Positions 1-64,000 of a stretch of 64,000 nt of DNA are shown one piece after another (positions within the stretch are counted from its first letter, which is position 1; every line of letters starts with the position of its first letter). A program made the translations under genes and the position numbers. Source of the DNA: Verrucomicrobiota bacterium (lineage in GTDB: Bacteria > Verrucomicrobiota > Verrucomicrobiia > Limisphaerales > PALSA-1396); assembly GCA_016200005.1 (NCBI GenBank), contig JACQFP010000033.1, positions 1 through 64,000 on the forward strand, in the 5' to 3' direction. The notes below the pieces were generated by a model. It was given only the letters and a program-made list of their open reading frames with translations, ran no database searches and was not told where the DNA came from.

Positions 1-541
1 CTACGCCAACGCCGCGCAACGCTACAGTTTCCGCCCCGGCCAGAGCGGCAAGCTGGTGCTGGAATTCTGGATCACGCCTTTTGACTACGCACCCGCCGAA
101 GGCCCGGGGCGCGCGGTCGTGTGCCAGCTCAAGGAAAATGCGATCATCGGTCTGTCGTGGGCGGTGCTCGATTACGACGACGAAAAAGCCGAGCACTACA
201 AAGCGTTTTGGAATCTCTCCCACAAAACGACGATGTACGGCAACGCGTCCGACCTTTGCGCGTTTCGACTGATGCCGCTCGAGCCGAGCTTGCGCAAGCC
301 CATCGAAGCGCGGTGGTCGTTTCAAGTCGTGGACCCCGCGCGGCGATTGGTCGCGTTTCGCGATGAGTCGCAGGGCGAAATCACCTCGTGGAAGTGGGAC
401 TTTGGCGACGGCCAGACTTCGACCGAACGCCATCCGCAGCACCGCTACGAAAAAGGCGGCGAGTTCACCGTCACGCTTTGGATCGAAGGGCCGGCGGGCA
501 AAGCGCGGCGCGCGAAGGTTTGGGATTTGTTTCTGAAATGA
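1..541 (+). CDS. C-terminal part of a PKD-domain protein
   Basis: The reading frame is open from the first bases of the window, so the start lies upstream and only about 179 residues are seen. The last 65 or so residues form a PKD domain: a WDFGDG core followed by the usual pattern of a spaced H-x-Y and a closing beta strand (FTVTLWIEG). The preceding stretch is beta-rich with no motif I can name. PKD domains are extracellular immunoglobulin-like folds that act as spacers or binding modules in secreted enzymes and adhesins. The protein is therefore probably exported, but the catalytic or binding part is outside the window. The stop is TGA at 539-541. Confidence 0.8.
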   Translation, partial: YANAAQRYSFRPGQSGKLVLEFWITPFDYAPAEGPGRAVVCQLKENAIIGLSWAVLDYDDEKAEHYKAFWNLSHKTTMYGNASDLCAFRLMPLEPSLRKPIEARWSFQVVDPARRLVAFRDESQGEITSWKWDFGDGQTSTERHPQHRYEKGGEFTVTLWIEGPAGKARRAKVWDLFLK

Positions 542-625
542 GGGCGCACGGCCAAAACCTCCGGCCATCACTGGTGAGGGTTGTTGTTCGGCGGCGCGGC
601 GTCCGGCGTTCGCCGCGCAGGCCGC

Positions 626-1009
626 TCAAAGCAGTGCCACAGGATACTGGCGGATGAGCGGATCGGACGAAACGAGCGTCAGACCGTGCGCTTGCGCCTG
701 ACAGACCAGCATCCGGTCGAAGGGATCGCGATGCAGCGCGGGCAGTCCGCCCAACTGCGCGACGGCGGCTTCATCCAAAGCCAGCGGCGCGATGAGATGT
801 TTTTCGCGTTGCTGCGGGATGAATTGCGCGGGCGGTTGCGGCAGGGGTAGTTTGCCGAGGCTGTGTTTGACGGTGATTTCCCAGAACGAAACGGCGCTCA
901 AGAAGACCTGATTGTTTGGGTCGCGAATCGCAGCGGAAACGGTGGCGGACAATTTGGCGTCGCCGGACACGAGCCAGAGGAATTCGCAGGTGTCCAGCAG
1001 GATTCTCAT
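626..1009 (-). CDS. vapC: VapC-type PIN-domain ribonuclease toxin
   Basis: This 127-residue protein has the length and acidic pattern of a PIN-domain toxin: D6 (LLDTCEF), E44 (WEIT), D95/D98 (RDPFDRM) and D116 (SSD). These residues bind the metal that cleaves RNA in the family. The RDPFDRMLVCQA block is typical of the VapC subgroup. It follows a 73-residue partner with a four-base ATGA overlap, the usual antitoxin-toxin arrangement. By family it should cut a specific RNA, often a tRNA, when the antitoxin is degraded. The RNA target cannot be read from sequence. Confidence 0.88.
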   Translation of the reverse strand: MRILLDTCEFLWLVSGDAKLSATVSAAIRDPNNQVFLSAVSFWEITVKHSLGKLPLPQPPAQFIPQQREKHLIAPLALDEAAVAQLGGLPALHRDPFDRMLVCQAQAHGLTLVSSDPLIRQYPVALL

Positions 1010-1227
1010 TTGCCTTCAAACGTCTGCAAAACGTCTTCCGGCAGCGGGGCGTTGAAGTCATCCGGCACGGTGAACTGACCCTTAGCGAGACCGATGGGAC
1101 GCGCTTGCGACAGCGTCGTCGGGGCGAGGATAGTGAGCAGACCGGACGCTTTTTCCGGCAGGCTCTCCGCGCCTTTCGACACAACGTGCCCGTGGTCAAG
1201 TTCGACTTCAACGGTCAGATAATTCAT
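1006..1227 (-). CDS. Antitoxin partner of VapC
   Basis: A 73-residue protein begins MNYLTVEVELDHGHVV and ends one base into the vapC start (ATGA overlap). The N-terminal beta strand followed by a charged tail containing LPEDVLQTFEGK resembles the small VapB/DUF2281-type antitoxins. It would bind and silence the toxin and probably repress its own promoter. The assignment rests mostly on position and size because antitoxins are poorly conserved. Confidence 0.72.
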   Translation of the reverse strand: MNYLTVEVELDHGHVVSKGAESLPEKASGLLTILAPTTLSQARPIGLAKGQFTVPDDFNAPLPEDVLQTFEGK

Positions 1228-1367
1228 GCCGCGAAATTACGCTTCGACACCGCTGCCTGCAAGCGACGATTTGCATCAGCCGCCGGGACAGACTGCATTC
1301 CTTGTTCATCCACGCGGTTTCACGCTCGACACATCGGCTGGGCGCGTGGTTTGATTTCTCGGGTCAG

Positions 1368-1547
1368 TCCGAAATCCGAAGTGCAAAATCCGAGATCCGA
1401 AAGAAATCCGAAGTCCGAGGCCCGAAAGCTACTGTCCCAGCCGTCGGTCCGGCAGCACTTTTTCCATCCTGCGGCCCAAGCCCATTTCGGCCTTCGGATT
1501 TCGATCTTCCTTCGGGCTTCGGAAATTCGGATTTCGGATTTCGAGCT
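1368..1547. repeat. Inverted pair of heptamer arrays
   Basis: From 1368 to about 1429 the strand reads as 7-bp units close to TCCGAAA (TCCGAAG, TGCAAAA, TCCGAGA, CCCGAAA and others). From about 1488 to 1547 the same units appear on the opposite strand. The two arms could fold into a long imperfect stem. The second arm ends a few bases before the start codon of the next gene, so the array forms its leader. Unit length, not unit sequence, is shared with the other arrays in this window. Confidence 0.75.
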
Positions 1548-1553
1548 TACTCC

Positions 1554-2309
1554 ATGACCCCTCTCGTCTCGCATCTCGGTGGTTCTTACCGTTTTCTCCC
1601 TGGCATTGCTCCTTATTCGTGCGGCGTGATTGCAAATCCAGGCCACGAGATCGTTCACGTCACGCTGGATGTTGCGATGCCGTGGCGTGAGGGCTTTGAT
1701 TTCGTGGATCGCTTTCTCCGCAAGCAGGGTCGCCAGCGCGCCGAACTTTGCGCCATGGAATTGCGTTCGCCCCAGCCGTTCACCATGCCGGGGTTCATCG
1801 AGTTCAACCGCGGCTATTGCGCGGTGTTGGAGGAGTGGGGCGTGTTCGTGGACGGCGTGAACCCCATCGCGCGAACCAACGTCTGCCCGATCGCACTGGC
1901 TGGCCCGGAGCCAGTGCTGCATGCCTTTTCTTTCGTTCGTCCGAACGCCGATTGCCGACGCCAGACTTTCATCGTCGCTGGCGCGGGTGAGTTGGTGGAA
2001 GGCAATCTCGTCAATGACGGCATCCTGCGTCGGGGCGAGACCTCGGCCGAGGCCATCGCGGAAAAGGCGCGCTACGTGTGTGAGGTGATGGCCGAACGTC
2101 TGCGTGGTCTGGGCGGCAGTTGGGAGGAAGTCACGGCGGTCAACGCTTACACGATTCATCCGCTGTATCCGCTCATCGAGACGCTGGTGCTCCCCGACTT
2201 GCCGGCCGCGCGTCGCCATGGCGTGACCTGGCACTATACTCGGCCGCCGGTGATCGACATCGAATACGAAATGGATTTGCGTGGGGTCGTGACAGAGTGG
2301 GTGGTGTAG
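1554..2309 (+). CDS. RidA (YjgF/YER057c/UK114)-like protein
   Basis: I start the protein at ATG 1554, giving 251 residues. The open frame continues upstream, but only through the heptamer array, which is unlikely to be translated. The second half matches the RidA fold pattern: an IVAGAGELVEG strand, a long helix with AEAIAEKARYVCEVMAERL, then GSWEEVTAVNAYTI and a final VIDIEYEMDL strand. RidA proteins hydrolyse reactive enamine/imine intermediates. This one is about twice the length of a single RidA domain, and its first half may be a diverged second copy. The exact substrate is unknown. Confidence 0.6.
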   Translation: MTPLVSHLGGSYRFLPGIAPYSCGVIANPGHEIVHVTLDVAMPWREGFDFVDRFLRKQGRQRAELCAMELRSPQPFTMPGFIEFNRGYCAVLEEWGVFVDGVNPIARTNVCPIALAGPEPVLHAFSFVRPNADCRRQTFIVAGAGELVEGNLVNDGILRRGETSAEAIAEKARYVCEVMAERLRGLGGSWEEVTAVNAYTIHPLYPLIETLVLPDLPAARRHGVTWHYTRPPVIDIEYEMDLRGVVTEWVV

Positions 2310-2339
2310 CTCAGTGCGAATTGCAATTGCAGAGCAGGA

Positions 2340-2447
2340 GGCGCGCGGCGTTCACGCCGCTTCACCTCCCGAACAACCGGCAGCATCGAATGCAAATCAG
2401 GCACGCCATTCGGTTTGGACGCTGAAGCGGCGTGAACGCCGCGCGCC
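2340..2447. repeat. Palindromic element with 25-bp perfect arms
   Basis: The arms at 2340-2364 and 2423-2447 are exact reverse complements, each containing GGCGTTCACGCCGC, itself nearly palindromic. They enclose about 58 bp. The element lies between two convergent genes, so it can act as a bidirectional terminator, but there is no T tract. It belongs to the same general class as the palindromes at 31551, 45165 and 51851. Confidence 0.8.
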
Positions 2448-2477
2448 TTCACCGCCAGCTCGTGGATGCACTGTGCA

Positions 2478-3556
2478 TCATCCGTTTCTCCTCGCCGTTC
2501 GTTCCTTCGGCTTGTCCCAGAACAGTCGCAGCGCAAAGTAACCCACCAGCGGCGTCAACCCCACTATCGCTATGCCCAGATCGAACGACTGGGTCTGATC
2601 CACATAGCGGCCGAAGTATTTGTGCACCGGGGAGGAAATGGCCCACACCAGCGTGCCCAGCAGGCCGATCATTTTGCCGACATGCTGCGACGAAATCTCC
2701 TGCACGAACGAGTAGAAGCACGGGTACAGGCCCAGCGTGGCCGCACCGACAACCAGCAGCGCGGCGAGCAGCGGCCAGCCTTTGGGCAGCACCGAGACGA
2801 GGACGGTGAGCGCCGTCAACAACGAGCAGGCGAGATAGACGCGGCACTTCGCGGCGTGGGGTGTGAGGCCGCGACGCGCCAGCCAGAGCGACGCCGCGCC
2901 CGCCGTAATGCACCCGATGTCCGTGGCGACAAAGTAGAGCGAGTTGAAGTACAGTGCATCGCTCTCGCTGTAACCGCGACCTTTTTGGAGAAACATTGGC
3001 AGCCACACGCGCAAAAGCTGCCAGGTGGTGTGAATGCAAAAGACGATGACCAACGTGACCGCGAAGCGACGGCTGACCACAACGCTCCAAAGCGATTCCC
3101 GGCCAGCGCTTGTCGCCGCCGGGCTGCCATTCGATTGCGACATGCCGCTCAAGTCGCGCGGGCGAATGAACGCGAACCACGCCAGAACCCACAGCATTCC
3201 GAACGCCCCGACGACTTGGAACGGCAGTCGCCAGCTTCCCGGCGCGTCGGTCATCATGAAGCGCATCACGAGCGGCGTGATGATGGCGCCGATGGACGCG
3301 CCGCTTTGCAGCACGCTGTTGCCCATGGTGCGGTCTCGCTCCGAAAGCAGGAGATGCGTGGTCTTCAGCGCGCAGGGCCAGTGGCCGGCCTCGAATAGCC
3401 CAAGCAACGTGCGGCAGAAGAGAAGCTGGTTATAATTCGTCGTCCACGCGGTGAGAGCGTCTGGCGGTCCATGTAATTGATGGTCGTGGCGAGCAGCAAC
3501 AAGCCGCAGACCCACCACTTCCAACCGCCGAAGCGGGATGCGGGCGCGGCACTCAT
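2478..3556 (-). pseudogene. Decayed MFS transporter (hexuronate/anion-symporter type)
   Basis: Two reading frames together make one MFS protein. From ATG 3556 a normal N-terminus is read (MSAAPASRFGGWKWW, first membrane helix, NYMDRQTLS). That frame then stops matching, and the family sequence resumes in another frame at about 3445 with NYNQLLFCRTLLG. It continues through the rest of the transporter to the stop at 2478. About 50-70 residues expected between these points (helices 2 and 3) are missing, so the lesion is a deletion plus a frame change, not a single sequencing slip. The remaining part has the GLFEAGHWPCALKTT region and later helices. A functional transporter is unlikely. Confidence 0.8.
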
Positions 3557-3604
3557 GCTGAGGGGGGCGAGGGATGGACGAGAAAACCAGGAGTCGCAGG
3601 AGAG

Positions 3605-3745
3605 ATTCTCCCTCTCCCCCGCAGAGGGGGAGAGGGCCGGGGTGAGGGGGAATAGCCCTGCTGCCATTGACAAACTCCTTCGTCGTCACCCCCGCCAAAC
3701 CCCTCACCCTGACCCTCTCCCCTTCGGAAGGGGAGAGGGAGCACC
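3605..3745. repeat. Two CCCTCTCCCC/GGGGAGAGGG hairpin repeats
   Basis: Two copies of a GC-rich hairpin (CCCTCTCCCC, a short loop, then GGGGAGAGGG, flanked by CCCTCACCC/GGGTGAGGG-type sequence) lie about 100 bp apart between the creatininase gene and the broken transporter. The same hairpin is the core of several other repeats here (16376, 39284, 41694, 48643, 52010, 55862). It gives spurious open frames with strings such as PHPGPLPL. I see no gene in this stretch. Confidence 0.75.
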
Positions 3746-3764
3746 GCTTCGTGCAAGTGTAGGC

Positions 3765-4493
3765 TCATGGGAAATAGGGCGGGGTTTTGGCGACGCGCTT
3801 CTTGTCGATCATTTGCTGCACGTAAACCGTCACCCGCTCCACAATTCGTTTGATGAATTCCTCACCTTGTTGCGCTGTAGCCATCGATGGCTTTTTGTCC
3901 GTCTGATCCGTCCACATTTTCGTGCGCACGTTCTCGGGAAAGGCCGCTAACGCGAAAGCCGTTTCAAATTCCTGCGCGTGGCCGGGCAGGTCGTCAGGAA
4001 GTCGATGTCCACTCTTGAGCAATTCCTTTGCATCCGCTTCAGTAAGCACGTCCCAGTAGGAAAGAAAATGGAGATTGACCTGATTCATCCGCTGAAACTG
4101 CTCCCACGTGCCGTTGACCGGCGCGGTATTACCACCATGACCATTGAGGACCAAAACGTTTTTGAAACCCGCCCGCACAACGCTATCGATCAAGTCGGAC
4201 AACACGGCCAGAAACGTCCCGGGCCGCAATGACAACGTGCCCGGATGCCGCATGTGATGTTCGCTGATGCCAGCCATCAATCCTTCCGCCACCAGCACGT
4301 GCGGTCGCAGCCGTTCGGCCACGGCCGTGGCGACGTGACACACGCTGCGCCAATCGTGTTCCATGGCGAGATGTTCGAGGTGTTGCTCGATGGCGGCCAC
4401 GGGAATGATGCACGCCTTTAATTCACCGGATTGCATCCGTTCGCGGAACTCGCGGCGCGTGTGCTTGCGTTGCAGAACTTCCGGGGCGCTCAT
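3765..4493 (-). CDS. Creatininase-family amidohydrolase
   Basis: This 242-residue protein starts at an ATG that overlaps the TGA of the upstream gene (ATGA), which I prefer to a GTG four codons earlier. The creatininase metal site is present: E36, H38, H41 and D47 in AAIEQHLEHLAMEHD, then LVLNGHGGN at about 115-122, and the later HAQEFETA glutamate. Family members are Mn/Zn amidohydrolases that open cyclic amides such as creatinine or lactams in cofactor precursors. The context (DUF4838 protein and a Tat protein in one operon) argues for a carbohydrate-linked role, not creatinine use. The true substrate is unknown. Confidence 0.85.
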   Translation of the reverse strand: MSAPEVLQRKHTRREFRERMQSGELKACIIPVAAIEQHLEHLAMEHDWRSVCHVATAVAERLRPHVLVAEGLMAGISEHHMRHPGTLSLRPGTFLAVLSDLIDSVVRAGFKNVLVLNGHGGNTAPVNGTWEQFQRMNQVNLHFLSYWDVLTEADAKELLKSGHRLPDDLPGHAQEFETAFALAAFPENVRTKMWTDQTDKKPSMATAQQGEEFIKRIVERVTVYVQQMIDKKRVAKTPPYFP

Positions 4494-5842
4494 GGCTTTC
4501 TCCACATCTCAATACCCTTCGGCTCCGGTATGTCTTCGGTGATGATTTTCCAACTCGCGCCCAGCTCGCGCATCTTTCGATAATCACGTGGCTGGTAAGC
4601 GATGGCCAACTGCGGTGTGTCCATCGGCTTACCGCCTTGAAAGCGGGATTCCATTTCCGCATCCAGAATCCCGGTCACGAGCAGCGTCCGCTCGACCGGA
4701 TACGGCGCGCGCCGCTCGCGAAAGTGCGTTTGAATGGCGTGTGATAACGCCTTGAAGAGATTCCGGTTTTGCCACGGACCAACGTAAAAACTCGTCGCGC
4801 GAGGTTGCTGTTCCCCCGCGAGCTGACAGGCGAAGTGCCACTTGATGCCGCCGGTCGCGGCTGCGAGCACGACGGCGCGCAGACCATCGCGGTAATTCAG
4901 AAGGATACCGTGCGAAACAAATGGCGTGCCTGTATCGCCGGGCTTCGGTGGACGAATCAACTCTTTCGCCGGAGGGCGTCCTGAACTCGGTTCGGCGTCC
5001 AACGCAGTTTGCGCCAGTTGCACCGACCAGAGTCCGTCCGCCGCCGCCTTCCAAAGCGCGTCGCCCTGGAGAAATTGCACCCGCACGACGCCAGTCTCTC
5101 CACTTCGCCGTGCTTCAATCATCGACTGAAGTACTTCGAGGCCGTGAAAGTCATACGATTCCACACCGCCGCCGTGGATCGAAACCGCTTCCTGAATCTT
5201 CGCCCGTGCGGGGAGTTCCAGCGGTGGACGCCGTTGCGCCAGCGGCACGGAGCTGCCAGCCATGAAAGGAAAATTCAGTTCGCGCGAGGTGTCGTACATT
5301 TCCTTCCCCCAATCCCAGCGATACGACAAATGCTTGTCATTGTAAACTGGCGCCACCTTGCCGCTCCGCCGAAACACCGCCACGATTTCGTCGAAGAAAC
5401 GTTTGCGGGGATATTCACACTGTCCCTTCTCGTTGACCGGATAGGTTCCGTGTTCGCCGATGGAGAGCACGGCATCGACGGCCAGCTTGTCACCGCCGAG
5501 ACAGAGCGCTTCGTTGATCGTCTTGTAGATTGGAATTCTGTACTTCTCCGCAAACGCGCGACCCAGTTCGCCGTCCGGAAACTGGTCCGCATACAGGCTG
5601 ACCACGTCCATGTCGGGAGAAATCCATTTGCCGTTGAACAGATACGGCTCGACGAAGTTTTCCAGAATAACGTGGGCATGGCTGCGGTACGTGAAGGCCG
5701 TGATGACCGCGGCAACTTTCACGCGTTTGCCAGTGGCGGCGAACGCGGAAGCGGGCATGGCGGACGCCAGCATGAATCCGCCGGCGAATTGGCTGCCGCG
5801 CTTAAGAAACTCTCGTCGGCCGATTTTACATTGAGTGCTCAT
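4490..5842 (-). CDS. Tat-exported protein of unknown function
   Basis: This 450-residue protein starts at ATG 5842. The N-terminus has a twin-arginine signal (IGRREFLKRG) followed by a hydrophobic stretch ending ASAFA, so it should be folded in the cytoplasm and exported. After the signal, KRVKVAAVITAFTYRSHA looks like the first strand of a Rossmann-like fold. I do not recognise a catalytic motif in the rest. It is the middle gene of a tight three-gene operon: its start is 7 bp after the DUF4838 stop, and its end overlaps the creatininase start. Such Tat proteins are common next to sugar-degradation genes in planctomycetes and verrucomicrobia; a redox or binding role is only a guess. Confidence 0.8.
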   Translation of the reverse strand: MSTQCKIGRREFLKRGSQFAGGFMLASAMPASAFAATGKRVKVAAVITAFTYRSHAHVILENFVEPYLFNGKWISPDMDVVSLYADQFPDGELGRAFAEKYRIPIYKTINEALCLGGDKLAVDAVLSIGEHGTYPVNEKGQCEYPRKRFFDEIVAVFRRSGKVAPVYNDKHLSYRWDWGKEMYDTSRELNFPFMAGSSVPLAQRRPPLELPARAKIQEAVSIHGGGVESYDFHGLEVLQSMIEARRSGETGVVRVQFLQGDALWKAAADGLWSVQLAQTALDAEPSSGRPPAKELIRPPKPGDTGTPFVSHGILLNYRDGLRAVVLAAATGGIKWHFACQLAGEQQPRATSFYVGPWQNRNLFKALSHAIQTHFRERRAPYPVERTLLVTGILDAEMESRFQGGKPMDTPQLAIAYQPRDYRKMRELGASWKIITEDIPEPKGIEMWRKP

Positions 5843-5849
5843 GATGAAT

Positions 5850-7715
5850 TTAGTTTTTGGATTCCGGTTTCTGCTCCAACGGCGGAGGGTCCTCGTCGAA
5901 TCTCGCCACAAAGGCTTCGGGTGTCAGACCGGATTCCCTCAAGGTTGTCATCTTGGACCAACCTTCCGGCCCCGGCCCGGTGGCGACGGACAACCATTCA
6001 TCGGCCACTGCTTTGCGCGAAGCCGACAGCGGCCAGGTTGCCCCGGTTTCCATGCATTCACTTTGTAGCGCCGTCCACCGCTCCAGCCAGACGTAACGAA
6101 CCGGCAGGTGACCTTGCCGCACGCGCCAGAGTTTTTCGGGATCATCCTTCACCGCCGCTTCGGCCTGTTGCCACAGTTTCTCCGCGCGCGACAGCGGTTC
6201 AAATTTGAAAAACGGGGTGCCGGTTTTGGAAAAGCAGGTCAGGTTGTAGCCACGCGACGCCTGATACATCACGTTGAAATACTCCTGGATGATTTTTGCC
6301 GCCGCGGCGCCGTAGTAGCCTTCCAAAAACTCTTTGATCAGAGCTTTGTCATCCTGGTTCGGATTCCAAAGCAGCCGCGCCAGAACCCAGGCGCGCAACT
6401 CCGCCATTTCCGAACCGTGAGATTGATAAGCGCCCTGCTCGAACAATCCTTTAGTGTTGTGCTGATGAAAAAAGCGGACGTTTGGGCCGAGCGAAAACCA
6501 GTTCGGATGCGGCTGCACGTAGTGGGCGAAGTCGGTGGTGTAATCCCAAACGTAAAGCCGGTTGCAGATTCTTGACCAGTCGCGCATGTCCTGCGCGAAC
6601 GTTGCGTTGGCCGGATCTTCCAGCGGCACGCCGAAATTGCATTCGATGGAACAGAGCCGCACGATCACATTGGGGAGCGGCTTGATGGTCTTGGGCGCGC
6701 GGCGGGTGTATTGATACGCGAGCGTGTCTATGGCGACATTCGGGAAATCGCGCCCGACTTTTTCCGCCACATAATTCACGAAGCTCAACATCGTGCCGGC
6801 GTGACTGCCCTCGGCGTCATCGATGGCTTTGCAATTTTCACACTGACACGCACCGTGCCAGTCGTTTTGCGACACGGAAATGATCGTTGCCTCCGGCGAT
6901 TCGCGCAGCCACTCCTTCACGCGCTCAACCATGAAATCGCGAAGGTCGGGATTGGTAAGACACAACTGCGCCTTGTTCGTCGTTCGTTTGCCATCGATCA
7001 GGCTGTACCATTCGGGATGGTCCTTGAAATACTTCTCCGGCGGCACGAGCGGGTAAAACGTATGGACGAACCCTTTGTAACTGATTTTGCCGCCCATCGC
7101 CGGCGTGAGGCGCGCGCTGTTGCCGTTGTAATAATTTCGCGCCGCCCATTTCCCGTCGAACGCGGGAAACCAAAACGGCTCGCGATATTCAAACGCCGGT
7201 TTCTCCCGCTTGTTCAAATTTGGAATGCGCAGATTTGGTTGTTGCGGAACATTAGAGGCCCACGGTGCCCACCAGCGCACGCCACATTGCTCATCGAGAA
7301 ACCGGTTCACCGCGTAAAGCGTTCCACGCGGCCGGCCACCCGCCAGCAACAATCTGTTCCCTTTTGTGCGAATGACAAGCTCTTCGCCGCCGAGTTTTTC
7401 AAAGTCAACGTCCGGAAAATACTTCTTTGCCGCCGCGCCTGGCCCGATGATGATCGCGCGGCTGGGCGCTTTCTCCATTCCGTCCCGCACCTCAAAATCC
7501 GCGCCGGTGATTTGCTTCAATGTCTGCGCCAGTTCATTGGCCGCGTAACGTTCGGCCTCGGTCGCATCGGCCTGGCGGATGATGGCGCAGTTCGCTTTGC
7601 CTTTTTCGGCGATTGTGAATCCGGCCTGCATTGCGGCAGTGTAGAACGCGAGCAGTGTGGTGAGAAGTATTCGCCAGTTTCGAGACACCGACGCTTGGGT
7701 TGTAGATATTTTCAT
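5850..7715 (-). CDS. DUF4838 secreted glycoside-hydrolase-like protein
   Basis: I start at ATG 7715 (621 residues), which opens with a signal-peptide-like stretch, NWRILLTTLLAFYTAAMQAGF; the frame upstream has no supporting features. Residues 40-150 resemble the small alpha/beta domain placed before many glycosidase barrels (AERYAANELAQTLKQITGADF, GGRPRGTLYAVNRFL). The following region contains NDWHGACQCENCKAID, typical of DUF4838, with a CxCxxC cluster that may bind metal. The family is related in domain layout to GH20/GH67/GH115 enzymes and is usually found in polysaccharide-use loci. It probably acts outside the cytoplasm on a uronic-acid or hexosamine glycan. First gene of the operon. Confidence 0.85.
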   Translation of the reverse strand: MKISTTQASVSRNWRILLTTLLAFYTAAMQAGFTIAEKGKANCAIIRQADATEAERYAANELAQTLKQITGADFEVRDGMEKAPSRAIIIGPGAAAKKYFPDVDFEKLGGEELVIRTKGNRLLLAGGRPRGTLYAVNRFLDEQCGVRWWAPWASNVPQQPNLRIPNLNKREKPAFEYREPFWFPAFDGKWAARNYYNGNSARLTPAMGGKISYKGFVHTFYPLVPPEKYFKDHPEWYSLIDGKRTTNKAQLCLTNPDLRDFMVERVKEWLRESPEATIISVSQNDWHGACQCENCKAIDDAEGSHAGTMLSFVNYVAEKVGRDFPNVAIDTLAYQYTRRAPKTIKPLPNVIVRLCSIECNFGVPLEDPANATFAQDMRDWSRICNRLYVWDYTTDFAHYVQPHPNWFSLGPNVRFFHQHNTKGLFEQGAYQSHGSEMAELRAWVLARLLWNPNQDDKALIKEFLEGYYGAAAAKIIQEYFNVMYQASRGYNLTCFSKTGTPFFKFEPLSRAEKLWQQAEAAVKDDPEKLWRVRQGHLPVRYVWLERWTALQSECMETGATWPLSASRKAVADEWLSVATGPGPEGWSKMTTLRESGLTPEAFVARFDEDPPPLEQKPESKN

Positions 7716-8031
7716 AGGTCGATAGTAATGATGTTGTAGAACGCCGCACGGCAAACGCCAAGCTTCGATTTTTCCCTGCCCTTGGCATGACGAATTAAAC
7801 CGCAAAGGCACGCGGACGAACGCACATGGCACTGACGAACTTCGGATTCAAGGGATTCGACGAAACGAAGCAGGCAAGTGGGCAGGCAAGGTCAACTCGT
7901 ATCGAAACTGGCTGCGGTTGGTAAATCTGCGTGCTTGGTGTCCATCTGTTGGGAAATTGCTTTTTGACGCGCTGCAATTCATGTATGATTTTCAATAAGC
8001 CGAAACATTCGGTTATCCTGTGTTAAGAAAG
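7716..8031. other. Divergent intergenic region with probable promoters
   Basis: No gene is seen in these 316 bases. They separate two divergent genes, so both promoters must lie here. On the plus strand TATGAT at 7984-7989 is a good -10 candidate, but no clear -35 stands at the right distance. A small CCGAA-ACA-TTCGG hairpin at about 8002-8014 lies in the leader of the downstream gene. Confidence 0.4.
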
Positions 8032-8757
8032 ATGAATTCTGAAAAATTTCTTCGATTGACTTCCGGTTTCGAATGCGGACTTGCCCTCGCCGTGACCGTG
8101 GCCGCGTTGCTGCTCGGCGAACCTGCGCGCGCCGCCGAGACGACAAGTCCCGTCGCCGCCGCCACTGAGTCGTTGGCCTTGCAATTGCCCGCCCCCACAC
8201 TCAAGGGCACGCCGGCCGACCTGCCCGCCGGGCCGAACATTGAGCCGCCTTCGGACAAACCGCGCCCCGCGTTCTTCGTGCCCAAGGGCGTGAAGAACGT
8301 CGCCGCCGGCAAGCCGGTGACCAGCAGCGTCAAACCGTTCACCGGCGAGTTGAGCCAGATCACCGACGGCAAGAAGGAGGCGTTCGACTACGACGCGGTG
8401 GAGATGAAGAAGGGTTCGCAATGGGTGCAAGTGGACTTGGGCGAGAGTGTCGCGATTTACGCCATCGTTCTGTGGCACGACCACCGTTACGTCCAGGTGA
8501 TGCACGACGTGATCGTGCAGGTTTCCGACGATCCAGAATTCAAAAATGGCGTGACGACGCTGTTCAACAACGACGTGGACAACTCCTCCGGTCTCGGTGT
8601 CGGCACCGACCGCGAATATTTCGAGAAGCACGCGGGGCGAATCGTTGACGGCAAAGGTGTCACTGCCCGTTACGTGCGCAGCTTCACCCGTGGCGGCAGT
8701 TTGAGTGCGTTGAATTGCTGGCAGGAAATTGAAGTGTACGCGCTGCCGGCCAAATGA
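8032..8757 (+). CDS. Secreted discoidin (F5/8 type C)-like protein
   Basis: Starting at ATG 8032 (241 residues), preceded by AAGAAAG, the protein opens with a signal sequence (ALAVTVAALLLGEPARA). A low-complexity Pro/Ala linker follows to about residue 80. The C-terminal 150 residues are beta-rich and discoidin-like: NVAAGKPVTSS, then SQITDGKKEAFDYD, WVQVDLGESVAIYAIVLWHD and a closing ALNCWQEIEVYALP strand. Such domains bind sugars at the cell surface or on secreted enzymes. No catalytic module is attached, so it may be a stand-alone carbohydrate-binding protein. Confidence 0.75.
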   Translation: MNSEKFLRLTSGFECGLALAVTVAALLLGEPARAAETTSPVAAATESLALQLPAPTLKGTPADLPAGPNIEPPSDKPRPAFFVPKGVKNVAAGKPVTSSVKPFTGELSQITDGKKEAFDYDAVEMKKGSQWVQVDLGESVAIYAIVLWHDHRYVQVMHDVIVQVSDDPEFKNGVTTLFNNDVDNSSGLGVGTDREYFEKHAGRIVDGKGVTARYVRSFTRGGSLSALNCWQEIEVYALPAK

Positions 8758-9145
8758 ACCACTGGAGCGCAGCGGCGGCTTTTCAAGCCAGGGTTCGTTT
8801 ACATCTTCATGGATGAATTGGGCTACACTGCCCTGGTCACGACCACGGGATTGAACATAGGAAGCTTTCAGCAAAATTCCAACGGCTCGATGCGCGCCCG
8901 ACCTGGATCGTGGGCAACACGACCGGGCACATTCTCGCGTAGTCATCGCCTGGGAAAATCACCGGCTTAACAACGGTTGCTCATGCGGACTGCAACGGAA
9001 GGTGCGACTCCAGACGGGTTTGGTTGAAAGTTTGAAATCGAATTCCTTGACACGACTCCGCGTCTGCGTTACACGAAGGATCGGCAGGACCGAATGCCAA
9101 GTCTCACGGGTACCGGAAACGCAGGACCCAAACTTCTCACGAATC
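8758..9145. other. Non-coding stretch with a possible sulfatase relic
   Basis: No intact gene lies in these 388 bases. From about 8787 an open stretch reads FVYIFMDELGYTALV, which recalls the start of sulfatases (NIVFIMADDLGYG). The rest lacks the Cys/Ser active-site motif and soon stops. It could be a short relic or chance. The region just upstream of 9146 is the leader of the next gene. Confidence 0.25.
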
Positions 9146-10453
9146 ATGAAAAAACTTCACCGCAGGAAATTTCTCAAAAGCACTTTCGCCGCCGCCACGG
9201 GCCTGGCGCTCGCGCCCACTATCATTCCCGCCTCGGCCCTGGGACGCGGTGGCGCGGTGGCGCCGAGCGAACGTATTGTGCTGGGCGGCATCGGCATCGG
9301 CGGGCGCGGCCGGGACGATCTGCGCGCGATGCTGCCCGAGAAGGACGTGCAGTTCGTCGCCACCTGCGATCCGCAGAAGGCGCGGCGCGAAATCGTAAAG
9401 AAATTCGTGGACGAGCATTACGGCAACACCGATTGCAAGCTCTACGCGGACATCCGCGAGTTTCTAGCGGAGCGCACGGACATTGACGCAGTCCTGAGCG
9501 CGACCGGTGACCGCTGGCACGCGCTGGCCGCCATCTGGGCGATGCGCGCGGGCAAGGACATTTATTCCGAGAAGCCCTCCTCGATGACCATTGCGGAGGG
9601 CCGCGCCGTGGCGGATACGGCCAAACGCTACGGCCGCGTTTATCAAACCGGCACGCAGCGGTTGAGTGAGGCGAATCATGTTTATGCCATTGAACTGGCC
9701 CGCAGCGGGCGGCTCGGCCAGGTCCACACGGCCTACGCGCACATTGCGCCGTGGGACGCGGCCGAGATGCGGCACGACTGGCTGCCCGGCCAACCCGAAC
9801 CGCCGAAAGAGCAATCGGATTGGGACCTCTGGCTCGGCCCGTGCCCGTGGCGGCCGTACCATCCTGAATACACGCGCGGGGGCTGGCGCGGCCATTACGA
9901 CTTCCACACAAGCTGCATTGGCGAATGGGGCGCGCACACGTTTGCCCAAGCCCAGGCGGGACTCGGCATGTTGCACACCTCGCCCGTCCACTACCAATAC
10001 GTCAACAACATCAGCGGCGACGGCATGGTGACCAAGTTTGCCAACGGCACGAAGCTCATCCTGTCGCGCGGCGACAAACACTGGCACGGCTCCTGTGGTG
10101 AACGTTTCGACGGGCCGGAAGGCTGGATCGGCGCCGCCGACGGCTATCGGAAGACCGAGGCGTCGTCACCCAAGTTGCTGGAGGATTTCGACAAGGTGGT
10201 CCACGAATACCAGACGCGCACGCAACGCGCCATGAGTCACACCCGCAATTTCCTCGATTGCGTGAAGTCGCGCCAGTTGCCGGTGGCCAACGCGGAAGTG
10301 ATGCACCGTTCCATGAGTACCGTGCACGCGGCCAACATCTGCATGTGGCTCAAGCGCGACCTGACCTATGATCCGGTGAAGGAGGAATTTGTCAACGACG
10401 CCGAGGCCAACCGTCTTCGGTCCCGCGCGATGCGCGAACCGTTCATCATTTGA
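9146..10453 (+). CDS. Tat-exported Gfo/Idh/MocA-family oxidoreductase
   Basis: I choose ATG 9146 because a twin-arginine signal (KLHRRKFLKSTFAAATG) follows at once; 435 residues. The Rossmann domain begins at ERIVLGGIGIGGRGRDDLR (GxGxxG type). The family's EKP dinucleotide/substrate motif is present in DIYSEKPSSMT. The second half is the alpha/beta substrate domain. Family members oxidise or reduce sugars and related alcohols with NAD(P). Exported versions with a bound cofactor are very common in planctomycetes and verrucomicrobia, where they act on glycan breakdown products. The substrate cannot be assigned. The HEAT-repeat gene follows 26 bp downstream and is probably co-transcribed. Confidence 0.9.
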   Translation: MKKLHRRKFLKSTFAAATGLALAPTIIPASALGRGGAVAPSERIVLGGIGIGGRGRDDLRAMLPEKDVQFVATCDPQKARREIVKKFVDEHYGNTDCKLYADIREFLAERTDIDAVLSATGDRWHALAAIWAMRAGKDIYSEKPSSMTIAEGRAVADTAKRYGRVYQTGTQRLSEANHVYAIELARSGRLGQVHTAYAHIAPWDAAEMRHDWLPGQPEPPKEQSDWDLWLGPCPWRPYHPEYTRGGWRGHYDFHTSCIGEWGAHTFAQAQAGLGMLHTSPVHYQYVNNISGDGMVTKFANGTKLILSRGDKHWHGSCGERFDGPEGWIGAADGYRKTEASSPKLLEDFDKVVHEYQTRTQRAMSHTRNFLDCVKSRQLPVANAEVMHRSMSTVHAANICMWLKRDLTYDPVKEEFVNDAEANRLRSRAMREPFII

Positions 10454-10479
10454 TCAACGAGCCACCAATCTCAACAACC

Positions 10480-12441
10480 ATGAAAACGAAAAGCATTTTT
10501 CTAACGGCGGTGCTGTTGTGCGCCACAGCCGGCGCATTCGCGCAAGCTGCCAAGCCCGAGCCCACGCCCCTCCTCACGCAATCCCCGGACAAACTCATCG
10601 GTGTGCTCAAGTCCAAAGCCGGTCGGAAGGAAAAGGCCGATGCCTGTCGCGAACTCGCCGTCATTGGCACCAGCAAGGCCGTGCCCGTGCTCGTCGGTTT
10701 GCTCGCGGATGAGGAACTCACCCACATGGCCCGCTACGCGTTGGAAACCATCCCCGACCCTGGTGTGGACCAAGCGTTACGCGGCGAACTGACGCGGCTC
10801 AAAGGCCGGCCGCTCGTTGGAGTTATCGGCAGTCTCGGTGTGCGCAAAGATGCCAAGGCCGTGAAGCCCTTGTCGCAATTGCTCGGTCATACCGATCCCG
10901 AAGTCGCCCAGGCCGCCGCGCGTGCGCTCGGCAAAATCGGCACCGCCGAGGCCGCCAAAGCCATTGAGAATGCCCTCCCGACAACCGCGCCCGCGAACCG
11001 GCTCGCGTTCTGTGAGGGTTTGTTCCGTTGCGCCGAGACCTTCACATCCAAAGGCAAAACAAAAGAGGCCATCGCGCTTTACGATCGGCTTCGCGGATTG
11101 ACCGAAGTTCCGCACCAAGTCCGCGCCGGTGCGCTGCGCGGCGCCATCATCACCCGGGGCCAGGGCGGTCTTGGGCTGCTCAAAGAATTTCTCACCTCCA
11201 GCGACCGTGTCTTGTTCAACGCCGCCGTTCGTGCGTCGCTCGAAATGTCCGGTGCCGACGTGACCCGAGTGCTGACGACCAGCCTGCCGCAACTCCCAGC
11301 CGACAATCAGATTGTCCTCATGCAAGCGCTCGGAAGTCGCGGTGACGATTTGGCGGTGTCCGCGCTTGCCACCCAGGCAAGGGCAGGTGCGAAGGCCACC
11401 CGCGTAGCCGCCCTCCGCGCCGTGGCCGCCATCGGTCATTCTTCCTCCGTGCCTGTGATGGTCGAGTTGATCGAGGACCCGGAAAACGAAATCTCGCAGG
11501 CCGCGCTGGATGGGCTGGCGGGAATTCCGGGCCGGGAAGCTGACACGGTCGTGCTCAATATGGTCAAAAGCCCGAAAGCTGAGCGTCGGATTGCAGGCAT
11601 TGAACTGATCGGCCGACGCCGGATGGCCACGGCCGCTCCCGCATTGCTGACCGCCGTCTCCGACTCCGACGCCAAGGTGAGAGCCAGCACCCTCCAAAGA
11701 CTGGGCAGACTGGGCACACCCGCCGAAGTGCCCGACTTGATAAAACTGTTGTTGCGTTCGACCGACACGCAAGACCTCGATGGTTTGGCGGAGGCATTGA
11801 GCGGTATTTGCACCCGCGCTGGTTCGCCTGCACCGGCCACTGAACAAATCATCACCGCATTGGCGAGCGCGCAGCCTGCACAAAAAGGAGCCTTGCTCAA
11901 CGTTCTTGGTGCAGTCGGCGGAGAGAAAGCCCTCGCTTCGGTACGCGCCGGGTTGAGTGATCCGAACGCAGAAGTTCGGGATGCCGCCTTGCGTGCGCTG
12001 TCTGAGTGGCCCGATGCGGCAGCCGGGCCGGACCTCTTGCAAGTCGTGCGTTCAGCGGCGAACGGCAATCAGCGCGATGTGGCTTTTCGCGGCTACGTGA
12101 GGCTCGCCCGCGAATCAGGTGGGACGCCTGCCGAGAAGCTCAAGATGCTGACCGAAGCGGCAACCTTGACGACCAGTCCCCAGGAAAAAATGCTCGTGCT
12201 CGCCGGGTTGGGAGACATCCTTTCGGTTGAGTCGCTTCGATTGGTGACGCCACATTTGTCGGACCCGGCGGTGGCCGATGAGGCCGGCGCCGCGGCCGTC
12301 AAGATCGCCGAGAAACTCGACGCCAAAGATTCCGCTGACATCGGGACGTCGTTGAACCAGGTGCTGAAGTCCGCCAAGTCGCCACAGATTCTCGACCAGG
12401 CGCGCAAGCGAATGAACCAGCTCAAATTGCCGATTCCATGA
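10480..12441 (+). CDS. Secreted HEAT-repeat protein
   Basis: ATG 10480 gives 653 residues with a clean signal peptide (KSIFLTAVLLCATAGAFAQA). The rest is a run of about 30-residue HEAT/PBS-lyase-type helical repeats, for example VKPLSQLLGHTDPEVAQAAARALGKIG at about 138-165 and LASVRAGLSDPNAEVRDAALRAL near 495. There is no catalytic motif. HEAT solenoids are protein-binding scaffolds. The gene lies just after the Gfo/Idh/MocA gene, a pairing often seen in glycan-use loci of this phylum, so a periplasmic scaffold for those enzymes is possible (inference). Confidence 0.85.
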   Translation: MKTKSIFLTAVLLCATAGAFAQAAKPEPTPLLTQSPDKLIGVLKSKAGRKEKADACRELAVIGTSKAVPVLVGLLADEELTHMARYALETIPDPGVDQALRGELTRLKGRPLVGVIGSLGVRKDAKAVKPLSQLLGHTDPEVAQAAARALGKIGTAEAAKAIENALPTTAPANRLAFCEGLFRCAETFTSKGKTKEAIALYDRLRGLTEVPHQVRAGALRGAIITRGQGGLGLLKEFLTSSDRVLFNAAVRASLEMSGADVTRVLTTSLPQLPADNQIVLMQALGSRGDDLAVSALATQARAGAKATRVAALRAVAAIGHSSSVPVMVELIEDPENEISQAALDGLAGIPGREADTVVLNMVKSPKAERRIAGIELIGRRRMATAAPALLTAVSDSDAKVRASTLQRLGRLGTPAEVPDLIKLLLRSTDTQDLDGLAEALSGICTRAGSPAPATEQIITALASAQPAQKGALLNVLGAVGGEKALASVRAGLSDPNAEVRDAALRALSEWPDAAAGPDLLQVVRSAANGNQRDVAFRGYVRLARESGGTPAEKLKMLTEAATLTTSPQEKMLVLAGLGDILSVESLRLVTPHLSDPAVADEAGAAAVKIAEKLDAKDSADIGTSLNQVLKSAKSPQILDQARKRMNQLKLPIP

Positions 12442-12932
12442 CCCGTGCTCGAACGGCTCGCAAACAGTCATCGGCTGGAACCCGCCAGCGTCTGCACTCT
12501 CAGGGTTGAAATGGATTTTCTCCCCGTGCCCGTGGCGGCAGGCGTCCCCGCCGGCCGTAGATCCGGAGCGTCCTGCCCGGCGAAAAAGACCTGCCGGCGC
12601 ATCAACGCGCCGGGAAATCGCGTGAGGTGCTGAACACTTCGCCCGTCCATTCCAGGCGGCAAGACGCCGGCTCTCCACCGCAGGCAGGAGAGCCAGACGC
12701 TACCGTCCCGGTCCAGTTTGGGCGGCGAGGGTGGGAGGCGTGGCGGCTCAACGCTCGCTTGGAGAATTTCGTGATAAGGGCTTGCGCGTGCTGGCGGATT
12801 CTAAATGAACCATTCGTCCGTATCCGGAGGCCGTGCAAACGTGCGACCCGGAAGCTGTTCGTGAACTCCCCCGGACACAAAGCGCTGAAGGATCGTTGGG
12901 TAAACCAATGCTCATATCGGTTGGTGCGCGAT
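12442..12932. other. 491-bp stretch without a recognisable gene
   Basis: Open frames here have no recognisable protein features. A hairpin with GGCTCTCC/GGAGAGCC arms lies at about 12670-12701 inside sequence resembling the other palindromic repeats of the window. The two flanking genes converge here, so their terminators should fall in this region, but I see no hairpin followed by a T tract. Confidence 0.45.
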
Positions 12933-14171
12933 TCACCACTTCAATTCCTGCAAGCGCCGCGCAACTTCCTCGGCGTTGGCGCGGCTGTTGAAGGCGCTGA
13001 TGCGGAAATAGCCTTCGCCTTTTGAACCAAAACCGCTACCGGGCGTGATGACCACGTTTGCCTCGCCGAGGATTTTATCGAACGCCTGCCAACTGGTGGC
13101 ACCCTTTGGCGTGTGCACCCAGATGTACGGCGCGCTGACGCCGCCAAAGACTTTCAGCCCAGCCTGCTTCGCTCCCGCACGCAACACCGCGGCGTTGCCC
13201 ATGTAATGTTCGATAAGTGACTTCACCTGCGCCTTGCCTTCGGCGGAGTAAAGCGCCTCTGCGGCGCGCTGCACGATGTAACTCACGCCGTTGAACTTCG
13301 TCGTCGTGCGCCGCGCCCAAAGCGGATGCAGCGGCTTGGCCTCGCCGGACTTTGTCTGCGCGTTGAGGGACTTGGGCACGACGGTGAATGCGCAGCGCGT
13401 GCCAGTAAACCCACCGTTCTTCGAGAAGCTGCGAAACTCGATGGCACACTCGCGCGCGCCGGGGATTTCGTAAATCGAATGTGGCAGCGCCGGGTCGCTG
13501 ATGTACGCTTCATACGCCGCGTCGAACAAAATGATCGCCCTGTGTTCGAGGGCATATTTCACCCACGCTTCAAGTTGGGGACGATTGGCGACCGCGCCGG
13601 TCGGATTGTTCGGTGAGCAAAGATAAATCACGTCCACCTGGCGCTTCGGCGGTTCGGGAATGAAACCGTTGCCCGGTCGGCACGGCAGGTAAACGAGCTT
13701 GGAGTAAGTGCCGGCTTCGTTGGCAGGACCCGTGTGGCCCGCCATCACGTTCGTGTCCACATAGACCGGATACACCGGGTCGCTGATGGCAATTTTGTTT
13801 TTGCCGCCAAGAATGTCGAGGATGTTGCCCGTGTCACACTTCGTTCCATCGCTGACGAAGATTTCGTCATCGGCCACGTCGCAACCACGATCGCGGAAAT
13901 CATTTTGTGCAATGGTGGCGCGAAGCCATTCGTAACCTTGCTCCGGGCCGTATCCTTTGAATGTCTCACGCCCGGCCATTTCGTCCACGGCCTTGTGCAT
14001 CGCGGCGATGACGGCGGGTGGCAGCGGCTCGGTCACGTCGCCAATGCCGCAGCGGATGAGGCGTTTGGCAGCTTCGGGATTGGCGTCGCAAAATGTCTTC
14101 ACGCGCCGGCTGATTTCTGGAAACAGATAGCCGGCCTTCAGTTTCAAATAGTTCTCGTTCAAATAAGCCAT
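12933..14171 (-). CDS. dapL: LL-diaminopimelate aminotransferase
   Basis: This 412-residue protein matches the full length of DapL, a fold-type I PLP aminotransferase that converts tetrahydrodipicolinate directly to LL-diaminopimelate for lysine and peptidoglycan synthesis. It replaces the succinylase/acetylase branch. Visible features: [15 protein letters not shown] at the N-terminus, [20 protein letters not shown] near 185-194, FDAAYEAYI, and the PLP lysine K251 in [12 protein letters not shown]. The DapL route is known from chlamydiae, verrucomicrobia, cyanobacteria and plants, which fits the proposed host. It stands alone, with no other dap gene nearby. Confidence 0.96.
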
Positions 14172-14269
14172 GATCTTTGTCTCAGTTTGAAATCAAAGTG
14201 CGGACGTTAGTCGAAGCGGCATGGCAAAGCAAGCGGGTCAACCTCGTCGAACCATCGGCAGCGCGAAAT

Positions 14270-14965
14270 TCAACTGTCTTTCGGTCTGAATCCGGGCGGT
14301 AAATTGGAGGCGGGCGGGGTGGCACTTGCCGGTGCCGGTTTGGGTGGAGCTTGGACTAGTTTTATCTCCGCCGCCGGCTTCCCAAAATCTGGATCAATTC
14401 TGGCGAGGCGCTCACGGGCTTTGACCGCCGCCGTGGTTTCGCCATATTCCGCCGCCACGCGGCGCAGCAACGCGACAGTTTTGTCCGGCTGACGCAGCTT
14501 GGAGTACAGATTGCAAAGCCGGATGGCCGACCAACCCCAGCGGTCCGGCGGCAGTTTCAGTTTAAGGACTTCCTCGTACTCCAACGCAGCGGCCAGTTGA
14601 TTCCTCAAATCCTTGTCGTAGATCTCCGCGATCCGCACCGCCGCATTCGTATCGCGCGGGTTTTTCTGAACATACTCGCGCAAAAGCCGGATGGCTTGGA
14701 GCGGGTCACCGTCGCCGCGCACCTGTTCTGCCTGGAGATATTCGGGATCGAGACTCTCCTCCTCGGCATCCGTGAACAGCAATTCCTCAGTCCGGTCGCC
14801 CATGTAATTGACGATGTCATACGCGCCGATCAGCCCGAGGGTAATCACCACCAAGAGAAATCCGACGCCGTAGCCCGCGGCGTGCGTATGGAAGAACGCC
14901 GCCGCAAAAACGCCCGTGAACAGGATCAAGCCCGCATACAAAATTATTTTTGCCCTTCCGCTCAT
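14270..14965 (-). CDS. Membrane-anchored TPR protein
   Basis: This 231-residue protein has two membrane helices at the N-terminus (about 8-28 and 30-52). Tetratricopeptide-like repeats follow from about residue 78: DPLQAIRLLREYVQKNPRDTN, the next unit with AAALEYEEVLKL, and DKTVALLRRVAAEYGET. The C-terminus is a Pro/Ala-rich tail. TPRs mediate protein-protein contacts; the partner is unknown. It runs in the same direction as the nucleoside transporter gene upstream but is separated by about 60 bp. Confidence 0.8.
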   Translation of the reverse strand: MSGRAKIILYAGLILFTGVFAAAFFHTHAAGYGVGFLLVVITLGLIGAYDIVNYMGDRTEELLFTDAEEESLDPEYLQAEQVRGDGDPLQAIRLLREYVQKNPRDTNAAVRIAEIYDKDLRNQLAAALEYEEVLKLKLPPDRWGWSAIRLCNLYSKLRQPDKTVALLRRVAAEYGETTAAVKARERLARIDPDFGKPAAEIKLVQAPPKPAPASATPPASNLPPGFRPKDS

Positions 14966-15024
14966 TTCGGATGTTGATCAGTTTAAACCGCCAACCTCAG
15001 CTTAAAAAGAATTTTCAGCACGGC

Positions 15025-16284
15025 TCATAATAACATTCCGGCCACTGTGGCCGTCAAATAACTTGCCAACAATCCGCCGATCATCGCGCGAATGCCCAGT
15101 TTGGCCATGTCGCCGCGACGCTCAGGCGCGAGCGATCCAATGCCGCCGACCTGGATGGCGATGCTTGCGAAGTTGGCGAAGCCGCACAATGCGTAGGTGG
15201 CCAGAACGAAGCTGCGTTCATCAACGACTGTCTTCGGGTTGGTGAGCGAGAGATAGCCAATGAATTCATTCAGGACGATGCGCTCCCCGAGGATGCCGCC
15301 GATCTTCAGACAATCCTGCGTCGGCACGCCCATCAGCCAGGCGAACGGCGCGTTCACCCAGCCGAAGATCGTCTGCAACGTGACCGGGGTTGCGACGCCC
15401 AACTTCGCTTGCGGAAAGGTGATGAGATAATTCGCCAGCGCCACGACGGCGATGAACGCAATGAGCATGGCCATGACATTGATCGCGAGCGTCATGCCCT
15501 CGCTGGCGCCGCGACAAAGAGCATCGATGCCGTTGGCCGTGGTGCGGGGCACGTCGGCGGGCGCGGTGGCGGCGGTTTCGCTTTGCTCGGTCTCGGGCAG
15601 CATCACTTTCGAGATGAGCAACGCCGCCGGCGCGCTCAGCACGGACGCGGTGAGCAAATGCCCGGCGATGTCATTGTGCCCGGCGTCCATTCCCATTTTA
15701 ATGTAAACCGCCGCGACGCCGCCCGCGATGGTCGCCATGCCGCCGGTCATCAAGCAGAGCAATTCGCTGCGTGTCATGCGCGCGACATAAGGTTTGATGA
15801 CCAACGGCGCTTCCGTCTGACCCATGAAGATGTTGGCTGCTGCCGCAAGCGTCTCACTGCCGCTCGTCCGCATCACCTTGCGCATCACCCACGCGACTGC
15901 GTGAACAATTTTTTGCAAAATGCCCCAGTGATAGAGCAGCGAAGAAAGCGACGAGACGATGATGATCGTGCCGGTTACCAGAACGGCGAATACCAGCGGG
16001 CGGTTGGGAAAAACCTGGCGCATGGTTTCGTCCACGGCCAGCGGACCGAAGACGAACTGGCAGCCTTCATTCGAGAATTGAATCAACTTGGTGATCGCGC
16101 GCCCGGTGAGGTCGAACACTGTGTGGCCAGCGTCGGTCTTAAGAATGAGCACCGCAAAGACGAATTGCAGCGCGATGCCCCAGATGACCGTGCGCCAGGG
16201 AAACAATTTACGGTTCAACGAAATCGCCCAGGCGAGCGCGACGAAAACCACCAGCCCCAGCAGGCTGATCAGCTTGAGTTGCAT
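15025..16284 (-). CDS. nupC: Concentrative nucleoside transporter (CNT family)
   Basis: Starting at ATG 16284 (MQLKLISLLGLVVFVALAW), the protein has 419 residues and about ten membrane segments, the size of bacterial NupC. CNT hallmarks are visible: the GQTEAPLVIKPYV motif in the first re-entrant hairpin, TGGMATIAGGVAAVYI, and the later ALCGFANFASIAIQVGG stretch. CNT proteins import nucleosides with H+ or Na+. An earlier in-frame ATG would add 16 polar residues and is less likely. No nucleoside-catabolism genes adjoin. Confidence 0.93.
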   Translation of the reverse strand: MQLKLISLLGLVVFVALAWAISLNRKLFPWRTVIWGIALQFVFAVLILKTDAGHTVFDLTGRAITKLIQFSNEGCQFVFGPLAVDETMRQVFPNRPLVFAVLVTGTIIIVSSLSSLLYHWGILQKIVHAVAWVMRKVMRTSGSETLAAAANIFMGQTEAPLVIKPYVARMTRSELLCLMTGGMATIAGGVAAVYIKMGMDAGHNDIAGHLLTASVLSAPAALLISKVMLPETEQSETAATAPADVPRTTANGIDALCRGASEGMTLAINVMAMLIAFIAVVALANYLITFPQAKLGVATPVTLQTIFGWVNAPFAWLMGVPTQDCLKIGGILGERIVLNEFIGYLSLTNPKTVVDERSFVLATYALCGFANFASIAIQVGGIGSLAPERRGDMAKLGIRAMIGGLLASYLTATVAGMLL

Positions 16285-16375
16285 GACGTGGACGGTAGCG
16301 GGTCGCGGGGAGTGAGTCGAGCGCCCAATCAACCGTCAGCAGTCGAGGTCTTTTGGCGCTGATCGATTTAGAGCG

Positions 16376-16497
16376 GTTGCCGAATTAATTTTCCGACTAC
16401 AAATACGCAGAACCCTCACCCGGTCTTCGACCACCCTCTCCCCATCGGATGGGGAGAGAAGAGGTGAGGGGCAATTCGGAAATTAATTCTGGCAAAC
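16376..16497. mobile_element. MITE-like element, second family (copy D)
   Basis: The ends are imperfect inverted repeats: GTTGCCGAATTAATTTTCC at 16376 and, on the other strand from 16497, GTTTGCCAGAATTAATTTCC. The 122-bp body holds the CCCTCTCCCC/GGGGAGAGAA hairpin and a block reading CCGGTCTTCGACCACCCT. A related block (CCGGCCTTCGACCACCCT) and related ends occur at 51781-52196. No obvious target duplication is left. It lies just upstream of larB and may carry its leader. Confidence 0.6.
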
Positions 16498-16553
16498 AGT
16501 ATATTCACTTTTTCCTACGTGACCGCACGCGACTTTCATGGCATCCTCGTCGC

Positions 16554-17315
16554 GTGACAATCACTGAGGCCACCAAGCTCTTGGAACTGTTTCGCACCGG
16601 CCGCGTCCGCCGCGAGAAGGTGTTGCGCGCCTTTCAACGGGCGCCGCTGGCCGACCTCGGTTTTGCCCAGGTGGACACGCACCGCGCGCTGCGAAAGGGT
16701 TTCCCGGAGGTCATTTTCGGCGCGGGCAAGACGCCGGCACAAGTGGTCAGAATCGCCGCCAGAATTTACGAACACGAACAGCGGTTGCTCGTGACGCGGA
16801 TCACTCCGGAGCACGCGCGGGCGCTACACAAAAAATTCAAGCGCACCGTGCATCACGAAATTCCCCGCTGCGTCACAATTGAAAGGAAGCCATTGCGGAA
16901 ACGCGCTGGAACGATTGCCGTTCTCTGCGCCGGCACGAGCGATTTGCCGGTCGCCGAGGAAGCGGCGGTCACGGCGGACATCATGGGCAATCGCGTGGAG
17001 CGGATTTACGATGTCGGCGTCGCCGGATTGCACAGGCTGTTGAGCCGACTGGAATTGATTCAACGTGCGAACGTGATCGTCGTCGTGGCAGGCATGGAAG
17101 GCGCGTTGCCGAGCGTGGTTGCCGGGCTGGTTTCAAAGCCGGTGATTGCGGTGCCGACGAGTGTCGGTTACGGCGCGAACTTCGGCGGCATCACGGCGCT
17201 GCTCGGCATGTTGACGAGTTGCGGGAGCGGCGTCACCGTAGTGAATATTGACAACGGCTTCGGCGCGGGGTATGCGGCGAGTCAGATCAACGCGCTTTGG
17301 AGCGGCGGTCTGTGA
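16554..17315 (+). CDS. larB: LarB, nickel-pincer cofactor carboxylase/hydrolase
   Basis: I start at GTG 16554, giving 253 residues; the frame continues upstream only into a repeat. LarB carboxylates nicotinic acid adenine dinucleotide and hydrolyses it to P2CMN, the first step toward the nickel-pincer nucleotide of lactate racemase-type enzymes. The PurE-like second half is clear: AVLCAGTSDLPVAEEAAVTA, VYDVGVAGLHRLL-type region, VVVAGMEGALPSVVAGLV and PTSVGYGANFGG with the final NIDNGFGAG. larC follows after one small gene. larA and larE are not in the window. Confidence 0.93.
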   Translation: MTITEATKLLELFRTGRVRREKVLRAFQRAPLADLGFAQVDTHRALRKGFPEVIFGAGKTPAQVVRIAARIYEHEQRLLVTRITPEHARALHKKFKRTVHHEIPRCVTIERKPLRKRAGTIAVLCAGTSDLPVAEEAAVTADIMGNRVERIYDVGVAGLHRLLSRLELIQRANVIVVVAGMEGALPSVVAGLVSKPVIAVPTSVGYGANFGGITALLGMLTSCGSGVTVVNIDNGFGAGYAASQINALWSGGL

Positions 17316-17375
17316 CCGCCAATTGAATCGCATGACTGCATTGACGAGGCAAACGCTGGAAGCAACGTCGACGGA

Positions 17376-17789
17376 ATGAATCAACAACGCAAAAGGTGGT
17401 TGCGAGTGGCCGCATCTATCAATTGTTCGTTGTGGCTGCTTACAGCAACATGGGGCTTGGTGGACATAGAGCAAGCATTTAACCGAGAATTCGCTCGGTC
17501 AGAGGACCGGCGAGAAGCCACCAATCGAATAGCGGAGGTGACCCGAATTCACCAGGTCAATCTTCGCGATCCTTATGGTATGTTTGGCCCTTCTGGTACG
17601 CGAGGGCAACGAGTGCCCGTTGGGTGGTGGCGTTATCGAACAATGGGTATTCCTCTCGCACCGTTCTTGATCATGGACGAAGCAGGTTATCAGGTTGGGC
17701 AGTTAGATGGAGTAGGCGGCCGCAGAATTGTTTTTTGGTTTTTTGGCTGGAGTCGCGAATGGTGGATAAAGTACTACTGGCTTTCTTAG
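17376..17789 (+). CDS. Hypothetical membrane-anchored protein
   Basis: This 137-residue protein has one N-terminal hydrophobic segment (about 10-30) followed by a soluble part rich in Arg and Trp, ending FFGWSREWWIKYYWLS. I do not recognise a family. Its codon use is more AT-rich than larB and larC on either side (runs such as tttttggtttttt), which suggests recent arrival between them. It ends 16 bp before larC, and the larC ribosome site (AGGAG) overlaps its 3' end. Confidence 0.6.
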   Translation: MNQQRKRWLRVAASINCSLWLLTATWGLVDIEQAFNREFARSEDRREATNRIAEVTRIHQVNLRDPYGMFGPSGTRGQRVPVGWWRYRTMGIPLAPFLIMDEAGYQVGQLDGVGGRRIVFWFFGWSREWWIKYYWLS

Positions 17790-17805
17790 GAGTATTTCTT
17801 TAAAC

Positions 17806-19428
17806 GTGAAAACACTTTATCTCGATATTTTCAGCGGCATCAGTGGGGACATGTTTCTGGGCGCGCTGATTGACCTTGGCGTCAATGTTCCTCAACTGGA
17901 GCGCGAGTTGGCCAAGCTGAAACTGGATGGCTACCATCTGCACGTCGCGCGAAAACAGAAAGCGAACATCGAAGGCATCAAGTTCGACGTGCACCTGGAA
18001 CACGAGTATGCCCACGGACACACGCATGAACACACGCACGCCGACGGCACAACTCACGCGCACCAGCACGACAATCACGACCATGACCACGAGCACAGCC
18101 ACTCGCACAGTCCCCATGGCGGCCCGCTCGTCAAAACGTCACCGGGCCAGATAGAGTTGAGCGTTTTTGAAACGAACGTTCCGCCACGTTTCCGACTTTA
18201 TTTCTACGATGCCAAGGGAAAGGCGGTGGCGCCGCCAACAGCCAGTAACGTCGGGTTGGAAACCATTCGTGACGGCCGAAAAAGGCAATCGTTCAAGTTC
18301 AAACGCCACGGTGATTACCTCGAAGCAACTGATGAACTGCCCGAGCCACACGAATTCACCGCGATCCTCAAGCTCAAGCGCGGCAGCCGGACGGAGACCC
18401 ACAAAACGCAGTTCATCGAAGATCATCATCATCACGAACACGAACACGGGCGAAACTTTGCCGAGATCAAGAAGCTGATTCTGTCCAGCGCCCTCTCGGA
18501 TTGGGTGAAACAGAAATCGATCGCTGTGTTTCATCGCGTGGCGGTGGCGGAAGGAAAGATTCACGGGATGTCGCCGGAGAACGTGCATTTCCATGAAGTC
18601 GGCGCGGTTGATTCGATTGTCGATATCGTCGGGGCGTGTGTTGCATTGGAACTGCTGGACAGACCGCGCGTTCTGGCGTCGCCGCTCGTCGAGGGCACGG
18701 GTTGGATCAATTGTGCGCATGGACGGTTTCCAATTCCCGCACCGGCCACACTGGCGATCCTTGGTGAGCGCGGCGTTCCGATTTCACAATGCGAGGAGCC
18801 GCATGAACTGGTCACGCCGACGGGCGCGGCGTTGCTCGCGGAATTTGTCGCACGTTTCGGCCCGATGGAAGGATTGACCGCGACGAAGATAGGTTTTGGC
18901 CTCGGGACGCGTGACAACCAGACACGACCCAATGTGCTGCGCGCGGTTCTTGGGGAAACGACTGCGACGAGCGGCGCTGCGCACGATTGGCAGACGGACA
19001 CCATCGCGGTTCTGGAAACGAACCTGGACGACATCAACGCCGAGTTGCTCGGCCATTTTGTGGAACAGGCGCTGGCGGCGGGCGCGCTGGATGCGTTTCA
19101 CACCCCGATCCAGATGAAGAAGAATCGGCCCGGCGTGCTGCTGACTGTTTTGTGCGCGGCAGCGGAGGCGGACAAATTCACCGAGTTGATGTTGCGCGAG
19201 ACGAGCGCGTTTGGCGTGCGCCGCACCATGGCGGAGCGGCGCAAATTGCAACGTGAGTTTGCGGAAGTCAAAACACCGTGGGGTAAAGTGACCGTCAAAC
19301 TCGGCAAGCTCGATGGAAAGGCAATCCAAGCGACGCCGGAATTTGAATCGTGCAAAAAACTGGCGGAGGAGGCTGGTGTTCCATTGAAGCAGATTTACGA
19401 AGCGGCAACCAAAGCGGTTAAACCTTGA
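17806..19428 (+). CDS. larC: LarC nickel-insertion protein with an inserted metal-transporter-like domain
   Basis: GTG 17806 gives 540 residues; usual LarC proteins are about 400-430. LarC inserts nickel into the pincer nucleotide (CTP-dependent in known cases). Core motifs are present: YLDIFSGISGDMFLGALIDLG at 5-25, FHEVGAVDSIVD after residue 255, and TPTGAALLAEF. Between residues 66 and 214 there is an insert in three parts: a His/Asp/Glu-rich stretch (66-104), a beta-rich domain of about 100 residues (105-205) with LSVFETNVPPRFRLYFYD and PHEFTAILKL, and a second His cluster (207-214). I recognise the middle part as the domain found in DmeF-like cation transporters and related nickel/cobalt systems. 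Confidence 0.92.
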   Translation: MKTLYLDIFSGISGDMFLGALIDLGVNVPQLERELAKLKLDGYHLHVARKQKANIEGIKFDVHLEHEYAHGHTHEHTHADGTTHAHQHDNHDHDHEHSHSHSPHGGPLVKTSPGQIELSVFETNVPPRFRLYFYDAKGKAVAPPTASNVGLETIRDGRKRQSFKFKRHGDYLEATDELPEPHEFTAILKLKRGSRTETHKTQFIEDHHHHEHEHGRNFAEIKKLILSSALSDWVKQKSIAVFHRVAVAEGKIHGMSPENVHFHEVGAVDSIVDIVGACVALELLDRPRVLASPLVEGTGWINCAHGRFPIPAPATLAILGERGVPISQCEEPHELVTPTGAALLAEFVARFGPMEGLTATKIGFGLGTRDNQTRPNVLRAVLGETTATSGAAHDWQTDTIAVLETNLDDINAELLGHFVEQALAAGALDAFHTPIQMKKNRPGVLLTVLCAAAEADKFTELMLRETSAFGVRRTMAERRKLQREFAEVKTPWGKVTVKLGKLDGKAIQATPEFESCKKLAEEAGVPLKQIYEAATKAVKP

Positions 19429-19431
19429 TTT

Positions 19432-19683
19432 ATGATTGATTCTGAACTCTTGAAGATTCTCTGCTGCCCGGAGACGCATCAAGCTGTCTCGCTCGCTGAC
19501 TCGTTGCTCATCGTCAAGTTGAACGAACAAATCGTGGCGGGAAAACTGCAAAATCGCGGCGGCCAGTTGTTGAAGGAAAGAATCGACGGGGGATTGATTC
19601 GTGCCGACGGCAAATTTGTTTATCCCATTCGCCAGGATATTCCGGTGATGCTGATTGACGAGGCGATTCCGGTGGCGGCGTAG
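19432..19683 (+). CDS. Trm112-like small zinc-ribbon-type protein
   Basis: This 83-residue protein starts three bases after larC and is probably in its operon. It has the Trm112/UPF0434 pattern: LLKILCCPETHQAVSL near the N-terminus and LIRADGKFVYPIRQDIPVMLIDEA at the C-terminus. Trm112 proteins are activator subunits of methyltransferases in eukaryotes and archaea; bacterial roles are less clear. The first CxxC is replaced by a CC pair and the second pair is absent, so zinc binding may be lost. Confidence 0.8.
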   Translation: MIDSELLKILCCPETHQAVSLADSLLIVKLNEQIVAGKLQNRGGQLLKERIDGGLIRADGKFVYPIRQDIPVMLIDEAIPVAA

Positions 19684-19760
19684 AAAACACCCAACCTCCA
19701 AACACCCAAATACCCAAGCAGTCACTTTGGGTATTTGTGGTACTTGGCTGCTTGGGTCTT
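19684..19760. repeat. Heptamer-like array and hairpin between genes
   Basis: Just after the Trm112-like stop, units such as AACACCC, AACCTCC, AAACACCC and AAATACCC follow each other at 7-8 bp intervals. The end of the array (ACCCAAGCAG) is complementary to CTGCTTGGGT at about 19749-19758, and a shorter internal stem pairs AATACCCAA with TTGGGTATT. The hairpin is followed by CTTT and may end the larC transcript. Confidence 0.55.
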
Positions 19761-19819
19761 TAGCTCGTTCCCTTCTGACTGGCAATTAGGCTGGGGCCAG
19801 ATATTCTCGTCTTTGCTTT

Positions 19820-21019
19820 ATGAAGAAATGGTTGAACCCAGTTGAATCCGTGATCGCCGATTTGCAGAAGGGCAAAATGGTGATCGTGGTGGATGATGCC
19901 GACCGCGAGAACGAGGGCGACTTGATCATGGCCGCTCAATTTGTCACGGCGGGCACGGTCAATTTCATGGCCAAGCACGGACGCGGATTGATCTGCGTGC
20001 CGACAACTTCCGAACGGCTGAAACAACTCGGCATCGAGCGGATGGTGTTGCAAAACCGGGAGACGTTCAAAACCGACTTTCAGGTTAGCGTTGATGCCGC
20101 CAAAGGAATCACGACTGGCATCAGCGCGGCGGATCGGGCGCGCACGATCGAGATCATGGCGGACTCGACGGCGTTGCCGGACGACCTGGTGCAACCGGGG
20201 CATGTCTTTCCGTTGCGCGCGCGACCAGGCGGCGTTTTGCAACGGGCAGGTCACACGGAAGCGGCGGTTGACCTGGTGAAGCTCGCGGGGTTTCGTCCCA
20301 TCGGCGTCATTTGCGAAATCATGAGCGATGATGGGTCGATGGCGCGTTTGGGGGAGTTAATCCGATTTGCCCGGCGACATCGGCTGAAGATTTGCACCAT
20401 TGAAGCGCTGATCAAGCATCGTCGCGCCCGCGAGAAGCTGGTGGAGCACGTTGAGATGGTGAAGATGCCCACGGAATACGGGGATTTTGAATTGCATCTC
20501 TACCGTTCACATACCGACGGACAGCATCATCTGGCGATCGTTAAAGGCGATGTCTCGGGTAAAAAGAATGTCCTCGTGCGCGTTCACAGCGAATGCCTCA
20601 CCGGCGATGTGTTTGGGTCGCGCCGCTGCGATTGCGGGCCGCAGTTGCATCAGGCGATGCGGCAGGTTGCCAACGAGGGATGCGGGGTGATTGTTTATAT
20701 GCGGCAGGAAGGGCGGGGAATTGGTCTGGCATCGAAGATCAAGGCCTACAAATTGCAGGAGCGCGGCTACGACACCGTGGAAGCGAACAAGAAGCTGGGC
20801 TTTCCCATGGACTTGCGCGAATACGGTTTGGGCGCGCAAATCCTTGTGGACCTGGGTTTGAAGACGATTCGGTTGCTGACCAACAATCCGAAGAAAATCG
20901 TCGGGCTGGAAGGCTACGGTCTGGAGATTGTCGAGCAGGTGCCGATCAAAGTGAAAGCCAATCCGCACAACGCGAAGTATTTGAAGACGAAGCGGGAGAA
21001 GTTGGGGCATTTGTTATAG
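19820..21019 (+). CDS. ribBA: Bifunctional DHBP synthase / GTP cyclohydrolase II
   Basis: This 399-residue protein makes both riboflavin precursors. The N-terminal half is 3,4-dihydroxy-2-butanone-4-phosphate synthase with the acidic DDADRENEGDL motif at 25-35 and the GHVFPLRARPGGVLQRAGHTEA region. The C-terminal half is GTP cyclohydrolase II with the zinc cysteines in SECLTGDVFGSRRCDCGPQL and RQEGRGIGL. I looked for an FMN riboswitch in the 135 bp upstream and found none. ribH lies 1.5 kb downstream, separated by three unrelated genes. Confidence 0.96.
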   Translation: MKKWLNPVESVIADLQKGKMVIVVDDADRENEGDLIMAAQFVTAGTVNFMAKHGRGLICVPTTSERLKQLGIERMVLQNRETFKTDFQVSVDAAKGITTGISAADRARTIEIMADSTALPDDLVQPGHVFPLRARPGGVLQRAGHTEAAVDLVKLAGFRPIGVICEIMSDDGSMARLGELIRFARRHRLKICTIEALIKHRRAREKLVEHVEMVKMPTEYGDFELHLYRSHTDGQHHLAIVKGDVSGKKNVLVRVHSECLTGDVFGSRRCDCGPQLHQAMRQVANEGCGVIVYMRQEGRGIGLASKIKAYKLQERGYDTVEANKKLGFPMDLREYGLGAQILVDLGLKTIRLLTNNPKKIVGLEGYGLEIVEQVPIKVKANPHNAKYLKTKREKLGHLL

Positions 21020-21054
21020 TTTGCGAATTAAGAACTCCGATTTCTTCGGCCTAG

Positions 21055-21717
21055 ATGAAAACCTTGCAGGAACTCATCAACCGCGAAGACCCTGCCTGGC
21101 CGTTGGTTCGACAATGGATCGCGGAAGCTGCAAACCCTGTTGAGATTTTGCCGCCGCCTGATGACGCCACGCGCGAGAGAGCTTTGATTAACACGCAAGT
21201 CACGACACGCTCGCCGATGGGAGCAATTACTTATGAGAGCGGAGGCATTCTAATCGACCATGGTTGGTTGCGTATCTTAGCCGCCGGCCACCCACGTCTT
21301 CCCCGTTCATTGCCGGGCTGGAATTCTGATCGCTCATTTACAGTGTCTGGTCAGCGACCCTCCTTTTTGCTTATTGCCGACGATGTCGTTGGCGGTTTTT
21401 TTGCCATTGATGGAGGCGGGCTTGGATTTGAACGTGGCAAGGTTTGTTATCTTCCGCCGGACACTTTAACTTGGGAAAATACCGAAAAAGGCTATTCGGA
21501 TTTTCTTGTCTGGTGTTTCAAAGGCGATTTGGCGACGTATTACGAGGCAATGCGATGGGGAAGCTGGCAGAAGGATTTGGAAACAGTCGGCGGCGACGAG
21601 GTCTTTGGTTTTTTACCGCCTTTGTGCATCGGCGATTCACCCGTTGCTAAACGGGGTAGAGAGCTTATTAGCGTGTCCAAGATTTACGAACTGCATGTAG
21701 CGCAAAGTAACAAATAG
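21055..21717 (+). CDS. DUF2625 family protein
   Basis: This 220-residue protein carries typical DUF2625 blocks: TLQELINREDPAWPLVRQWI at the start, the DDATRERALINTQVTTRSPMGA segment, GGILIDHGWLRILAAGH and the aromatic GYSDFLVWCFKGDLATYYEA stretch. The family is sporadic in bacteria and has no known activity. The gene is somewhat less GC-rich than ribBA before it, and it splits the riboflavin genes, so it looks like a later insertion. Confidence 0.85.
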   Translation: MKTLQELINREDPAWPLVRQWIAEAANPVEILPPPDDATRERALINTQVTTRSPMGAITYESGGILIDHGWLRILAAGHPRLPRSLPGWNSDRSFTVSGQRPSFLLIADDVVGGFFAIDGGGLGFERGKVCYLPPDTLTWENTEKGYSDFLVWCFKGDLATYYEAMRWGSWQKDLETVGGDEVFGFLPPLCIGDSPVAKRGRELISVSKIYELHVAQSNK

Positions 21718-21818
21718 CATGTTGAAACTCGTCAGAACCAACCCGACCGGGGACTGCGGTACCTTCGTCCTCGTCGCGTTGGATTGACAGCAGACCAAGA
21801 GCAGTCCATTTTCAGGCC

Positions 21819-22091
21819 ATGAAAGTTTTGAGTGTCAGCAGCGCCAAGTCAAGGCTGGGACGGGTGATTGACCAGGTGATCAAAACGCGCGAGCCGGTGG
21901 TCATTCCGCGCGGTGAGAATCATGTGATGATTGCGCCGTATCAATTGCCTACGCCGGATGAATCGGAACTGGCGCGCGTGTTCCGCGAGATGGACAATGG
22001 CCGCGCGCCAATCGAAGAAGATGCCGAGTTGCTGGGAGCGATTCAGGAAGAAGTCCGCAAATACCGCGCTGAAAAGCGACGTCGGAAATGA
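21819..22091 (+). CDS. Phd/YefM-like antitoxin
   Basis: This 90-residue protein starts MKVLSVSSAKSRLGRVIDQVIKTREPVVIPRGENHVMIAP, the prevent-host-death fold: a short strand, a helix and a beta hairpin that binds DNA as a dimer. The C-terminal charged helix would wrap the toxin. It overlaps the PIN-domain gene by four bases (ATGA), so the pair forms a toxin-antitoxin module. Confidence 0.85.
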   Translation: MKVLSVSSAKSRLGRVIDQVIKTREPVVIPRGENHVMIAPYQLPTPDESELARVFREMDNGRAPIEEDAELLGAIQEEVRKYRAEKRRRK

Positions 22092-22507
22092 CGGTCGGCT
22101 TCGACACGAACGTGTTTGTCTCCGCGGCGGCTTCCCAAATGGGTTCTTCGCGCCGCTGTTTTGTTTTGCTCGCGCGTCGAAAGTTTCTGCTGGCTGTGAC
22201 CAAGGAGATTTTACACGAATACGAACGCACCGCCGAAGAGTTGTCGCGCAGGCCGGGAAGATATCACGGCATGAAGTGGCGTCCGCTGTTTCGCTGGGTG
22301 CATGACAAGGCGGCTTATTTCGAGCCACCACCGGTGGGCAAACAGCGCAGCCGCGATCTCGCCGACGATATTTTCCTGGCGTGTGCGCTGGCCAGCGGGG
22401 CAAAATTCATCGTGTCGCACGACCGGGATTTGCTGGCGTTGGAAAAGCCTTTTGGCATTGAGATCATGACACCAGCGGTTTTCGTCGCGCGGGTTAAAAC
22501 AGTTTGA
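22088..22507 (+). CDS. PIN-domain toxin
   Basis: This 139-residue PIN protein has the conserved acidic residues: D6 in [11 protein letters not shown] in [11 protein letters not shown] in [11 protein letters not shown] and D in SHDRDLL. It is of the 'putative toxin-antitoxin system toxin component, PIN family' type. It is clearly related to the PIN protein at 35197-35613 (shared KQRSRD, DRDLL and LEKPFGI blocks), but that one has a different antitoxin family. It ends three bases before ribH. Confidence 0.88.
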
Positions 22508-22509
22508 TT

Positions 22510-23004
22510 ATGCTTCGCAAAGTTCAACGGCAAAAATCGCGCGCCACTGGAGGGACGTTCGCCATCGTCGCATCGCGCTACAATGCGCGTTACGTGGACG
22601 CAATGTTGCGCGCGGCCAAGACGGAATTGCGGCACGCAGGGGCGAAGATTCAAATCGTCCGTGTGCCGGGCGCTTACGAGATCCCGGTCGTCGCTGCGCG
22701 GTTGGCGCGAGCGGGTTCTTCCCACGCATCACGCCTCACGCATCAAGCACCGCTCTCCGCCATCATTTGTCTGGGAGTGATTTTACGCGGCGAAACAACG
22801 CATGCGGCGCACATTGGCGAGGCGGTAAGTCGGGCGCTGATGCAGATTCAGTTGGAAACCGAAATCCCCGTCATCCACGAGGTGTTGCTGCTGGAAAACG
22901 AGGAACAGGCGCGAGCGCGGTGTCTCGGCAAGCAATACAACCGCGGCATGGAAGCGGCACGAACGGCCCTGGAAATGGCCGTGGTCATGACCACATTGCG
23001 TTAA
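22510..23004 (+). CDS. ribH: 6,7-dimethyl-8-ribityllumazine synthase with in-frame insertion
   Basis: ATG 22510 gives 164 residues. RibH condenses the RibA/RibD-derived pyrimidine with DHBP to make lumazine, the direct riboflavin precursor, and forms a 60-mer shell or pentamer. Visible: [46 protein letters not shown] with the catalytic His, and the final helix [12 protein letters not shown]. Between LARAG and SAIICLG there are about ten residues more than usual, and these are encoded by a heptamer array (22723-22750). They fall in the loop after a helix, where they could be tolerated. Confidence 0.95.
22723..22750. repeat. Four-unit heptamer array inside ribH
   Basis: CACGCAT, CACGCCT, CACGCAT, CAAGCAC follow without gaps. 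With two flanking bases they make a frame-preserving insertion into the ribH coding sequence, at a place where lumazine synthases normally have a two- or three-residue turn. Confidence 0.75.
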
Positions 23005-23092
23005 GCGCAATCGTTTGCGTGTCGCCGAAAGCATCAATGAATACAGGGTGATTTGGCGCGTCCTTACTGGAGGAAATGAGTGTTAGCAGACC

Positions 23093-23110
23093 TTGTGAAA
23101 AGTTTCACAA
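23093..23110. promoter_or_regulatory. Rex-like operator before the oxidase cluster
   Basis: TTGTGAAAAGTTTCACAA is a perfect 8+8 inverted repeat with a two-base centre and fits the known Rex box TTGTGAA-N4-TTCACAA exactly. It lies 70 bp upstream of the cupredoxin gene that opens the respiratory cluster. A weak promoter (TTGCAG at about 23115, then TAAGCT) follows it closely. Rex is a repressor that releases DNA when NADH/NAD+ rises, and it commonly controls respiratory genes. No rex gene is in the window. Confidence 0.7.
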
Positions 23111-23179
23111 ATTTCTTGCAGCGCATTTTCTCGATGATAAGCTTGAGCAAATTTGTTTGAGAAATGACAAAATAAAACT

Positions 23180-23887
23180 ATGAAAACGCACTTTCCGATA
23201 CTCACCACCATGGCGCTGGCCGTGATCGCGCCGACCTTGTTCGCCGCCGATATCACGGGCAAAGTCACCCTCAAAGGCACGCCGCCGCCGGAGAAGGAGA
23301 TCGCGCCGCTGATGAACGACCCCATTTGCGGCAAACTCCATACGGCTCCGGTCAAGACCAGGTTTTACGTTGTTGATGCCAGCGGTAATCTGGCCGATGT
23401 AGTCGTTTCGCTGAAGGGAGTCAGCGGCAAATCCACTGGTGCGTCGGCGACACCCGCCGTTGTGGACCAAAAAGGTTGTGAATATGCCCCTTACGTTTTC
23501 GCGGTCCAGACCGGCCAAAAAATAAATGTGAAGAACTCTGATCCGGTGTTACACAATGTTCATCCCACCCCCGCCGTGGCCGGCAACAAGGAAGAAAACA
23601 AGGCGCAGATGCCGAACGGTCCCGATTTGACCTTCGCGTTTGAAAAGCCGGAACCGTTTTTGAAGTTCGCGTGCAATGTCCACCCGTGGATGTTCGCGTA
23701 TGCCAGCGTTTTCGATCATCCCTACTTCGCCGTGACGGGCAAGGATGGCACTTTCAAGATCGCGAACGTGCCGCCCGGCAAATACACGATTGAAGCGCAG
23801 CATCGCAAGGGGGGTGTGGTGACGCAGGAGATCACCGTGGAAGGCGACAAGAAAGTTGACTTCACGATTGAGTTAAAAGGGCAATAA
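23180..23887 (+). CDS. Secreted cupredoxin-like protein of the oxidase cluster
   Basis: This 235-residue protein has a signal peptide (MALAVIAPTLFAAD). Residues of about 80-190 form a plastocyanin-like domain with type-1 copper ligands in order: H in VLHNVHPTP, then FACNVHPWMFAYA with Cys, His and Met. The remaining C-terminal part (GTFKIANVPPGKYTIEAQHRKG) is a carboxypeptidase-regulatory-like beta sandwich. Its place at the head of the cytochrome oxidase genes, behind a Rex-like site, suggests an electron carrier or copper-delivery role in the periplasm. Confidence 0.82.
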   Translation: MKTHFPILTTMALAVIAPTLFAADITGKVTLKGTPPPEKEIAPLMNDPICGKLHTAPVKTRFYVVDASGNLADVVVSLKGVSGKSTGASATPAVVDQKGCEYAPYVFAVQTGQKINVKNSDPVLHNVHPTPAVAGNKEENKAQMPNGPDLTFAFEKPEPFLKFACNVHPWMFAYASVFDHPYFAVTGKDGTFKIANVPPGKYTIEAQHRKGGVVTQEITVEGDKKVDFTIELKGQ

Positions 23888-23986
23888 TTTTGACCCGGAA
23901 AATTTCTTCTCAAACCAAGCCGCTGTGGTTTAATCGACCACGGCGGTCTTGTTTTCAAGGCCGACGTTGATTGGTTTTACCTGGTA

Positions 23987-25075
23987 ATGAAACGATCCAC
24001 TGAGAATCGCTGGTTGAGCCGTTTTGCTTTTTTGACGGCGCTGGCCACACTTTTTCTGGTGGGTCTTGGCGGCGTGGTGACGAGCAAGGGAGTGGGCATG
24101 GCCGTGCCGGACTGGCCCAACACTTTTGGCGAGAACATGTTCCTATTTCCCTTCAGCAAGTGGGTGGGTGGTGTTTTTTATGAACACAGCCATCGTCTGG
24201 TGGCATCGGGCGTCGGAATGTTGACGACGATCCTGGCCGTGTGGCTCTGGCTGAAGGAGTCGCGGCGTTGGTTACGCTGGCTTGGCGTGGCCGCCTTTCT
24301 GGCTGTGATTTTGCAAGGCGTCTTGGGCGGACTACGCGTGGTTTTCGACAGGTACGGTTGGGGGACGGAACTGGGAATTTTTCATGCAACGATGGCGCAA
24401 CTTTTTTTTGTGCTGATTTGCTCCATCGCGTTGTTCACCACCCGATGGTGGCAGAACCTCACGGTTGATCGTTACGCATCCGACAGACAGGGCCGGTTGA
24501 GATATTACTTTCTCGCAACGACTTTCTTGATTCTCGGCCAGTTGATGCTCGGAGCGACGATGCGACATCAACATGCGGGGTTGGCCATCCCGGATTTTCC
24601 GCTGGCCTATGGGAAGGTCTGGCCGGCGATGGACGCGGAGTCAGTGGCGGTTTACAATCAAAACCGGATTGAAGTTCAGGGTGACAACCCGATCACTGCA
24701 TTTCAAGTCGGCCTGCAAATGGTCCATCGCATCATGGCAGTCGCAATTTTGTTGGCCGTGGTTTTCAGTCTGCGCCAAGGCGTCCGGCACCGCGGCTGGA
24801 GAAGTCCTTTGACCCGCCTCTCATGCGTGTGGTTGGGGCTGATTGCGATGCAGATTGCACTGGGTGCCGCGACGATCTGGTCTGATAAAAAAGTCGATGT
24901 CACTACCGCGCACGTCGCCGTGGGCGCGCTGTCATTGGTGAACGGAGCCCTGCTCAGCTTGATTGCTTTTCGTTCTCTCAAACCAGCCAGAGTGCAGTCC
25001 GTGGCATCGATGACAAGGCAGGCGGCGGCGAATGATTTTACGGCGCAACCGTCCAGCGCAGGCCATCTGCAATAA
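23987..25075 (+). CDS. ctaA: Heme A synthase
   Basis: This 362-residue protein has about eight membrane segments and the CtaA/COX15 layout. Heme-binding histidines lie in EHSHRLVASG (first half), FHATMAQLFF and QMVHRIMAVAILLAVV (second half), with the family's GGVVTSKGVGMAVPDWPNTFG opening loop. The enzyme oxidises the methyl group of heme O to a formyl group, giving heme A for the oxidase encoded downstream. ctaB follows after seven bases. Confidence 0.95.
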   Translation: MKRSTENRWLSRFAFLTALATLFLVGLGGVVTSKGVGMAVPDWPNTFGENMFLFPFSKWVGGVFYEHSHRLVASGVGMLTTILAVWLWLKESRRWLRWLGVAAFLAVILQGVLGGLRVVFDRYGWGTELGIFHATMAQLFFVLICSIALFTTRWWQNLTVDRYASDRQGRLRYYFLATTFLILGQLMLGATMRHQHAGLAIPDFPLAYGKVWPAMDAESVAVYNQNRIEVQGDNPITAFQVGLQMVHRIMAVAILLAVVFSLRQGVRHRGWRSPLTRLSCVWLGLIAMQIALGAATIWSDKKVDVTTAHVAVGALSLVNGALLSLIAFRSLKPARVQSVASMTRQAAANDFTAQPSSAGHLQ

Positions 25076-25082
25076 GAGCGAC

Positions 25083-25988
25083 ATGAAAGCCACCGCCCAA
25101 ACCATCATCGCCGCGCCGCTTGTTGACAAGAAGACGCGGCTGACGGTTTTGAGCGAATTGATCAAAGCGCGGCTGACCATGCTGGTGTTGCTGACGACTT
25201 TGGTTGGATTTTACGTTGGTTGCCGGGGAGCGATGGATAATGCGTTGCTGTTCCACACGATGCTGGGGACGGCGTTGGTGGCGAGCGGTGCGGCCGCACT
25301 CAACCAATTGTTGGAGCGGGAGTATGACGCCAAGATGCGGCGCACCGAGGATCGCCCGTTGCCCTCGGGGCGGTTGGCCCCTGAAACGGTGCTGATCATG
25401 GGCGGGGCGTCCGCCGCCGTGGGCATGCTCTATCTGGCGTTGGCGGTCAACTTGCTGACCAGTCTGCTCGGAGCTGTGACGCTGGTCAGCTATCTGTTCG
25501 TCTATACTCCGCTCAAGCGCGTGACTTCGCTCAACACGGCCGTTGGAGCGATTCCGGGCGCGCTGCCGCCATTGATGGGTTGGGTGGCGGCGCGGAACGA
25601 GATCACGATCGAAGGCTGGGCGCTGTTCGCCATTTTATTCTTCTGGCAACTGCCGCATTTTCTGGCGATTGCCTGGATGTATCGCGAGGACTATGCGCGG
25701 GCCGGGTTCGTGATGTTGCCGGTCATTGATCCGCAGGGGCACCGGACGGGCCGCCAGGCGGTGAGCCACACGCTGGGATTGCTGCCGATCAGTTTGTGTC
25801 CGTTTCTGTTCAGGGTCGCGGGCCCGGTTTATGTATTCGGAGCGTTGGTGCTGGGGCTGGGGTTCTTGTGGTTCGCGATCCAATTCTCGCGACACCTGAC
25901 AAGGCCGCGGGCGCGCCAATTGTTTTACGCGTCGATCTTGTACCTGCCGCTGCTGTTGGGCTTGATGGTGTTCGATAAACTCCGATGA
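25083..25988 (+). CDS. ctaB: Protoheme IX farnesyltransferase (heme O synthase)
   Basis: ATG 25083 gives 301 residues with the UbiA-type prenyltransferase fold. The Asp-rich prenyl-diphosphate site is seen as NQLLEREYDAKMRRTEDRP and the second motif as YREDYARAGFVMLPVID. About nine membrane helices are predicted. The enzyme adds a farnesyl tail to heme B to give heme O, the substrate of CtaA. The order ctaA-ctaB-subunit I is a normal arrangement for aa3-type oxidases. Confidence 0.95.
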   Translation: MKATAQTIIAAPLVDKKTRLTVLSELIKARLTMLVLLTTLVGFYVGCRGAMDNALLFHTMLGTALVASGAAALNQLLEREYDAKMRRTEDRPLPSGRLAPETVLIMGGASAAVGMLYLALAVNLLTSLLGAVTLVSYLFVYTPLKRVTSLNTAVGAIPGALPPLMGWVAARNEITIEGWALFAILFFWQLPHFLAIAWMYREDYARAGFVMLPVIDPQGHRTGRQAVSHTLGLLPISLCPFLFRVAGPVYVFGALVLGLGFLWFAIQFSRHLTRPRARQLFYASILYLPLLLGLMVFDKLR

Positions 25989-26008
25989 AAACAAAGGACA
26001 TTCTACCG

Positions 26009-26037
26009 TTGACACTTGCGGAAAGGCGAAGTTAACT
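26009..26037 (+). promoter_or_regulatory. Possible promoter for the oxidase subunit genes
   Basis: TTGACA at 26009-26014 is a consensus -35 box, and TTAACT follows after exactly 17 bp. The -10 match is weak. A near-perfect palindrome GGCGAAGTTAACTTTCGCC covers the -10 region and could be an operator or the end of the ctaB transcript. Confidence 0.45.
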
Positions 26038-26117
26038 TTCGCCCCTTAAAAATTAGAAACGAGAAATGATTTTGGTTCGCAACGAAAAATTAAAACCATA
26101 ACCGATACAGAAAAAGC

Positions 26118-27920
26118 ATGGACGCGACCGCACACGCTCTACCGCACACCGGAGTTCACGAAGGACATCACGAGGACGTGAACTTCTGGCGGAAATACAT
26201 TTTTTCCACCGACCACAAAACCATCGGCATCCAGTACGGCATCACTGGTCTGTGTTTCCTGATGTTCGGCTTTTGTTTGATGGCGTTGATGCGCTGGCAG
26301 ATGGCGTATCCCGGCACGCCGATCCCGTTGATTGGCGGACTGCTGAATTCGCTGCTTGGAGATGTGGCGGCCAAAGGGATCATGTCTCCGGACCTGTACA
26401 ACTCTTTCGGTGCGATGCATGGCACGATCATGGTTTTTCTGGCGATTGTGCCGCTGGCGTTTGCCGCGTTCGGAAATTTTGTTGTGCCGCTGCAGATTGG
26501 CGCGGTGGACATGGCGTTTCCGCGGGTCAACATGGCCAGTTACCAGGCGTATTTTCTTGGCGGCGTGATCATGCTGGTCAGTTTCTTCATTCCGGGTGGC
26601 GCGGCCCAGGCAGGCTGGACTTCATATTCGCCGTTGGCGTCCATCATTGCGACGGACGGACAGACTTTTTGGTTGATCGGCATGGTGTTTCTGATCACGT
26701 CATCGCTGTTGGGTGCGGTGAATTTCATTGCTACCATCATCCAATTACGCGCGCCGGGCATGACGTGGATGCGGCTGCCGTTTTTTGTCTGGGCGGAATT
26801 TGTGACCGCGTTCCTGCTGTTGCTGGCCTTTCCGCCGCTGGAAGCCGCCGCCGTCATGCAGTTGATGGACAAGGTGGCGCACACGAGTTTCTTTCTGCCG
26901 ACCGGGCTGGCGGTCGGCGGTGCCTACTCCAACATCAGCGGAGGTGGCAGTCCGTTATTGTGGCAACACCTGTTCTGGTTTCTAGGTCATCCGGAAGTTT
27001 ATGTCTTGATTTTGCCGGCGATGGGCATTGTTTGTGAAATCATCGCCAATAATACCCGCAAACCGATTTGGGGGTATCGCTCACTGGTTTATTCGGCACT
27101 GTGCATCGGGTTTCTCTCGTTCATCGTCTGGGCGCACCACATGTATATGACGGGGATGGGCACGAAAATTGCCACCTTCTTCCAGACGACGACGATGATC
27201 ATTTCAATTCCGTCGGTGATCATCCTGACGTGTTTCTTCATTTCGTTGTGGGGTGGGTCGATCCGGTTTAACACGCCGATGCTGTTTTGCCTCGCGTTCC
27301 TGCCAATGTTTGGCATCGGCGGGCTGACGGGTTTGCCACTGGGACTCAACTTCCCCGACCTGCACCTGCACGACACCTATTACGTTATCGCTCACTTCCA
27401 TTATATCGTCGCACCAGGAACGATTTTTGCGCTCTTCGCGGGAGTGTATTATTGGTTTCCGAAGGTGACGGGGCGAATGATGAGTGAATACTGGGGCAAG
27501 GTGCACTTCTGGCTCTCCTTGATTTTCATGAATCTGATTTTCCAACCGATGTTCGCGCAGGGCATGGCGGGCATGTTGCGCCGCATGTCGGACGGCGGCG
27601 CGAGCTATTCGATGGCCAAGGTCCCGGACGGCATCGGCGGCCTCAATGCGACGATGATGCATTTCAACTCGACGATTTCCTGGGCGGCGTGGTGCCTGGG
27701 GCTGGCGCAAATCCCATTCATCATCAATTTTTTCTGGAGCATCCGTCACGGCAAACGCGTGACCTCGGACAATCCCTGGGAAGCCACGACTCTGGAATGG
27801 CAGACCCCCACACCGCCGCCGCACGGTAATTTCACCAAGCCGATGGAGGTTCATCGGGGTCCGTATGAATACAGCGTGCCGGGGGCATCGAAGGACTTCA
27901 CGCCGCAGAACGAACCTTAA
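26118..27920 (+). CDS. ctaD: Cytochrome c oxidase subunit I (A1 type)
   Basis: This 600-residue protein has about twelve membrane helices. The heme-copper site is complete: GHPEVYVLILPAMG (CuB His cross-linked to Tyr, with the E of the A1 family), AHHMYMTG (two CuB His) and HDTYYVIAHFHYIVAPG (heme a and a3 His). It is the catalytic subunit that reduces O2 to water and pumps protons. The N-terminus is longer than in Paracoccus-type proteins and carries HTGVHEGHHEDVNFW. Confidence 0.97.
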   Translation: MDATAHALPHTGVHEGHHEDVNFWRKYIFSTDHKTIGIQYGITGLCFLMFGFCLMALMRWQMAYPGTPIPLIGGLLNSLLGDVAAKGIMSPDLYNSFGAMHGTIMVFLAIVPLAFAAFGNFVVPLQIGAVDMAFPRVNMASYQAYFLGGVIMLVSFFIPGGAAQAGWTSYSPLASIIATDGQTFWLIGMVFLITSSLLGAVNFIATIIQLRAPGMTWMRLPFFVWAEFVTAFLLLLAFPPLEAAAVMQLMDKVAHTSFFLPTGLAVGGAYSNISGGGSPLLWQHLFWFLGHPEVYVLILPAMGIVCEIIANNTRKPIWGYRSLVYSALCIGFLSFIVWAHHMYMTGMGTKIATFFQTTTMIISIPSVIILTCFFISLWGGSIRFNTPMLFCLAFLPMFGIGGLTGLPLGLNFPDLHLHDTYYVIAHFHYIVAPGTIFALFAGVYYWFPKVTGRMMSEYWGKVHFWLSLIFMNLIFQPMFAQGMAGMLRRMSDGGASYSMAKVPDGIGGLNATMMHFNSTISWAAWCLGLAQIPFIINFFWSIRHGKRVTSDNPWEATTLEWQTPTPPPHGNFTKPMEVHRGPYEYSVPGASKDFTPQNEP

Positions 27921-27925
27921 CCAAC

Positions 27926-28738
27926 ATGGAAATCCCCTACGCTGTTCAACCCCGCCGGGACACCGGCCTTTACAACGCCAAGGTCGGCATCTGGCTTTTT
28001 CTCGCCTCGGAAGTGATGCTATTCGGGGCGTTGTTTTCGTCGTACATCCTGTTGCGCGTAGGCTCGCCGCCGGAGAACTGGCCGCACGGTTTGCTCAACG
28101 TTCCCATCGGCGCGTTCAACACCACGGTGCTGATTGTTTCCAGCGTGACGGTGGTCATGGCCTGGGTTTCGCTGAAGATGAAACAATTTGGCCGGTTCAA
28201 GGTTTTTCAGACCGGCACAGTGCTTTGCGCGCTGATGTTCTTGGGAATCAAGAGCTACGAATACCACGAAAAATTTGTCCACTACGAAGTCTGGAAAACG
28301 GATGGCACCCGCATCACCGGGCATCTGGAAGGACACCCGATGTTCATGACGCTCGACAAGGTCAAGGCGGCAGGAAAGGACCACATCGTGTTGGAGGCCG
28401 ACCCGCATCACTACACCGAAGGTAGGCAGGCAATGGTCCGACACACAGCGAACGAACCACACAAGACCCTCGACATTCCAGTTTCCGAAATCAAACGTCT
28501 CTCCGCATACGTGCCGTCGCACAGCACTTACTTCGCAGTTTACTTCACGCTGACGGCGTTGCACGCATTGCACGTGTTGGGCGGGGCCATCGTGATTGGG
28601 TACTTGCTGGGGCCGGGCAGCAAGTTGTGGAAAACCGATCCGGAGCGCCTGACCAACCGGGTTGAAGTCTCCGGCCTGTTCTGGCACTTTGTTGACTTGG
28701 TCTGGATTTTTCTGTTTCCGGTTCTATACTTGTTGTGA
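27926..28738 (+). CDS. ctaE: Cytochrome c oxidase subunit III with a soluble insert
   Basis: This 270-residue protein has the usual five or so membrane helices (FLASEVMLFGALFSSYIL at the start, FWHFVDLVWIFLFPVLYLL at the end with the family WHF.D.VW motif). Between helix 3 and helix 4, residues of about 108-195 make a long charged loop (EVWKTDGTRITG to SEIKRLSAYVPS) that I do not know from standard subunit III. The insert would face one side of the membrane and might bind a partner. Confidence 0.93.
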   Translation: MEIPYAVQPRRDTGLYNAKVGIWLFLASEVMLFGALFSSYILLRVGSPPENWPHGLLNVPIGAFNTTVLIVSSVTVVMAWVSLKMKQFGRFKVFQTGTVLCALMFLGIKSYEYHEKFVHYEVWKTDGTRITGHLEGHPMFMTLDKVKAAGKDHIVLEADPHHYTEGRQAMVRHTANEPHKTLDIPVSEIKRLSAYVPSHSTYFAVYFTLTALHALHVLGGAIVIGYLLGPGSKLWKTDPERLTNRVEVSGLFWHFVDLVWIFLFPVLYLL

Positions 28739-28745
28739 GTTTTTT

Positions 28746-29054
28746 ATGAGTGACCATGCTGACGTTTCTAAACACATCCGCGGCTACCTGATCGTGGGCG
28801 CGACATTGCTGATCGGCACCATTCTGACGGTGCTGGCGTCCTACCTTGACCTGGGCCATCACTGGAACATCATCCTCGCGCTCATCATCGCCACGGTGAA
28901 GGCGTCGCTGGTGGTGCTGTTCTTCATGCACCTGATTTCGGAGCGGCAGATGATCTATATCGTGCTGGCGTTCACAGCGGTTTTCTTCTCGGGACTGATG
29001 TACCTGACGCTTTGGTCCACCCACGCTGACAGCATTATCCACAATGTCCCTTAA
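28746..29054 (+). CDS. Cytochrome c oxidase subunit IV
   Basis: ATG 28746 gives 102 residues with three membrane helices and the ATVKASLVVLFFMHL motif characteristic of bacterial CtaF/CoxD-type subunit IV. It helps assemble and stabilise subunit I. An 11-bp overlap links it to the next small gene, so translation is coupled. Confidence 0.9.
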   Translation: MSDHADVSKHIRGYLIVGATLLIGTILTVLASYLDLGHHWNIILALIIATVKASLVVLFFMHLISERQMIYIVLAFTAVFFSGLMYLTLWSTHADSIIHNVP

Positions 29055-29253
29055 AGCATTCCATATCGTTTTCATCACGGCTTCCAGCGCGCTGGCCATC
29101 GGGTCGGGCGTGTGGTCGCTGAACAACGCCCTTTCCGACGCGGGAACAAGATGGGACTGGGTCTTCGGCATCGGCTCGCTGGCTGCGGGCGTTGCACTCA
29201 TCTTTTATGGCCGGTATTTTTTGAAGAAACTGAAAAAAGTGGGTTACCTGTGA
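29044..29253 (+). CDS. Small two-helix membrane protein
   Basis: This 69-residue protein has two hydrophobic helices (about 8-28 and 41-58) and a basic tail ending KKLKKVGYL. No family is recognised. It is wedged between subunits IV and II, overlapping both neighbours (11 bp before, 4 bp after). It is therefore surely expressed with the oxidase and may be an assembly factor or accessory subunit. Confidence 0.75.
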   Translation: MSLKAFHIVFITASSALAIGSGVWSLNNALSDAGTRWDWVFGIGSLAAGVALIFYGRYFLKKLKKVGYL

Positions 29254-29516
29254 ACTTTCAATCCGCAATCAAAAAAATCCTGCCGGCCGCTTTGATGTTG
29301 TCGGCAAAATCGGCCTTTGCCTGTGCGGCGTGCTACGGGGCATCGGACGCGCCCATGGCCAGAGGCATGAACTGGGGCATCTTCACTTTGCTGGTGGTCG
29401 TTGGCACGGTGTTGTGCGGCATTGCCGGGGTCGGAATCTTCCTGGTGAAACGCGCCGCTGACGTCGCGGTTGAATCGTCCGACTCACCGATTTCAGAAGA
29501 AACCGTAAGGCTTTGA
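29250..29516 (+). CDS. Small membrane protein with CxxC
   Basis: GTG 29250 (GTGA overlap with the previous stop) gives 88 residues. An N-terminal hydrophobic segment ends SAFACAACYGASDAPMARG, so a CxxC pair lies just outside the first helix. A second helix (GIFTLLVVVGTVLCGIAGVGIFL) follows. The CxxC next to a membrane segment suggests copper or thiol handling in oxidase assembly, but this is a guess. It ends two bases before the subunit II start. Confidence 0.72.
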   Translation: MNFQSAIKKILPAALMLSAKSAFACAACYGASDAPMARGMNWGIFTLLVVVGTVLCGIAGVGIFLVKRAADVAVESSDSPISEETVRL

Positions 29517-29518
29517 CC

Positions 29519-30310
29519 ATGGAAACAATCTTCGAATTCTTTCACAAACTTTTGTGTCTGCCCGTGTCGGCCTCCGAGCATGGCCGCGACGTTGATCTTC
29601 TGATCATTTACATCCACTGGCTGATGATCGTGCTGTTCGTCGGCTGGCTCGCCTATTTTTTCTACGCGCTGCTGCGTTTCCGCAAGACAACCCATCCCAA
29701 GGCCGATTACCACGGCGTTCGCAGTCACACTTCCAGCTATCTCGAAGTTGCGGTGGCGGTGGTTGAAGCTGTGTTGCTGCTCGGTTTTGCCATCCCGTTC
29801 TGGAGCCGGATGGCGGCGGCAAGTCAGTTTCCAAAGGAGAGCGAATCCACTGTCATCCACGTGGTCGCGCAGCAATTCGCCTGGAACATCCGTTATCCCG
29901 GCAAGGATGGCATCGCCGGGAAACAGGACTTTCGTCTGGTCAGCGACAAGAATCCGTTCGGTCTCGATCCCAACGACCCGAACAGCAAGGACGATTTTAC
30001 CACACTCAACGAAATGCATGTGCCGGTCAACAAGCCGGTGATCGTCAAGTTGACCTCCAAGGACGTCATTCATTCCTTCAAGATCATCGCCATGCGTGTC
30101 ACTCAGGACGCTATTCCCGGCCTGCCGGTGCCCACGCACTTCAAACCCACCAAGGTGGGAGTTTATCAGATCAACTGCGCTCAACTCTGTGGCAATGGCC
30201 ACGCCACCATGGCGATGGGGCGATTGACCGTGGAGTCGGAGGAAGATTACCAAAAGTGGCTCGCCGCCAAATCCAAGTCCGCCGGCGGCGCGGCGCAAAG
30301 TTTTGAATAA
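29519..30310 (+). CDS. ctaC: Cytochrome c oxidase subunit II
   Basis: ATG 29519 gives 263 residues: two membrane helices and a cupredoxin domain carrying the binuclear CuA centre. CuA ligands are all present: H in KDVIHSFKI, then CAQLCGNGHATM with two Cys, His and Met. The residue between the cysteines that is usually Glu (CAELCG/CSEICG) is Gln here. There is no fused cytochrome c domain, so an external donor (cytochrome c or the cupredoxin) must supply electrons. Subunit II follows I, III and IV, an order unlike the common II-I-III. Confidence 0.95.
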   Translation: METIFEFFHKLLCLPVSASEHGRDVDLLIIYIHWLMIVLFVGWLAYFFYALLRFRKTTHPKADYHGVRSHTSSYLEVAVAVVEAVLLLGFAIPFWSRMAAASQFPKESESTVIHVVAQQFAWNIRYPGKDGIAGKQDFRLVSDKNPFGLDPNDPNSKDDFTTLNEMHVPVNKPVIVKLTSKDVIHSFKIIAMRVTQDAIPGLPVPTHFKPTKVGVYQINCAQLCGNGHATMAMGRLTVESEEDYQKWLAAKSKSAGGAAQSFE

Positions 30311-30427
30311 AGTGGCGGGATTGCTGCCTCGCAGTTGCCTCCGTGGGAAATCAGCGGTGCCGACCTTGGTTGACCTACCAGAAGATCTTTGTTGCGTGCT
30401 CTGCGCCGGCGTGCGGCAATTGAAGCG

Positions 30428-31102
30428 ATGAAGTTTACCGTCCGACCTCTGGAGTGGGTGGTTTGGGGTGGCCTGGCGCTGGTCATCGCGTCGATCAGCG
30501 GTGCATTTTTCTGGACCAAGCTGGCGACCGGCGCGGCTTCGAGTGGCGGACCCATGCCCGTAATCGGACAACTCTCTGATTTCGTTCTGACCAATCAATC
30601 TGGGCAAGCCGTTTCACTGGCCGATCTGCGCGGTCAAGTCTGGGTGGCCGACATCATCTTCACCCGCTGCCCCGGCCCGTGCTTAAAGATGACCCGCCAT
30701 TTTGCGGAATTGCAATCCAGCTTGCCGGCCAACGAACCGATCAAGCTGGTTTCCCTGACCAGCGATCCCGAATATGACTCGCCCAGGATTTTGAAAAAAT
30801 ACGCGGAGCGATTCAGCGCGGATTCAAATCGCTGGTGGTTTCTAACCGGTGACAAACCGCAAATCCGCCGGCTCGCCGTGAATGATTTCAAGTTCGTCGT
30901 CGTGGAAAAAAAACCGGAGGAGCGCGACATTCCCGAAGACTTGTTCCTACACAGCACCGGGTTTGTGGTGGTGGATCGGCAGGGGCGCGTCCGAGGATGG
31001 GCGGATAAACAGGGTGGAGTGCACGCTTATTATGATTCTGAAAATCCCGATGAGCGGGCACTGATACCTTCAGCCGTCAAACAATTGCTCGGCGAAAAAT
31101 AA
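30428..31102 (+). CDS. SCO1/SenC copper chaperone
   Basis: ATG 30428 gives 224 residues: one membrane anchor (VVWGGLALVIASISGAFFW) and a thioredoxin-like domain. The copper site is RCPGPCLKM (CxxxC) with the distal His in FLHSTGFVVVD. SCO proteins load or reduce the CuA centre of subunit II, encoded immediately upstream. Confidence 0.93.
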   Translation: MKFTVRPLEWVVWGGLALVIASISGAFFWTKLATGAASSGGPMPVIGQLSDFVLTNQSGQAVSLADLRGQVWVADIIFTRCPGPCLKMTRHFAELQSSLPANEPIKLVSLTSDPEYDSPRILKKYAERFSADSNRWWFLTGDKPQIRRLAVNDFKFVVVEKKPEERDIPEDLFLHSTGFVVVDRQGRVRGWADKQGGVHAYYDSENPDERALIPSAVKQLLGEK

Positions 31103-31106
31103 ACTC

Positions 31107-31550
31107 ATGACCTTTGCTGATCTTCCAGCCGTCAACGCTTGTCTGAACGGATTAAGCGCAATCTTTTTGACGGCAGGTTACTGTTTCATCCGAAGGCAAA
31201 AGAAAATTGCCCATCGCAACTGCATGATCTCGGCGTTCATCACTTCGGTCCTTTTCCTGATCTGCTACATCACCTATCACAGTTACGTTGCCTACGTCTT
31301 GCACAGAGGGCCTACGGTTTTCAAAGACCCGGCCTGGTTTCGCCCGATCTATTTGATGATCCTGCTGACGCACACCGTGCTCGCCGTGGTGATTGTTCCG
31401 ATGGTTTTGATCACGCTTAATCGCGCGGTCAAACAACGCTTCGAACTCCACAAGAAGATCGCCCGTTGGACCTGGCCGCTCTGGATGTATGTGTCGGTGA
31501 CGGGTGTGGTGATTTACCTGCTGCTCTACAAAATCTTCCCGCAACACTGA
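31107..31550 (+). CDS. DUF420 membrane protein
   Basis: This 147-residue protein with four membrane helices begins LPAVNACLNGLSAIFLTAGYCFIRR and contains the DUF420 histidine pattern (KIAHRNCM, TYHSYV, THTVLAVV, HKKIARWTWPLW). Members of this family (CtaM in Bacillus/Staphylococcus) are needed for heme-copper oxidase maturation. It closes the oxidase operon, and a strong palindrome follows at once. Confidence 0.9.
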   Translation: MTFADLPAVNACLNGLSAIFLTAGYCFIRRQKKIAHRNCMISAFITSVLFLICYITYHSYVAYVLHRGPTVFKDPAWFRPIYLMILLTHTVLAVVIVPMVLITLNRAVKQRFELHKKIARWTWPLWMYVSVTGVVIYLLLYKIFPQH

Positions 31551-31630
31551 AGTTGGAGTTCAAGCTTCAGCTTGTTCCGGATCGCGGCGGAGACGAGAAA
31601 CGGGAACAAGCTGAAGCTTGAACTCCAACT
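31551..31630. terminator. 28-bp-arm palindrome between convergent genes
   Basis: The arms at 31551-31578 and 31603-31630 are exact reverse complements (AGTTGGAGTTCAAGCTTCAG at the outer end) around a 24-bp loop. The palindrome begins one base after the DUF420 stop and ends inside the stop codon of the yqeY gene on the other strand. It lacks a T tract but could stop or protect both transcripts. Parts of it recur at 51851-51892 and near 57360. Confidence 0.7.
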
Positions 31631-32075
31631 ACGGCAACAGCTTTCCCACCAGCGCACTGATGGTCTTGCCGTCGGCCCGCCCGGCAGCTTTGGCTTGAAC
31701 GGCTTTGATAACCGTCCTCACGTCTTTCTTACTCGTCGCACCGACCTCCTGAATTGTCGCTCGCACGAGCGATTCCAATGGCTCCGCTGCCAATGGCTCA
31801 GGCAGGAATTGTTCCAGCACAACAACCTCCTGCTTTTCCTTGGCGGCCAGTTCGGGACGGTTTCCTTTTTCGAACTGCTCAATCGAATCGCGCCGCTTTT
31901 TGATTTCCTTTTGCACCAGGGCGACAACTTCGGCATCCGACAGGTTTTCGGTCTTGCGTTCGATTTGCGCGTAACCCATGGCAGACTTGAGCAACCGCAG
32001 CGTGCCGAGACGGTCGGCATCCTTGGCGAGCATCGCGGTCTTGATTTCCTGCCCGACGCGTTCCTGCAAGGTCAT
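31629..32075 (-). CDS. yqeY: GatB/YqeY-domain protein
   Basis: This 148-residue protein has the typical single YqeY domain: LQERVGQEIKTAMLAKDADRLGTLRLL at the N-terminus, the EVVALVQKEIKKRRDSIEQFEKGNRPELA helix pair and the C-terminal GRADGKTISALVGKLL. The fold matches the tRNA-binding tail of GatB, but the function of stand-alone YqeY is not established. It follows the UVR-motif gene by four bases. Confidence 0.93.
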   Translation of the reverse strand: MTLQERVGQEIKTAMLAKDADRLGTLRLLKSAMGYAQIERKTENLSDAEVVALVQKEIKKRRDSIEQFEKGNRPELAAKEKQEVVVLEQFLPEPLAAEPLESLVRATIQEVGATSKKDVRTVIKAVQAKAAGRADGKTISALVGKLLP

Positions 32076-32078
32076 AGA

Positions 32079-32840
32079 CTATTCGGTGACTTTGAAATTG
32101 CGCAGGGCATCGCGCATCTGGGCGGCCTTCTCATAATCCTCGTGCTGAACCGCCTCGTGCAGTGCTTTCTCGATTTTTTCCCGCTCCGATAGCGGCCGTT
32201 TGGCATGAATCTCCTCCAGCCAGTTTTCGAGTGAATGAATTTCGCCGCTCTGCTCCAGCATTTCCATGCGTGAGTGTTCCCGGTAAAATTCCCGGATGCG
32301 TTCCAGTCCTTCTTCAATTTGTTTCACGCCGTTGGGATAATCATCCGCCTTCAACGATTGCGTGGCGCGGGCGCGGGTGTGAATCATGAGCAGTTGCGTC
32401 TGAAACTGCTGAAGTGACCACGCAAGCTCCTCCGATTCTGCGTGAGCGCTCACAAAGGCAAACACCGCAAGATTGCGCTCCGTGTCGCGAATCACCCCGT
32501 CGTAATCCTCGAGCTGCAACAGACAAATGTAACGATGATGGTACTGTAACGCTTCCAATTGCAATTTGGCGCAGTCCTCCGCCTGAAGCACAAAGTCCTC
32601 GTCGTCGCCCTCATTCGCCGCGAGGTGCTTGTAAAGCTGCGCCTGGTAATAATCGAACAGGGAGGGATGACCAAGCGGACGTTTGCCGTCGGGCCGTCCG
32701 GTGGCGTTCATCTGCAACAAACCCATATCGACGCGCAGTTGGATTTTTTCAACACCGTCATTGCCCATGAATTTCCGGACCACGACCTGCCCGGGTTGAT
32801 AATCCCACTGCGCCAGAAGGTGCGAGATGTCGAAGTTCAT
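32079..32840 (-). CDS. UVR-motif protein
   Basis: ATG 32840 gives 253 residues. The last 40 residues match a UvrB/UvrC interaction motif (SEREKIEKALHEAVQHEDYEKAAQMRDALRNFK), the short helical hairpin also found in McsA/ClpC-type adaptor proteins. The N-terminal 200 residues are helical with no zinc cysteines, so it is not a standard McsA. It may bind a Clp ATPase or a UvrC-like partner. It is co-transcribed with yqeY. Confidence 0.75.
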   Translation of the reverse strand: MNFDISHLLAQWDYQPGQVVVRKFMGNDGVEKIQLRVDMGLLQMNATGRPDGKRPLGHPSLFDYYQAQLYKHLAANEGDDEDFVLQAEDCAKLQLEALQYHHRYICLLQLEDYDGVIRDTERNLAVFAFVSAHAESEELAWSLQQFQTQLLMIHTRARATQSLKADDYPNGVKQIEEGLERIREFYREHSRMEMLEQSGEIHSLENWLEEIHAKRPLSEREKIEKALHEAVQHEDYEKAAQMRDALRNFKVTE

Positions 32841-32962
32841 GGCCGCAATATGGACGCCAGTCTTCCGCAAGTCAACGCGCCGAATCGCTGGCTGCGAAAA
32901 TAAATCTCGCGGGAACTCAGGGCGGACTTGAGTTGTCAGGTCGTTTCAGCGAAAAGCAACTC

Positions 32963-33943
32963 ATGCCGTCGGTTGTCAAAGTTGCCATTCATGCGAGTCA
33001 ATTCCCGGAAAACGTGCGGCGGGATTTGCTGGAATCGCTTCGCACCCGCCAGGTGAACCACAAATTCCACTACGATAGCGTCAAGCAAACGCAAAAATGG
33101 CTCGCGCTGCATCAGGCCTGCTCGCCGTCGCGCAATGATTCCGACTGCGCGGCGACTTATGACCGGAGCTTCGAAGCAGTCTCGGCTCGAATCAACCCTG
33201 CCCATGTTCACTTGATCGGGCTCGGTTGTGGTGGCGGTCAAAAGGACGCGCGGCTCCTGGAATTGCTGAAACGAAACGGCAAACGCGTCGCCTACACTCC
33301 GTCCGACGTCAGCGTGGCGATGGTTTTAGTGGCCCGACAGACCGCGTTGTCAGTGATTTCTGAAAAAGATTGTCACCCGTTCGTCTGTGACCTGGCGACG
33401 GCAGACGATCTGACAGAGATTTTCGATCGACGAATTGATCCCGATGCAACGCGGCTCGTCACGTTCTTTGGCATGATTCCGAACTTCGAGCCGGAGGGGA
33501 TCCTGCCGCGCTTGGTGGCTTTGTTGCGTCACGGCGATTACTTACTTTTCAGCGCCAATCTCGCGCCTGGGCCAAACTATGCCGCCGGCGTCCAACGCAT
33601 TTTACCGCAATACGACAACGTGCTGACCCGCGACTGGCTGATGACTTTTCTGCTCGACCTCGGCGTGGATCGGGACGATGGCGACTTGCGATTCACTGTC
33701 GAGGATGGCCAGTGTGGGTTGAAACGCGTCACCGCGTATTTTCATTTCTCGCGCTCGCGTGCGATCCTGTTGGACGACGAACGGTTTGTGTTTTCTGACG
33801 GCGAAGCCATTCGCTTGTTCTTTTCCTACCGTTACACGTCCGGACGTGTCCGGTCGCTGTTAAACCAGCGCGGATTGGAAGTCCTGGACCAATGGATCGC
33901 CCGATCGGAAGAGGAAGGAGTCTATCTCTGCCAGCGAATGTGA
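32963..33943 (+). CDS. EgtD-like SAM methyltransferase
   Basis: ATG 32963 gives 326 residues of the histidine-specific methyltransferase (DUF2260) type. The SAM site is HLIGLGCGGGQKDARLLELL, followed by YTPSDVSVAMVLVARQ and LVTFFGMIPNFEP, as in EgtD, which trimethylates histidine in ergothioneine synthesis. The other ergothioneine genes are not nearby and overall similarity looks distant, so the substrate may be another amino acid or amine. Confidence 0.7.
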   Translation: MPSVVKVAIHASQFPENVRRDLLESLRTRQVNHKFHYDSVKQTQKWLALHQACSPSRNDSDCAATYDRSFEAVSARINPAHVHLIGLGCGGGQKDARLLELLKRNGKRVAYTPSDVSVAMVLVARQTALSVISEKDCHPFVCDLATADDLTEIFDRRIDPDATRLVTFFGMIPNFEPEGILPRLVALLRHGDYLLFSANLAPGPNYAAGVQRILPQYDNVLTRDWLMTFLLDLGVDRDDGDLRFTVEDGQCGLKRVTAYFHFSRSRAILLDDERFVFSDGEAIRLFFSYRYTSGRVRSLLNQRGLEVLDQWIARSEEEGVYLCQRM

Positions 33944-33986
33944 ATCCATTCGAGTCAATCTGCGTTCATTAGCGTTCATCTGCGGT

Positions 33987-34874
33987 TCAAAACACTTTCA
34001 ACGTATCCAGCACGGCCTTGACGCGAGCCACTTCGTGAGTGCGGAACAAGTCTGTCTTGCCCAACGCCGCCAGCACCGCAAAGAACGGCTCGGCACAGCG
34101 CACTTCCTCGCCGAAATATTCAAAGGCGTGGGGCAGCGCGTGGCAAACCGGGTAGCCGTATGCCCGCAACCGAAACGTATTCAGGAACACGTTCATTTGA
34201 TGCCGCACCCGCACCGCGCTGTCCCGCAAATTGCGGTAGTAAAAGCCCAGGCCAGGATCGATCAATATTTTCTCCACGCCGGCGTGCGTGGCGATTTCTA
34301 TCTGCTTGGAGAAATAATCGCGCATCAATGCGACCGGATCAGCGCTGAAATCAAAATCTCCGACTTCGCGCACGTTCCTTCCTTGTACGTAGCAAATGAT
34401 GACCGCCGCATCGTGGTCGGCCACCAGGCGAAAGATTTCCTCACTGCCCGCCGTGCCGGTCAGATTCAAAATGTTCGCGCCGGCTTCGAGACAGTTGCGG
34501 GCGACCGCCGGTTGATACGTTTCCGCTGACACTGGAATGTTCGCGGCGCGCAGACCTTTGATGACGGGAAGCAATTTGCCGCTTTGCGCCGCGACGTCCA
34601 TGCGCTCTGCGTGGGCGAGGGTTGATTCCGCGCCGAGATCAACGATGTCCGCGCCCTGCTCGCGCAGAACTTTGCCGCGTTGAACCGCTGATTCCGTCGT
34701 CAGACACACGCTTTCCCGATACCAAGAATCGGGGGACAGATTGATGACGCCCATGATCCCTGGTTGGGAATCGAAATCGAACTGTTGGCCGCCAATGGAA
34801 AACTCCTTCACCCGCGTGTTTGCTGCGGCACGATTTCGCTCCAGCAGTTCGGCAAGTTGTTCGAGGTTCAGCAC
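33987..34874 (-). CDS. Dihydropteroate-synthase-like protein
   Basis: I choose GTG 34874 (295 residues); upstream the frame runs only through a heptamer array. The DHPS TIM-barrel signature is readable: GIMGVINLSPDSWYRES (compare NVTPDSF), ADIVDLGAEST (compare DIGGEST) and LIDPGLGFYYRN (compare DPGIGF). Canonical DHPS joins pABA to the pterin. The motifs are diverged, so a related pterin-binding or methyltransferase-like activity is possible. The first 21 codons (LNLEQLAELLERNRAAANT) are a duplicated sequence found again at 42890-42958. Confidence 0.8.
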   Translation of the reverse strand: MLNLEQLAELLERNRAAANTRVKEFSIGGQQFDFDSQPGIMGVINLSPDSWYRESVCLTTESAVQRGKVLREQGADIVDLGAESTLAHAERMDVAAQSGKLLPVIKGLRAANIPVSAETYQPAVARNCLEAGANILNLTGTAGSEEIFRLVADHDAAVIICYVQGRNVREVGDFDFSADPVALMRDYFSKQIEIATHAGVEKILIDPGLGFYYRNLRDSAVRVRHQMNVFLNTFRLRAYGYPVCHALPHAFEYFGEEVRCAEPFFAVLAALGKTDLFRTHEVARVKAVLDTLKVF

Positions 34875-34884
34875 AGCGGACGAG

Positions 34885-34926
34885 ATCGTAAATCGAAAAT
34901 CATGAATCGTAAATGGAGAATGGAGA
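34885..34926. repeat. Six-unit heptamer array
   Basis: ATCGTAA, ATCGAAA, ATCATGA, ATCGTAA, ATGGAGA, ATGGAGA follow without gaps just upstream of the DHPS-like start, then TGGCGCGCCC. The same order (gene start, heptamers, TGGCGCGCCC) is seen at 42890-43013. Confidence 0.75.
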
Positions 34927-35005
34927 ATGGCGCGCCCGCCGCGGTGCATCCCATGTCGTGAGTTACTGGTCATTTCGGCTGCTTGTGCCTGGCCTATTAA
35001 AGCAT

Positions 35006-35218
35006 TTACTGGCTTAGCCGGAAGAATTCTTGCGGGGTGGTGAGTGGATTGGTGTAAAGACTCGTCGCGCCAGGAAGGTTGGTGAACGTGCCGGTGATAG
35101 CGGGCGCGGATTGCAAATTGAAACCGGCGTTGGTCCAGCTCAGCACCAGATCGTTGTCCAGCCTTGAAGTTTGAGACCGATCCAAGTCCGCCTGACTCAG
35201 GAATTCTCCTGCATCCAC
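35006..35218 (-). pseudogene. Relic C-terminal module of a secreted protein
   Basis: A 70-residue open frame reads LVLSWTNAGFNLQSAPAITG, then FTNLPGATSLYTNPLTTPQEFFRLSQ. This is the C-terminal module found at the end of many secreted verrucomicrobial proteins (compare the ends of the proteins at 36288 and 46043). It has no start of its own and overlaps the end of the PIN gene, so it is probably the remains of a larger gene. Confidence 0.6.
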
Positions 35219-35613
35219 AGCAGGAAAGCGCGCGGTCGCATAATCGGAATGCCGAAAGGCTTTTCAAGAACTAACAGGTCGCGGTCGTAGCTCACGATGA
35301 CCTTGGCTCCGACCGCCAGAGCTGCGGCGAGGAATCTCTCGTCCTTGAAGTCCCGCGATCGCTGTTTGCCCAATGGAGACGGCTCTGTCCACAGCGCCTT
35401 GGCACGCACCCAAGCCAACGCGCCCAAGGCGTTCGCCCGCGGTGCCTGTCTCGCGAGCACTTCGGGGACACGCGTTTGATACTCCGCGAGGATTTCCGCC
35501 GACACGACCAATCTGCACTGCCTTCTCGCCACGAGGGTGAGGCACCGATGCGCCGGGCCGCGCCACCCGATGGCACTGATGAGAACGCCCGTATCAAATA
35601 CGACAGGGATCAC
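35197..35613 (-). CDS. PIN-domain toxin
   Basis: This 138-residue PIN protein has D7 (VVFDTGVLISA), E residues in SAEILAEYQTR, D in RSRDFKDERFL and D in SYDRDLL. It is a close relative of the toxin at 22088 (same KQRSRD and LEKPFGI blocks). It overlaps its antitoxin gene by four bases. Predicted RNase toxin. Confidence 0.88.
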   Translation of the reverse strand: MIPVVFDTGVLISAIGWRGPAHRCLTLVARRQCRLVVSAEILAEYQTRVPEVLARQAPRANALGALAWVRAKALWTEPSPLGKQRSRDFKDERFLAAALAVGAKVIVSYDRDLLVLEKPFGIPIMRPRAFLLWMQENS

Positions 35614-35861
35614 GTCTTGCGACCGGCTTGAACGGCAGCCTCAATGCGGCGAACGTCGTCCTCCGTCTCGGACCGGTCATGGCCACCCGCAAACGCGCGT
35701 TCGAAATCCCTGAGTTCATCTGCCAGCTCGCCCGCTTCCATCTTGCGCAGAGCTTCGCGAACGACCTCGCCGGGGTCTTCGTAGCGCCCGCTTTTGACCT
35801 TTCGCTCGACGTAGCCGCTCAACTCGCCCGGCAGTGACACCTGAATCGTTTTGGTCGCCAT
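35610..35861 (-). CDS. ParD/CopG-like antitoxin
   Basis: ATG 35861 gives 83 residues. The N-terminus TKTIQVSLPGELSGYVERKVKSGRYEDPGEVVREALRK is a ribbon-helix-helix DNA-binding domain as in ParD antitoxins (R..S..VVREALR). The C-terminal charged region would bind the toxin. ParD usually pairs with ParE, but here the partner is a PIN toxin. A TTG start nine bases upstream is possible. Confidence 0.85.
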   Translation of the reverse strand: MATKTIQVSLPGELSGYVERKVKSGRYEDPGEVVREALRKMEAGELADELRDFERAFAGGHDRSETEDDVRRIEAAVQAGRKT

Positions 35862-35904
35862 ACGCGCCAAGATAAGTCGCCTGTGTCACCTGTCAATGAT
35901 GCAA

Positions 35905-36036
35905 ATCTTGCAGATGTTTCCTGCTACGGAGCCGCGAGCTTGGAAGAATTGCTGCGCGCCGGAGATGGGATTGGTCACGGCGTTCTGTCCGTTGATGACT
36001 ACTGGCTCCGGAGGCACCGTCAGTTGGTCTGATTCA
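35905..36036 (-). pseudogene. Relic of a C-terminal module
   Basis: On the minus strand an open stretch reads PVVINGQNAVTNPISGAQQF and then FQARG, which matches the ending found on secreted proteins of this group (NPISG.QQFFRL type). It has no start codon and no body. It lies next to two other such relics. Confidence 0.5.
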
Positions 36037-36051
36037 AAGTTATCACCACGT

Positions 36052-36297
36052 TCATTGTTGCACGGCGTGGTAAAAGGCCCGGTTCGAGGGCGGGAAGGGA
36101 TCGTGGAATTCGAGCAGGCCGGAGGCGGGCGCGGTCTGCGGGGCGCTGGTGCTCCACGGGCCGGTCAGACTTTGCGCGCGCTGCAATCGGTAGGTGAGAT
36201 CGGGAACTCCATTGAAGCGGAGAACGTAGCCGCCGCTGCCGTCCGGCGCGAGTCGCGCAGTGCGTTTTGCCAGAAAGCGGCGTGGAATTACGGCCAA
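36052..36297 (-). pseudogene. Fragment with a C-terminal sorting-type module
   Basis: An open frame of 81 residues contains GGYVLRFNGVPDLTYRLQRA, then SLTGPWSTSAPQTAPASGLL and FYHAVQQ, again the end module of secreted proteins. It begins inside the 3' end of the kelch gene on the same strand and has no signal sequence. It could be the end of a longer, lost protein. Confidence 0.5.
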
Positions 36298-37635
36298 CGG
36301 ACGCGGTAGAATCGCTGGCCGCCATTCGTCGCCTGCGAGTCGGTGAATTGGAACTGGCCGGATGAAGTTTCCGTGGCCCAGCCGAGGAGCGTCCAGTTGG
36401 ACAAGGATAACGACAGGTTGGTGGTGGCCAAAACGGTAAGCGTTGCGCCCGGTGTATTGGTGAAAGCGAATTGAAACGCGCCGTTCGGCAGCTTTGCCGG
36501 ATTGCTCAAAACGGTGACCGTCCCGGTGGCCGAATCATATAGCTCCGCGCTGAAAAGGGCGTCGTAGTTGTAATCGTCTCCCCCCCGCGACCAGCACTTG
36601 CCCATTGGGGAGCAAGGTGGACGTGTGTCGCGCGCGCGTGGTGTTCAGCGCACCGGTCTCCGACCATTTCTCGGTTGCCGGATCGAAAAGCTCTGCGCTG
36701 GAAAGATAGGTGTAGGGATAACTGCCGCTGATGCCTCCCGCGACCAGCACTTTCCCATTGGGGAGCAAGGCCGCCGTGAGCAAAAAGCGATCGCTGATCA
36801 TCGCGCCGGTCTCTGCCCAGGTCTCGGTTGCCAGATCGAAAAGCTCCGCGCTGGAAAGAAAACCGCCGGTGTTGCCATTATCGCCCCCAGCGACCAGCAC
36901 CTTCCCATTGGGGAGCAACGTTGCCGTGTGATGTTCACGGTTGGTCGTCATCGCGCCGGTCTCTGCCCATGTTCCGGCGGCCGGATCGTACAGTTCCGCG
37001 GTGCGAAGACCGCCGACGCCCCCTGCGACCAGCACTTTCCCACTCTGGAGCAAGGTCGCCGTGTGAGCATACCGTCGGGTGTTCAGCGCGCCGGTGGCCG
37101 TCCACTTCCCCGTAGCCGGATTATACAGCTCCGCGCTGTCACCGGGAACGGAGAAACTACCGGCGATCAACACCATCCCATTGGACAGCAAAGTCGCCGT
37201 GTGTAGGTAGTGGTTGGTCTTCATCGCGCCGGTAAATGTCCAATTCCCGGTGGTCGGATCGTATAGCTCCGCGCTGGAGAGATAGTGATTTCCGCCGTCG
37301 GCCGTGCCTCCCGCGACCAGCACCTTCCCATTGGGCAGCAACGTGGCCGTGTGACCTATGAGTATGGTCTTCAAGGAGCCCGTCGTCGTCCACGACCCTG
37401 TGGTCGGATCGTACAGCTCCGCGCCGGAAAGATAGCCGATGGTTTGGTTGTAACCAGCCGCGACCAGCACCTTGCCGTTGGCCAGTAACGTCGCCGTGTG
37501 GCTAACGCGATTGGTGTTCATCGAGCCGGTGGGGAGGAATGATTGCGCTTGGGCCGGTTGAATGACCGACAGGTTTAACATCAGGGCGGCCAACGCCAGT
37601 GCCAGTGGAACAAGTTTCTTGATTTGAATTTTCAT
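36288..37635 (-). CDS. Secreted kelch-repeat protein, frameshifted at a G7 tract
   Basis: From ATG 37635 a signal peptide (LVPLALALAALMLNLSV) is followed by about seven kelch-like repeats of about 50 residues, each ending with a HTATLLPNGKVLVAGG-type strand and starting with SAELYDPTTG. In the last repeat the frame breaks in a run of seven G (plus-strand C7, about 36579-36586). Reading six G restores VLVAGGDDYNYDALFSAELYD and carries on to the stop at 36288, ending with the C-terminal module (FYRVRWP). The break may be a sequencing slip or a phase switch. Kelch propellers bind proteins or glycans. Confidence 0.75.
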
Positions 37636-37733
37636 AGGGCGGCTTTTCCGGGCTTTCGTCACCTCCGCTACCGGAGGAAACCACGCACCTGCCTTGGTGA
37701 AGGTTCAGCCAAGGCAGGTCACGTCTGATTCGC

Positions 37734-38930
37734 TCAGGGCCCCACTTGCTTTCGGACCACCCAATGACCCTGCGTTCCGGACGGTAACAAAGCCAGTCCG
37801 CAGACATACACGCCGCCGGCGGCATCGCACGTGACGGCCGTAGCGAACGCAGTGAGCAACGGGCCGTAGTTGTCCACCAAAGTCCAACTCGCGCCTTGGT
37901 TGGCCCCTTTCTCGACGATCCAACGGTGATGACCCGTAGTGTCGTCCACCAGTCCCACGGCATAGACGTTGCCGACGGGATCGGCGTCGAGTCCGTTCAG
38001 CATACAGTTGCCGCCGGTCGGGATGACCACCTGCGTGTTCCAAGTGGCGCCGCCATTGGTTCCCTTGCGGACGATCCAATTATAGGTGGTGGTCGTCGTT
38101 TTCTTGGTGGTGACATTGATATTGGCAAATCCCCCGACGTAAAGGTTGCCGGTCCAGTCCGCGCAAAGAGCCTCCAAGTTACCCGTGCCATTGAAGCCGG
38201 GCGGCGTGTAGCTGTCCACAGTCGTCCACGTTGCTCCGGCATTCAGGCTCTTCTTCACCATCCCCCAAGGGCCGCCCAGCGCTTGGGCGGCGAAAAGCCC
38301 GCTCGAGGTAATGGCCATCCCTCTCACCCAAGCCCCTGCATTCCAGGAAATCCAGGTACCACCGGCGTCTGTGCTTTTCAGGATGAAAGCACCGGCATTG
38401 TAAACCACGCTGACGTAAATCGCGCCGGCTGCGTCCGCGGCAAACGCGGGACTTCCAATTGTTGCGGTCCCGTTCAGAGCCTTGGGGGCGGCGAAATCCA
38501 GGGTGGTGGCCCAAGTCGCGCCGCCATCGGCGCTCTTGCGCACAACCAACCGGTCGGAGGCATCCGCGGCGCCCAGTCCGGTCAGGCCGACGGCGTAGAG
38601 GTTTTGGTGCGCGTCGAGGCCGATGGCGGTGAAGACAACAACGTGGTTGGTGGGATCGGGGTAACCGTAATCTTCGATGGTGGTCCAACTTGCCCCCTGG
38701 TCGGTGCTGCGCCGCACCAACCCGTTGCGGAAGCCAAGCTCGCCATTCTGGTACATGCCCGCGACATAAATGGACCCTTGGGCATCCACCGTCATCGCGT
38801 AAGGCTCGGCCACGTGGTTGCTGACCACCTGGAAGTCATCCACCGTCTGCCAGGTTTGGGCGAGGGCGGTGTGGGAGAATAAAGCGAGCGTGCCCGCCAG
38901 GGCCAGTCGCGTGGATAGGAGTGTTTTCAT
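37734..38930 (-). CDS. Secreted BNR/sialidase-like propeller protein
   Basis: This 398-residue protein has a signal peptide (LALAGTLALFSHTALA). It contains repeated BNR (Asp-box) motifs, S.D.G.TW in several versions (STDQGASWTT, SADGGATWAT, STDAGGTWIS, GTNGGATWNT), each followed by an IYVAG/LYAVG strand. The layout suggests a six- to seven-bladed propeller. No sialidase catalytic residues are visible, so it is probably a binding or structural protein outside the cell. Confidence 0.8.
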   Translation of the reverse strand: MKTLLSTRLALAGTLALFSHTALAQTWQTVDDFQVVSNHVAEPYAMTVDAQGSIYVAGMYQNGELGFRNGLVRRSTDQGASWTTIEDYGYPDPTNHVVVFTAIGLDAHQNLYAVGLTGLGAADASDRLVVRKSADGGATWATTLDFAAPKALNGTATIGSPAFAADAAGAIYVSVVYNAGAFILKSTDAGGTWISWNAGAWVRGMAITSSGLFAAQALGGPWGMVKKSLNAGATWTTVDSYTPPGFNGTGNLEALCADWTGNLYVGGFANINVTTKKTTTTTYNWIVRKGTNGGATWNTQVVIPTGGNCMLNGLDADPVGNVYAVGLVDDTTGHHRWIVEKGANQGASWTLVDNYGPLLTAFATAVTCDAAGGVYVCGLALLPSGTQGHWVVRKQVGP

Positions 38931-39094
38931 GGTTTTTTTGGAATTGCCGTTTCAACCATAAGTGCGCCAAAAGCGGAGCGAAAAGGATCAGGAGAATGAA
39001 GATTGTTTTTGGCGACGGATGGGTCGCGGAGGAAGAGACCTGGGTTAGCAACCCCTTAGCGCGTTTACGGAAATGCGACGACGAGCGGATTCTA

Positions 39095-39166
39095 CCGTTT
39101 GGTGTCCACGCTTTAGCGTGCGTTGGTCGCGTTTGCCGGCTAAAGCCGGGACACCAAACGGCTTTT
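39095..39166. repeat. Hairpin with CCGTTTGGTGTCC arms and T tract
   Basis: CCGTTTGGTGTCC at 39095 and GGACACCAAACGG ending at 39161 are exact complements; the second arm is followed by CTTTTT. Inside, GCTTTAGCGTGC and CCGGCTAAAGCCGG form smaller stems. It may end transcription on the plus strand. It lies in the 543-bp gap between the BNR-like gene and the kinase gene, which holds only repeats. Confidence 0.65.
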
Positions 39167-39187
39167 TCGCACACGCTCTTAAAGAAG

Positions 39188-39453
39188 TAGCCGCCGAGGT
39201 GAGGAGGCGGGTTTCCTGGACAATTCGTTGCACGGCCATCCTTGAGCACCCACGCGCGCCGCGAGGATTACGGAGCGCGCTGCTTTTCCCTCTCCCTATG
39301 AGGAACGAATGGGGAGGATCGAGGAGAGGGGTGCTTCGTGAAAACGTTCCTCCTCTCCCCAACCCTCTCCTCCATCCGATGGAGGAGAGGGAGTTCCTTC
39401 GGTTGTGGCTTCGCCCTGTTGCGTTCCCTCCGCCTCCTCACGTCGGCGGCTAC
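39188..39453. repeat. GCCGCCGA-type inverted repeat around a CCTCTCCC block
   Basis: TAGCCGCCGAGGTGAGGAGG at 39188 and its complement (CCTCCTCACGTCGGCGGCTA, ending at about 39452) bracket 220 bp. Between them lie several copies of the CCTCTCC-rich hairpin. The same end sequence, in the same inverted layout but with a short spacer, is at 47316-47391, so this is a third repeat family. Confidence 0.6.
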
Positions 39454-39473
39454 GTTTTGAGCGGGGCGCGGCG

Positions 39474-42263
39474 CTACGGGCCGTCGGCCTTTTTCCCGGC
39501 TTCGGCTTGGTCGAACTCGGCCAGCTTCTGTTTGCATTCGGCGGCTTGGTCAGAGCGGCCGGTGGCTTCGTAAAGCTGCACCAGATGCTGAAGCGCCTCC
39601 TTCAGACGCAGTTTGGTACCGGCAGGGTCCTGGCCCTCCCGTCTTTTCATCCCTTCGTAACCCGAAAGCAGCAGTGGCTCGGCTTCGGCGTATTTTTTCT
39701 GAACCCGCAGGATGTCGCCCAGCAGACACCGCGCGAAAAAGCTTTGCCACTTGTCTGGCATTTTCTTTTCACGGATGGCCAGGCATTCACGGGCGAATAT
39801 TTCCGACTCCGCCAGCTTGCCTTGGTCCGAGAGCACGATAACGAGTTCGGTGAGCGAGTCGGCCACATGCGGATGGTCCAATTTCCTGTATGTCGCCAAC
39901 GCTTCACGCTCTTCCGTTTCGCCCTCGGCCAGCTTGCCTTGGGCGTAGAGCACGTTGGCCAACTCGGTGAGCGAGGTGGCTACCGACGGATGATCACCGT
40001 TCAAAAACTTTTTGTTCATCCTGAGAGCGTCGCGCTGCATCGTTTCGGCTTCGGCCAGCTTGCCTTGCATCTGGAGCGTTATGGCCAAGTTGCCAAGCGC
40101 AAAGGCCACCTCTGGACATTCGTTGCCCCCGTACTTTTTATAGATCTCCAGTGCCTCGCGCCGCATCGTCTCGGCCTCAGCCAGCTTGCCTTGCCTAGCA
40201 AGCACGTTCGACAGATTACTGAGCGACTGGGCCAAAGCCGAACGCTCCTCTGAACGCTCGTCTTTGCCCGGTAGTGCTTTCCGAATAGCGAGCGCCTGCC
40301 GAAGCATTACTTCGGCCTGGGCCAGTTTGCCTTGATCGACGAGCACTATGGCCAGGGTGTTGAGCGACTGGGCAACGTCTCGGTGTTTGGGTCCCAAGAA
40401 CTTTTCCCTCATCGCCAGCGCCTCGCGCCCCAAAGTCTCGGCCTCGGTCAGCTTCTGTTGATCCCAGAGCACACCGGCCAGACTGTTGAGTGAGGCAGCC
40501 ACTTCTGGATGCTCGTTTCCCCAGAGATTGCGTTTAATGGCCAGAGCATTCCGAAACATTGCCTCGCCCTTCTGATACAGGCCCATATACCTGTAAATGT
40601 TCCCGATGGTCATTCGTAATTCCGCCTCGACCTCTGGCTGGTTGGTCAAGTCTTTGGCTACGCGCTCAGCCAGCTTGTCCAGTACGTCCTGCATTATCTT
40701 ATTGTCGCGGCCCAAGCTGACCACTCGGCCAACGTCCTCAAGCGTGTCTTTCAGGAACTTGGCCACTTGCTGGCTCTTGGCGGCTTCGGCCTTTTCTCGG
40801 AGGAACATCCAGGTGGAGACGCCCAGGCCAATGATCAGTGCGGCGGCCACCGCGCTTGTGGCGGCGACGGCGATTTTGTTCCGGCGCACCAGTTTCTGAA
40901 ATCGGTAGGCCGCGCTCGGCGGGCGGGCCACGACTGGTTCGTTGGCCAAGTGCCGCTGAATGTCCGATGCCAAACCGTTGGCCGTTTCATAACGCCGCGC
41001 ACGGTCTTTCTCCAGGCACTTCATCGCGATCCAATCCAGATCGCCGCGCACTTCCTGTAGCAGCCGACGTGAGTCGGCTCTAATATCCCTTTCGTTTCCA
41101 CCACGAGATTTGAGCGGACTGACGTCCGCTGCTACGAGTTCCTGGGTCAGCCGCGTGGAAGGTTTCAGCGGTTCTTTCTCGCGGATGGTGCGGCGCATTT
41201 CGTCCAGACCGGCGGCGAGCAGTTCCTTTTGATCGAACGGCGGGCGGCCCGTGAGCAATTCATAGAGCAGCACGCCCAGGCTGTAAATGTCGCTGCGGGT
41301 GTCAATGTCCAGTCCGCTCATCTCGGCTTGCTCCGGACTCATGTAGGCGGGTGTGCCGATGAATTGATGGAAGGCGGTGAAGACGGTCTTGTCCGTGAGC
41401 CGGCCCTGGGTCGCTTTGGCGATGCCGAAGTCAATCACCTTGGGAATCGGGACACCGTCATGCAGCGTGACCAGGATGTTCGAGGGCTTGATGTCGCGAT
41501 GGATGATGCCCTTTTGATGCGCGTGCTGAATGGCGCGGCAGACTTGCATGAAAAGGGCCAGCCGCGCGGGCATGGTCAGATTGTTGTGGTCGCAGTATTC
41601 CGTGATCTTGGTTCCCCGAACCAGTTCCATGACGAAATAGGGGCGGCCAGGAGAAAGTTGAGAGTTGAGAGTTGAGGGTTGAGTGTTGGCGGAACCGGAA
41701 TCCCCCTCGCCCGTCCTTCGGACACCCTCTCCCCCAGTGGGGGAGAGGGATGGGGTGAGGGGGATGCCTGTGATTCCCGCATCAAAAATCTTCGCGATGT
41801 TGGGATGGTCCATCAACGCCAGCGCCTGGCGCTCGGCCTCGAAGCGGGCGATGACGGCCTCGGTGTCCATGCCAAGCTTGATCACCTTGAGCGCGACACG
41901 GCGGCGGACCGGTTCTTCCTGCTCGGCCATATAGACCACGCCGCAGCCGCCTTCGCCGATTTTCTCGAGCAGCTTGTAATGGCCAATGCGGTCGCCGGGT
42001 TTCTCGGTCACCAGGCTTGTTGTCTCGGCTTCAGCCGGTCGGAGTTGGTTGCCGCCTGAAGGCGGGACACCGAACTCGTGCGCTCCGTCAGCAGGCCGGT
42101 TGTGTTCCATGAATTTTCCAGCCCGGTCATGCACCCGAAGCAATCCCTGGAGGGATTGAAATAGCGGCTCGTCCCCGGCGCAGGCTTCACGGAGGTAGGC
42201 CTCGCGGGCGGCCGGGGAATCGAACCCCAGCGCCTGTTCAAAGATGGTTTCTTCGCGGTTCAT
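39474..42263 (-). CDS. Membrane Ser/Thr protein kinase with TPR receptor domain
   Basis: 929 residues. After a 90-residue leader, the kinase domain runs from about 95 to 430: glycine loop GEGGCG (103-108), K126 in VALKVIK, HRDIKPSN (255-262), DFG (278-280) and GTPAYMSPEQ. A membrane helix follows at about 465-487. Some ten TPR units of about 42 residues come next (NSLAGVLWDQQKLTEAETLG and similar). In the kinase domain, residues 166-205 are encoded by a CCTCTCCC hairpin plus a heptamer array, and residues of about 378-403 by a palindromic repeat. It lies beside an ECF sigma gene, a common pair in planctomycetes and verrucomicrobia, so it may signal to that sigma factor. Confidence 0.92.
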   Translation of the reverse strand: MNREETIFEQALGFDSPAAREAYLREACAGDEPLFQSLQGLLRVHDRAGKFMEHNRPADGAHEFGVPPSGGNQLRPAEAETTSLVTEKPGDRIGHYKLLEKIGEGGCGVVYMAEQEEPVRRRVALKVIKLGMDTEAVIARFEAERQALALMDHPNIAKIFDAGITGIPLTPSLSPTGGEGVRRTGEGDSGSANTQPSTLNSQLSPGRPYFVMELVRGTKITEYCDHNNLTMPARLALFMQVCRAIQHAHQKGIIHRDIKPSNILVTLHDGVPIPKVIDFGIAKATQGRLTDKTVFTAFHQFIGTPAYMSPEQAEMSGLDIDTRSDIYSLGVLLYELLTGRPPFDQKELLAAGLDEMRRTIREKEPLKPSTRLTQELVAADVSPLKSRGGNERDIRADSRRLLQEVRGDLDWIAMKCLEKDRARRYETANGLASDIQRHLANEPVVARPPSAAYRFQKLVRRNKIAVAATSAVAAALIIGLGVSTWMFLREKAEAAKSQQVAKFLKDTLEDVGRVVSLGRDNKIMQDVLDKLAERVAKDLTNQPEVEAELRMTIGNIYRYMGLYQKGEAMFRNALAIKRNLWGNEHPEVAASLNSLAGVLWDQQKLTEAETLGREALAMREKFLGPKHRDVAQSLNTLAIVLVDQGKLAQAEVMLRQALAIRKALPGKDERSEERSALAQSLSNLSNVLARQGKLAEAETMRREALEIYKKYGGNECPEVAFALGNLAITLQMQGKLAEAETMQRDALRMNKKFLNGDHPSVATSLTELANVLYAQGKLAEGETEEREALATYRKLDHPHVADSLTELVIVLSDQGKLAESEIFARECLAIREKKMPDKWQSFFARCLLGDILRVQKKYAEAEPLLLSGYEGMKRREGQDPAGTKLRLKEALQHLVQLYEATGRSDQAAECKQKLAEFDQAEAGKKADGP
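41057..41135. repeat. Palindromic repeat inside the kinase gene
   Basis: GTAGCAGCCGACGTGAGTCG at 41057 and the complement of its twin at 41112-41135 pair over 21 of 24 positions. The segment keeps the reading frame and encodes a charged stretch with SPLKSRGGNERDIRADSRR between the last kinase helices, where related kinases have a linker of variable sequence. Confidence 0.6.
41658..41765. repeat. Heptamer array plus hairpin repeat inside the kinase gene
   Basis: Units TTGAGAG, TTGAGAG, TTGAGGG, TTGAGTG, TTGGCGG (41658-41692) run straight into a CCCTCTCCCC/GGGGAGAGGG hairpin of the type found in the MITE-like elements. Together they add about 40 residues (including NTQPSTLNSQLS and TPSLSPTGGEG) between the strand IAKIFDAGIT and the strand PYFVMELVRG of the kinase N-lobe. 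Confidence 0.75.
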
Positions 42264-42299
42264 TCCTTTATTTAGTGCGCCGTTTGGCGACGGAAAGGA

Positions 42300-42857
42300 T
42301 CAGCGGAGGCGTTCGATTTCCTGGAAGAGCCACGCGCGCGCATAGGCCCAATAGCGCTTGGCCGTCGGCGTGGAGACCCCGAGCACTTGCGCGGCTTCCT
42401 CGAGCGTCAAGCCGGTGAAGAAACGCAGCTCAACGAGCCGGGCTTTGACAGGATCATCAGCGTTCAGCCGCGCGAGCGCGTCTTCAACAAGCAACAGGGT
42501 TTCGGAATCGGCGTTGACGGCGAGGTCCAATTCCTCGAGCGGCACGCGCTGCCGGTCGCCGCCGCGTTTGAGCCGGGATTTCTGCCGGGCGTGCTCGATA
42601 AGGATGCGCCGCATGGCCTCGGCCGCCGCCATGAAGAAATGGTTACGGCTGTTCCAATGCTGATTTTGGTTGCCGGCGAGTCGGAGCCAAGCTTCATGGA
42701 CGAGGGCGGTAGGTTGGAGCGTGTTGCCGGGCGCTTCCTGGGCCATCTTGCTTGCGGCCAAGTGGCGCAACTGCTCATAAACCAGCGGCAACAGTTCCGA
42801 TGCGGCGTTGCCATCGCCCTGCTCGATGCGGTCGAGGATGTGGGTGACATCGCTCAT
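42300..42857 (-). CDS. ECF-family RNA polymerase sigma factor
   Basis: This 185-residue protein has region 2 (ELLPLVYEQLRHLAASKM, PTALVHEAWLRL, RNHFFMAAAEAMRRILIEHAR) and region 4 (LVELRFFTGLTLEEAAQVLGVSTPTAKRYWAYARAWL) with a helix-turn-helix. It belongs to the ECF group usually encoded next to Ser/Thr kinases, as here. The kinase gene starts 37 bp downstream on the same strand, so the two form an operon. No anti-sigma gene is present; phosphorylation may control it. Confidence 0.93.
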   Translation of the reverse strand: MSDVTHILDRIEQGDGNAASELLPLVYEQLRHLAASKMAQEAPGNTLQPTALVHEAWLRLAGNQNQHWNSRNHFFMAAAEAMRRILIEHARQKSRLKRGGDRQRVPLEELDLAVNADSETLLLVEDALARLNADDPVKARLVELRFFTGLTLEEAAQVLGVSTPTAKRYWAYARAWLFQEIERLR

Positions 42858-42889
42858 GTGCGAAGCCTACCCGCCGGGCCGGGCAGATT

Positions 42890-42958
42890 TCAAGTGTGCG
42901 CTTGTGCGGCAGCGCGATTCTTTTCAAGCAACTCGGAAAATTGTTCGAGGTTTAGCAC
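42890..42958 (-). pseudogene. Copy of the DHPS-like gene start
   Basis: From GTG 42958, 22 codons read LNLEQFSELLEKNRAAAQAH and stop. The DHPS-like protein at 34874 begins LNLEQLAELLERNRAAANTR. DNA similarity extends through the codons and the heptamer array upstream. This is a truncated duplicate, or a mobile cassette that supplied the start of the DHPS-like gene. Confidence 0.6.
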
Positions 42959-42966
42959 GCAGAGAA

Positions 42967-43001
42967 AATCGTAAATCGCAAATCCAAAATCGTAAATCCG
43001 A
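42967..43001. repeat. Five-unit heptamer array
   Basis: AATCGTA, AATCGCA, AATCCAA, AATCGTA, AATCCGA follow without gaps and are then joined to TGGCGCGCCC, the 3' end of the tRNA-like sequence. Layout as at 34885. Confidence 0.75.
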
Positions 43002-43003
43002 AG

Positions 43004-43086
43004 TGGCGCGCCCGGCGTGAGTCGAACCCGCGACCCTCGGCTTGGAAGGCAACCCGGACGGTGGGCAACCACTGCATTTGCCGGGC
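43004..43086 (-). tRNA. tRNA-Gly(UCC)-like sequence, probably degenerate
   Basis: On the minus strand the 3' half looks like a tRNA: anticodon loop CTTCCAA, then a variable region, GCGGGTTCGACTC as T arm (one stem mismatch) and an encoded CCA end. The 5' half does not fold normally: the D arm is aberrant, the anticodon stem pairs poorly and the first two acceptor pairs are mismatched. A decayed tRNA gene or an integration scar at a tRNA 3' end is more likely than a working tRNA. Confidence 0.35.
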
Positions 43087-43182
43087 TATTATACCGCGTT
43101 CCCGAGGAAGTCAATACCCGCAGTGATGGGAAACGCGTTCAGAGGGATGCCGGTTACCCACGCGCGACCAATTCGCTCCGAA

Positions 43183-44991
43183 CTACCTCTTCTGTCTTGC
43201 CGTCCACGCTTTCATCCGCGTTTCCAGAATATCCATCGGCAATGCGCCGTTGCCGAGGAGTTCGTCGTGGAAGGCGCGGATGTCGAACCTGTCGCCGAGT
43301 TCCTTTTTGGCGTAGTCGCGGAGTTCTTGCATTTTCAACTGGCCGATTTTGTAGGCCAGCGCCTGTCCCGGCCAGACGATGTAGCGGTCCACTTCCACCG
43401 TCACGTCGTGTTCGTTCTTGCTGGCGTTGGCGAGGAAGTAGTCGATGGCCCGCTGACGCGTCCAACCCATCGAGTGCATGCCGGTATCGACGACCAGCCG
43501 GATGGCGCGCCACATTTCGTAAGTGAGCTGACCGAACTTCATGTAGGGGTCTTTGTAGAAACCCATCTCGTCGCCGAGACTTTCGGCATACAGCCCCCAG
43601 CCTTCGACGAACGCCGTGTAGCCACCGTGCTTGCGGAACTCCGGCGCATCGGTCATTTCCTGCGCGAGCGCGATTTGCAGATGATGACCCGGCACGGATT
43701 CGTGCAACGTCAGCGCTTCCATCTCCCACTTGGGCCGCATGTCGAGCGCGTAGGTGTTGGCGTAATAATATCCGGGCCGACCCGCCTGTGGCGAGCCGGG
43801 TTGGTAATAGGCCGTGGTCTGCGATTTCTCCGCGTAAGCCGGAACGGGCAACACGCCGTAGGGCAGGCGCGGCAGTTTGCCGAACAATTTCGCCAACTCC
43901 GGATCGGCCCGCTTGCATATTTCGCGATAAGCCGTCAACAGGCTGTCCGCGTCCGCGAAATAGAATCGTGAATCCTTGCGGAGAAATTTCAGGAACTCGT
44001 CGAAGCTGCCTTTGAATCCGGTCGCCGCGATGACTTTGTCCATCTCGGCACGAATGCGTTTCACTTCGGACAATCCAAGCTCGTGAATCTGCTGTGGCGT
44101 CAGCGAAGTCGTCGTGCGAGTGCGGACGTTGTAGGCGTACCAGGCTTTGCCATCGGGCAGGTCGCTCATGGCAATGCTTTCACGCGCGCCGGGCAGATAC
44201 GTTTTGACCAGGAACTCATGCAGTTTGCGAAACGCCGGCAGGATTTCTTCTTTCAGAGCGACCGCGGCGTCCTTGCGCAAACGATCCCGCACCGCCGTCG
44301 GAATTTCCAAAGGAAACTCGGTGAATGGTTTAAGCATCGCATTTTTGTCCGGGTCTTCCACGAGTTGATTCAGCACTTGCTGTGGCACATCGCGCAGCGT
44401 GATGCGAGGTGGTGTGATGCCCGTTTCAAGTCCCTTGTTCAGCAGCAGGAGCGTCTGATCGATTAGTGTCGGCACGGAGTTGAACCGCGCGATCATGTCT
44501 TCGTAATCCTTAACCTTCGCGCGCGGAGAAATCTCCAGCAACTGCGCCACGTCCTGTTGCACGCCGTTCAATTGCGTCAGCGGCATGTATTCGCCTTTGA
44601 AGCGCGTGCCTTCGATGGCGTTCTCCTGGTCCTTCTTGAACAAATCGTAATTCAACTGATCGGCGGCTTTCAGCTTCGAACGATTGATCGATTGAATGAC
44701 CTTCATCGGCGCTTGCAGTTCGCGTTTGCGACGATCGATCGCCTCCAGTGAATTGTCCGTCCAGCGATGGTTCTGACCAGGATAACCGACTCCGGTCGCG
44801 AACTCCGGGTTCTCGTGCATCGTGTATTCCCAGTGGAGCTTGATAAGCTGATGCAGGCGCTCGGCATCCCTACCGTTCCCTTTAGCCAGCTTGGCGCAAT
44901 CACGCTCGAAGTCGGTTTCAGCAAGGAGGGTAAAGGCGGTGGCGAAGCAAAGCGACGTGAGCAACAAAGCAATCAACATTCGGCGGATCAT
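43183..44991 (-). CDS. DUF885 secreted metallopeptidase-like protein
   Basis: ATG 44991 gives 602 residues with a signal peptide (MLIALLLTSLCFATAFTLL). The DUF885 hallmark LTLHESVPGHHLQIALAQE holds an HExxxxHH zinc site, and a downstream glutamate lies in GWGLYAESLGDEMG. DUF885 proteins resemble M32-like and gluzincin carboxypeptidases; they are found outside the cytoplasm in many bacteria. Substrate unknown. About 400 bp without a gene separate it from miaE. Confidence 0.9.
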   Translation of the reverse strand: MIRRMLIALLLTSLCFATAFTLLAETDFERDCAKLAKGNGRDAERLHQLIKLHWEYTMHENPEFATGVGYPGQNHRWTDNSLEAIDRRKRELQAPMKVIQSINRSKLKAADQLNYDLFKKDQENAIEGTRFKGEYMPLTQLNGVQQDVAQLLEISPRAKVKDYEDMIARFNSVPTLIDQTLLLLNKGLETGITPPRITLRDVPQQVLNQLVEDPDKNAMLKPFTEFPLEIPTAVRDRLRKDAAVALKEEILPAFRKLHEFLVKTYLPGARESIAMSDLPDGKAWYAYNVRTRTTTSLTPQQIHELGLSEVKRIRAEMDKVIAATGFKGSFDEFLKFLRKDSRFYFADADSLLTAYREICKRADPELAKLFGKLPRLPYGVLPVPAYAEKSQTTAYYQPGSPQAGRPGYYYANTYALDMRPKWEMEALTLHESVPGHHLQIALAQEMTDAPEFRKHGGYTAFVEGWGLYAESLGDEMGFYKDPYMKFGQLTYEMWRAIRLVVDTGMHSMGWTRQRAIDYFLANASKNEHDVTVEVDRYIVWPGQALAYKIGQLKMQELRDYAKKELGDRFDIRAFHDELLGNGALPMDILETRMKAWTARQKR

Positions 44992-45164
44992 GGTGGGATG
45001 ATAAACAGGTTCGCGCGGCATCGACAAGCATCGTTCGGCTTCGCACGCGCTCAGCCGCCACGGACCGGGCAGAGAGAGAACTGGAGCGAGAGGACATCTC
45101 ATCAACGTCCTTCCCGCCCATGAACCTCGATACTTTCCGAACCGTCGGAGACGCGCGGAGCGTA

Positions 45165-45269
45165 TGGAGTGCGGCGACTTGTCGCCGCTGTTGCACTTCG
45201 CGTGTGGGGAAGACACGCCTGCTCTGGAGTCGGCACATCCCCAAAGCGGCGACAAGTCGCCGCACTCCA
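45165..45269. repeat. Palindromic element with 25-bp perfect arms
   Basis: TGGAGTGCGGCGACTTGTCG begins the left arm (45165-45189); the right arm (45245-45269) is its exact complement, with a 55-bp spacer. The arm core GGCGACTTGTCGCC is itself a palindrome. It lies in the 408-bp gap 44992-45399, where I see no gene. A small AAAGCC-GGA-GGCTTT hairpin near 45377 may end the miaE transcript. Confidence 0.8.
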
Positions 45270-45399
45270 AACGCTAACGCGACCACCCGCATTCCTTTGG
45301 GTTCAGGGGCGCAAGACGCGGGCGAGGTTTACGGAGTTCTTTCGCTGAACCGTCGAGCTTTTCCAACCTTTCAACAAAGCCGGAGGCTTTCCTCAAAAC

Positions 45400-45906
45400 C
45401 TAATGCAGCATCGGCAGCGGATTGGGCATGCGGATGAGTTGCGCGTCGAGGTCGAGATAGAACTCCATCCGGCGATTGGTTTCCGCTTCGTCAATGCTCC
45501 GCGCCATCAACAGGTAGGTGGCATAATGATTCCCTTCCGACTCGACCAGCCCGGCGTAGAACTGCGCCAGCTTCGGATCGATGGCTTTGAGTTCATTGGC
45601 AAGAATTTGGAACTTCTCGCAACTCCGCCCCTCGATCAGCGCGCAGCAAATCAAATGGTCGATGGCCTGATGCCGTTGTCCGTTACGGACGGACTTCATC
45701 AAGCCGCTGATCCACGGACTGGGATAAGGCTGGCCGAAGGGAATGCCGCGTCGCTTCAACAAACCCAACACAAGCTGGAAATGTTGCAGCTCTTCGATGG
45801 CGATGGCATTCAGCTCCTCCACGCGGGAATACAAATCGCGATATTTTTCCAGGTTCAAGGCCGTCGTCGCCGCTTTGCGTTCCAAGTGAGCGTGATCAAC
45901 CAGCAC
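45400..45906 (-). CDS. miaE: MiaE-like tRNA hydroxylase, N-terminus probably shifted
   Basis: From GTG 45906 the protein has 168 residues with the MiaE diiron ligands: ERKAATTALN, AIEELQHFQLVL and ESEGNHYATYLLM. MiaE hydroxylates ms2i6A in tRNA. Family proteins carry about 20-30 more N-terminal residues. Upstream, the same frame reads NPADWLPKVLANLPA but meets a stop just before it, at an A6 run (about 45951-45956). Removing one A would restore a GTG-initiated protein starting VKNPADWLPK. Either a one-base error or a true 5' lesion. Confidence 0.78.
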   Translation of the reverse strand: MLVDHAHLERKAATTALNLEKYRDLYSRVEELNAIAIEELQHFQLVLGLLKRRGIPFGQPYPSPWISGLMKSVRNGQRHQAIDHLICCALIEGRSCEKFQILANELKAIDPKLAQFYAGLVESEGNHYATYLLMARSIDEAETNRRMEFYLDLDAQLIRMPNPLPMLH

Positions 45907-46042
45907 CGCGGGAAGATTGGCCAGAACCTTCGGGAGCCAATCAGCGGGATTTTTTCACGGAACAAGAGCATGAAGCACTTTTAATATGCAGTCGAAAGCT
46001 GGCGGACAGGATTGGTTTTGCCAGCCTTGCCGCCTTATTATG

Positions 46043-47191
46043 TCAGGGGCTTTTGAGGCGATAGAAATTGTTGCCGTTGGTCGGCGAGACAGTTACTTGG
46101 AATTCGTAGTTTGTGGTACTCGGTGGCGTTAGCACGTCCGTCCAATTCGTGTTGGCGAGATCGGAGTTCTCCTGCAAAACGAAATCCATTGAGGGAACGA
46201 TCCAGGAAATGAGGGCGTCGCTGCCCGAAGAGGTAATGTTCAACAACGGCGACGGTATAGATTGCCGGGTGTAAATGCCAGTACCACCAGCCAACGCCAC
46301 CAATTTGTTTCCATCCGCCGAAGAGGCGACGGAAATCCATGGTTTTTGGGGCAGGTTGTTCGACGCCCAGGTTCCTCCCGAATTGGTCGAGGTGTAAATC
46401 GCGATATTATAGGCTGCGGCCAGCAGTCTCTTTCCATCTGCCGAAGAGGCGACTGAAGACCAAAATAGGGAGGGGGTAATGGTTGCCTGCCAGGTCGCTC
46501 CCGAATTGGTTGAGGTGTAAATCGGGCGGCTGAAAAAGGACGTCGCTACCAATTTGGTTCCATCGGCCGAGGAGGTGACGGAAAACCCATAATTGGTGGG
46601 GGCGTTGGCCTGCGTCCAAGTGTCTCCCGAATTCGTCGAAGTGTAAATCGGGCCACCAGTACACCCCGCCACTAGTTTGTTTCCATCTGCGGAAGAGGCA
46701 ACGCAATTCCATAGCAGGTTCGGTGCGCTGTTCGACGTCCAAGTGTCTCCCGAATTTGTCGACGTGTAAATTGGGCCACCATCGACTACCGCCACGAGTT
46801 TGCTTCCGTCGGCCGAGGAAGCCACCGACATCCAAGATCTAGTAGGAGCGCTGTTCGACGTCCAAGTGTTTCCTGAATTCGTCGACGTGTAAATTGGGCC
46901 GTCAAGAGCCGCCGCCACCAATTTGGTGCCATCCGCCGAGGATGCGACGGCGTGCCAATTCGTTGTCGGCGCATTGTTCGATAACCAGTTTCCTCCCGAA
47001 TTCGTTGACGTGTAAATCGGGCCGCCATAGACCACTGCAACCAATTTGCTACCATCCGCTGAGGAGGCAACCGACCACCAATTTTTATTCGGAGCGCTGG
47101 TCTGCGTCCAAGTTTGGGCGGACGTAAAATCAACCACGCAGAACAGGCCGCTGAAGGCGACCATCACCAGTAATAAATGTTTCATTCTCAT
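46043..47191 (-). CDS. Secreted Asp-box repeat protein with C-terminal module
   Basis: This 382-residue protein has a signal peptide (HLLLVMVAFSGLFCVVDF) and about eight near-identical 38-residue repeats with the pattern VASSADGTKLVAA, then GPIYTSTNSGDTWTSNSAPT. Each has a BNR-like S.NSG.TW box. The last 70 residues are the module with FVLQENSDLANTNWTDV and the end FYRLKSP. Identical repeats suggest a binding or adhesive propeller. Repeat unity at DNA level implies recent expansion. Confidence 0.82.
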   Translation of the reverse strand: MRMKHLLLVMVAFSGLFCVVDFTSAQTWTQTSAPNKNWWSVASSADGSKLVAVVYGGPIYTSTNSGGNWLSNNAPTTNWHAVASSADGTKLVAAALDGPIYTSTNSGNTWTSNSAPTRSWMSVASSADGSKLVAVVDGGPIYTSTNSGDTWTSNSAPNLLWNCVASSADGNKLVAGCTGGPIYTSTNSGDTWTQANAPTNYGFSVTSSADGTKLVATSFFSRPIYTSTNSGATWQATITPSLFWSSVASSADGKRLLAAAYNIAIYTSTNSGGTWASNNLPQKPWISVASSADGNKLVALAGGTGIYTRQSIPSPLLNITSSGSDALISWIVPSMDFVLQENSDLANTNWTDVLTPPSTTNYEFQVTVSPTNGNNFYRLKSP

Positions 47192-47315
47192 GCCTCGACA
47201 AGCGACTAGTGAGTGAGGCTGACACGGTTAGTATAAGCAGATCGAGCACAGAATGGCGAGCCATGATTTCACGAGCGCCATTCATAATCCTTCATCAGGA
47301 GAGTGTCTGAAAAAC

Positions 47316-47391
47316 GTGGCCGCCGATGTGAGGAGGCGGATTCCACGCGACACAATGCACCTTGGTCCGCCTCTTTACGTCGGCGGCTACG
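47316..47391. repeat. GCCGCCGA-type inverted repeat
   Basis: GTGGCCGCCGATGTGAGGAG (47316) and the complement of CCTCTTTACGTCGGCGGCTA (to 47390) face each other over 30 bp. The right arm overlaps the last codons of acpS. Same family as at 39188-39453. Confidence 0.6.
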
Positions 47392-47764
47392 CTTCCAGAA
47401 TCGCAACAACCGCCGCGTAATTCTGGGTGTGGCTAAGACTGACAAGCACCGCGCGCGCATACCGTTTTTCCAGCAACTCTTTTCCTTTGCCGTGCAGAAC
47501 GACGTAAGGTTCGCCCGATTCCTTGCGGCAGATCTCCATGTCGTGCCAGCCGAGTGATGCGCCGATGCCGGTGCCGAACGCCTTGGAGATCGCTTCCTTG
47601 GCCGCGAACCGCGCGGCGATGAAAGGCGCGGGATTTTTGTGTGAGAGACAATAGGCAATCTCCGCCGGATGCAGGATGCGGTTCACGAACCGTTCGCCGA
47701 ACTTCTCAAAGGACGTGCGGATGCGTTCCACCTCAATGATGTCGATGCCTGTGCCAAGGATCAC
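47387..47764 (-). CDS. acpS: Holo-[acyl-carrier-protein] synthase
   Basis: This 125-residue protein is full length for AcpS, which moves 4'-phosphopantetheine from CoA to acyl carrier protein. Motifs: GTGIDIIEVERI with the Mg-binding Asp, FAAKEAISKAFGTGIG with the second acidic residue, and VSLSHTQNYAAVVAI at the end. It lies downstream of pdxJ on the same strand, an order conserved in many bacteria. The final residues overlap a repeat. Confidence 0.95.
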   Translation of the reverse strand: MILGTGIDIIEVERIRTSFEKFGERFVNRILHPAEIAYCLSHKNPAPFIAARFAAKEAISKAFGTGIGASLGWHDMEICRKESGEPYVVLHGKGKELLEKRYARAVLVSLSHTQNYAAVVAILEA

Positions 47765-47771
47765 AAGATAG

Positions 47772-47799
47772 TTGAGGGTTGAGAGTTGAGAGTTGAGAG
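47772..47799. repeat. Four-unit heptamer array between acpS and pdxJ
   Basis: TTGAGGG, TTGAGAG, TTGAGAG, TTGAGAG fill the short gap between the two genes, 7 bp upstream of the acpS start. The unit is the same as in the kinase gene at 41658. Confidence 0.8.
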
Positions 47800-47818
47800 A
47801 AGCAAAAAGACAATCACG

Positions 47819-48571
47819 TCAACCCGGATAGTTTTCCATCAGCTTGAGCATTTCTTTGACGGCGGTGGCGAGGCCGACCGTGACGGCGCGGCTGATGATG
47901 CTGTGACCGGTGTTCAATTCGATCAAGTGAGGCACACGGTGAATCTCAGATGTATTCTGATAATTCAACCCATGCCCGGCGTTGACCTTCAATCCCAGCG
48001 CATGCGCCTGTTTCGCGCCGGCAATCAACCGCTGGATTTCAATTTCAGGTTTCTGCTTTCCGCTTTCTGCTTTTCCAAACTCTTCCGCGAACGCGCCGGT
48101 GTGGAGTTCGACGAACTGCGCGCCGACACGTGCCGAGGCTTCAATCTGCGCCGCGTCGGGCGCGATGAACAAGCTGACCTCGATGCCGGCATCGTTCATC
48201 TTTTTCCGGGTCTCGGCCAGTTCCTGCCAATGACCGGCGACGTCGAGTCCGCCTTCCGTCGTGACTTCCTGGCGGCGTTCAGGCACGAGGCAGACGACGT
48301 GCGGCTTCTGTTTCAGCGCAATGGCGATGATCTCCGGCGCATTGGCCATCTCGAAATTGAGCCGGGTCTTGATCGCTTCCTTCAACTTCCAAATATCGCG
48401 ATCCTGAATGTGCCGCCGGTCTTCGCGCAGATGGACGGTGATGCCGTGCGCGCCCGCCGCTTCGCCAATCAAAGCCGCAGCGACGGGGTCCGGCTCGCCC
48501 CACTCGCGCCCGCGATAGCGCGCTTCGCGCAACGTGGCGACGTGGTCGATGTTGAGTCCGAGTTTTAACAT
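47819..48571 (-). CDS. pdxJ: Pyridoxine 5'-phosphate synthase
   Basis: This 250-residue TIM barrel makes PNP from 1-deoxyxylulose 5-phosphate and aminoacetone phosphate. Motifs: [26 protein letters not shown] at the start, [16 protein letters not shown], and [15 protein letters not shown]. In the region after [13 protein letters not shown] the sequence [13 protein letters not shown] is encoded by a heptamer array (48036-48077), and the segment is about five residues longer than in E. coli PdxJ. acpS follows on the same strand. Confidence 0.95.
48036..48077. repeat. Heptamer array inside pdxJ
   Basis: TTTCAGG, TTTCTGC, TTTCCGC, TTTCTGC, TTTTCCA follow in a row (48043-48077) within the pdxJ coding sequence. 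The reading frame is kept, giving a Lys/Glu-rich helix segment where the family is variable. Confidence 0.65.
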
Positions 48572-48642
48572 TGGATGCAGTTCCGCACGGCAGGACGTTT
48601 ATTGCCAAAGTTGCATCACCTTGGCAAACGGAATAAGAATTT

Positions 48643-48856
48643 AGGGCTATGCACTTGAATCTCCTTCAGCTTTCGGCAGGCGCGGCGACACTCCCTCTCA
48701 TTCCGCTGCGGGAGGAGAGGGCTGGGGAGAGGAGGAACTTTTGCTCGAAAACCCCTCTCTCCGGCTCTCTCCCCGCTCGTCCCTCGCAGGGAGAGAGGGA
48801 GAAACTGCGTTGACCTCACGCTCCGGTTCGATAAGGGGAATCAAGTTCAGTGTCAT
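48643..48856. mobile_element. MITE-like element, first family (copy B)
   Basis: The left end AGGGCTATGCACTTGAATCT (48643) and the right end, whose complement carries ACTTGATTCCCCTT, are the family's terminal repeats; the outer part of the right end has decayed. The 214-bp body of CCTCTCCC/GGAGAGGG hairpins matches copy C (55862) closely. The flanks ATAAGAATTT and ATTAGAATTA agree at 8 of 10 positions, as an ageing 10-bp target duplication would. Confidence 0.75.
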
Positions 48857-48904
48857 ATTAGAATTAAGATTGCCTTGGCGCGAACAAGCTTGCTTTGATG
48901 CGTC

Positions 48905-49363
48905 GTGCTCTGGGTGCGTTCGCTCTTGAAATACTGGCTGGCCGTCGTCCTCTGGATGTTGATCATCTTTTCCTTTTCCGGCGACACCCAATCTGGCCAG
49001 CACAGTTCGCGGATCATCGGACCGATTCTCCACTGGCTTTTCCCGGACATGCCGCAGACGCGGGTTGACGAAATCGTGTTCTTCGCGCGCAAGTGCGCCC
49101 ATGAAGCTGAATACGCCGTGTTCGCCATCCTGCTTTGGCGCGCGCGCAACAAACCGTCCAAGGACAAACGCCCCGCCTGGCGATGGTCGGAGGCCCGGTT
49201 CATTGTGTTGCTGGCGATGGCTTATGCCGCCACGGACGAATTTCACCAGGCTTTCGTGCCGAGTCGCGAGAGTTCGGTGGTGGATGTACTGATTGACGCA
49301 TTTGGCGCGGCGCTTGGTTTGATTTTGGTCTGGGGTTTTGGCCGGTGGCGAAGATACTGGTGA
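48905..49363 (+). CDS. VanZ-like membrane protein
   Basis: GTG 48905 gives 152 residues with four membrane segments and the VanZ pattern: IIFSFSGDTQSGQHSSR, ARKCAHEAEYAVFAILLWRA and AYAATDEFHQAFVPSRESSVVDVLIDAFGAALG. VanZ-family proteins are membrane proteins of unclear role, named for teicoplanin resistance in enterococci. It ends 6 bp before comEC and is probably co-transcribed. Confidence 0.88.
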   Translation: MLWVRSLLKYWLAVVLWMLIIFSFSGDTQSGQHSSRIIGPILHWLFPDMPQTRVDEIVFFARKCAHEAEYAVFAILLWRARNKPSKDKRPAWRWSEARFIVLLAMAYAATDEFHQAFVPSRESSVVDVLIDAFGAALGLILVWGFGRWRRYW

Positions 49364-49369
49364 TACCGA

Positions 49370-51793
49370 ATGAAACGACCACTCGTAATGGTGGCGTTGC
49401 TTTACAGTGGCGGCCTGTTGCTGGCCGACTTTTTACAGGTGCCACTGGTGGGACTAATTGTTGTCACGCTCAGTCTCGCCGTGGGCGCATTGTTGTGGGC
49501 CAAGGCGCGCTCCGTGCTCCTCGGCCTCCTTGTCCTCCTGGCGGGTTGGACCAATCTCACACTTCGCACCGCGATTATTTCGCCAATTGATTTGCGCGTG
49601 GTGGTCGGTGAGCGGACCGAATTCATCACACTCCGGGGCGCGCTGAGCGAAACGCCCTACCAGCGTGTTTACGAACACCACGACCAAGAACCATCGTGGC
49701 GCACGATGTCACTGGTGGATGTCAGTGAACTGCGGTTCCAAAAACAAATCTGGCGACCCACTTTTGGTGGCGTCGCCATCAGCACGCCGGGAATTCTTTC
49801 CTCCAACTTCTTCGCCGGACAAACCGTGGAAGTCACCGGCATTCTCCGCGCGCCGAAAGGTGCCGTGGCGGATGGGCTTTTCGATTACCGAACTTATCTG
49901 CGCCGCCAGGGAATTTATTACCAGTTACAGGTTGCCTCGCTGAGAGACTGGGAAATTGTTTCCTCCACCAACGCGCCGCCATCACCGCCCATTTCGGATC
50001 GTTTTTTCGTCTGGGCCAAGAGAACGCTCGCGCTAGGCTTGCCGGTGGAAGATGAACCGCTTCGTTTGCTCTGGGCGATGACACTCGGCTGGAAGACTGC
50101 GCTCACGAACGAAGTCAACGAACCGTTCATGCGCTCCGGCACGATGCACATTTTTGCGATCAGTGGACTGCACATCGCGTTGATAGCCGGCATCCTTGTC
50201 GCGGTGCTGCGGGTGCTGCAAGTGCCGCGCGCCGTTTGCGGCTTGGTGGTGATCCCGCTGATCTGGTTTTACACCGGCGTTACGGGCTGGCAGGCGTCGG
50301 CGATTCGCTCCACCGTCATGATGACGATCATCATTGCCGGCTGGTCGCTCAAACGCCCCAGTGATCTGCTGAATTCGCTGGCCGCCGCCGCGTTCATCAT
50401 TTTGATCTGGGACCCGCAGCAACTTTTTCAAGCCAGCTTTCAACTTTCCTTTTTTGTCGTGTTGAGCCTGGCGCTGTTCGTGCCGGTGCTGGAAAAGATC
50501 CGCAAACGATGGCTGCAATCCGATCCCTTGTTGCCCGGCGAATTGCGTCCCCGCTGGCAACGCTGGCTCAACGTGCCGATCTATTATGTCACCGCCGGTC
50601 TGACCACTTCACTGGCGGCGTGGTTGGGATCGATTCCTTTGATCGCTTACTACTTTCATCTGTTCACGCCGGTTAGTTTGCTCGCCAACTTGATTGTCGT
50701 GCCGCTGAGCAGTCTCGCCTTGATGAGCAATCTTGCCAGCCTCATCGTCGGTGGTTGGTTTCCCGCCTGCGCTGAATTGTTCAACCACAGCGCCTGGTTT
50801 TGGATGCTGTTGATGCTGCGCGTCAGCGAATGGGCGGCGAACCTGCCGGGCGGTTGCGTTTATATCGCCGCGCCTTCGGCCATCGGTTTCATCTTCTACT
50901 ACGCGCTGCTCGTCAGCCTGATGGGCGGCTGGCTCAAGCGGCCGCGCTGGCGGGTCTGGGTCGCGGCTGGACTGGCATTGCTCGGTGTCGCCTGGTTGTC
51001 CCATTGGCAACAAGAACGAACGACCACACGCCTGACGATTCTTCCGTTGAACGGTGGCCACGCGGTTTACTTCGACGCACCCGGCCACAAGAATGATCTG
51101 CTGGTAGATTGCGGAAACACGAACGCGGCCCAATTCATCGTGAAGCCATTTCTGCGCGCGCAAGGCGTGAACCGGTTGAACCGACTGCTGCTCACTCACG
51201 GCGACCTGCGGCAGGTGGGCGGAGCGGAACTGGTTGGCGACGCTTTTTCAGTGAAACAAATCGCCACCAGTCCCATCCAATTCCGCTCGCCGACCTACCG
51301 AAATATTTTGGAACGGTTGGAACGCAATCCTGAAAAACGGCAACACGTCGCCCGTGACGACCGAATCGGCCCGTGGACCATACTGCATCCGAAGTCGGAC
51401 GACCATTTTCCACAGGCAGACGACAGTTCGGTGGTGTTGTCCGGCAATATTCAAGGCACGCGCATTCTGCTGCTCTCGGATTTGGGGCGGCCGGGTCAGG
51501 AAGTTTTGCTGGAACGCACGCCGGAGTTGCGTGCCGACATCGTGGTCACGGGCCTGCCGACCGGCAGCGAACCAATCAGCGACGCATTGCTCGATGTTGT
51601 TCAACCGCGAGTGATTGTCATTACCGACTCGGAATTTCCCGCCACGCGTCGCGCGAACGAGAAGTTGCGGGAACGTTTGGCGAAAAGAAATGCGCAAGTG
51701 ATTTACACGCGCACGAGCGGAGCGGTCACATTTTTCCTTCGTGCGAACCATTGGGAATTGAAGCCGATGAGCGGAGATCGGTTGCTAAAGTAA
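49370..51793 (+). CDS. comEC: ComEC/Rec2-type DNA uptake channel
   Basis: 807 residues in the order DUF4131 (to about 190), the Competence membrane domain with about ten helices (FAISGLHIALIAG at about 260, DPQQLFQASFQLSFFVVLSLAL at about 345) and a C-terminal metallo-beta-lactamase-like domain from about 560. In that last domain the metal motif normally read as THPDADH is THGDLRQVGG, so the metal ligands after the first His are altered. ComEC passes single-stranded DNA through the inner membrane. The stop codon lies in the end of a MITE-like element. Confidence 0.9.
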   Translation: MKRPLVMVALLYSGGLLLADFLQVPLVGLIVVTLSLAVGALLWAKARSVLLGLLVLLAGWTNLTLRTAIISPIDLRVVVGERTEFITLRGALSETPYQRVYEHHDQEPSWRTMSLVDVSELRFQKQIWRPTFGGVAISTPGILSSNFFAGQTVEVTGILRAPKGAVADGLFDYRTYLRRQGIYYQLQVASLRDWEIVSSTNAPPSPPISDRFFVWAKRTLALGLPVEDEPLRLLWAMTLGWKTALTNEVNEPFMRSGTMHIFAISGLHIALIAGILVAVLRVLQVPRAVCGLVVIPLIWFYTGVTGWQASAIRSTVMMTIIIAGWSLKRPSDLLNSLAAAAFIILIWDPQQLFQASFQLSFFVVLSLALFVPVLEKIRKRWLQSDPLLPGELRPRWQRWLNVPIYYVTAGLTTSLAAWLGSIPLIAYYFHLFTPVSLLANLIVVPLSSLALMSNLASLIVGGWFPACAELFNHSAWFWMLLMLRVSEWAANLPGGCVYIAAPSAIGFIFYYALLVSLMGGWLKRPRWRVWVAAGLALLGVAWLSHWQQERTTTRLTILPLNGGHAVYFDAPGHKNDLLVDCGNTNAAQFIVKPFLRAQGVNRLNRLLLTHGDLRQVGGAELVGDAFSVKQIATSPIQFRSPTYRNILERLERNPEKRQHVARDDRIGPWTILHPKSDDHFPQADDSSVVLSGNIQGTRILLLSDLGRPGQEVLLERTPELRADIVVTGLPTGSEPISDALLDVVQPRVIVITDSEFPATRRANEKLRERLAKRNAQVIYTRTSGAVTFFLRANHWELKPMSGDRLLK

Positions 51794-52196
51794 ATTTCCT
51801 GATTGGACTAGGCACTTAATTCCCCTTGGCCCATCCGACACGCTAAAGCGTGAACTCCAACGCCGCGCGAGGGCCGTTTCCGTTGGAGTTCAACCTTTAG
51901 GTTGTCCCCCGTTTGCCTGAAGGGGAATCAAGTGCATAGCCCGATTTCCTGATAAGAATTCGCCGCCCTCTCACCCGGCCTTCGACCACCCTTTCCATGT
52001 ACCTACTTCCTACCCAACCCACCCCTGACCCCTCCCAAGAGGGGGACAATCCACCGTGCGCTGCTCCCCTCCTGGGAGGGGCCGGGCGGTGGGTTCAGCG
52101 GTTCAATGCGCGAATTTTTGTTTCGGGAATCTCTCTCGCCATCGGAAAAGGAGAGGGAAGGGGTGAGCGGTAATCCGGAAATTGATTTTGGTAAAC
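51781..52196. mobile_element. MITE-like element, second family (copy E), with nested insertions
   Basis: Ends: GTTGCTAAAGTAAATTTCCT at 51781 and, from the other strand at 52196, GTTTACCAAAATCAATTTCC. The inner block CCGGCCTTCGACCACCCT matches copy D at 16376. A first-family MITE (51804-51943) sits inside it, and a further CCTCCC-rich hairpin block (about 51999-52140) interrupts it again. The left end overlaps the last comEC codons. The 476 bases between comEC and folB hold no gene. Confidence 0.6.
51804..51943. mobile_element. MITE-like element, first family (copy A), with 10-bp direct repeats
   Basis: The terminal repeats are 24 bp and agree at about 20 positions; the shared inner part is GCACTTRATTCCCCTT. 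The element is flanked by perfect 10-bp direct repeats, ATTTCCTGAT at 51794-51803 and 51944-51953. The 140-bp body is not the hairpin block of copies B and C but a GAACTCCAACG/CGTTGGAGTTC palindrome, so the same ends carry different bodies. Confidence 0.78.
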
Positions 52197-52269
52197 AGTG
52201 CGGGAGTTAAGCTGTTGTAGCGGCAGGCGAGGGACTTCTGACGCCACATTTGCTGCGTCGCGGCCGGTG

Positions 52270-52617
52270 TCAGCGGCCCTTGACCACGATGACCGACACG
52301 TAGCGAGCTTTGGGAATGACGAACTTCTTCAACTCCACGGAAACGGTTTGCGGTTTGAACTCCTTCAGAATCATTTCGGCCATCGCCGTTGCCAGCGTCT
52401 CAATCAGTTTCCAACTCCTCCCTTCGCCGAAATGAAGCAACCGATTCGCGACCGCGTGATAGTCAATGGTGCTCCACAAGTCATCCCGGGTCGCCGCCGC
52501 CGAGAAATCATGCCCCATCTCCACTGTCACGAGCAAACGCTGGGGTTGCGCGCGTTCCGCGTCCGGCACGCCGACACGCGAAAATATTTCCAGTTCGGAG
52601 ATCGTGATCTTATCCAT
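52270..52617 (-). CDS. folB: Dihydroneopterin aldolase
   Basis: This 115-residue protein matches FolB length and pattern: DKITISELEIFSRVGVPDAER at the N-terminus (active-site Glu region), the TIDYHAVANRLLHF helix and SWKLIETLATAMAEMIL, then VSVELKKFVIP with the catalytic Lys region. FolB cleaves 7,8-dihydroneopterin to 6-hydroxymethyl-dihydropterin in folate synthesis. Its start overlaps the end of the HAD-Nudix gene by 8 bp, so the two are translationally coupled. Confidence 0.93.
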   Translation of the reverse strand: MDKITISELEIFSRVGVPDAERAQPQRLLVTVEMGHDFSAAATRDDLWSTIDYHAVANRLLHFGEGRSWKLIETLATAMAEMILKEFKPQTVSVELKKFVIPKARYVSVIVVKGR

Positions 52618-53698
52618 TCCGTTTCTCCTGCCGTCCTCTGTTTAGCACCACCTCCAACAGGGCGCGCGTCGGTTGGTTGATCGGCATCGCCAGCGCTTGC
52701 GGCAGAGTCACCCAGCGAAATTCGCGCGCTTCCTCGTTCAATTTGACCTGCGGTTCGCCCACGCAACGCGCAGTGTAATTGAGCAGAACAAAATGCGCGT
52801 CCCGATAAAATTCCTTCGAGTTGATGCAATCCTGAACCATCACGAACTCAATTCCGGTCATGTCCAGATCGGTTTCCTCCTTGATTTCGCGACGCAAGGC
52901 GGCAACTGAACCCTCGCCGCGCTTGATTTTCCCGCCGGGAATGCCCCAGAGGTTCGACCACTTGTGCGTGCGGATCATCAGGACTTCATCGGCGTCATTA
53001 AAAATCAATGCCCCGACGGTGACGACGGGCGCGCCGTTCATTTCGGCGGAATTTGAGCCTGGTTTCAAATGCAGTTCGTTTCGCTCCAGAATCTCACGCA
53101 ACTCGCGCAGATGTTCCACGATCAAATCCGGCGCGGCGGCGCGCAATTGTTCGAGGCTGTTGTAGCCGGTCAGCACTGCGCAGGAGTGAACGCCACCGTG
53201 TCTGGCGGTTTCGATGTCATGCTGCATGTCGCCGATGAAGATCGTCTCCTCCGGGTGCAAATTATTTTCCGCCAGAAGCTCGTGAATCTTCGCGCGCTTG
53301 TCCCAGACTTCAATGTAAGGTCGCTCCAGATATTCTCCGAAGCCAGTTGTCACCTGCTGCGCCTGAAAATGGTCGCGGTGGACGGTGCTCAATAAAAAGG
53401 TTCGCAATCCGCGCGCGCGGCAAAACTCCAGAAACTCGCGCGCGTGCGGCAGTTCGACCACGGAATCGTGCACCTCTTTGAACCGGCTGTGAAACCAGGT
53501 CTCCAGTTGCGGCAACGGAATGTGCGGGACGTAACGTTCGTAAAACCGGGTGAATGGCAGGCAAAACTCGGCGCGAAATTGTTCCAGCGTCATTTCCTCC
53601 CGCTCCGCCTGGCTCAACACGTAATTGGTCGCCTGCCAGACGGCGGGCAAATCGTCCACCAGTGTGCCCGACCAATCGAAGATGACGTTGCGAATCAC
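52610..53698 (-). CDS. HAD phosphatase-Nudix hydrolase fusion
   Basis: This 362-residue protein joins two enzymes. Residues 1-210 are a HAD phosphatase of the phosphoglycolate-phosphatase type: nucleophile DWSGTLVDD (D8), FLLSTVHRDHF, and ETIFIGDMQHDIETAR with the acidic motif. Note that the second Asp of the usual DxD is replaced by Ser (DWS). Residues 225-355 are a Nudix domain with the box GGKIKRGEGSVAALRREIKE, matching Gx5Ex7REUxEE. It overlaps folB, so a role in dephosphorylating dihydroneopterin triphosphate is attractive (see findings). Confidence 0.88.
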   Translation of the reverse strand: MIRNVIFDWSGTLVDDLPAVWQATNYVLSQAEREEMTLEQFRAEFCLPFTRFYERYVPHIPLPQLETWFHSRFKEVHDSVVELPHAREFLEFCRARGLRTFLLSTVHRDHFQAQQVTTGFGEYLERPYIEVWDKRAKIHELLAENNLHPEETIFIGDMQHDIETARHGGVHSCAVLTGYNSLEQLRAAAPDLIVEHLRELREILERNELHLKPGSNSAEMNGAPVVTVGALIFNDADEVLMIRTHKWSNLWGIPGGKIKRGEGSVAALRREIKEETDLDMTGIEFVMVQDCINSKEFYRDAHFVLLNYTARCVGEPQVKLNEEAREFRWVTLPQALAMPINQPTRALLEVVLNRGRQEKRNG

Positions 53699-53786
53699 TC
53701 ATGCAGTGTAACCGACTTTGGTGTTCAGGCAACAGAATCGCGGCTGAAGAATTCGTCGTCCCTCTGTCACAATAGGACCACGCAGA

Positions 53787-54044
53787 CTGAACTGTCCGGT
53801 TGCAACGACAGTGAACCGAGGGTCAAGTCCCTGTCGTAAGTGGGAAGGCGACCGGACAGGCAAAGGCGGACAGGGCAAACCGGGAGAACTCCGGCAGTGA
53901 GTCGGCGACTCGACCCGTCGTGCGCGGTGGCGATCCCGCCGGGCCGACGCGGGCGGCTGGAGGAGACGGAAGCACTCCACACGCGCCCGGCATGGGAGGA
54001 ATCATTGCCGCTGGAGCGCGTCCCCGGCGGCGGTCGCTGAACTG
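53787..54044 (+). ncRNA. Structured RNA-like element, resembles HEARO/omega-RNA
   Basis: The 357-bp gap between the HAD-Nudix gene and argS has no protein-like frame but many strong stems. CTGTCCGGT (53792) pairs with ACCGGACAG (53851-53859). Inside it ACGACAG pairs with CTGTCGT and AGGG with CCCT around TCAAGT. Further stems are CCGGGAG/CTCCGG, GAGTC-GGC-GACTC, GGGCG/CGCCC and GCCGC/GCGGC near 54008-54034. From memory the AACCGAGGGTCAAGTCCCTG core and the late GGAGGAATCATTG resemble HEARO (omega-RNA) elements. CTGAACTG occurs at both edges (53787, 54037). No IscB/IsrB gene is near. Confidence 0.45.
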
Positions 54045-54056
54045 GGTGGTCGGCCT

Positions 54057-55787
54057 TCACATCTGTTCCGACACTTCAATCCCCAAGACTTCCAAACCTC
54101 GTTTCAGAACGCGCGCGGTGAGTTCGCACAGCAGAAGACGGGTCGCGCGCTCCGGTTCGTTGGCTTTGAGCACGGGACAGTTCTCGTAGAAACGCGCAAA
54201 ATGGCCGGCCAAGTCGTAGAGATAGTTGCAGAGAAAATTGGGGCGGTATTCTTCGGCCACGGCTTCCAATGTCAGGCCGAAGTTCAAAAGATGTTTGGTC
54301 AGCGCGATTTCCGCCGTCGCCGAGAGGTTGAGTGTTGAATGTTGAGTGTTGAGTGTTGAGTGTTCAATTTCACCTTTCCGAAAAATGCTTCGGATACGGG
54401 TATAGGCGTAAAGCAGGTAAGGCGCAGTGTTGCCATTGAAGGCGAGCATCTTGTCCCAACTGAACACGTAGTCGCTCTGACGGTTGAGCAACAGGTCGGC
54501 GTATTTGATGGCGCCGATTCCAACGACTCGCGCAATTTCGCGCCGTTGCGTTTCGGCGACTTCAGGATTTTTTTCGGAAACAACTTTGAAGGCGCGCTCC
54601 TCCGCTTCGTCGAGCAGGTCGGCGAGCTTGACCGTTTCGCCGGCGCGGGTCTTGAACGGTTTGCCGTCTTCGCCAAGAATCGAGCCGAACCAGACGTGCG
54701 CGAGTTTGACCTTCACTTCGGGCTGCCAGCGGCGGAACACGGCGAAGAGTTGCTGGAAGTGGAGTTGTTGCCGGCCATCGGTGACATAAACAATTTCATC
54801 CGGCTGCCAGGTTGCCATCCGATAAGCCAGCGTCGCGAGATCGGTCGTCGTGTAATTGAAACCGCCGTCGCTTTTCTGAATGAGCGCGGGCGGTTCCTTG
54901 AGTTGAGGAACGTCCTCGAAAAACACAACCGTCGCGCCTTCACTTTCTTTTGCGATGCCGGCGTCGCGCAGTTGCTGAACGAGGTCTTTAAGACGCGGGT
55001 TGTAAAAACTTTCGCCGAACGTGTGATCGAACTTCACGCCGAGCCGGGCGTAGATGGTGTCGAACTGGTGTTGCGACAGCTCAATCATCTGCCGCCAGAT
55101 GCGAAGGTTTTCCTCGTCGCCGCCCTGGAGTTTCACCAATTCCTGGCGGGCCTGTTCCAGCAAGGCGGGCGCTTCCTTGCAAGCGGCGCTGACGTGTTTG
55201 TAGAGACGCTCCAGCTCGGCGAGCGGGTCGGAGTTCAAGGCCGCTTCATTCAGGAATTGTTTCCAGCCGAGAAGCAGCATGCCGAATTGCGTGCCCCAAT
55301 CGCCGATGTGGTTGTCTGTGATGACGCGGTGACCGAGCAGTCGCAGCGTGCGCGCCAGACAATCCCCCAGAATCGTGGAGCGGATGTGACCGACGTGCAT
55401 CGGCTTGGCAACGTTCGGTGAACTGAAATCGACAACGATCGTGCGCGGTTGGGTCGCCTTGCTGAAGAACAAATGTTCGCCACGCGCGGCGGCTTGCAGT
55501 GCTTCCGCCAGCGCGGCGGTCTTGAGTCGGAAGTTCAGGAAACCGGCGCCTGCGATTTCAACCTTCTCGCACCACTCGCCCACATTGAGTTTGGCGAGCA
55601 CATCGGTGGCAAGTTGCCGCGGGTTCAGTTTCCGTTCTTTGGCCAGCGACATGAGGGCATTGGTCTGATAATCGCCGAACTTGGGATCGGGACAGGGCCG
55701 CACCAGCACGGTCGCCGCCGCTGCATCGGGCAGGATCGCCTTGACCGCGTGTTGTAAACGCTCTTCGAGGAATTGATGTGGTAACAC
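54057..55787 (-). CDS. argS: Arginyl-tRNA synthetase with in-frame insertion
   Basis: GTG 55787 (LPHQFLEERLQHAVKAIL) gives 576 residues; upstream the frame runs into a MITE-like element. Class I synthetase for tRNA-Arg. The HIGH motif is SSPNVAKPMHVGHIRSTILGD, the second signature is KTRAGETVKLADLL, and the C-terminal anticodon domain ends GLEVLGIEVSEQM. In the anticodon domain, after YARIRSIF-type sequence (ATP-Arg region), 14 residues of EHSTLNTQHSTLNTQHS type are encoded by six heptamers (54328-54369). Insertions here are not usual in ArgS. Confidence 0.95.
   Translation of the reverse strand: MLPHQFLEERLQHAVKAILPDAAAATVLVRPCPDPKFGDYQTNALMSLAKERKLNPRQLATDVLAKLNVGEWCEKVEIAGAGFLNFRLKTAALAEALQAAARGEHLFFSKATQPRTIVVDFSSPNVAKPMHVGHIRSTILGDCLARTLRLLGHRVITDNHIGDWGTQFGMLLLGWKQFLNEAALNSDPLAELERLYKHVSAACKEAPALLEQARQELVKLQGGDEENLRIWRQMIELSQHQFDTIYARLGVKFDHTFGESFYNPRLKDLVQQLRDAGIAKESEGATVVFFEDVPQLKEPPALIQKSDGGFNYTTTDLATLAYRMATWQPDEIVYVTDGRQQLHFQQLFAVFRRWQPEVKVKLAHVWFGSILGEDGKPFKTRAGETVKLADLLDEAEERAFKVVSEKNPEVAETQRREIARVVGIGAIKYADLLLNRQSDYVFSWDKMLAFNGNTAPYLLYAYTRIRSIFRKGEIEHSTLNTQHSTLNLSATAEIALTKHLLNFGLTLEAVAEEYRPNFLCNYLYDLAGHFARFYENCPVLKANEPERATRLLLCELTARVLKRGLEVLGIEVSEQM
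54328..54369. repeat. Six-unit heptamer array inside argS
   Basis: TTGAGTG, TTGAATG, TTGAGTG, TTGAGTG, TTGAGTG, TTCAATT: exactly 42 bp, so 14 codons and no frame change. It is the cleanest of the intragenic arrays. Confidence 0.85.
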
Positions 55788-55861
55788 AGAGATGAAAAGG
55801 TTTTGGGCCGAATTGTTCTCGTTGTTCAGCCGCGGCAAAACCGGCCGGGAATTATTTTTTT

Positions 55862-56083
55862 TAGGCGAAGCACTTAATTCCCCTTCATGTTTTGGTACGC
55901 GGCGCTTTCTCCCTCTCCACCCCGGGGGAGGAGAGGGCCGGGGAGAGGAGGCGCTGTTTACTCGAATGCCCCTCTCTCCGGCTCTCTCCCCGCTCGTTCC
56001 TCGCGAGGAGAGAGGGAGAACATCAGCCGTCGCTTTCAACTGCGGGCGTGGGTTCGCTTAAGCGAATCAAGTGCATAGCCCTA
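55862..56083. mobile_element. MITE-like element, first family (copy C)
   Basis: 222 bp between argS and ptsN. Left end TAGGCGAAGCACTTAATTCC at 55862; the complement of the right end reads TAGGGCTATGCACTTGATTC. Flanks TTATTTTTTT (55852-55861) and TTATTTTTTG (56084-56093) agree at 9 of 10 positions, and the right one contains the ptsN stop codon. The body of CCTCTCCC hairpins matches copy B. Confidence 0.8.
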
Positions 56084-56569
56084 TTATTTTTTGCCGTGTT
56101 CCTTGATGATTCTCAGCATGGTTTCGGCATCCGGCGCTTCTTCCAAGGCCTGGCGAAATTCTTTTTTGTGAAGCAGCTTGGCGATGTTGGCCAGGGTGTG
56201 GAGATGTTTTTGAAACTGACCTTGGGGCACGAGAAACAACATGACGAGATTCACCGGCTGATTGTCGAGCGCGTCGAAGTTCACCCCCTTCTTGGACCGC
56301 CCAAAAGCGCCAACCACTTCATAAATCAAGTCCGTCGAGGCGTGGGGAATCCCAATGCCGAAGCCGATGCCAGTGCTCATCGAGGATTCGCGTTTCTTGA
56401 CCACGGCGGAGATGGCTTCCAGATGTTCGGGTTGGATTTTGCCGGTGGCGACCAGCAGATTGATCAGCTCGTCGATCGCTTCCCAGCGGTTCGTTGCCCG
56501 CAAATCCGTGATGACTTGCTCTTTGCTTAGAATATCCCCGAGGTCCATAGCGTAAAATCGTTCGGCCAT
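56084..56569 (-). CDS. ptsN: PTS IIA(Ntr)-like regulatory protein
   Basis: ATG 56569 gives 161 residues (an ATG seven codons later is possible). The protein is a fructose-type IIA domain: LSKEQVITDLRATNRWEAIDELINLLV, then STGIGFGIGIPHASTDLI with the phosphoryl-accepting His, and VNLVMLFLVPQGQFQKHLHTLANIAKLL. IIA(Ntr) proteins link phosphorylation state to nitrogen, potassium or carbon control. No other PTS genes are seen. Its stop lies in the target duplication of a MITE-like element. Confidence 0.88.
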   Translation of the reverse strand: MAERFYAMDLGDILSKEQVITDLRATNRWEAIDELINLLVATGKIQPEHLEAISAVVKKRESSMSTGIGFGIGIPHASTDLIYEVVGAFGRSKKGVNFDALDNQPVNLVMLFLVPQGQFQKHLHTLANIAKLLHKKEFRQALEEAPDAETMLRIIKEHGKK

Positions 56570-56646
56570 TTCGCCTGAAGCAAGGCCGCAATTCAAGCGC
56601 GAAGTGCGGGCCCGAAAGAGTGTCGTGGCGGAACGCCATCCTCCAG

Positions 56647-57300
56647 CTACAACAGCCGGCCCAAGCGATGAAGAACTTCGCCCGTGCATTCGAGCCACCA
56701 GCCCAACGCAGTCAACAAATCCACTCGCGCAGTCAACAACGGCACGCCGATGAGCAGTACGCTGATGTTCCCCAGAAAGATGACAACCGTCGAAAACAGA
56801 TAACCCTGCTGCGTGATGTCAGATTGTTTGGTCTTCAGAATGTGCCAGGTCAACGTGAGGTGAAAGGCATACGCCGCGCCCACGAACAAGTGAAACCAAG
56901 GCAAATAATGTTTCCAGTTCCAGAGCAAATTGCCAACGACGAATACGAGCACCACCAGCACGACATAAACCGGGAAAAAATAAGGCGCGAGTGCGATGAC
57001 GAAATTACTTTTGGAGACAATCACATGTCCGCCTTTGGCCGAGGCCTTGAATTTCTTGACGCTGGCGCCGAACACCCAGGCCCAAAGCGCGTGCGTAAAT
57101 TCATGTCCGAAGACATAGATCCACATCGGTTTGGGCAGCATCAGGTAAATCACCACCCAACAGGCGGCCCCGGCAATGGACGCCACCCAGATGGTGGTGG
57201 CATCGCCGCTGGCCCGCAGCACCATCCACAATGCCCGCGCTGCCCCGAGACAAACCGGCAGCAGAAGGACGGCGATGATGGTTTTGCACCACTTGGGCAC
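56647..57300 (-). CDS. M50-like membrane metallopeptidase
   Basis: This 217-residue protein has about six hydrophobic segments and a zinc motif inside the membrane, FGHEFTHALWAWVFG (H66, E67, H70). The site-2-protease family's second motif is not obvious. The HExxH inside a helix with GASVKKFKASAKGGHV just after it fits M50-type proteins that process membrane substrates. Substrate unknown. It is upstream of ptsN on the same strand, 77 bp away. Confidence 0.78.
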   Translation of the reverse strand: MPKWCKTIIAVLLLPVCLGAARALWMVLRASGDATTIWVASIAGAACWVVIYLMLPKPMWIYVFGHEFTHALWAWVFGASVKKFKASAKGGHVIVSKSNFVIALAPYFFPVYVVLVVLVFVVGNLLWNWKHYLPWFHLFVGAAYAFHLTLTWHILKTKQSDITQQGYLFSTVVIFLGNISVLLIGVPLLTARVDLLTALGWWLECTGEVLHRLGRLL

Positions 57301-57306
57301 GGCAGA

Positions 57307-57341
57307 AGAATTCAGAATTCAGAATCCAGAATCCAGCAGAA
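57307..57341. repeat. Heptamer array of AGAATTC/AGAATCC units
   Basis: AGAATTC, AGAATTC, AGAATCC, AGAATCC, AGCAGAA follow each other between the M50-like gene and pyrE. They are followed by TTGGAGTTCACGCTTCAGCG, a relative of the palindrome at 31551. Confidence 0.75.
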
Positions 57342-57425
57342 AGCGGAGTGGAAGCTGGGTTGGAGTTCACGCTTCAGCGTGTCAGCGGAGCAAGCCAACG
57401 CCTGACCTCCGGCGCAAACGAACTT

Positions 57426-57453
57426 GAAACGTGAAACGTGAAGCGTGAAACTC
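57426..57453. repeat. Heptamer array just before pyrE
   Basis: GAAACGT, GAAACGT, GAAGCGT, GAAACTC, ending 5 bp before the pyrE start codon. The array occupies the ribosome-binding region of pyrE, so it may affect its translation. Confidence 0.75.
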
Positions 57454-57458
57454 CGCGC

Positions 57459-58025
57459 ATGACCGAACACGAAGTCTTGCAGATTTTCCGTGAGAGTGGT
57501 GCGTTGTTGGAAGGCCATTTTGTCTTGCGCAGTGGATTGCATAGCCGCCAATTCTTTCAATGCGCCCTCGCTCTGCAACAGATGCCGGTCGTTGAAAAAC
57601 TCGGCGGGGCGCTGGCGGACAAAGTTCGTTCCCTTGGAGCGACCACCGTCATTTCTCCGGCGTTGGGAGGACTCGTGCTCGGTCAGGAGGTGGCGCGGCA
57701 ACTGCAATGTCGATTTATCTTTGCCGAAAAGGAGGCGGGCAAGCTGGTTCTCCGCCGCGGCTTCAAAATCTCAGAAGGGGAGAGAGTACTAGTCGTTGAA
57801 GACGTGGTGACCAAGGGCGGACGCGTTCAGGAAACGATCGACATCGTGCACTCCAATCGAGGCCGGATCCTGGGCGTAGCTGTCGCAGTGGATCGTTCCG
57901 GCGGGAACGTGAAGTTCGGCGTGCCGATGTTCAGCCTCATTTCGCTTGAAGTTGAAGCGTTTGAACCAACGAATTTGCCGCCGGGCCTGGCCGCGATTCC
58001 TGCTGTCAAACCAGGCAGCAAATAG
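57459..58025 (+). CDS. pyrE: Orotate phosphoribosyltransferase
   Basis: ATG 57459 gives 188 residues. The PRPP-binding motif is VLVVEDVVTKGGRVQETI and the flexible loop lies around FAEKEAGKLVLRRGF. The start HEVLQIFRESGALLEGHFVLRSGLHS is typical of the PyrE group. The enzyme makes OMP from orotate in pyrimidine synthesis. No other pyr gene is in the window. The preceding in-frame codons belong to the heptamer array. Confidence 0.93.
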   Translation: MTEHEVLQIFRESGALLEGHFVLRSGLHSRQFFQCALALQQMPVVEKLGGALADKVRSLGATTVISPALGGLVLGQEVARQLQCRFIFAEKEAGKLVLRRGFKISEGERVLVVEDVVTKGGRVQETIDIVHSNRGRILGVAVAVDRSGGNVKFGVPMFSLISLEVEAFEPTNLPPGLAAIPAVKPGSK

Positions 58026-58237
58026 GCGCCAACAATGATCACCGACCTTCCGTTTGTTGTGCCACCGCCTCGCCGCATCAGGAGATATGAGTGACAGAAG
58101 GGCGCGTTTGACACAGATTTTGAATCGACACGACAGGGAGAAGTCGATGTAAACATCTGTGTTCCAACGTTCCGGGAGCACGCGCACGTCGTGGCACTTT
58201 CATTGCTAATTAGGTTCCACAATTAACAGGACGATTT

Positions 58238-60172
58238 ATGGCAAAGGTACTCGGCATTGACTTGGGCACGACTAATTCCTGCATGGCAGTAATGGAGGGT
58301 GGGGAACCCGCCGTTTTGGAGAATTCCGAAGGCAAGCGCACGACGCCTTCAGTCGTCGCATTCACCAAGAGCGGCGAGCGGCTCGTCGGCGATGCCGCGA
58401 AACGTCAGGCCGTCACCAACTCGCGAAATACGGTTTACTCCATCAAGCGCTTCATGGGCCGCAAATTTGATGAAGTGCAGGAGGAAATCAAACGCGTACC
58501 TTACAAAGTTGTTCGCGCCTCCAACGGTGACGTCGCCGTGGAAGTGGAAGTGGACGGCAAGCCAAAGCAATTCAGTCCCCCAGAAATCTCGGCGATGATT
58601 CTGGCGAAACTGAAGTCCGATGCCGAAGTGCGGTTGGGCGAGAAAATTACTCAAGCCGTGATCACCACCCCGGCGTATTTCAACGATTCCCAACGCCAGG
58701 CCACCAAAGACGCTGGGCGCATCGCTGGTTTGGAAGTGCTGCGCATCATCAACGAACCAACTGCCGCGTCCCTGGCTTATGGCCTCGACAAAAAGAAGGA
58801 CGAGAAAATCGCCGTGTATGATTTGGGAGGTGGAACATTCGATATCTCGGTGCTCGAAATCGGCGATGGTGTTTTCGAAGTCAAAGCCACCAACGGCGAC
58901 ACGCATTTGGGCGGCGACGACTGGGACAACCGGATCATGGATTGGATTCTCGATGAGTTCAAACGCGAGCACGGCATGGATCTACGCAAACAGCCGGACG
59001 CTTTGCAGCGAATCAAAGAGGAATCTGAAAAGGCCAAGATCGCGTTGTCCAACTCACAGCAATATGAAATCAATCTCCCGTTTATCACCGCCGACGCCAG
59101 TGGTCCAAAGCACATCAGCTTGAAGCTGACCCGCGCCAAACTGGAGCAAATTTGCGACGAGTTGTTCGAGCGCACCATCACCCCCGTAAAGAATTGTTTG
59201 AAAGACGCCAGCATCACGGCTGAAAAGATTGACGAGTTGGTCCTCGTCGGCGGCATGACCCGCATGCCCAAGGTGGTTGAAACCGCTCATTCCCTCGTCA
59301 ACAAACCCCCGCATCAGGGCGTCAATCCCGATGAAGTCGTCGCGGTTGGCGCGGCCATCCAGGGCGGCGTCCTCAAAGGCGAAGTGAAGGACGTGCTCCT
59401 GCTCGACGTGACCCCGCTCTCGCTCGGCATCGAGACGCTGGGCGGCGTGTTCACTAGGCTCATCGAGCGCAACACCACCATTCCCACCCGGAAATCGGAA
59501 ATTTTTTCGACCGCATCGGACAATCAACCCGGCGTGGAAATCCACGTGTTGCAAGGCGAACGACAACTGGCCCGCGACAACAAGACCATCGGTAAATTTC
59601 ATTTGACGGACATCCCGCCCGCGCCGCGGGGCATGCCCCAGATTGAAGTGACGTTCGACATCGACGCCAACGGTATCCTGCACGTCAGCGCCAAGGACCT
59701 TGGGACGGGCAAGGAACAAAAGATCACCATCACCGCCAGCAGCGGCCTTTCGAAGGACGAAATCGAAAAGATGCGCAAGGACGCCGAATCGCACGCCGAG
59801 GAAGACAAACAGCAACGTGAGGGGATCGAAGCGCGCAACGAGGCCGACAACGCCGTTTATCGCTCCGAAAAAATGTTGAAAGACAACGCGGACAAAATTT
59901 CCGCGGACGACAAAACCAAGATTGAAAATGCTGTCAAAGACGTCAAGGAGGCGCTCAAAGGCAGCGATGCTTCAGCGGTCAAAACTGCGAGCGAGAAGTT
60001 GAACGAAGCGTGGCAGGCGGTCTCAGCCGAACTTTACAAGGCCGCCGCTGAAAAGGCCAAGGCGGGCAAGGCGCAACCACAGCCGGAATCCGGCGAGCCG
60101 AAAGCCGAAGAGAAAAGCGAAAAAGGCCCAATCATCGACGCCGAAGTGGTGGGGGAGGAAAAGAAAAAGTAA
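58238..60172 (+). CDS. dnaK: Hsp70 chaperone DnaK
   Basis: 644 residues, full length. ATPase domain: [19 protein letters not shown] at the start, [42 protein letters not shown] and [14 protein letters not shown]. Substrate domain: [14 protein letters not shown] and the lid, ending [20 protein letters not shown]. It is grouped with groES-groEL, with no grpE or dnaJ adjoining. In the 212 bp upstream I see neither a CIRCE element nor a clear sigma-32 promoter. Confidence 0.98.
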
Positions 60173-60294
60173 GAACAAGATTCGACGGCGTTGCTTTCAC
60201 GAGAAAGCGGCCGCCGCCAGAAACATTTTTTCCTGCCGCTCGGGCGGTGGGATTTGATTCAACCGTAAAATAAACAAACAAAGGAAAATACAAT

Positions 60295-62270
<1,976 letters not shown>

Positions 62271-62306
62271 GCCGTTCGGCCTTTCGGAGGAACCGAAACA
62301 ATGCAA

Positions 62307-62340
62307 GCGAGGTTGGCGCACGCCAGCCTCGCTTTTTGCT
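62307..62340 (+). terminator. Rho-independent terminator of groES-groEL
   Basis: GCGAGGTTGGCG and CGCCAGCCTCGC form a 12-bp stem around CA (one mismatch), followed by TTTTTGCTTTT. Position 37 bp after the groEL stop fits a terminator of the operon. Confidence 0.88.
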
Positions 62341-62378
62341 TTTCGCACTTTCCCATCTTCACACTTGTATTGACGCGC

Positions 62379-62407
62379 TTGACCGCCGCGAGGAATTGAA
62401 GCATGAT
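62379..62407 (+). promoter_or_regulatory. Probable tmRNA promoter
   Basis: TTGACC at 62379-62384 and CATGAT at 62402-62407 are spaced by 17 bp, a sigma-70-like pair with a 5/6 and a 4/6 match. Transcription from about 62414 would give a short leader removed by RNase P before the mature tmRNA 5' end at 62422. Confidence 0.5.
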
Positions 62408-62421
62408 CTTCTTGCCGACAT

Positions 62422-62775
62422 GGGGGCGTACTGGTTTCGACCTGGAAAATGCGCCAGAGGCGGCATGCCGAGGATGGTTCGTTGGCCTCGTTAATCATCG
62501 AACCAAAAAATAAGTGCTAACGAAGAATTAGCTCTCGCGGCCTAAATTGCCGCGACGTTCGCCCTTGGACACCTGCTACGAGGGACGAACGCCACAGCAG
62601 GCATGGTTGACGGCGGAGACTGCGCGCCGGCGGCCGAGAAAATCTCATGCGGACTAGGCAGTGTGACTCGGGTCAGAGCGTCATCACACCGCAGAAAACT
62701 CTCTTCTGACTAAGCATGTAGTCGCGGCTGGTTTGTTAGCCAGGGACGCGGGTTCAATTCCCGCCGCCTCCACCA
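62422..62775 (+). ncRNA. ssrA: Transfer-messenger RNA (one-piece)
   Basis: The 5' end GGGGGCGTACTGGTTTCGAC and the 3' end, with GGGTTCAATTCCCGCCGCCT followed by CCACCA, are the tRNA-like domain; GGGGGCG pairs with CGCCTCC. The tag frame reads GCT (62516) then AACGAAGAATTAGCTCTC, GCGGCC and TAA, giving (A)ANEELALAA. The ALAA end is the usual degradation signal. tmRNA rescues ribosomes stalled on broken messages. It is a standard one-piece form with pseudoknots between the two halves. Confidence 0.96.
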
Positions 62776-62840
62776 TCGTTGTGCTTGTGTCTTTTGATGC
62801 AAAAGATGTCATGTCTGAAGCGCAATAATTCTGCCCAGTT

Positions 62841-64000
62841 ATGAAAACACGCGACCCGGCCACACAAATTCACCGTCGGGATTTCATCAGAAGCAGTGCT
62901 GGTTTGACGGCGCTGGCCGCGGCGGGTCCGCTGGGCCACCTCGCCACCGCGACGGCGGCGGAACCACTCCAGAGCCGCAAGAGCGTCGGCATTCAGGTGG
63001 GCGCGGTTTCATTTGTGGATGAAGGCACCGAGAACGTGCTCGACGTTTTGCAGGAACGTGGAGCCGTTGATGCCATCTATCTCACTACTTTTACGTACGG
63101 GCGTGGATTGGGCGGGCGACAGATTCCGGGCCACCCGTTCCCCGACCACGGCGTGCGGGTGTCGGACGAGAAGTTTTTCCACGGCGGGAATTATGCCACG
63201 CCGCACCCTGAGTTTTACCGCGATACTGTGCTGAAGCAAACCCGTGCGCCCGACCATGGTGACCTCGACATTGTCGCCACCGTGCTGCCCGCTGCCAAAA
63301 AGCGCGGGATGCGCCTGTTCTGCTCGATCGAAGACGTGTTTAGCGGTGAGGTGCCGGGTGTGAAGGAGGTTTCTGAAGTGGATCTCCAAGGGCGCCGAGC
63401 CGGCGGCCTTTGTCTCTACCATCCTGACGTGCGCGCGTTCTGGACTGGTCTCGCAACAGATCTATGCAAGTCGTACGACATCGATGGCATTCTCTTTTTC
63501 AACGAACGCAATGGCCCGTTGCTGAATGCGCTCGGCGCCAGCCACGCGCAGAGCATCGCCTCGTCGCGTGTCACCTGTTTCTGCGAACATCACCAGCGGG
63601 CGGCGAAAGAGCGCGGTATTCATTTTGAGCGCGCCCGGCAGGGTTACCTCAAGCTCGACCAGTTCATCCAGGCGGCGCTCAAAGACCAACGACCGACCGA
63701 CGGCTACTTCGTCGAGTTCTGGCGGTTGCTCGTCGAGTATCCGGAGATCATCGCGTGGGATGGGTTGTTTGACGCGGCGAAGCATCGGGTGCTCGCCGAG
63801 CTCAATGCCGCCGTGAAGCGCGTGCGGCCGGGGCTGCAAGTCGGTTTCCACATCGAGCACGTCAACTCCTTCAATCCCATTTTCCGCGCCACGCGCAGTT
63901 ACGCCGATCTGGCGACGAAGGCCGACTTCCTGAAGGTCGTCGTCTATAACAACTGCGGCGGCGAACGCTATGCCAACTTCATCCGCAACGTTGGCTCAAC
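62841..64000 (+). CDS. Tat-exported TIM-barrel glycosidase-like protein (partial)
   Basis: ATG 62841 opens a frame that stays open to the end of the window (386 residues seen). The N-terminus has a twin-arginine signal (IHRRDFIRSSAGLTALAAAG). The following part alternates strands and helices as in a (beta/alpha)8 barrel: VGIQVGAVSFVDE, DAIYLTTFTYG, GMRLFCSIEDVF, DIDGILFFNERNGPLLNAL and LQVGFHIEHVNSF. It resembles uncharacterised glycosyl-hydrolase-like proteins of planctomycetes and verrucomicrobia. The E in FFNERNG is a plausible catalytic residue (inference). Substrate unknown; the 3' end lies beyond the window. Confidence 0.8.
   Translation, partial: MKTRDPATQIHRRDFIRSSAGLTALAAAGPLGHLATATAAEPLQSRKSVGIQVGAVSFVDEGTENVLDVLQERGAVDAIYLTTFTYGRGLGGRQIPGHPFPDHGVRVSDEKFFHGGNYATPHPEFYRDTVLKQTRAPDHGDLDIVATVLPAAKKRGMRLFCSIEDVFSGEVPGVKEVSEVDLQGRRAGGLCLYHPDVRAFWTGLATDLCKSYDIDGILFFNERNGPLLNALGASHAQSIASSRVTCFCEHHQRAAKERGIHFERARQGYLKLDQFIQAALKDQRPTDGYFVEFWRLLVEYPEIIAWDGLFDAAKHRVLAELNAAVKRVRPGLQVGFHIEHVNSFNPIFRATRSYADLATKADFLKVVVYNNCGGERYANFIRNVGS

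Follow-up and report, generated by a model that had tools for sequence, protein, structure and literature searches.

Background

MrdH of Pseudomonas putida is reported to contribute to resistance against Ni, Cd and Zn and to be an RcnA-CzcB chimera (PMC3056050). The His loop of RcnA is predicted to be cytoplasmic, according to the accessible text of PMC11247825. LarC from other bacteria, as stated in the accessible text of PMC11796402, carries out CTP-dependent insertion of nickel into the pincer precursor. Here we report a domain related to one in MrdH/RcnA-type exporters, encoded in a 64,000-nucleotide stretch of verrucomicrobial DNA, which we refer to as the window. The host of the domain is a LarC; MrdH has the same domain, but MrdH is a membrane exporter whereas LarC is a soluble enzyme of cofactor biosynthesis. 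What is new here is the fusion itself and the recognition of the unnamed module that the proteins share. In a literature search that left most subscription journals outside its scope, no paper named the LarC fusion in its title or at the beginning of its abstract, and the accessible portions of PMC11796402, PMC11770544 and PMC7583248 make no mention of it.

The larC gene and its pathway company

The features of the locus, all on the forward strand, are as follows.

16449..17315, +, larB, upstream partner gene in the cofactor pathway (NF033503, 307 bits, cut-off 175)
17806..19428, +, larC, single-ORF nickel-pincer cofactor nickel insertase of 540 aa with a GTG start (PF01969, 468.3 bits)
17806..17994, +, LarC N-terminal core, residues 1-63, first PF01969 stretch (profile 1-62), ordered in the model
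17995..18111, +, His tract 1, residues 64-102, 15 His of 39, predicted disordered (residues 67-101 with pLDDT below 50)
18112..18426, +, inserted beta-sandwich, residues 103-207, homologous to the MrdH/RcnA loop, the DmeF loop and the CzcB N-terminal domain
18421..18450, +, His tract 2, residues 206-215, 6 His of 10, predicted disordered (residues 206-213 with pLDDT below 50)
18451..18951, +, rest of the LarC1 region, residues 216-382 (TIGR00299)
19003..19356, +, LarC2 domain, residues 400-517 (NF052512)

The encoded protein exceeded the curated cut-offs of PF01969 (Ni_insertion, in two stretches), TIGR00299 (LarC1, 204.8 bits) and NF052512 (LarC2, 150.7 bits), which places it among the LarC nickel insertases. 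Its pathway company is also present, with larB adjacent and homologues of larE (TIGR00268, 297.8 bits) and larA (PF09861, 217.9 bits, and another of 72.7 bits) elsewhere in the genome. The enzyme part is an ordinary LarC: like other LarC proteins it matches PF01969, has LarC1 and LarC2 in one ORF and is preceded by larB, and CTP-dependent nickel insertion is its predicted activity. No NicO or Cation_efflux domain was matched in LarC by Pfam, so it is not a membrane transporter itself; its sole hydrophobic stretch (residues 265-286) corresponds to a core helix in the model (266-283). Between larB and larC there is an ORF of 137 aa (window 17376-17789, +) with no Pfam match.

The larC of L. plantarum uses a frameshift. 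In the window's order we noticed two larC genes (G052:C197:3450-4863 and G181:C23:421278-422591) with PF01969 in adjacent pieces and different open frames.

A folded domain inside the His-rich loop

The PF01969 match is interrupted at LarC residues 64-215. An earlier note on this DNA, referring to window 18001-18450 (LarC residues 66-215), had proposed two His clusters flanking a beta-rich domain of about 100 residues, and this description agrees with both the residue counts and the predicted structure. The two tracts together have 21 His, with only 4 in the 103 residues between them (103-205), and AlphaFold2 predicted a beta-sandwich. Modelled alone with 27 homologues, the domain had a mean pLDDT of 86.8 and a pTM of 0.80; the model shows nine strands and lacks a long helix. 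When the whole LarC was modelled (23 sequences), pLDDT was 83-93 in the ten-residue blocks spanning residues 131-200 and 72, 86 and 63 in the three blocks of residues 101-130, with the motif loop 122-125 below 50. The pTM of this model was 0.52. We read this as a module folded on two flexible His-rich tethers, which in the model would have no fixed place on the LarC core. The domain is an Ig-like beta-sandwich of ~105 residues within the native His-rich loop of LarC. It carries the motif LSVFETNVPPRFRLYFYD at LarC residues 118-135, has no Cys or Met and has few His (5 in 105 residues).

The expectation of the earlier note that ordinary LarC has at most a short His-rich loop did not hold in the window's order. 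From the N-terminal motif to HFHE, ordinary LarC proteins of the order (28 full-length sequences) have 125-181 residues with 10-33 His, whereas the fusion proteins have 253-309 residues with 23-53 His. The loop of the ordinary proteins has no folded domain, in contrast to the fusions, which have one inside it. Since a long His-rich loop is already found at the same place in ordinary LarC, the module was put into a pre-existing loop, and it is the folded module, not the His clusters, that is new. In NicO proteins and in the DmeF described below, the domain likewise sits within a His-rich loop.

The domain gave no match to Pfam or NCBIfam, within LarC or within its other host proteins, and no relative with a solved structure was found among the PDB sequences; thus, no named family could be assigned to it. 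When the domain model was compared by VIA-align, the top structural neighbours included the copper-binding beta-sandwiches CrdA (Z 10.1, rmsd 2.9, 97 aligned), FetP (Z 10.0) and P19 (Z 8.5), yet with only 6-10% identity; a DUF4426 protein (Z 9.1) ranked between FetP and P19. Foldseek with the same model returned nothing at E 0.001 or better, its weak matches being mostly antibody-type sandwiches, so the likeness to copper-binding folds is suggestive only. A fold common to the domain and CrdA, FetP and P19 would show no function.

Relatives of the domain in metal exporters

A whole-genome search with the 105 residues alone revealed that a 379-aa protein of the same genome contains a second copy, with 57% identity. 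As the query has 5 His, the His tracts were not driving this match. The host is a NicO protein by Pfam and scores 377 bits with the model of the RcnA subfamily (cut-off 195), and its copy is located within a His-rich loop, as in LarC. The domain of LarC also showed 41% identity to MrdH over 95 residues and 48% identity over 91 residues to DmeF of plasmid pBAL398.3, a CDF exporter of Co and Ni whose copy is part of a His-rich loop flanked by predicted membrane segments. BLASTP scores of the domain against three transporter proteins were 73-113 bits, compared with at most 27.7 bits in 1000 shuffles. Against a CzcB-type profile, hhalign gave a probability of 99.0%. Homology over most of its length, together with the predicted fold, groups the domain with the modules of MrdH, DmeF and CzcB type, and the kinship with DmeF-like and nickel/cobalt transporters that had been suggested in the earlier note is real. 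A disordered linker was considered as well and is ruled out by the confident predicted fold, the order in the full-length model and the homology to transporter domains.

A domain match was found in 23 of 97 relatives, the window's genome counted in. The 56 distinct domain rows, which were typed by motifs (with six representative proteins, DmeF and MrdH typed by Pfam), comprised 31 NicO proteins, 12 LarC, 9 CzcB-type adaptors, 2 CDF proteins (L072 and L085) with the domain at the N-terminus, unlike its loop placement in DmeF, 1 DmeF loop and 1 row cut by a contig end. Among 72,556 plasmid records, 474 had a match, and among the 30 matches listed of these 474, all were annotated as RcnA, MrdH, DmeF or nickel/cobalt efflux except two unannotated ones. 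All the host proteins that could be typed were nickel, cobalt or heavy-metal proteins.

In the CzcB/IhpB-type RND adaptors, the N-terminal domain is a more distant homologue that carries the motifs GPHGG, VPP and EPHxF. Unlike the LarC copy, these periplasmic copies are not between two His tracts, and they form a separate clade (100/100) far from the rest of the domain tree. The accessible text of two adaptor reviews (PMC4446572, PMC8277102) does not describe this N-terminal domain.

Distribution and phylogeny of the fusion

LarC matches were detected in 247 of 293 genomes of the window's order, and LarC-type copies of the domain in 12 of 320 (family codes f1, f3, f4, f15, f18 and f45), so the fusion recurs in other genomes. 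Most LarC proteins of the order are without the domain, so nickel insertion as such does not require it. Several genomes had their LarC match in two pieces with the domain absent; to judge from the match coordinates, the gaps reflect contig ends or split reading frames more probably than inserts. One of the 12 LarC copies (G070; L004, also L060) is shifted in frame downstream of the domain, and is either a pseudogene or an assembly error.

Across the phylum, a set of 387 genomes gave 10 domain matches, one of which was LarC (the window's own) and the others NicO or CzcB-like; accordingly, no LarC fusion was found outside the order in this set. A contig scan with two short patterns taken from LarC copies retrieved 29 loci, of which ten were LarC, all with titles of Verrucomicrobia or a group within (partly the same assemblies as our genomes). 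Again, none of the 29 was a LarC fusion from outside the order, and with only two short LarC-derived patterns diverged fusions could be missed.

In the domain tree, the 12 LarC rows formed one clade (99/96). The group nearest to it consisted of the NicO domains of G000, G018 and G070, on a weak branch (86/10). In a tree of the LarC core, the fusions need four changes, and a single clade was not rejected (p-AU 0.199). The core tree had 39 rows, 11 of them fusions, after removal of duplicates and 2 short rows; the frame-shifted G070 copy was absent, and the ordinary rows were 28 of the thirty best-scoring LarC matches, not an even sample.

Possible roles of the inserted domain

A loop of 21 His around a module whose other hosts are metal export proteins would most simply be an arm for capture and hand-off. 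We lean, by a modest measure, towards a module from a NicO-type exporter that acts within the His loop of LarC as a cytosolic arm for nickel capture and hand-off. A single copying event may have brought the module from a NicO-type exporter into the loop. The flexible His tracts would collect Ni(II) and so buffer nickel in the cytosol, the tethered sandwich would either hold the ion or dock its donor, and the ion would then be passed to the site at which LarC would metallate the pincer cofactor in the CTP-dependent reaction. It is solely from the host proteins that we infer metal binding by the domain, and both the direction of nickel transfer and the origin from a NicO gene are likewise putative.

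The predicted compartment of the RcnA His loop, the cytoplasm, is that of LarC. CzcB adaptors reside in the periplasm, so the module is not specific to the cytosol, and the metals of MrdH include Cd and Zn, so it need not be specific to nickel; both points count against a capture arm. To these we add the few His and absent Cys and Met of the domain, the failure of sequence searches to find a relative with a solved structure, the many LarC proteins of the order that do without the domain, the weak branch to the presumed NicO donor, the core tree in which the fusions are not a single clade (though one clade is not rejected) and the frame-shifted G070 copy.

The strongest rival to the capture arm is a docking domain, in which the His tracts bind the metal and the sandwich binds a partner, either a further copy of the domain in a NicO or CDF transporter or a nickel chaperone, and thereby takes LarC to the source of nickel. 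The composition of the domain would suit docking, as would the conserved motifs FE..VPP.FR and EPHxF, which are common to proteins on both sides of the membrane. NicO copies occur beside the LarC copies in 3 of the 12 fusion genomes (G000, G018 and G070), but none was detected at E 1e-12 in the other 9, which indicates that a dedicated domain-to-domain pairing is not general, and no partner is known. We consider docking rather unlikely.

Perhaps the arm serves metal storage, protection or sensing, soaking up excess nickel or zinc or shielding LarC from wrong metals instead of supplying the catalytic reaction. The other typed hosts of the domain are all efflux or resistance proteins, as one would expect in this case; however, LarC is a biosynthetic enzyme encoded beside larB, and detoxification would not need such a host, making this role improbable.

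A tolerated insertion with no function, spread by recombination between His-coding tracts, is very improbable. The hosts do have His tracts at the insertion point in common, which could promote recombination, and the fusions are few. Nevertheless, selection on the domain is purifying, as it is on the enzyme core, with dN/dS of about 0.1 in the unsaturated comparisons (several of those with more distant genomes were saturated): between the window and G001 the value was 0.096 both for the domain and for LarC2, 0.082 for the LarC1 part and 0.109 for His tract 1. Moreover, nine LarC copies are identical to one another at 48 of the 105 positions, and ten positions, including E15, E20, P24, P25 and the EPHxF set, are invariant over 27 copies of all kinds. 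The chance of an assembly or binning chimera is negligible: all 29 records of the contig scan are metagenome-assembled genomes, but the same junctions recur across 12 genomes with six family codes, as well as in ten named records (partly the same assemblies), and in 9 of 10 fusion loci larB precedes larC on the same strand (at a distance of 1.7 kb in one).

A broader reading, to which we give slightly less than an even prospect, is that the unnamed Ig-like sandwich may be a portable unit for handling transition metals that has been placed repeatedly in cytosolic His-rich loops, namely those of the mutually unrelated nickel proteins RcnA/MrdH, DmeF and LarC. If so, exporters and a nickel insertase would have a nickel-capture part in common, and LarC would take nickel for cofactor synthesis through the recognition device of an exporter. 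A natural fusion of insertase and exporter domain offers a defined, excisable part for probing nickel delivery. The domain is also of interest by itself, being common to four otherwise unrelated metal protein families and modelled by neither Pfam nor NCBIfam.

Observations on individual NicO records

The records L070 and L075 carry the title Proteobacteria bacterium, and the sequences of their NicO proteins are exactly those found in G076 and G195, which are genomes of the window's order; thus, the two titles look mislabelled. Similarly, L074, titled Akkermansia muciniphila, encodes the same NicO protein as G552, which is a genome from the same class, and the isolate name of L074 suggests an environmental sample, so this label looks doubtful. 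An MrdH-like NicO exporter with the same domain (L002:1144-2283, G000:C21) is located directly downstream of an apparent partial gene for a CusA/CzcA-type RND pump.

Follow-up and report, generated by a model that had tools for sequence, protein, structure and literature searches.

On the minus strand of the window (the whole 64,000-nucleotide stretch of Verrucomicrobiota DNA analysed here), the open reading frame listing places at 52610..53698 (stop codon included) a gene for a 362-residue protein in which an N-terminal HAD domain is fused to a C-terminal Nudix domain. The gene begins with GTG, a start that agrees with the relatives, whose N-termini read (M/V)IRN. Its last 8 bp (52610..52617, minus strand) overlap folB (52270..52617, minus strand; open reading frame listing), which encodes a dihydroneopterin aldolase of 115 residues recognised by Pfam (PF02152, E 6e-25) and by the NCBIfam equivalog TIGR00525 (74.1 bits against a cut-off of 72.15). 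The 8-bp overlap described in the initial annotation is thus borne out by the reading frame coordinates and the Pfam domains. The HAD domain occupies residues 1-207 (53078..53698, minus strand), as delimited by Pfam (HAD_2 at residues 5-175, E 9e-19), conservation, an AlphaFold model and comparison with the PDB. A linker (residues 208-222; 53033..53077, minus strand), with pLDDT values below 50 at residues 215-220, leads to the Nudix domain (residues 223-348; 52655..53032, minus strand), which is defined by conservation and by Pfam (NUDIX at residues 225-345, E 5e-22; PF00293, 78.7 bits against a cut-off of 21.1). The AlphaFold2 model of the fusion (mean pLDDT 93, pTM 0.81) shows two well-formed domains joined by a linker that is flexible at 215-220. 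Among the NCBIfam models shown, no equivalog cut-off is passed by the fusion protein.

The pairing of the HAD-Nudix gene with folB is no local accident, for the order recurs across relatives. A search with the fusion protein found a match, mostly to the whole fusion, in 56 of the 58 genomes of the same order, some of the weak matches being other HAD or Nudix proteins. At 51 of the 53 evaluable loci of the order, folB is either fused to the HAD gene or encoded no more than 500 bp away in the same direction, and at none of the 53 is it on the opposite strand. Where the two genes are separate and adjacent (n = 50), 34 pairs are 20 bp or less apart and 14 overlap; the overlap is the identical 8 bp in 6/50 and 8/70 adjacent pairs from two sets of relatives. 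Among named GTDB loci (Limisphaerales/Pedosphaera and relatives), 70 of 78 carry folB on the same strand, at 500 bp or less or fused; since the genomes are related, these locus counts are not independent. Background synteny was rejected as the cause of the pairing: at the 39 loci with full flanks, folB is kept in 36 and a comEC-like gene in 21, while argS, the gene upstream of the fusion in the window and used as a control, is found in none. Gene order in relatives, a check named in the initial annotation, therefore speaks strongly for the link. The comEC-like gene lies at 49370-51793 in the window, and it is likewise close to folB at those 21 loci.

On a wider scale, a search with a profile of the HAD domain found strong orthologues (E <1e-60) in 44 of the 289 genomes of the phylum, the query included, all in one class, and FolB is present in all 44. 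In a Methylacidiphilum-like family (f60) and a few others, the HAD gene and folB are not linked, and Opitutales-like relatives have FolB without a HAD orthologue. Seven folB loci from genomes devoid of the HAD gene were inspected: in five (L234, L235, L237, L238 and L240), genes assigned by eye as folP and folK are near folB, and neither arrangement is seen in L236 and L239. The last of these (G292, family f64) has relatives that carry the HAD gene beside folB. A second, Nudix-free HAD copy occurs away from folB at L051 (G045:C95:44655-45281), in a genome that also has a HAD-Nudix gene with folB 225 bp downstream.

The link between the HAD gene and folB takes forms beyond those foreseen in the initial annotation. 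In one genus (g59), and in a second genus of the same family (g98), the HAD domain runs in frame into FolB, giving Pfam-confirmed proteins of 325-333 residues. The first genus is Akkermansia: a 506-residue M60 peptidase of one of its genomes (G081) is nearly identical to PDB entry 7sci, which we take to be Amuc_0627 of A. muciniphila. For two larger M60 peptidases from Akkermansia-like genomes, comparison with the PDB yielded no match usable for naming. Because several of the Akkermansia genomes are single contigs, the HAD-FolB fusion is not an artefact of assembly. In addition, one draft genome (G031, locus L047) from the order to which the window belongs encodes HAD, Nudix and FolB domains in a single 500-residue frame, a triple fusion that needs confirmation. 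Four metagenome bins labelled Akkermansia muciniphila (loci L113, L135, L138 and L165) carry a HAD-Nudix gene, about 70% identical to that of the window, and a separate folB; these bins are probably misnamed, true Akkermansia having the HAD-FolB fusion.

In a tree of 91 HAD domains, for which the bootstrap had not settled and support values are rough, the architectures are mixed, and HAD-Nudix genes with folB are found to either side of the midpoint split. The state of a HAD domain alone with folB accounts for eight changes on the tree, at least six of them forced by well-supported branches, and fusion to FolB, the triple fusion included, for three. The most economical reading starts from an old HAD-Nudix/folB unit, whose Nudix domain was lost repeatedly and which became fused to FolB more than once. 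Several lineages with HAD and folB lack the Nudix domain and have no clear replacement. Since the HAD-FolB link was kept through the repeated losses of Nudix, HAD is the constant partner and Nudix the variable part.

The rest of the pathway was surveyed in 26 genomes. FolK is present in all of them and FolE2 in 25, the copy of the window's genome lying at G000:C78:85420-86169. Canonical FolE (PF01227) was found only in G298 and was rejected as the first enzyme of the other 25 genomes, where FolE2 takes its place. A GTP cyclohydrolase I, from which the initial annotation started, is thus present, but it belongs to the FolE2 (type IB) family, and no canonical FolE was found in the genome of the window. 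Given FolE2, and in line with the background on this bacterial enzyme (PMC1971073), the starting product would be expected to be dihydroneopterin triphosphate. No NudB scores above its family cut-off in any of the 26 genomes, which have only sub-threshold Nudix matches. A Nudix gene beside FolE2 or FolK was also sought in genomes with the HAD domain only; one case was found and judged unconvincing, a NudH/RppH-like frame directly 3' of folK (L176:2014-2592) in a genome (G245) whose HAD lacks Nudix.

These arrangements suggest that the fusion may be a bifunctional supplier for FolB, a reading, drawn from sequence and gene context, to which we assign a probability of about 0.58. The product of FolE2 would be 7,8-dihydroneopterin triphosphate, which the Nudix domain at the C-terminus, if this is its substrate, would cleave to the monophosphate and pyrophosphate. 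From the monophosphate, its presumed substrate, the HAD domain at the N-terminus would take off the last phosphate by way of an aspartyl-phosphate on D8, and FolB, made from the overlapping gene, would convert dihydroneopterin into 6-hydroxymethyl-dihydropterin and glycolaldehyde. Possibly, intermediates are channelled between the enzymes. Gene context makes the HAD role probable and favours the Nudix role less firmly, though still on the positive side; the two assessments are not independent of each other.

The enzymes known for the triphosphate step, FolQ of Lactococcus lactis and NudB of E. coli, are Nudix enzymes (PMC1971073, PMC5389931) that have the fold and the Nudix box in common with the domain described here. 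Moreover, the gene for FolQ lies beside folate genes (PMC1971073), as the HAD-Nudix gene does. Unlike the fusion, FolQ and NudB stand alone, without a HAD domain, and by the NudB equivalog (NF006961) the Nudix domain is not NudB (28.3 bits against a cut-off of 103). Other enzymes that are candidates for this step, or have been tested in it, are FolQ2 of the HD family (PMC1971073) and the Lreu_1276 family (PMC13257207, citing Kachi 2024); the first belongs to an unrelated family and the second is described as a third one. In the fusion, G256, E262, R270, E271, E274 and E275 of the Nudix box are near invariant, and outside it the motifs THKWS, QD, EFY and HFxLLNY are strongly conserved. The structural matches of this half are NudI and MutT-like enzymes, and its sequence carries nothing that singles out dihydroneopterin triphosphate. 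As activity on this compound is scattered over the Nudix tree (PMC5389931), sequence alone cannot settle the substrate.

The proposal that the Nudix domain cuts the triphosphate thus gains from its place in the same polypeptide as the HAD domain and is weakened by its several losses while HAD-folB remains and by the want of a NudB-level score. One alternative is a different division of labour, in which the HAD domain is a dedicated monophosphate phosphatase, the Nudix domain is a general nucleotide cleaner (of 8-oxo-dGTP or similar) and another protein cuts the triphosphate. The retention of HAD-folB after Nudix loss, the Akkermansia HAD-FolB fusions, which lack Nudix, and a NudB score no better than the NudI or MutT scores all agree with this alternative. 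However, most lineages carry the Nudix domain in a fusion that appears to be ancient, and it forms part of one HAD-Nudix-FolB protein; its conserved motifs outside the box are what would be expected of one fixed substrate; and the pathway needs a step that cuts the triphosphate. We regard a general-cleaner role as unlikely.

Removal of the last phosphate of dihydroneopterin monophosphate has been ascribed to a "non-specific phosphatase" (PMC1971073, PMC6451014). The conserved order of the HAD gene and folB, together with the fusions to FolB, makes the HAD domain a strong candidate for this phosphatase. Across alignments that include sequences down to 42% identity, D8, the nucleophile, is invariant, as are S104, K134, D157 and D161 of motifs II-IV and H160, and D16 is kept in all but one sequence. 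The Asp nucleophile and motifs II, III and IV of the HAD phosphatases are therefore present; the acid/base Asp two residues past the nucleophile is absent from all orthologues examined. Motif I reads DW[S/C]GT instead of the usual DxDGT, position 10 being Ser at 54 and Cys at 2 of the 56 aligned loci, and all further loci from the class-wide search have DWSGT. Since the acid/base Asp is missing, the mechanism or the substrate of the domain may be unusual. This Asp is also missing in P-type ATPases, where the position is Thr, and in phosphonatase (phosphonoacetaldehyde hydrolase), where it is Ala. With a poor leaving group, a phosphatase that lacks this Asp should require some other acid, for which H160 or D16 would be candidates. 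The assignment of the HAD domain as the last phosphatase is accordingly strong in gene order and qualified by the lack of the standard acid/base Asp, on which the initial annotation was silent.

In fold, the HAD half is closest to Gph-like phosphatases (2ah5, Z 25.8, 1.9 Å over 204 residues); with Gph and related enzymes (2ah5, 3mc1 and 2hsz) it shares the whole HAD fold and the helical cap at Z 24-26. At about 20% identity it differs from them in the Ser/Cys that replaces the acid/base Asp and in lying beside FolB or being fused to it. Phosphonoacetaldehyde hydrolase also shares the HAD fold (Z 21.4) and a motif I without the second Asp, whereas the domain described here lacks the conserved cap Lys of that enzyme and scores 26 bits against the 220 of its equivalog (TIGR01422). 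Phosphonatase-type Schiff-base chemistry was rejected, the aligned caps having no invariant Lys. These likenesses bear on a second, improbable alternative, in which FolB would cleave dihydroneopterin monophosphate directly and the HAD domain would dispose of the glycolaldehyde phosphate released. The closeness of phosphoglycolate-phosphatase-like folds and of an enzyme acting on a similar small aldehyde, and the motif without Asp at +2, as in phosphonatase, are in its favour. Against it, there is no cap Lys for a Schiff base; the conserved cap aromatics F45, F52, Y53, W68 and F73 would accommodate a pterin more readily than a substrate of two carbons; and the active-site residues of FolB (E21, Y53, E73 and K98), invariant also in the HAD-FolB fusions, are those of ordinary dihydroneopterin aldolases.

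The replacement of the acid/base Asp by Ser or Cys in every orthologue could also mean that the HAD domain is catalytically weak or inactive and serves as a structural partner of FolB; we consider this very improbable, since invariance of D8, S104, K134, D157 and D161 would be unexpected of an inactive domain. Least credible of all is an ordinary phosphoglycolate phosphatase-like enzyme with no folate role, paired with folB by inherited neighbourhood: general HAD models and folds are indeed the best matches, but the scores are far below the Gph cut-offs (54/225 bits for NF009695 and 53/180 bits for TIGR01449), other neighbours have been reshuffled (argS 0/39) and fusion to FolB has been repeated.

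Returning to the role in folate synthesis, we put at about even odds the broader view that these HAD proteins are dedicated to dephosphorylating dihydroneopterin monophosphate, do so without the customary acid/base Asp and, in some species, form one chain with the pyrophosphatase and the aldolase, uniting three consecutive reactions of the pathway. A conserved HAD protein, fused to FolB in several lineages, offers a named candidate gene for removal of the last phosphate, and a putative phosphate-removing enzyme is encoded beside FolB, or fused to it, across the large class to which Akkermansia, a gut microbe, belongs. If the assignment is true, the active site would be unusual for a HAD phosphatase, and one bifunctional protein would supply the two steps missing between GTP cyclohydrolase I and FolB. 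The part of the literature covered here gave no paper naming a dedicated HAD phosphatase or HAD/Nudix-FolB fusions, and one may have been published outside it. The assignment can be tested in an organism that is in culture, either Akkermansia muciniphila itself or a species very near to it.

FolB has a different fusion partner in the Methylacidiphilum-like family (f60). In one of its genomes (G323), a circularly permuted YpsA (SLOG) domain is joined to FolB in a single protein (L233:2093-3046, minus strand), and in other genomes of the family FolB lies within frames of 307-327 residues. The unlinked HAD gene of G323 and its family is itself close to a LOG-type (Lysine_decarbox) gene.
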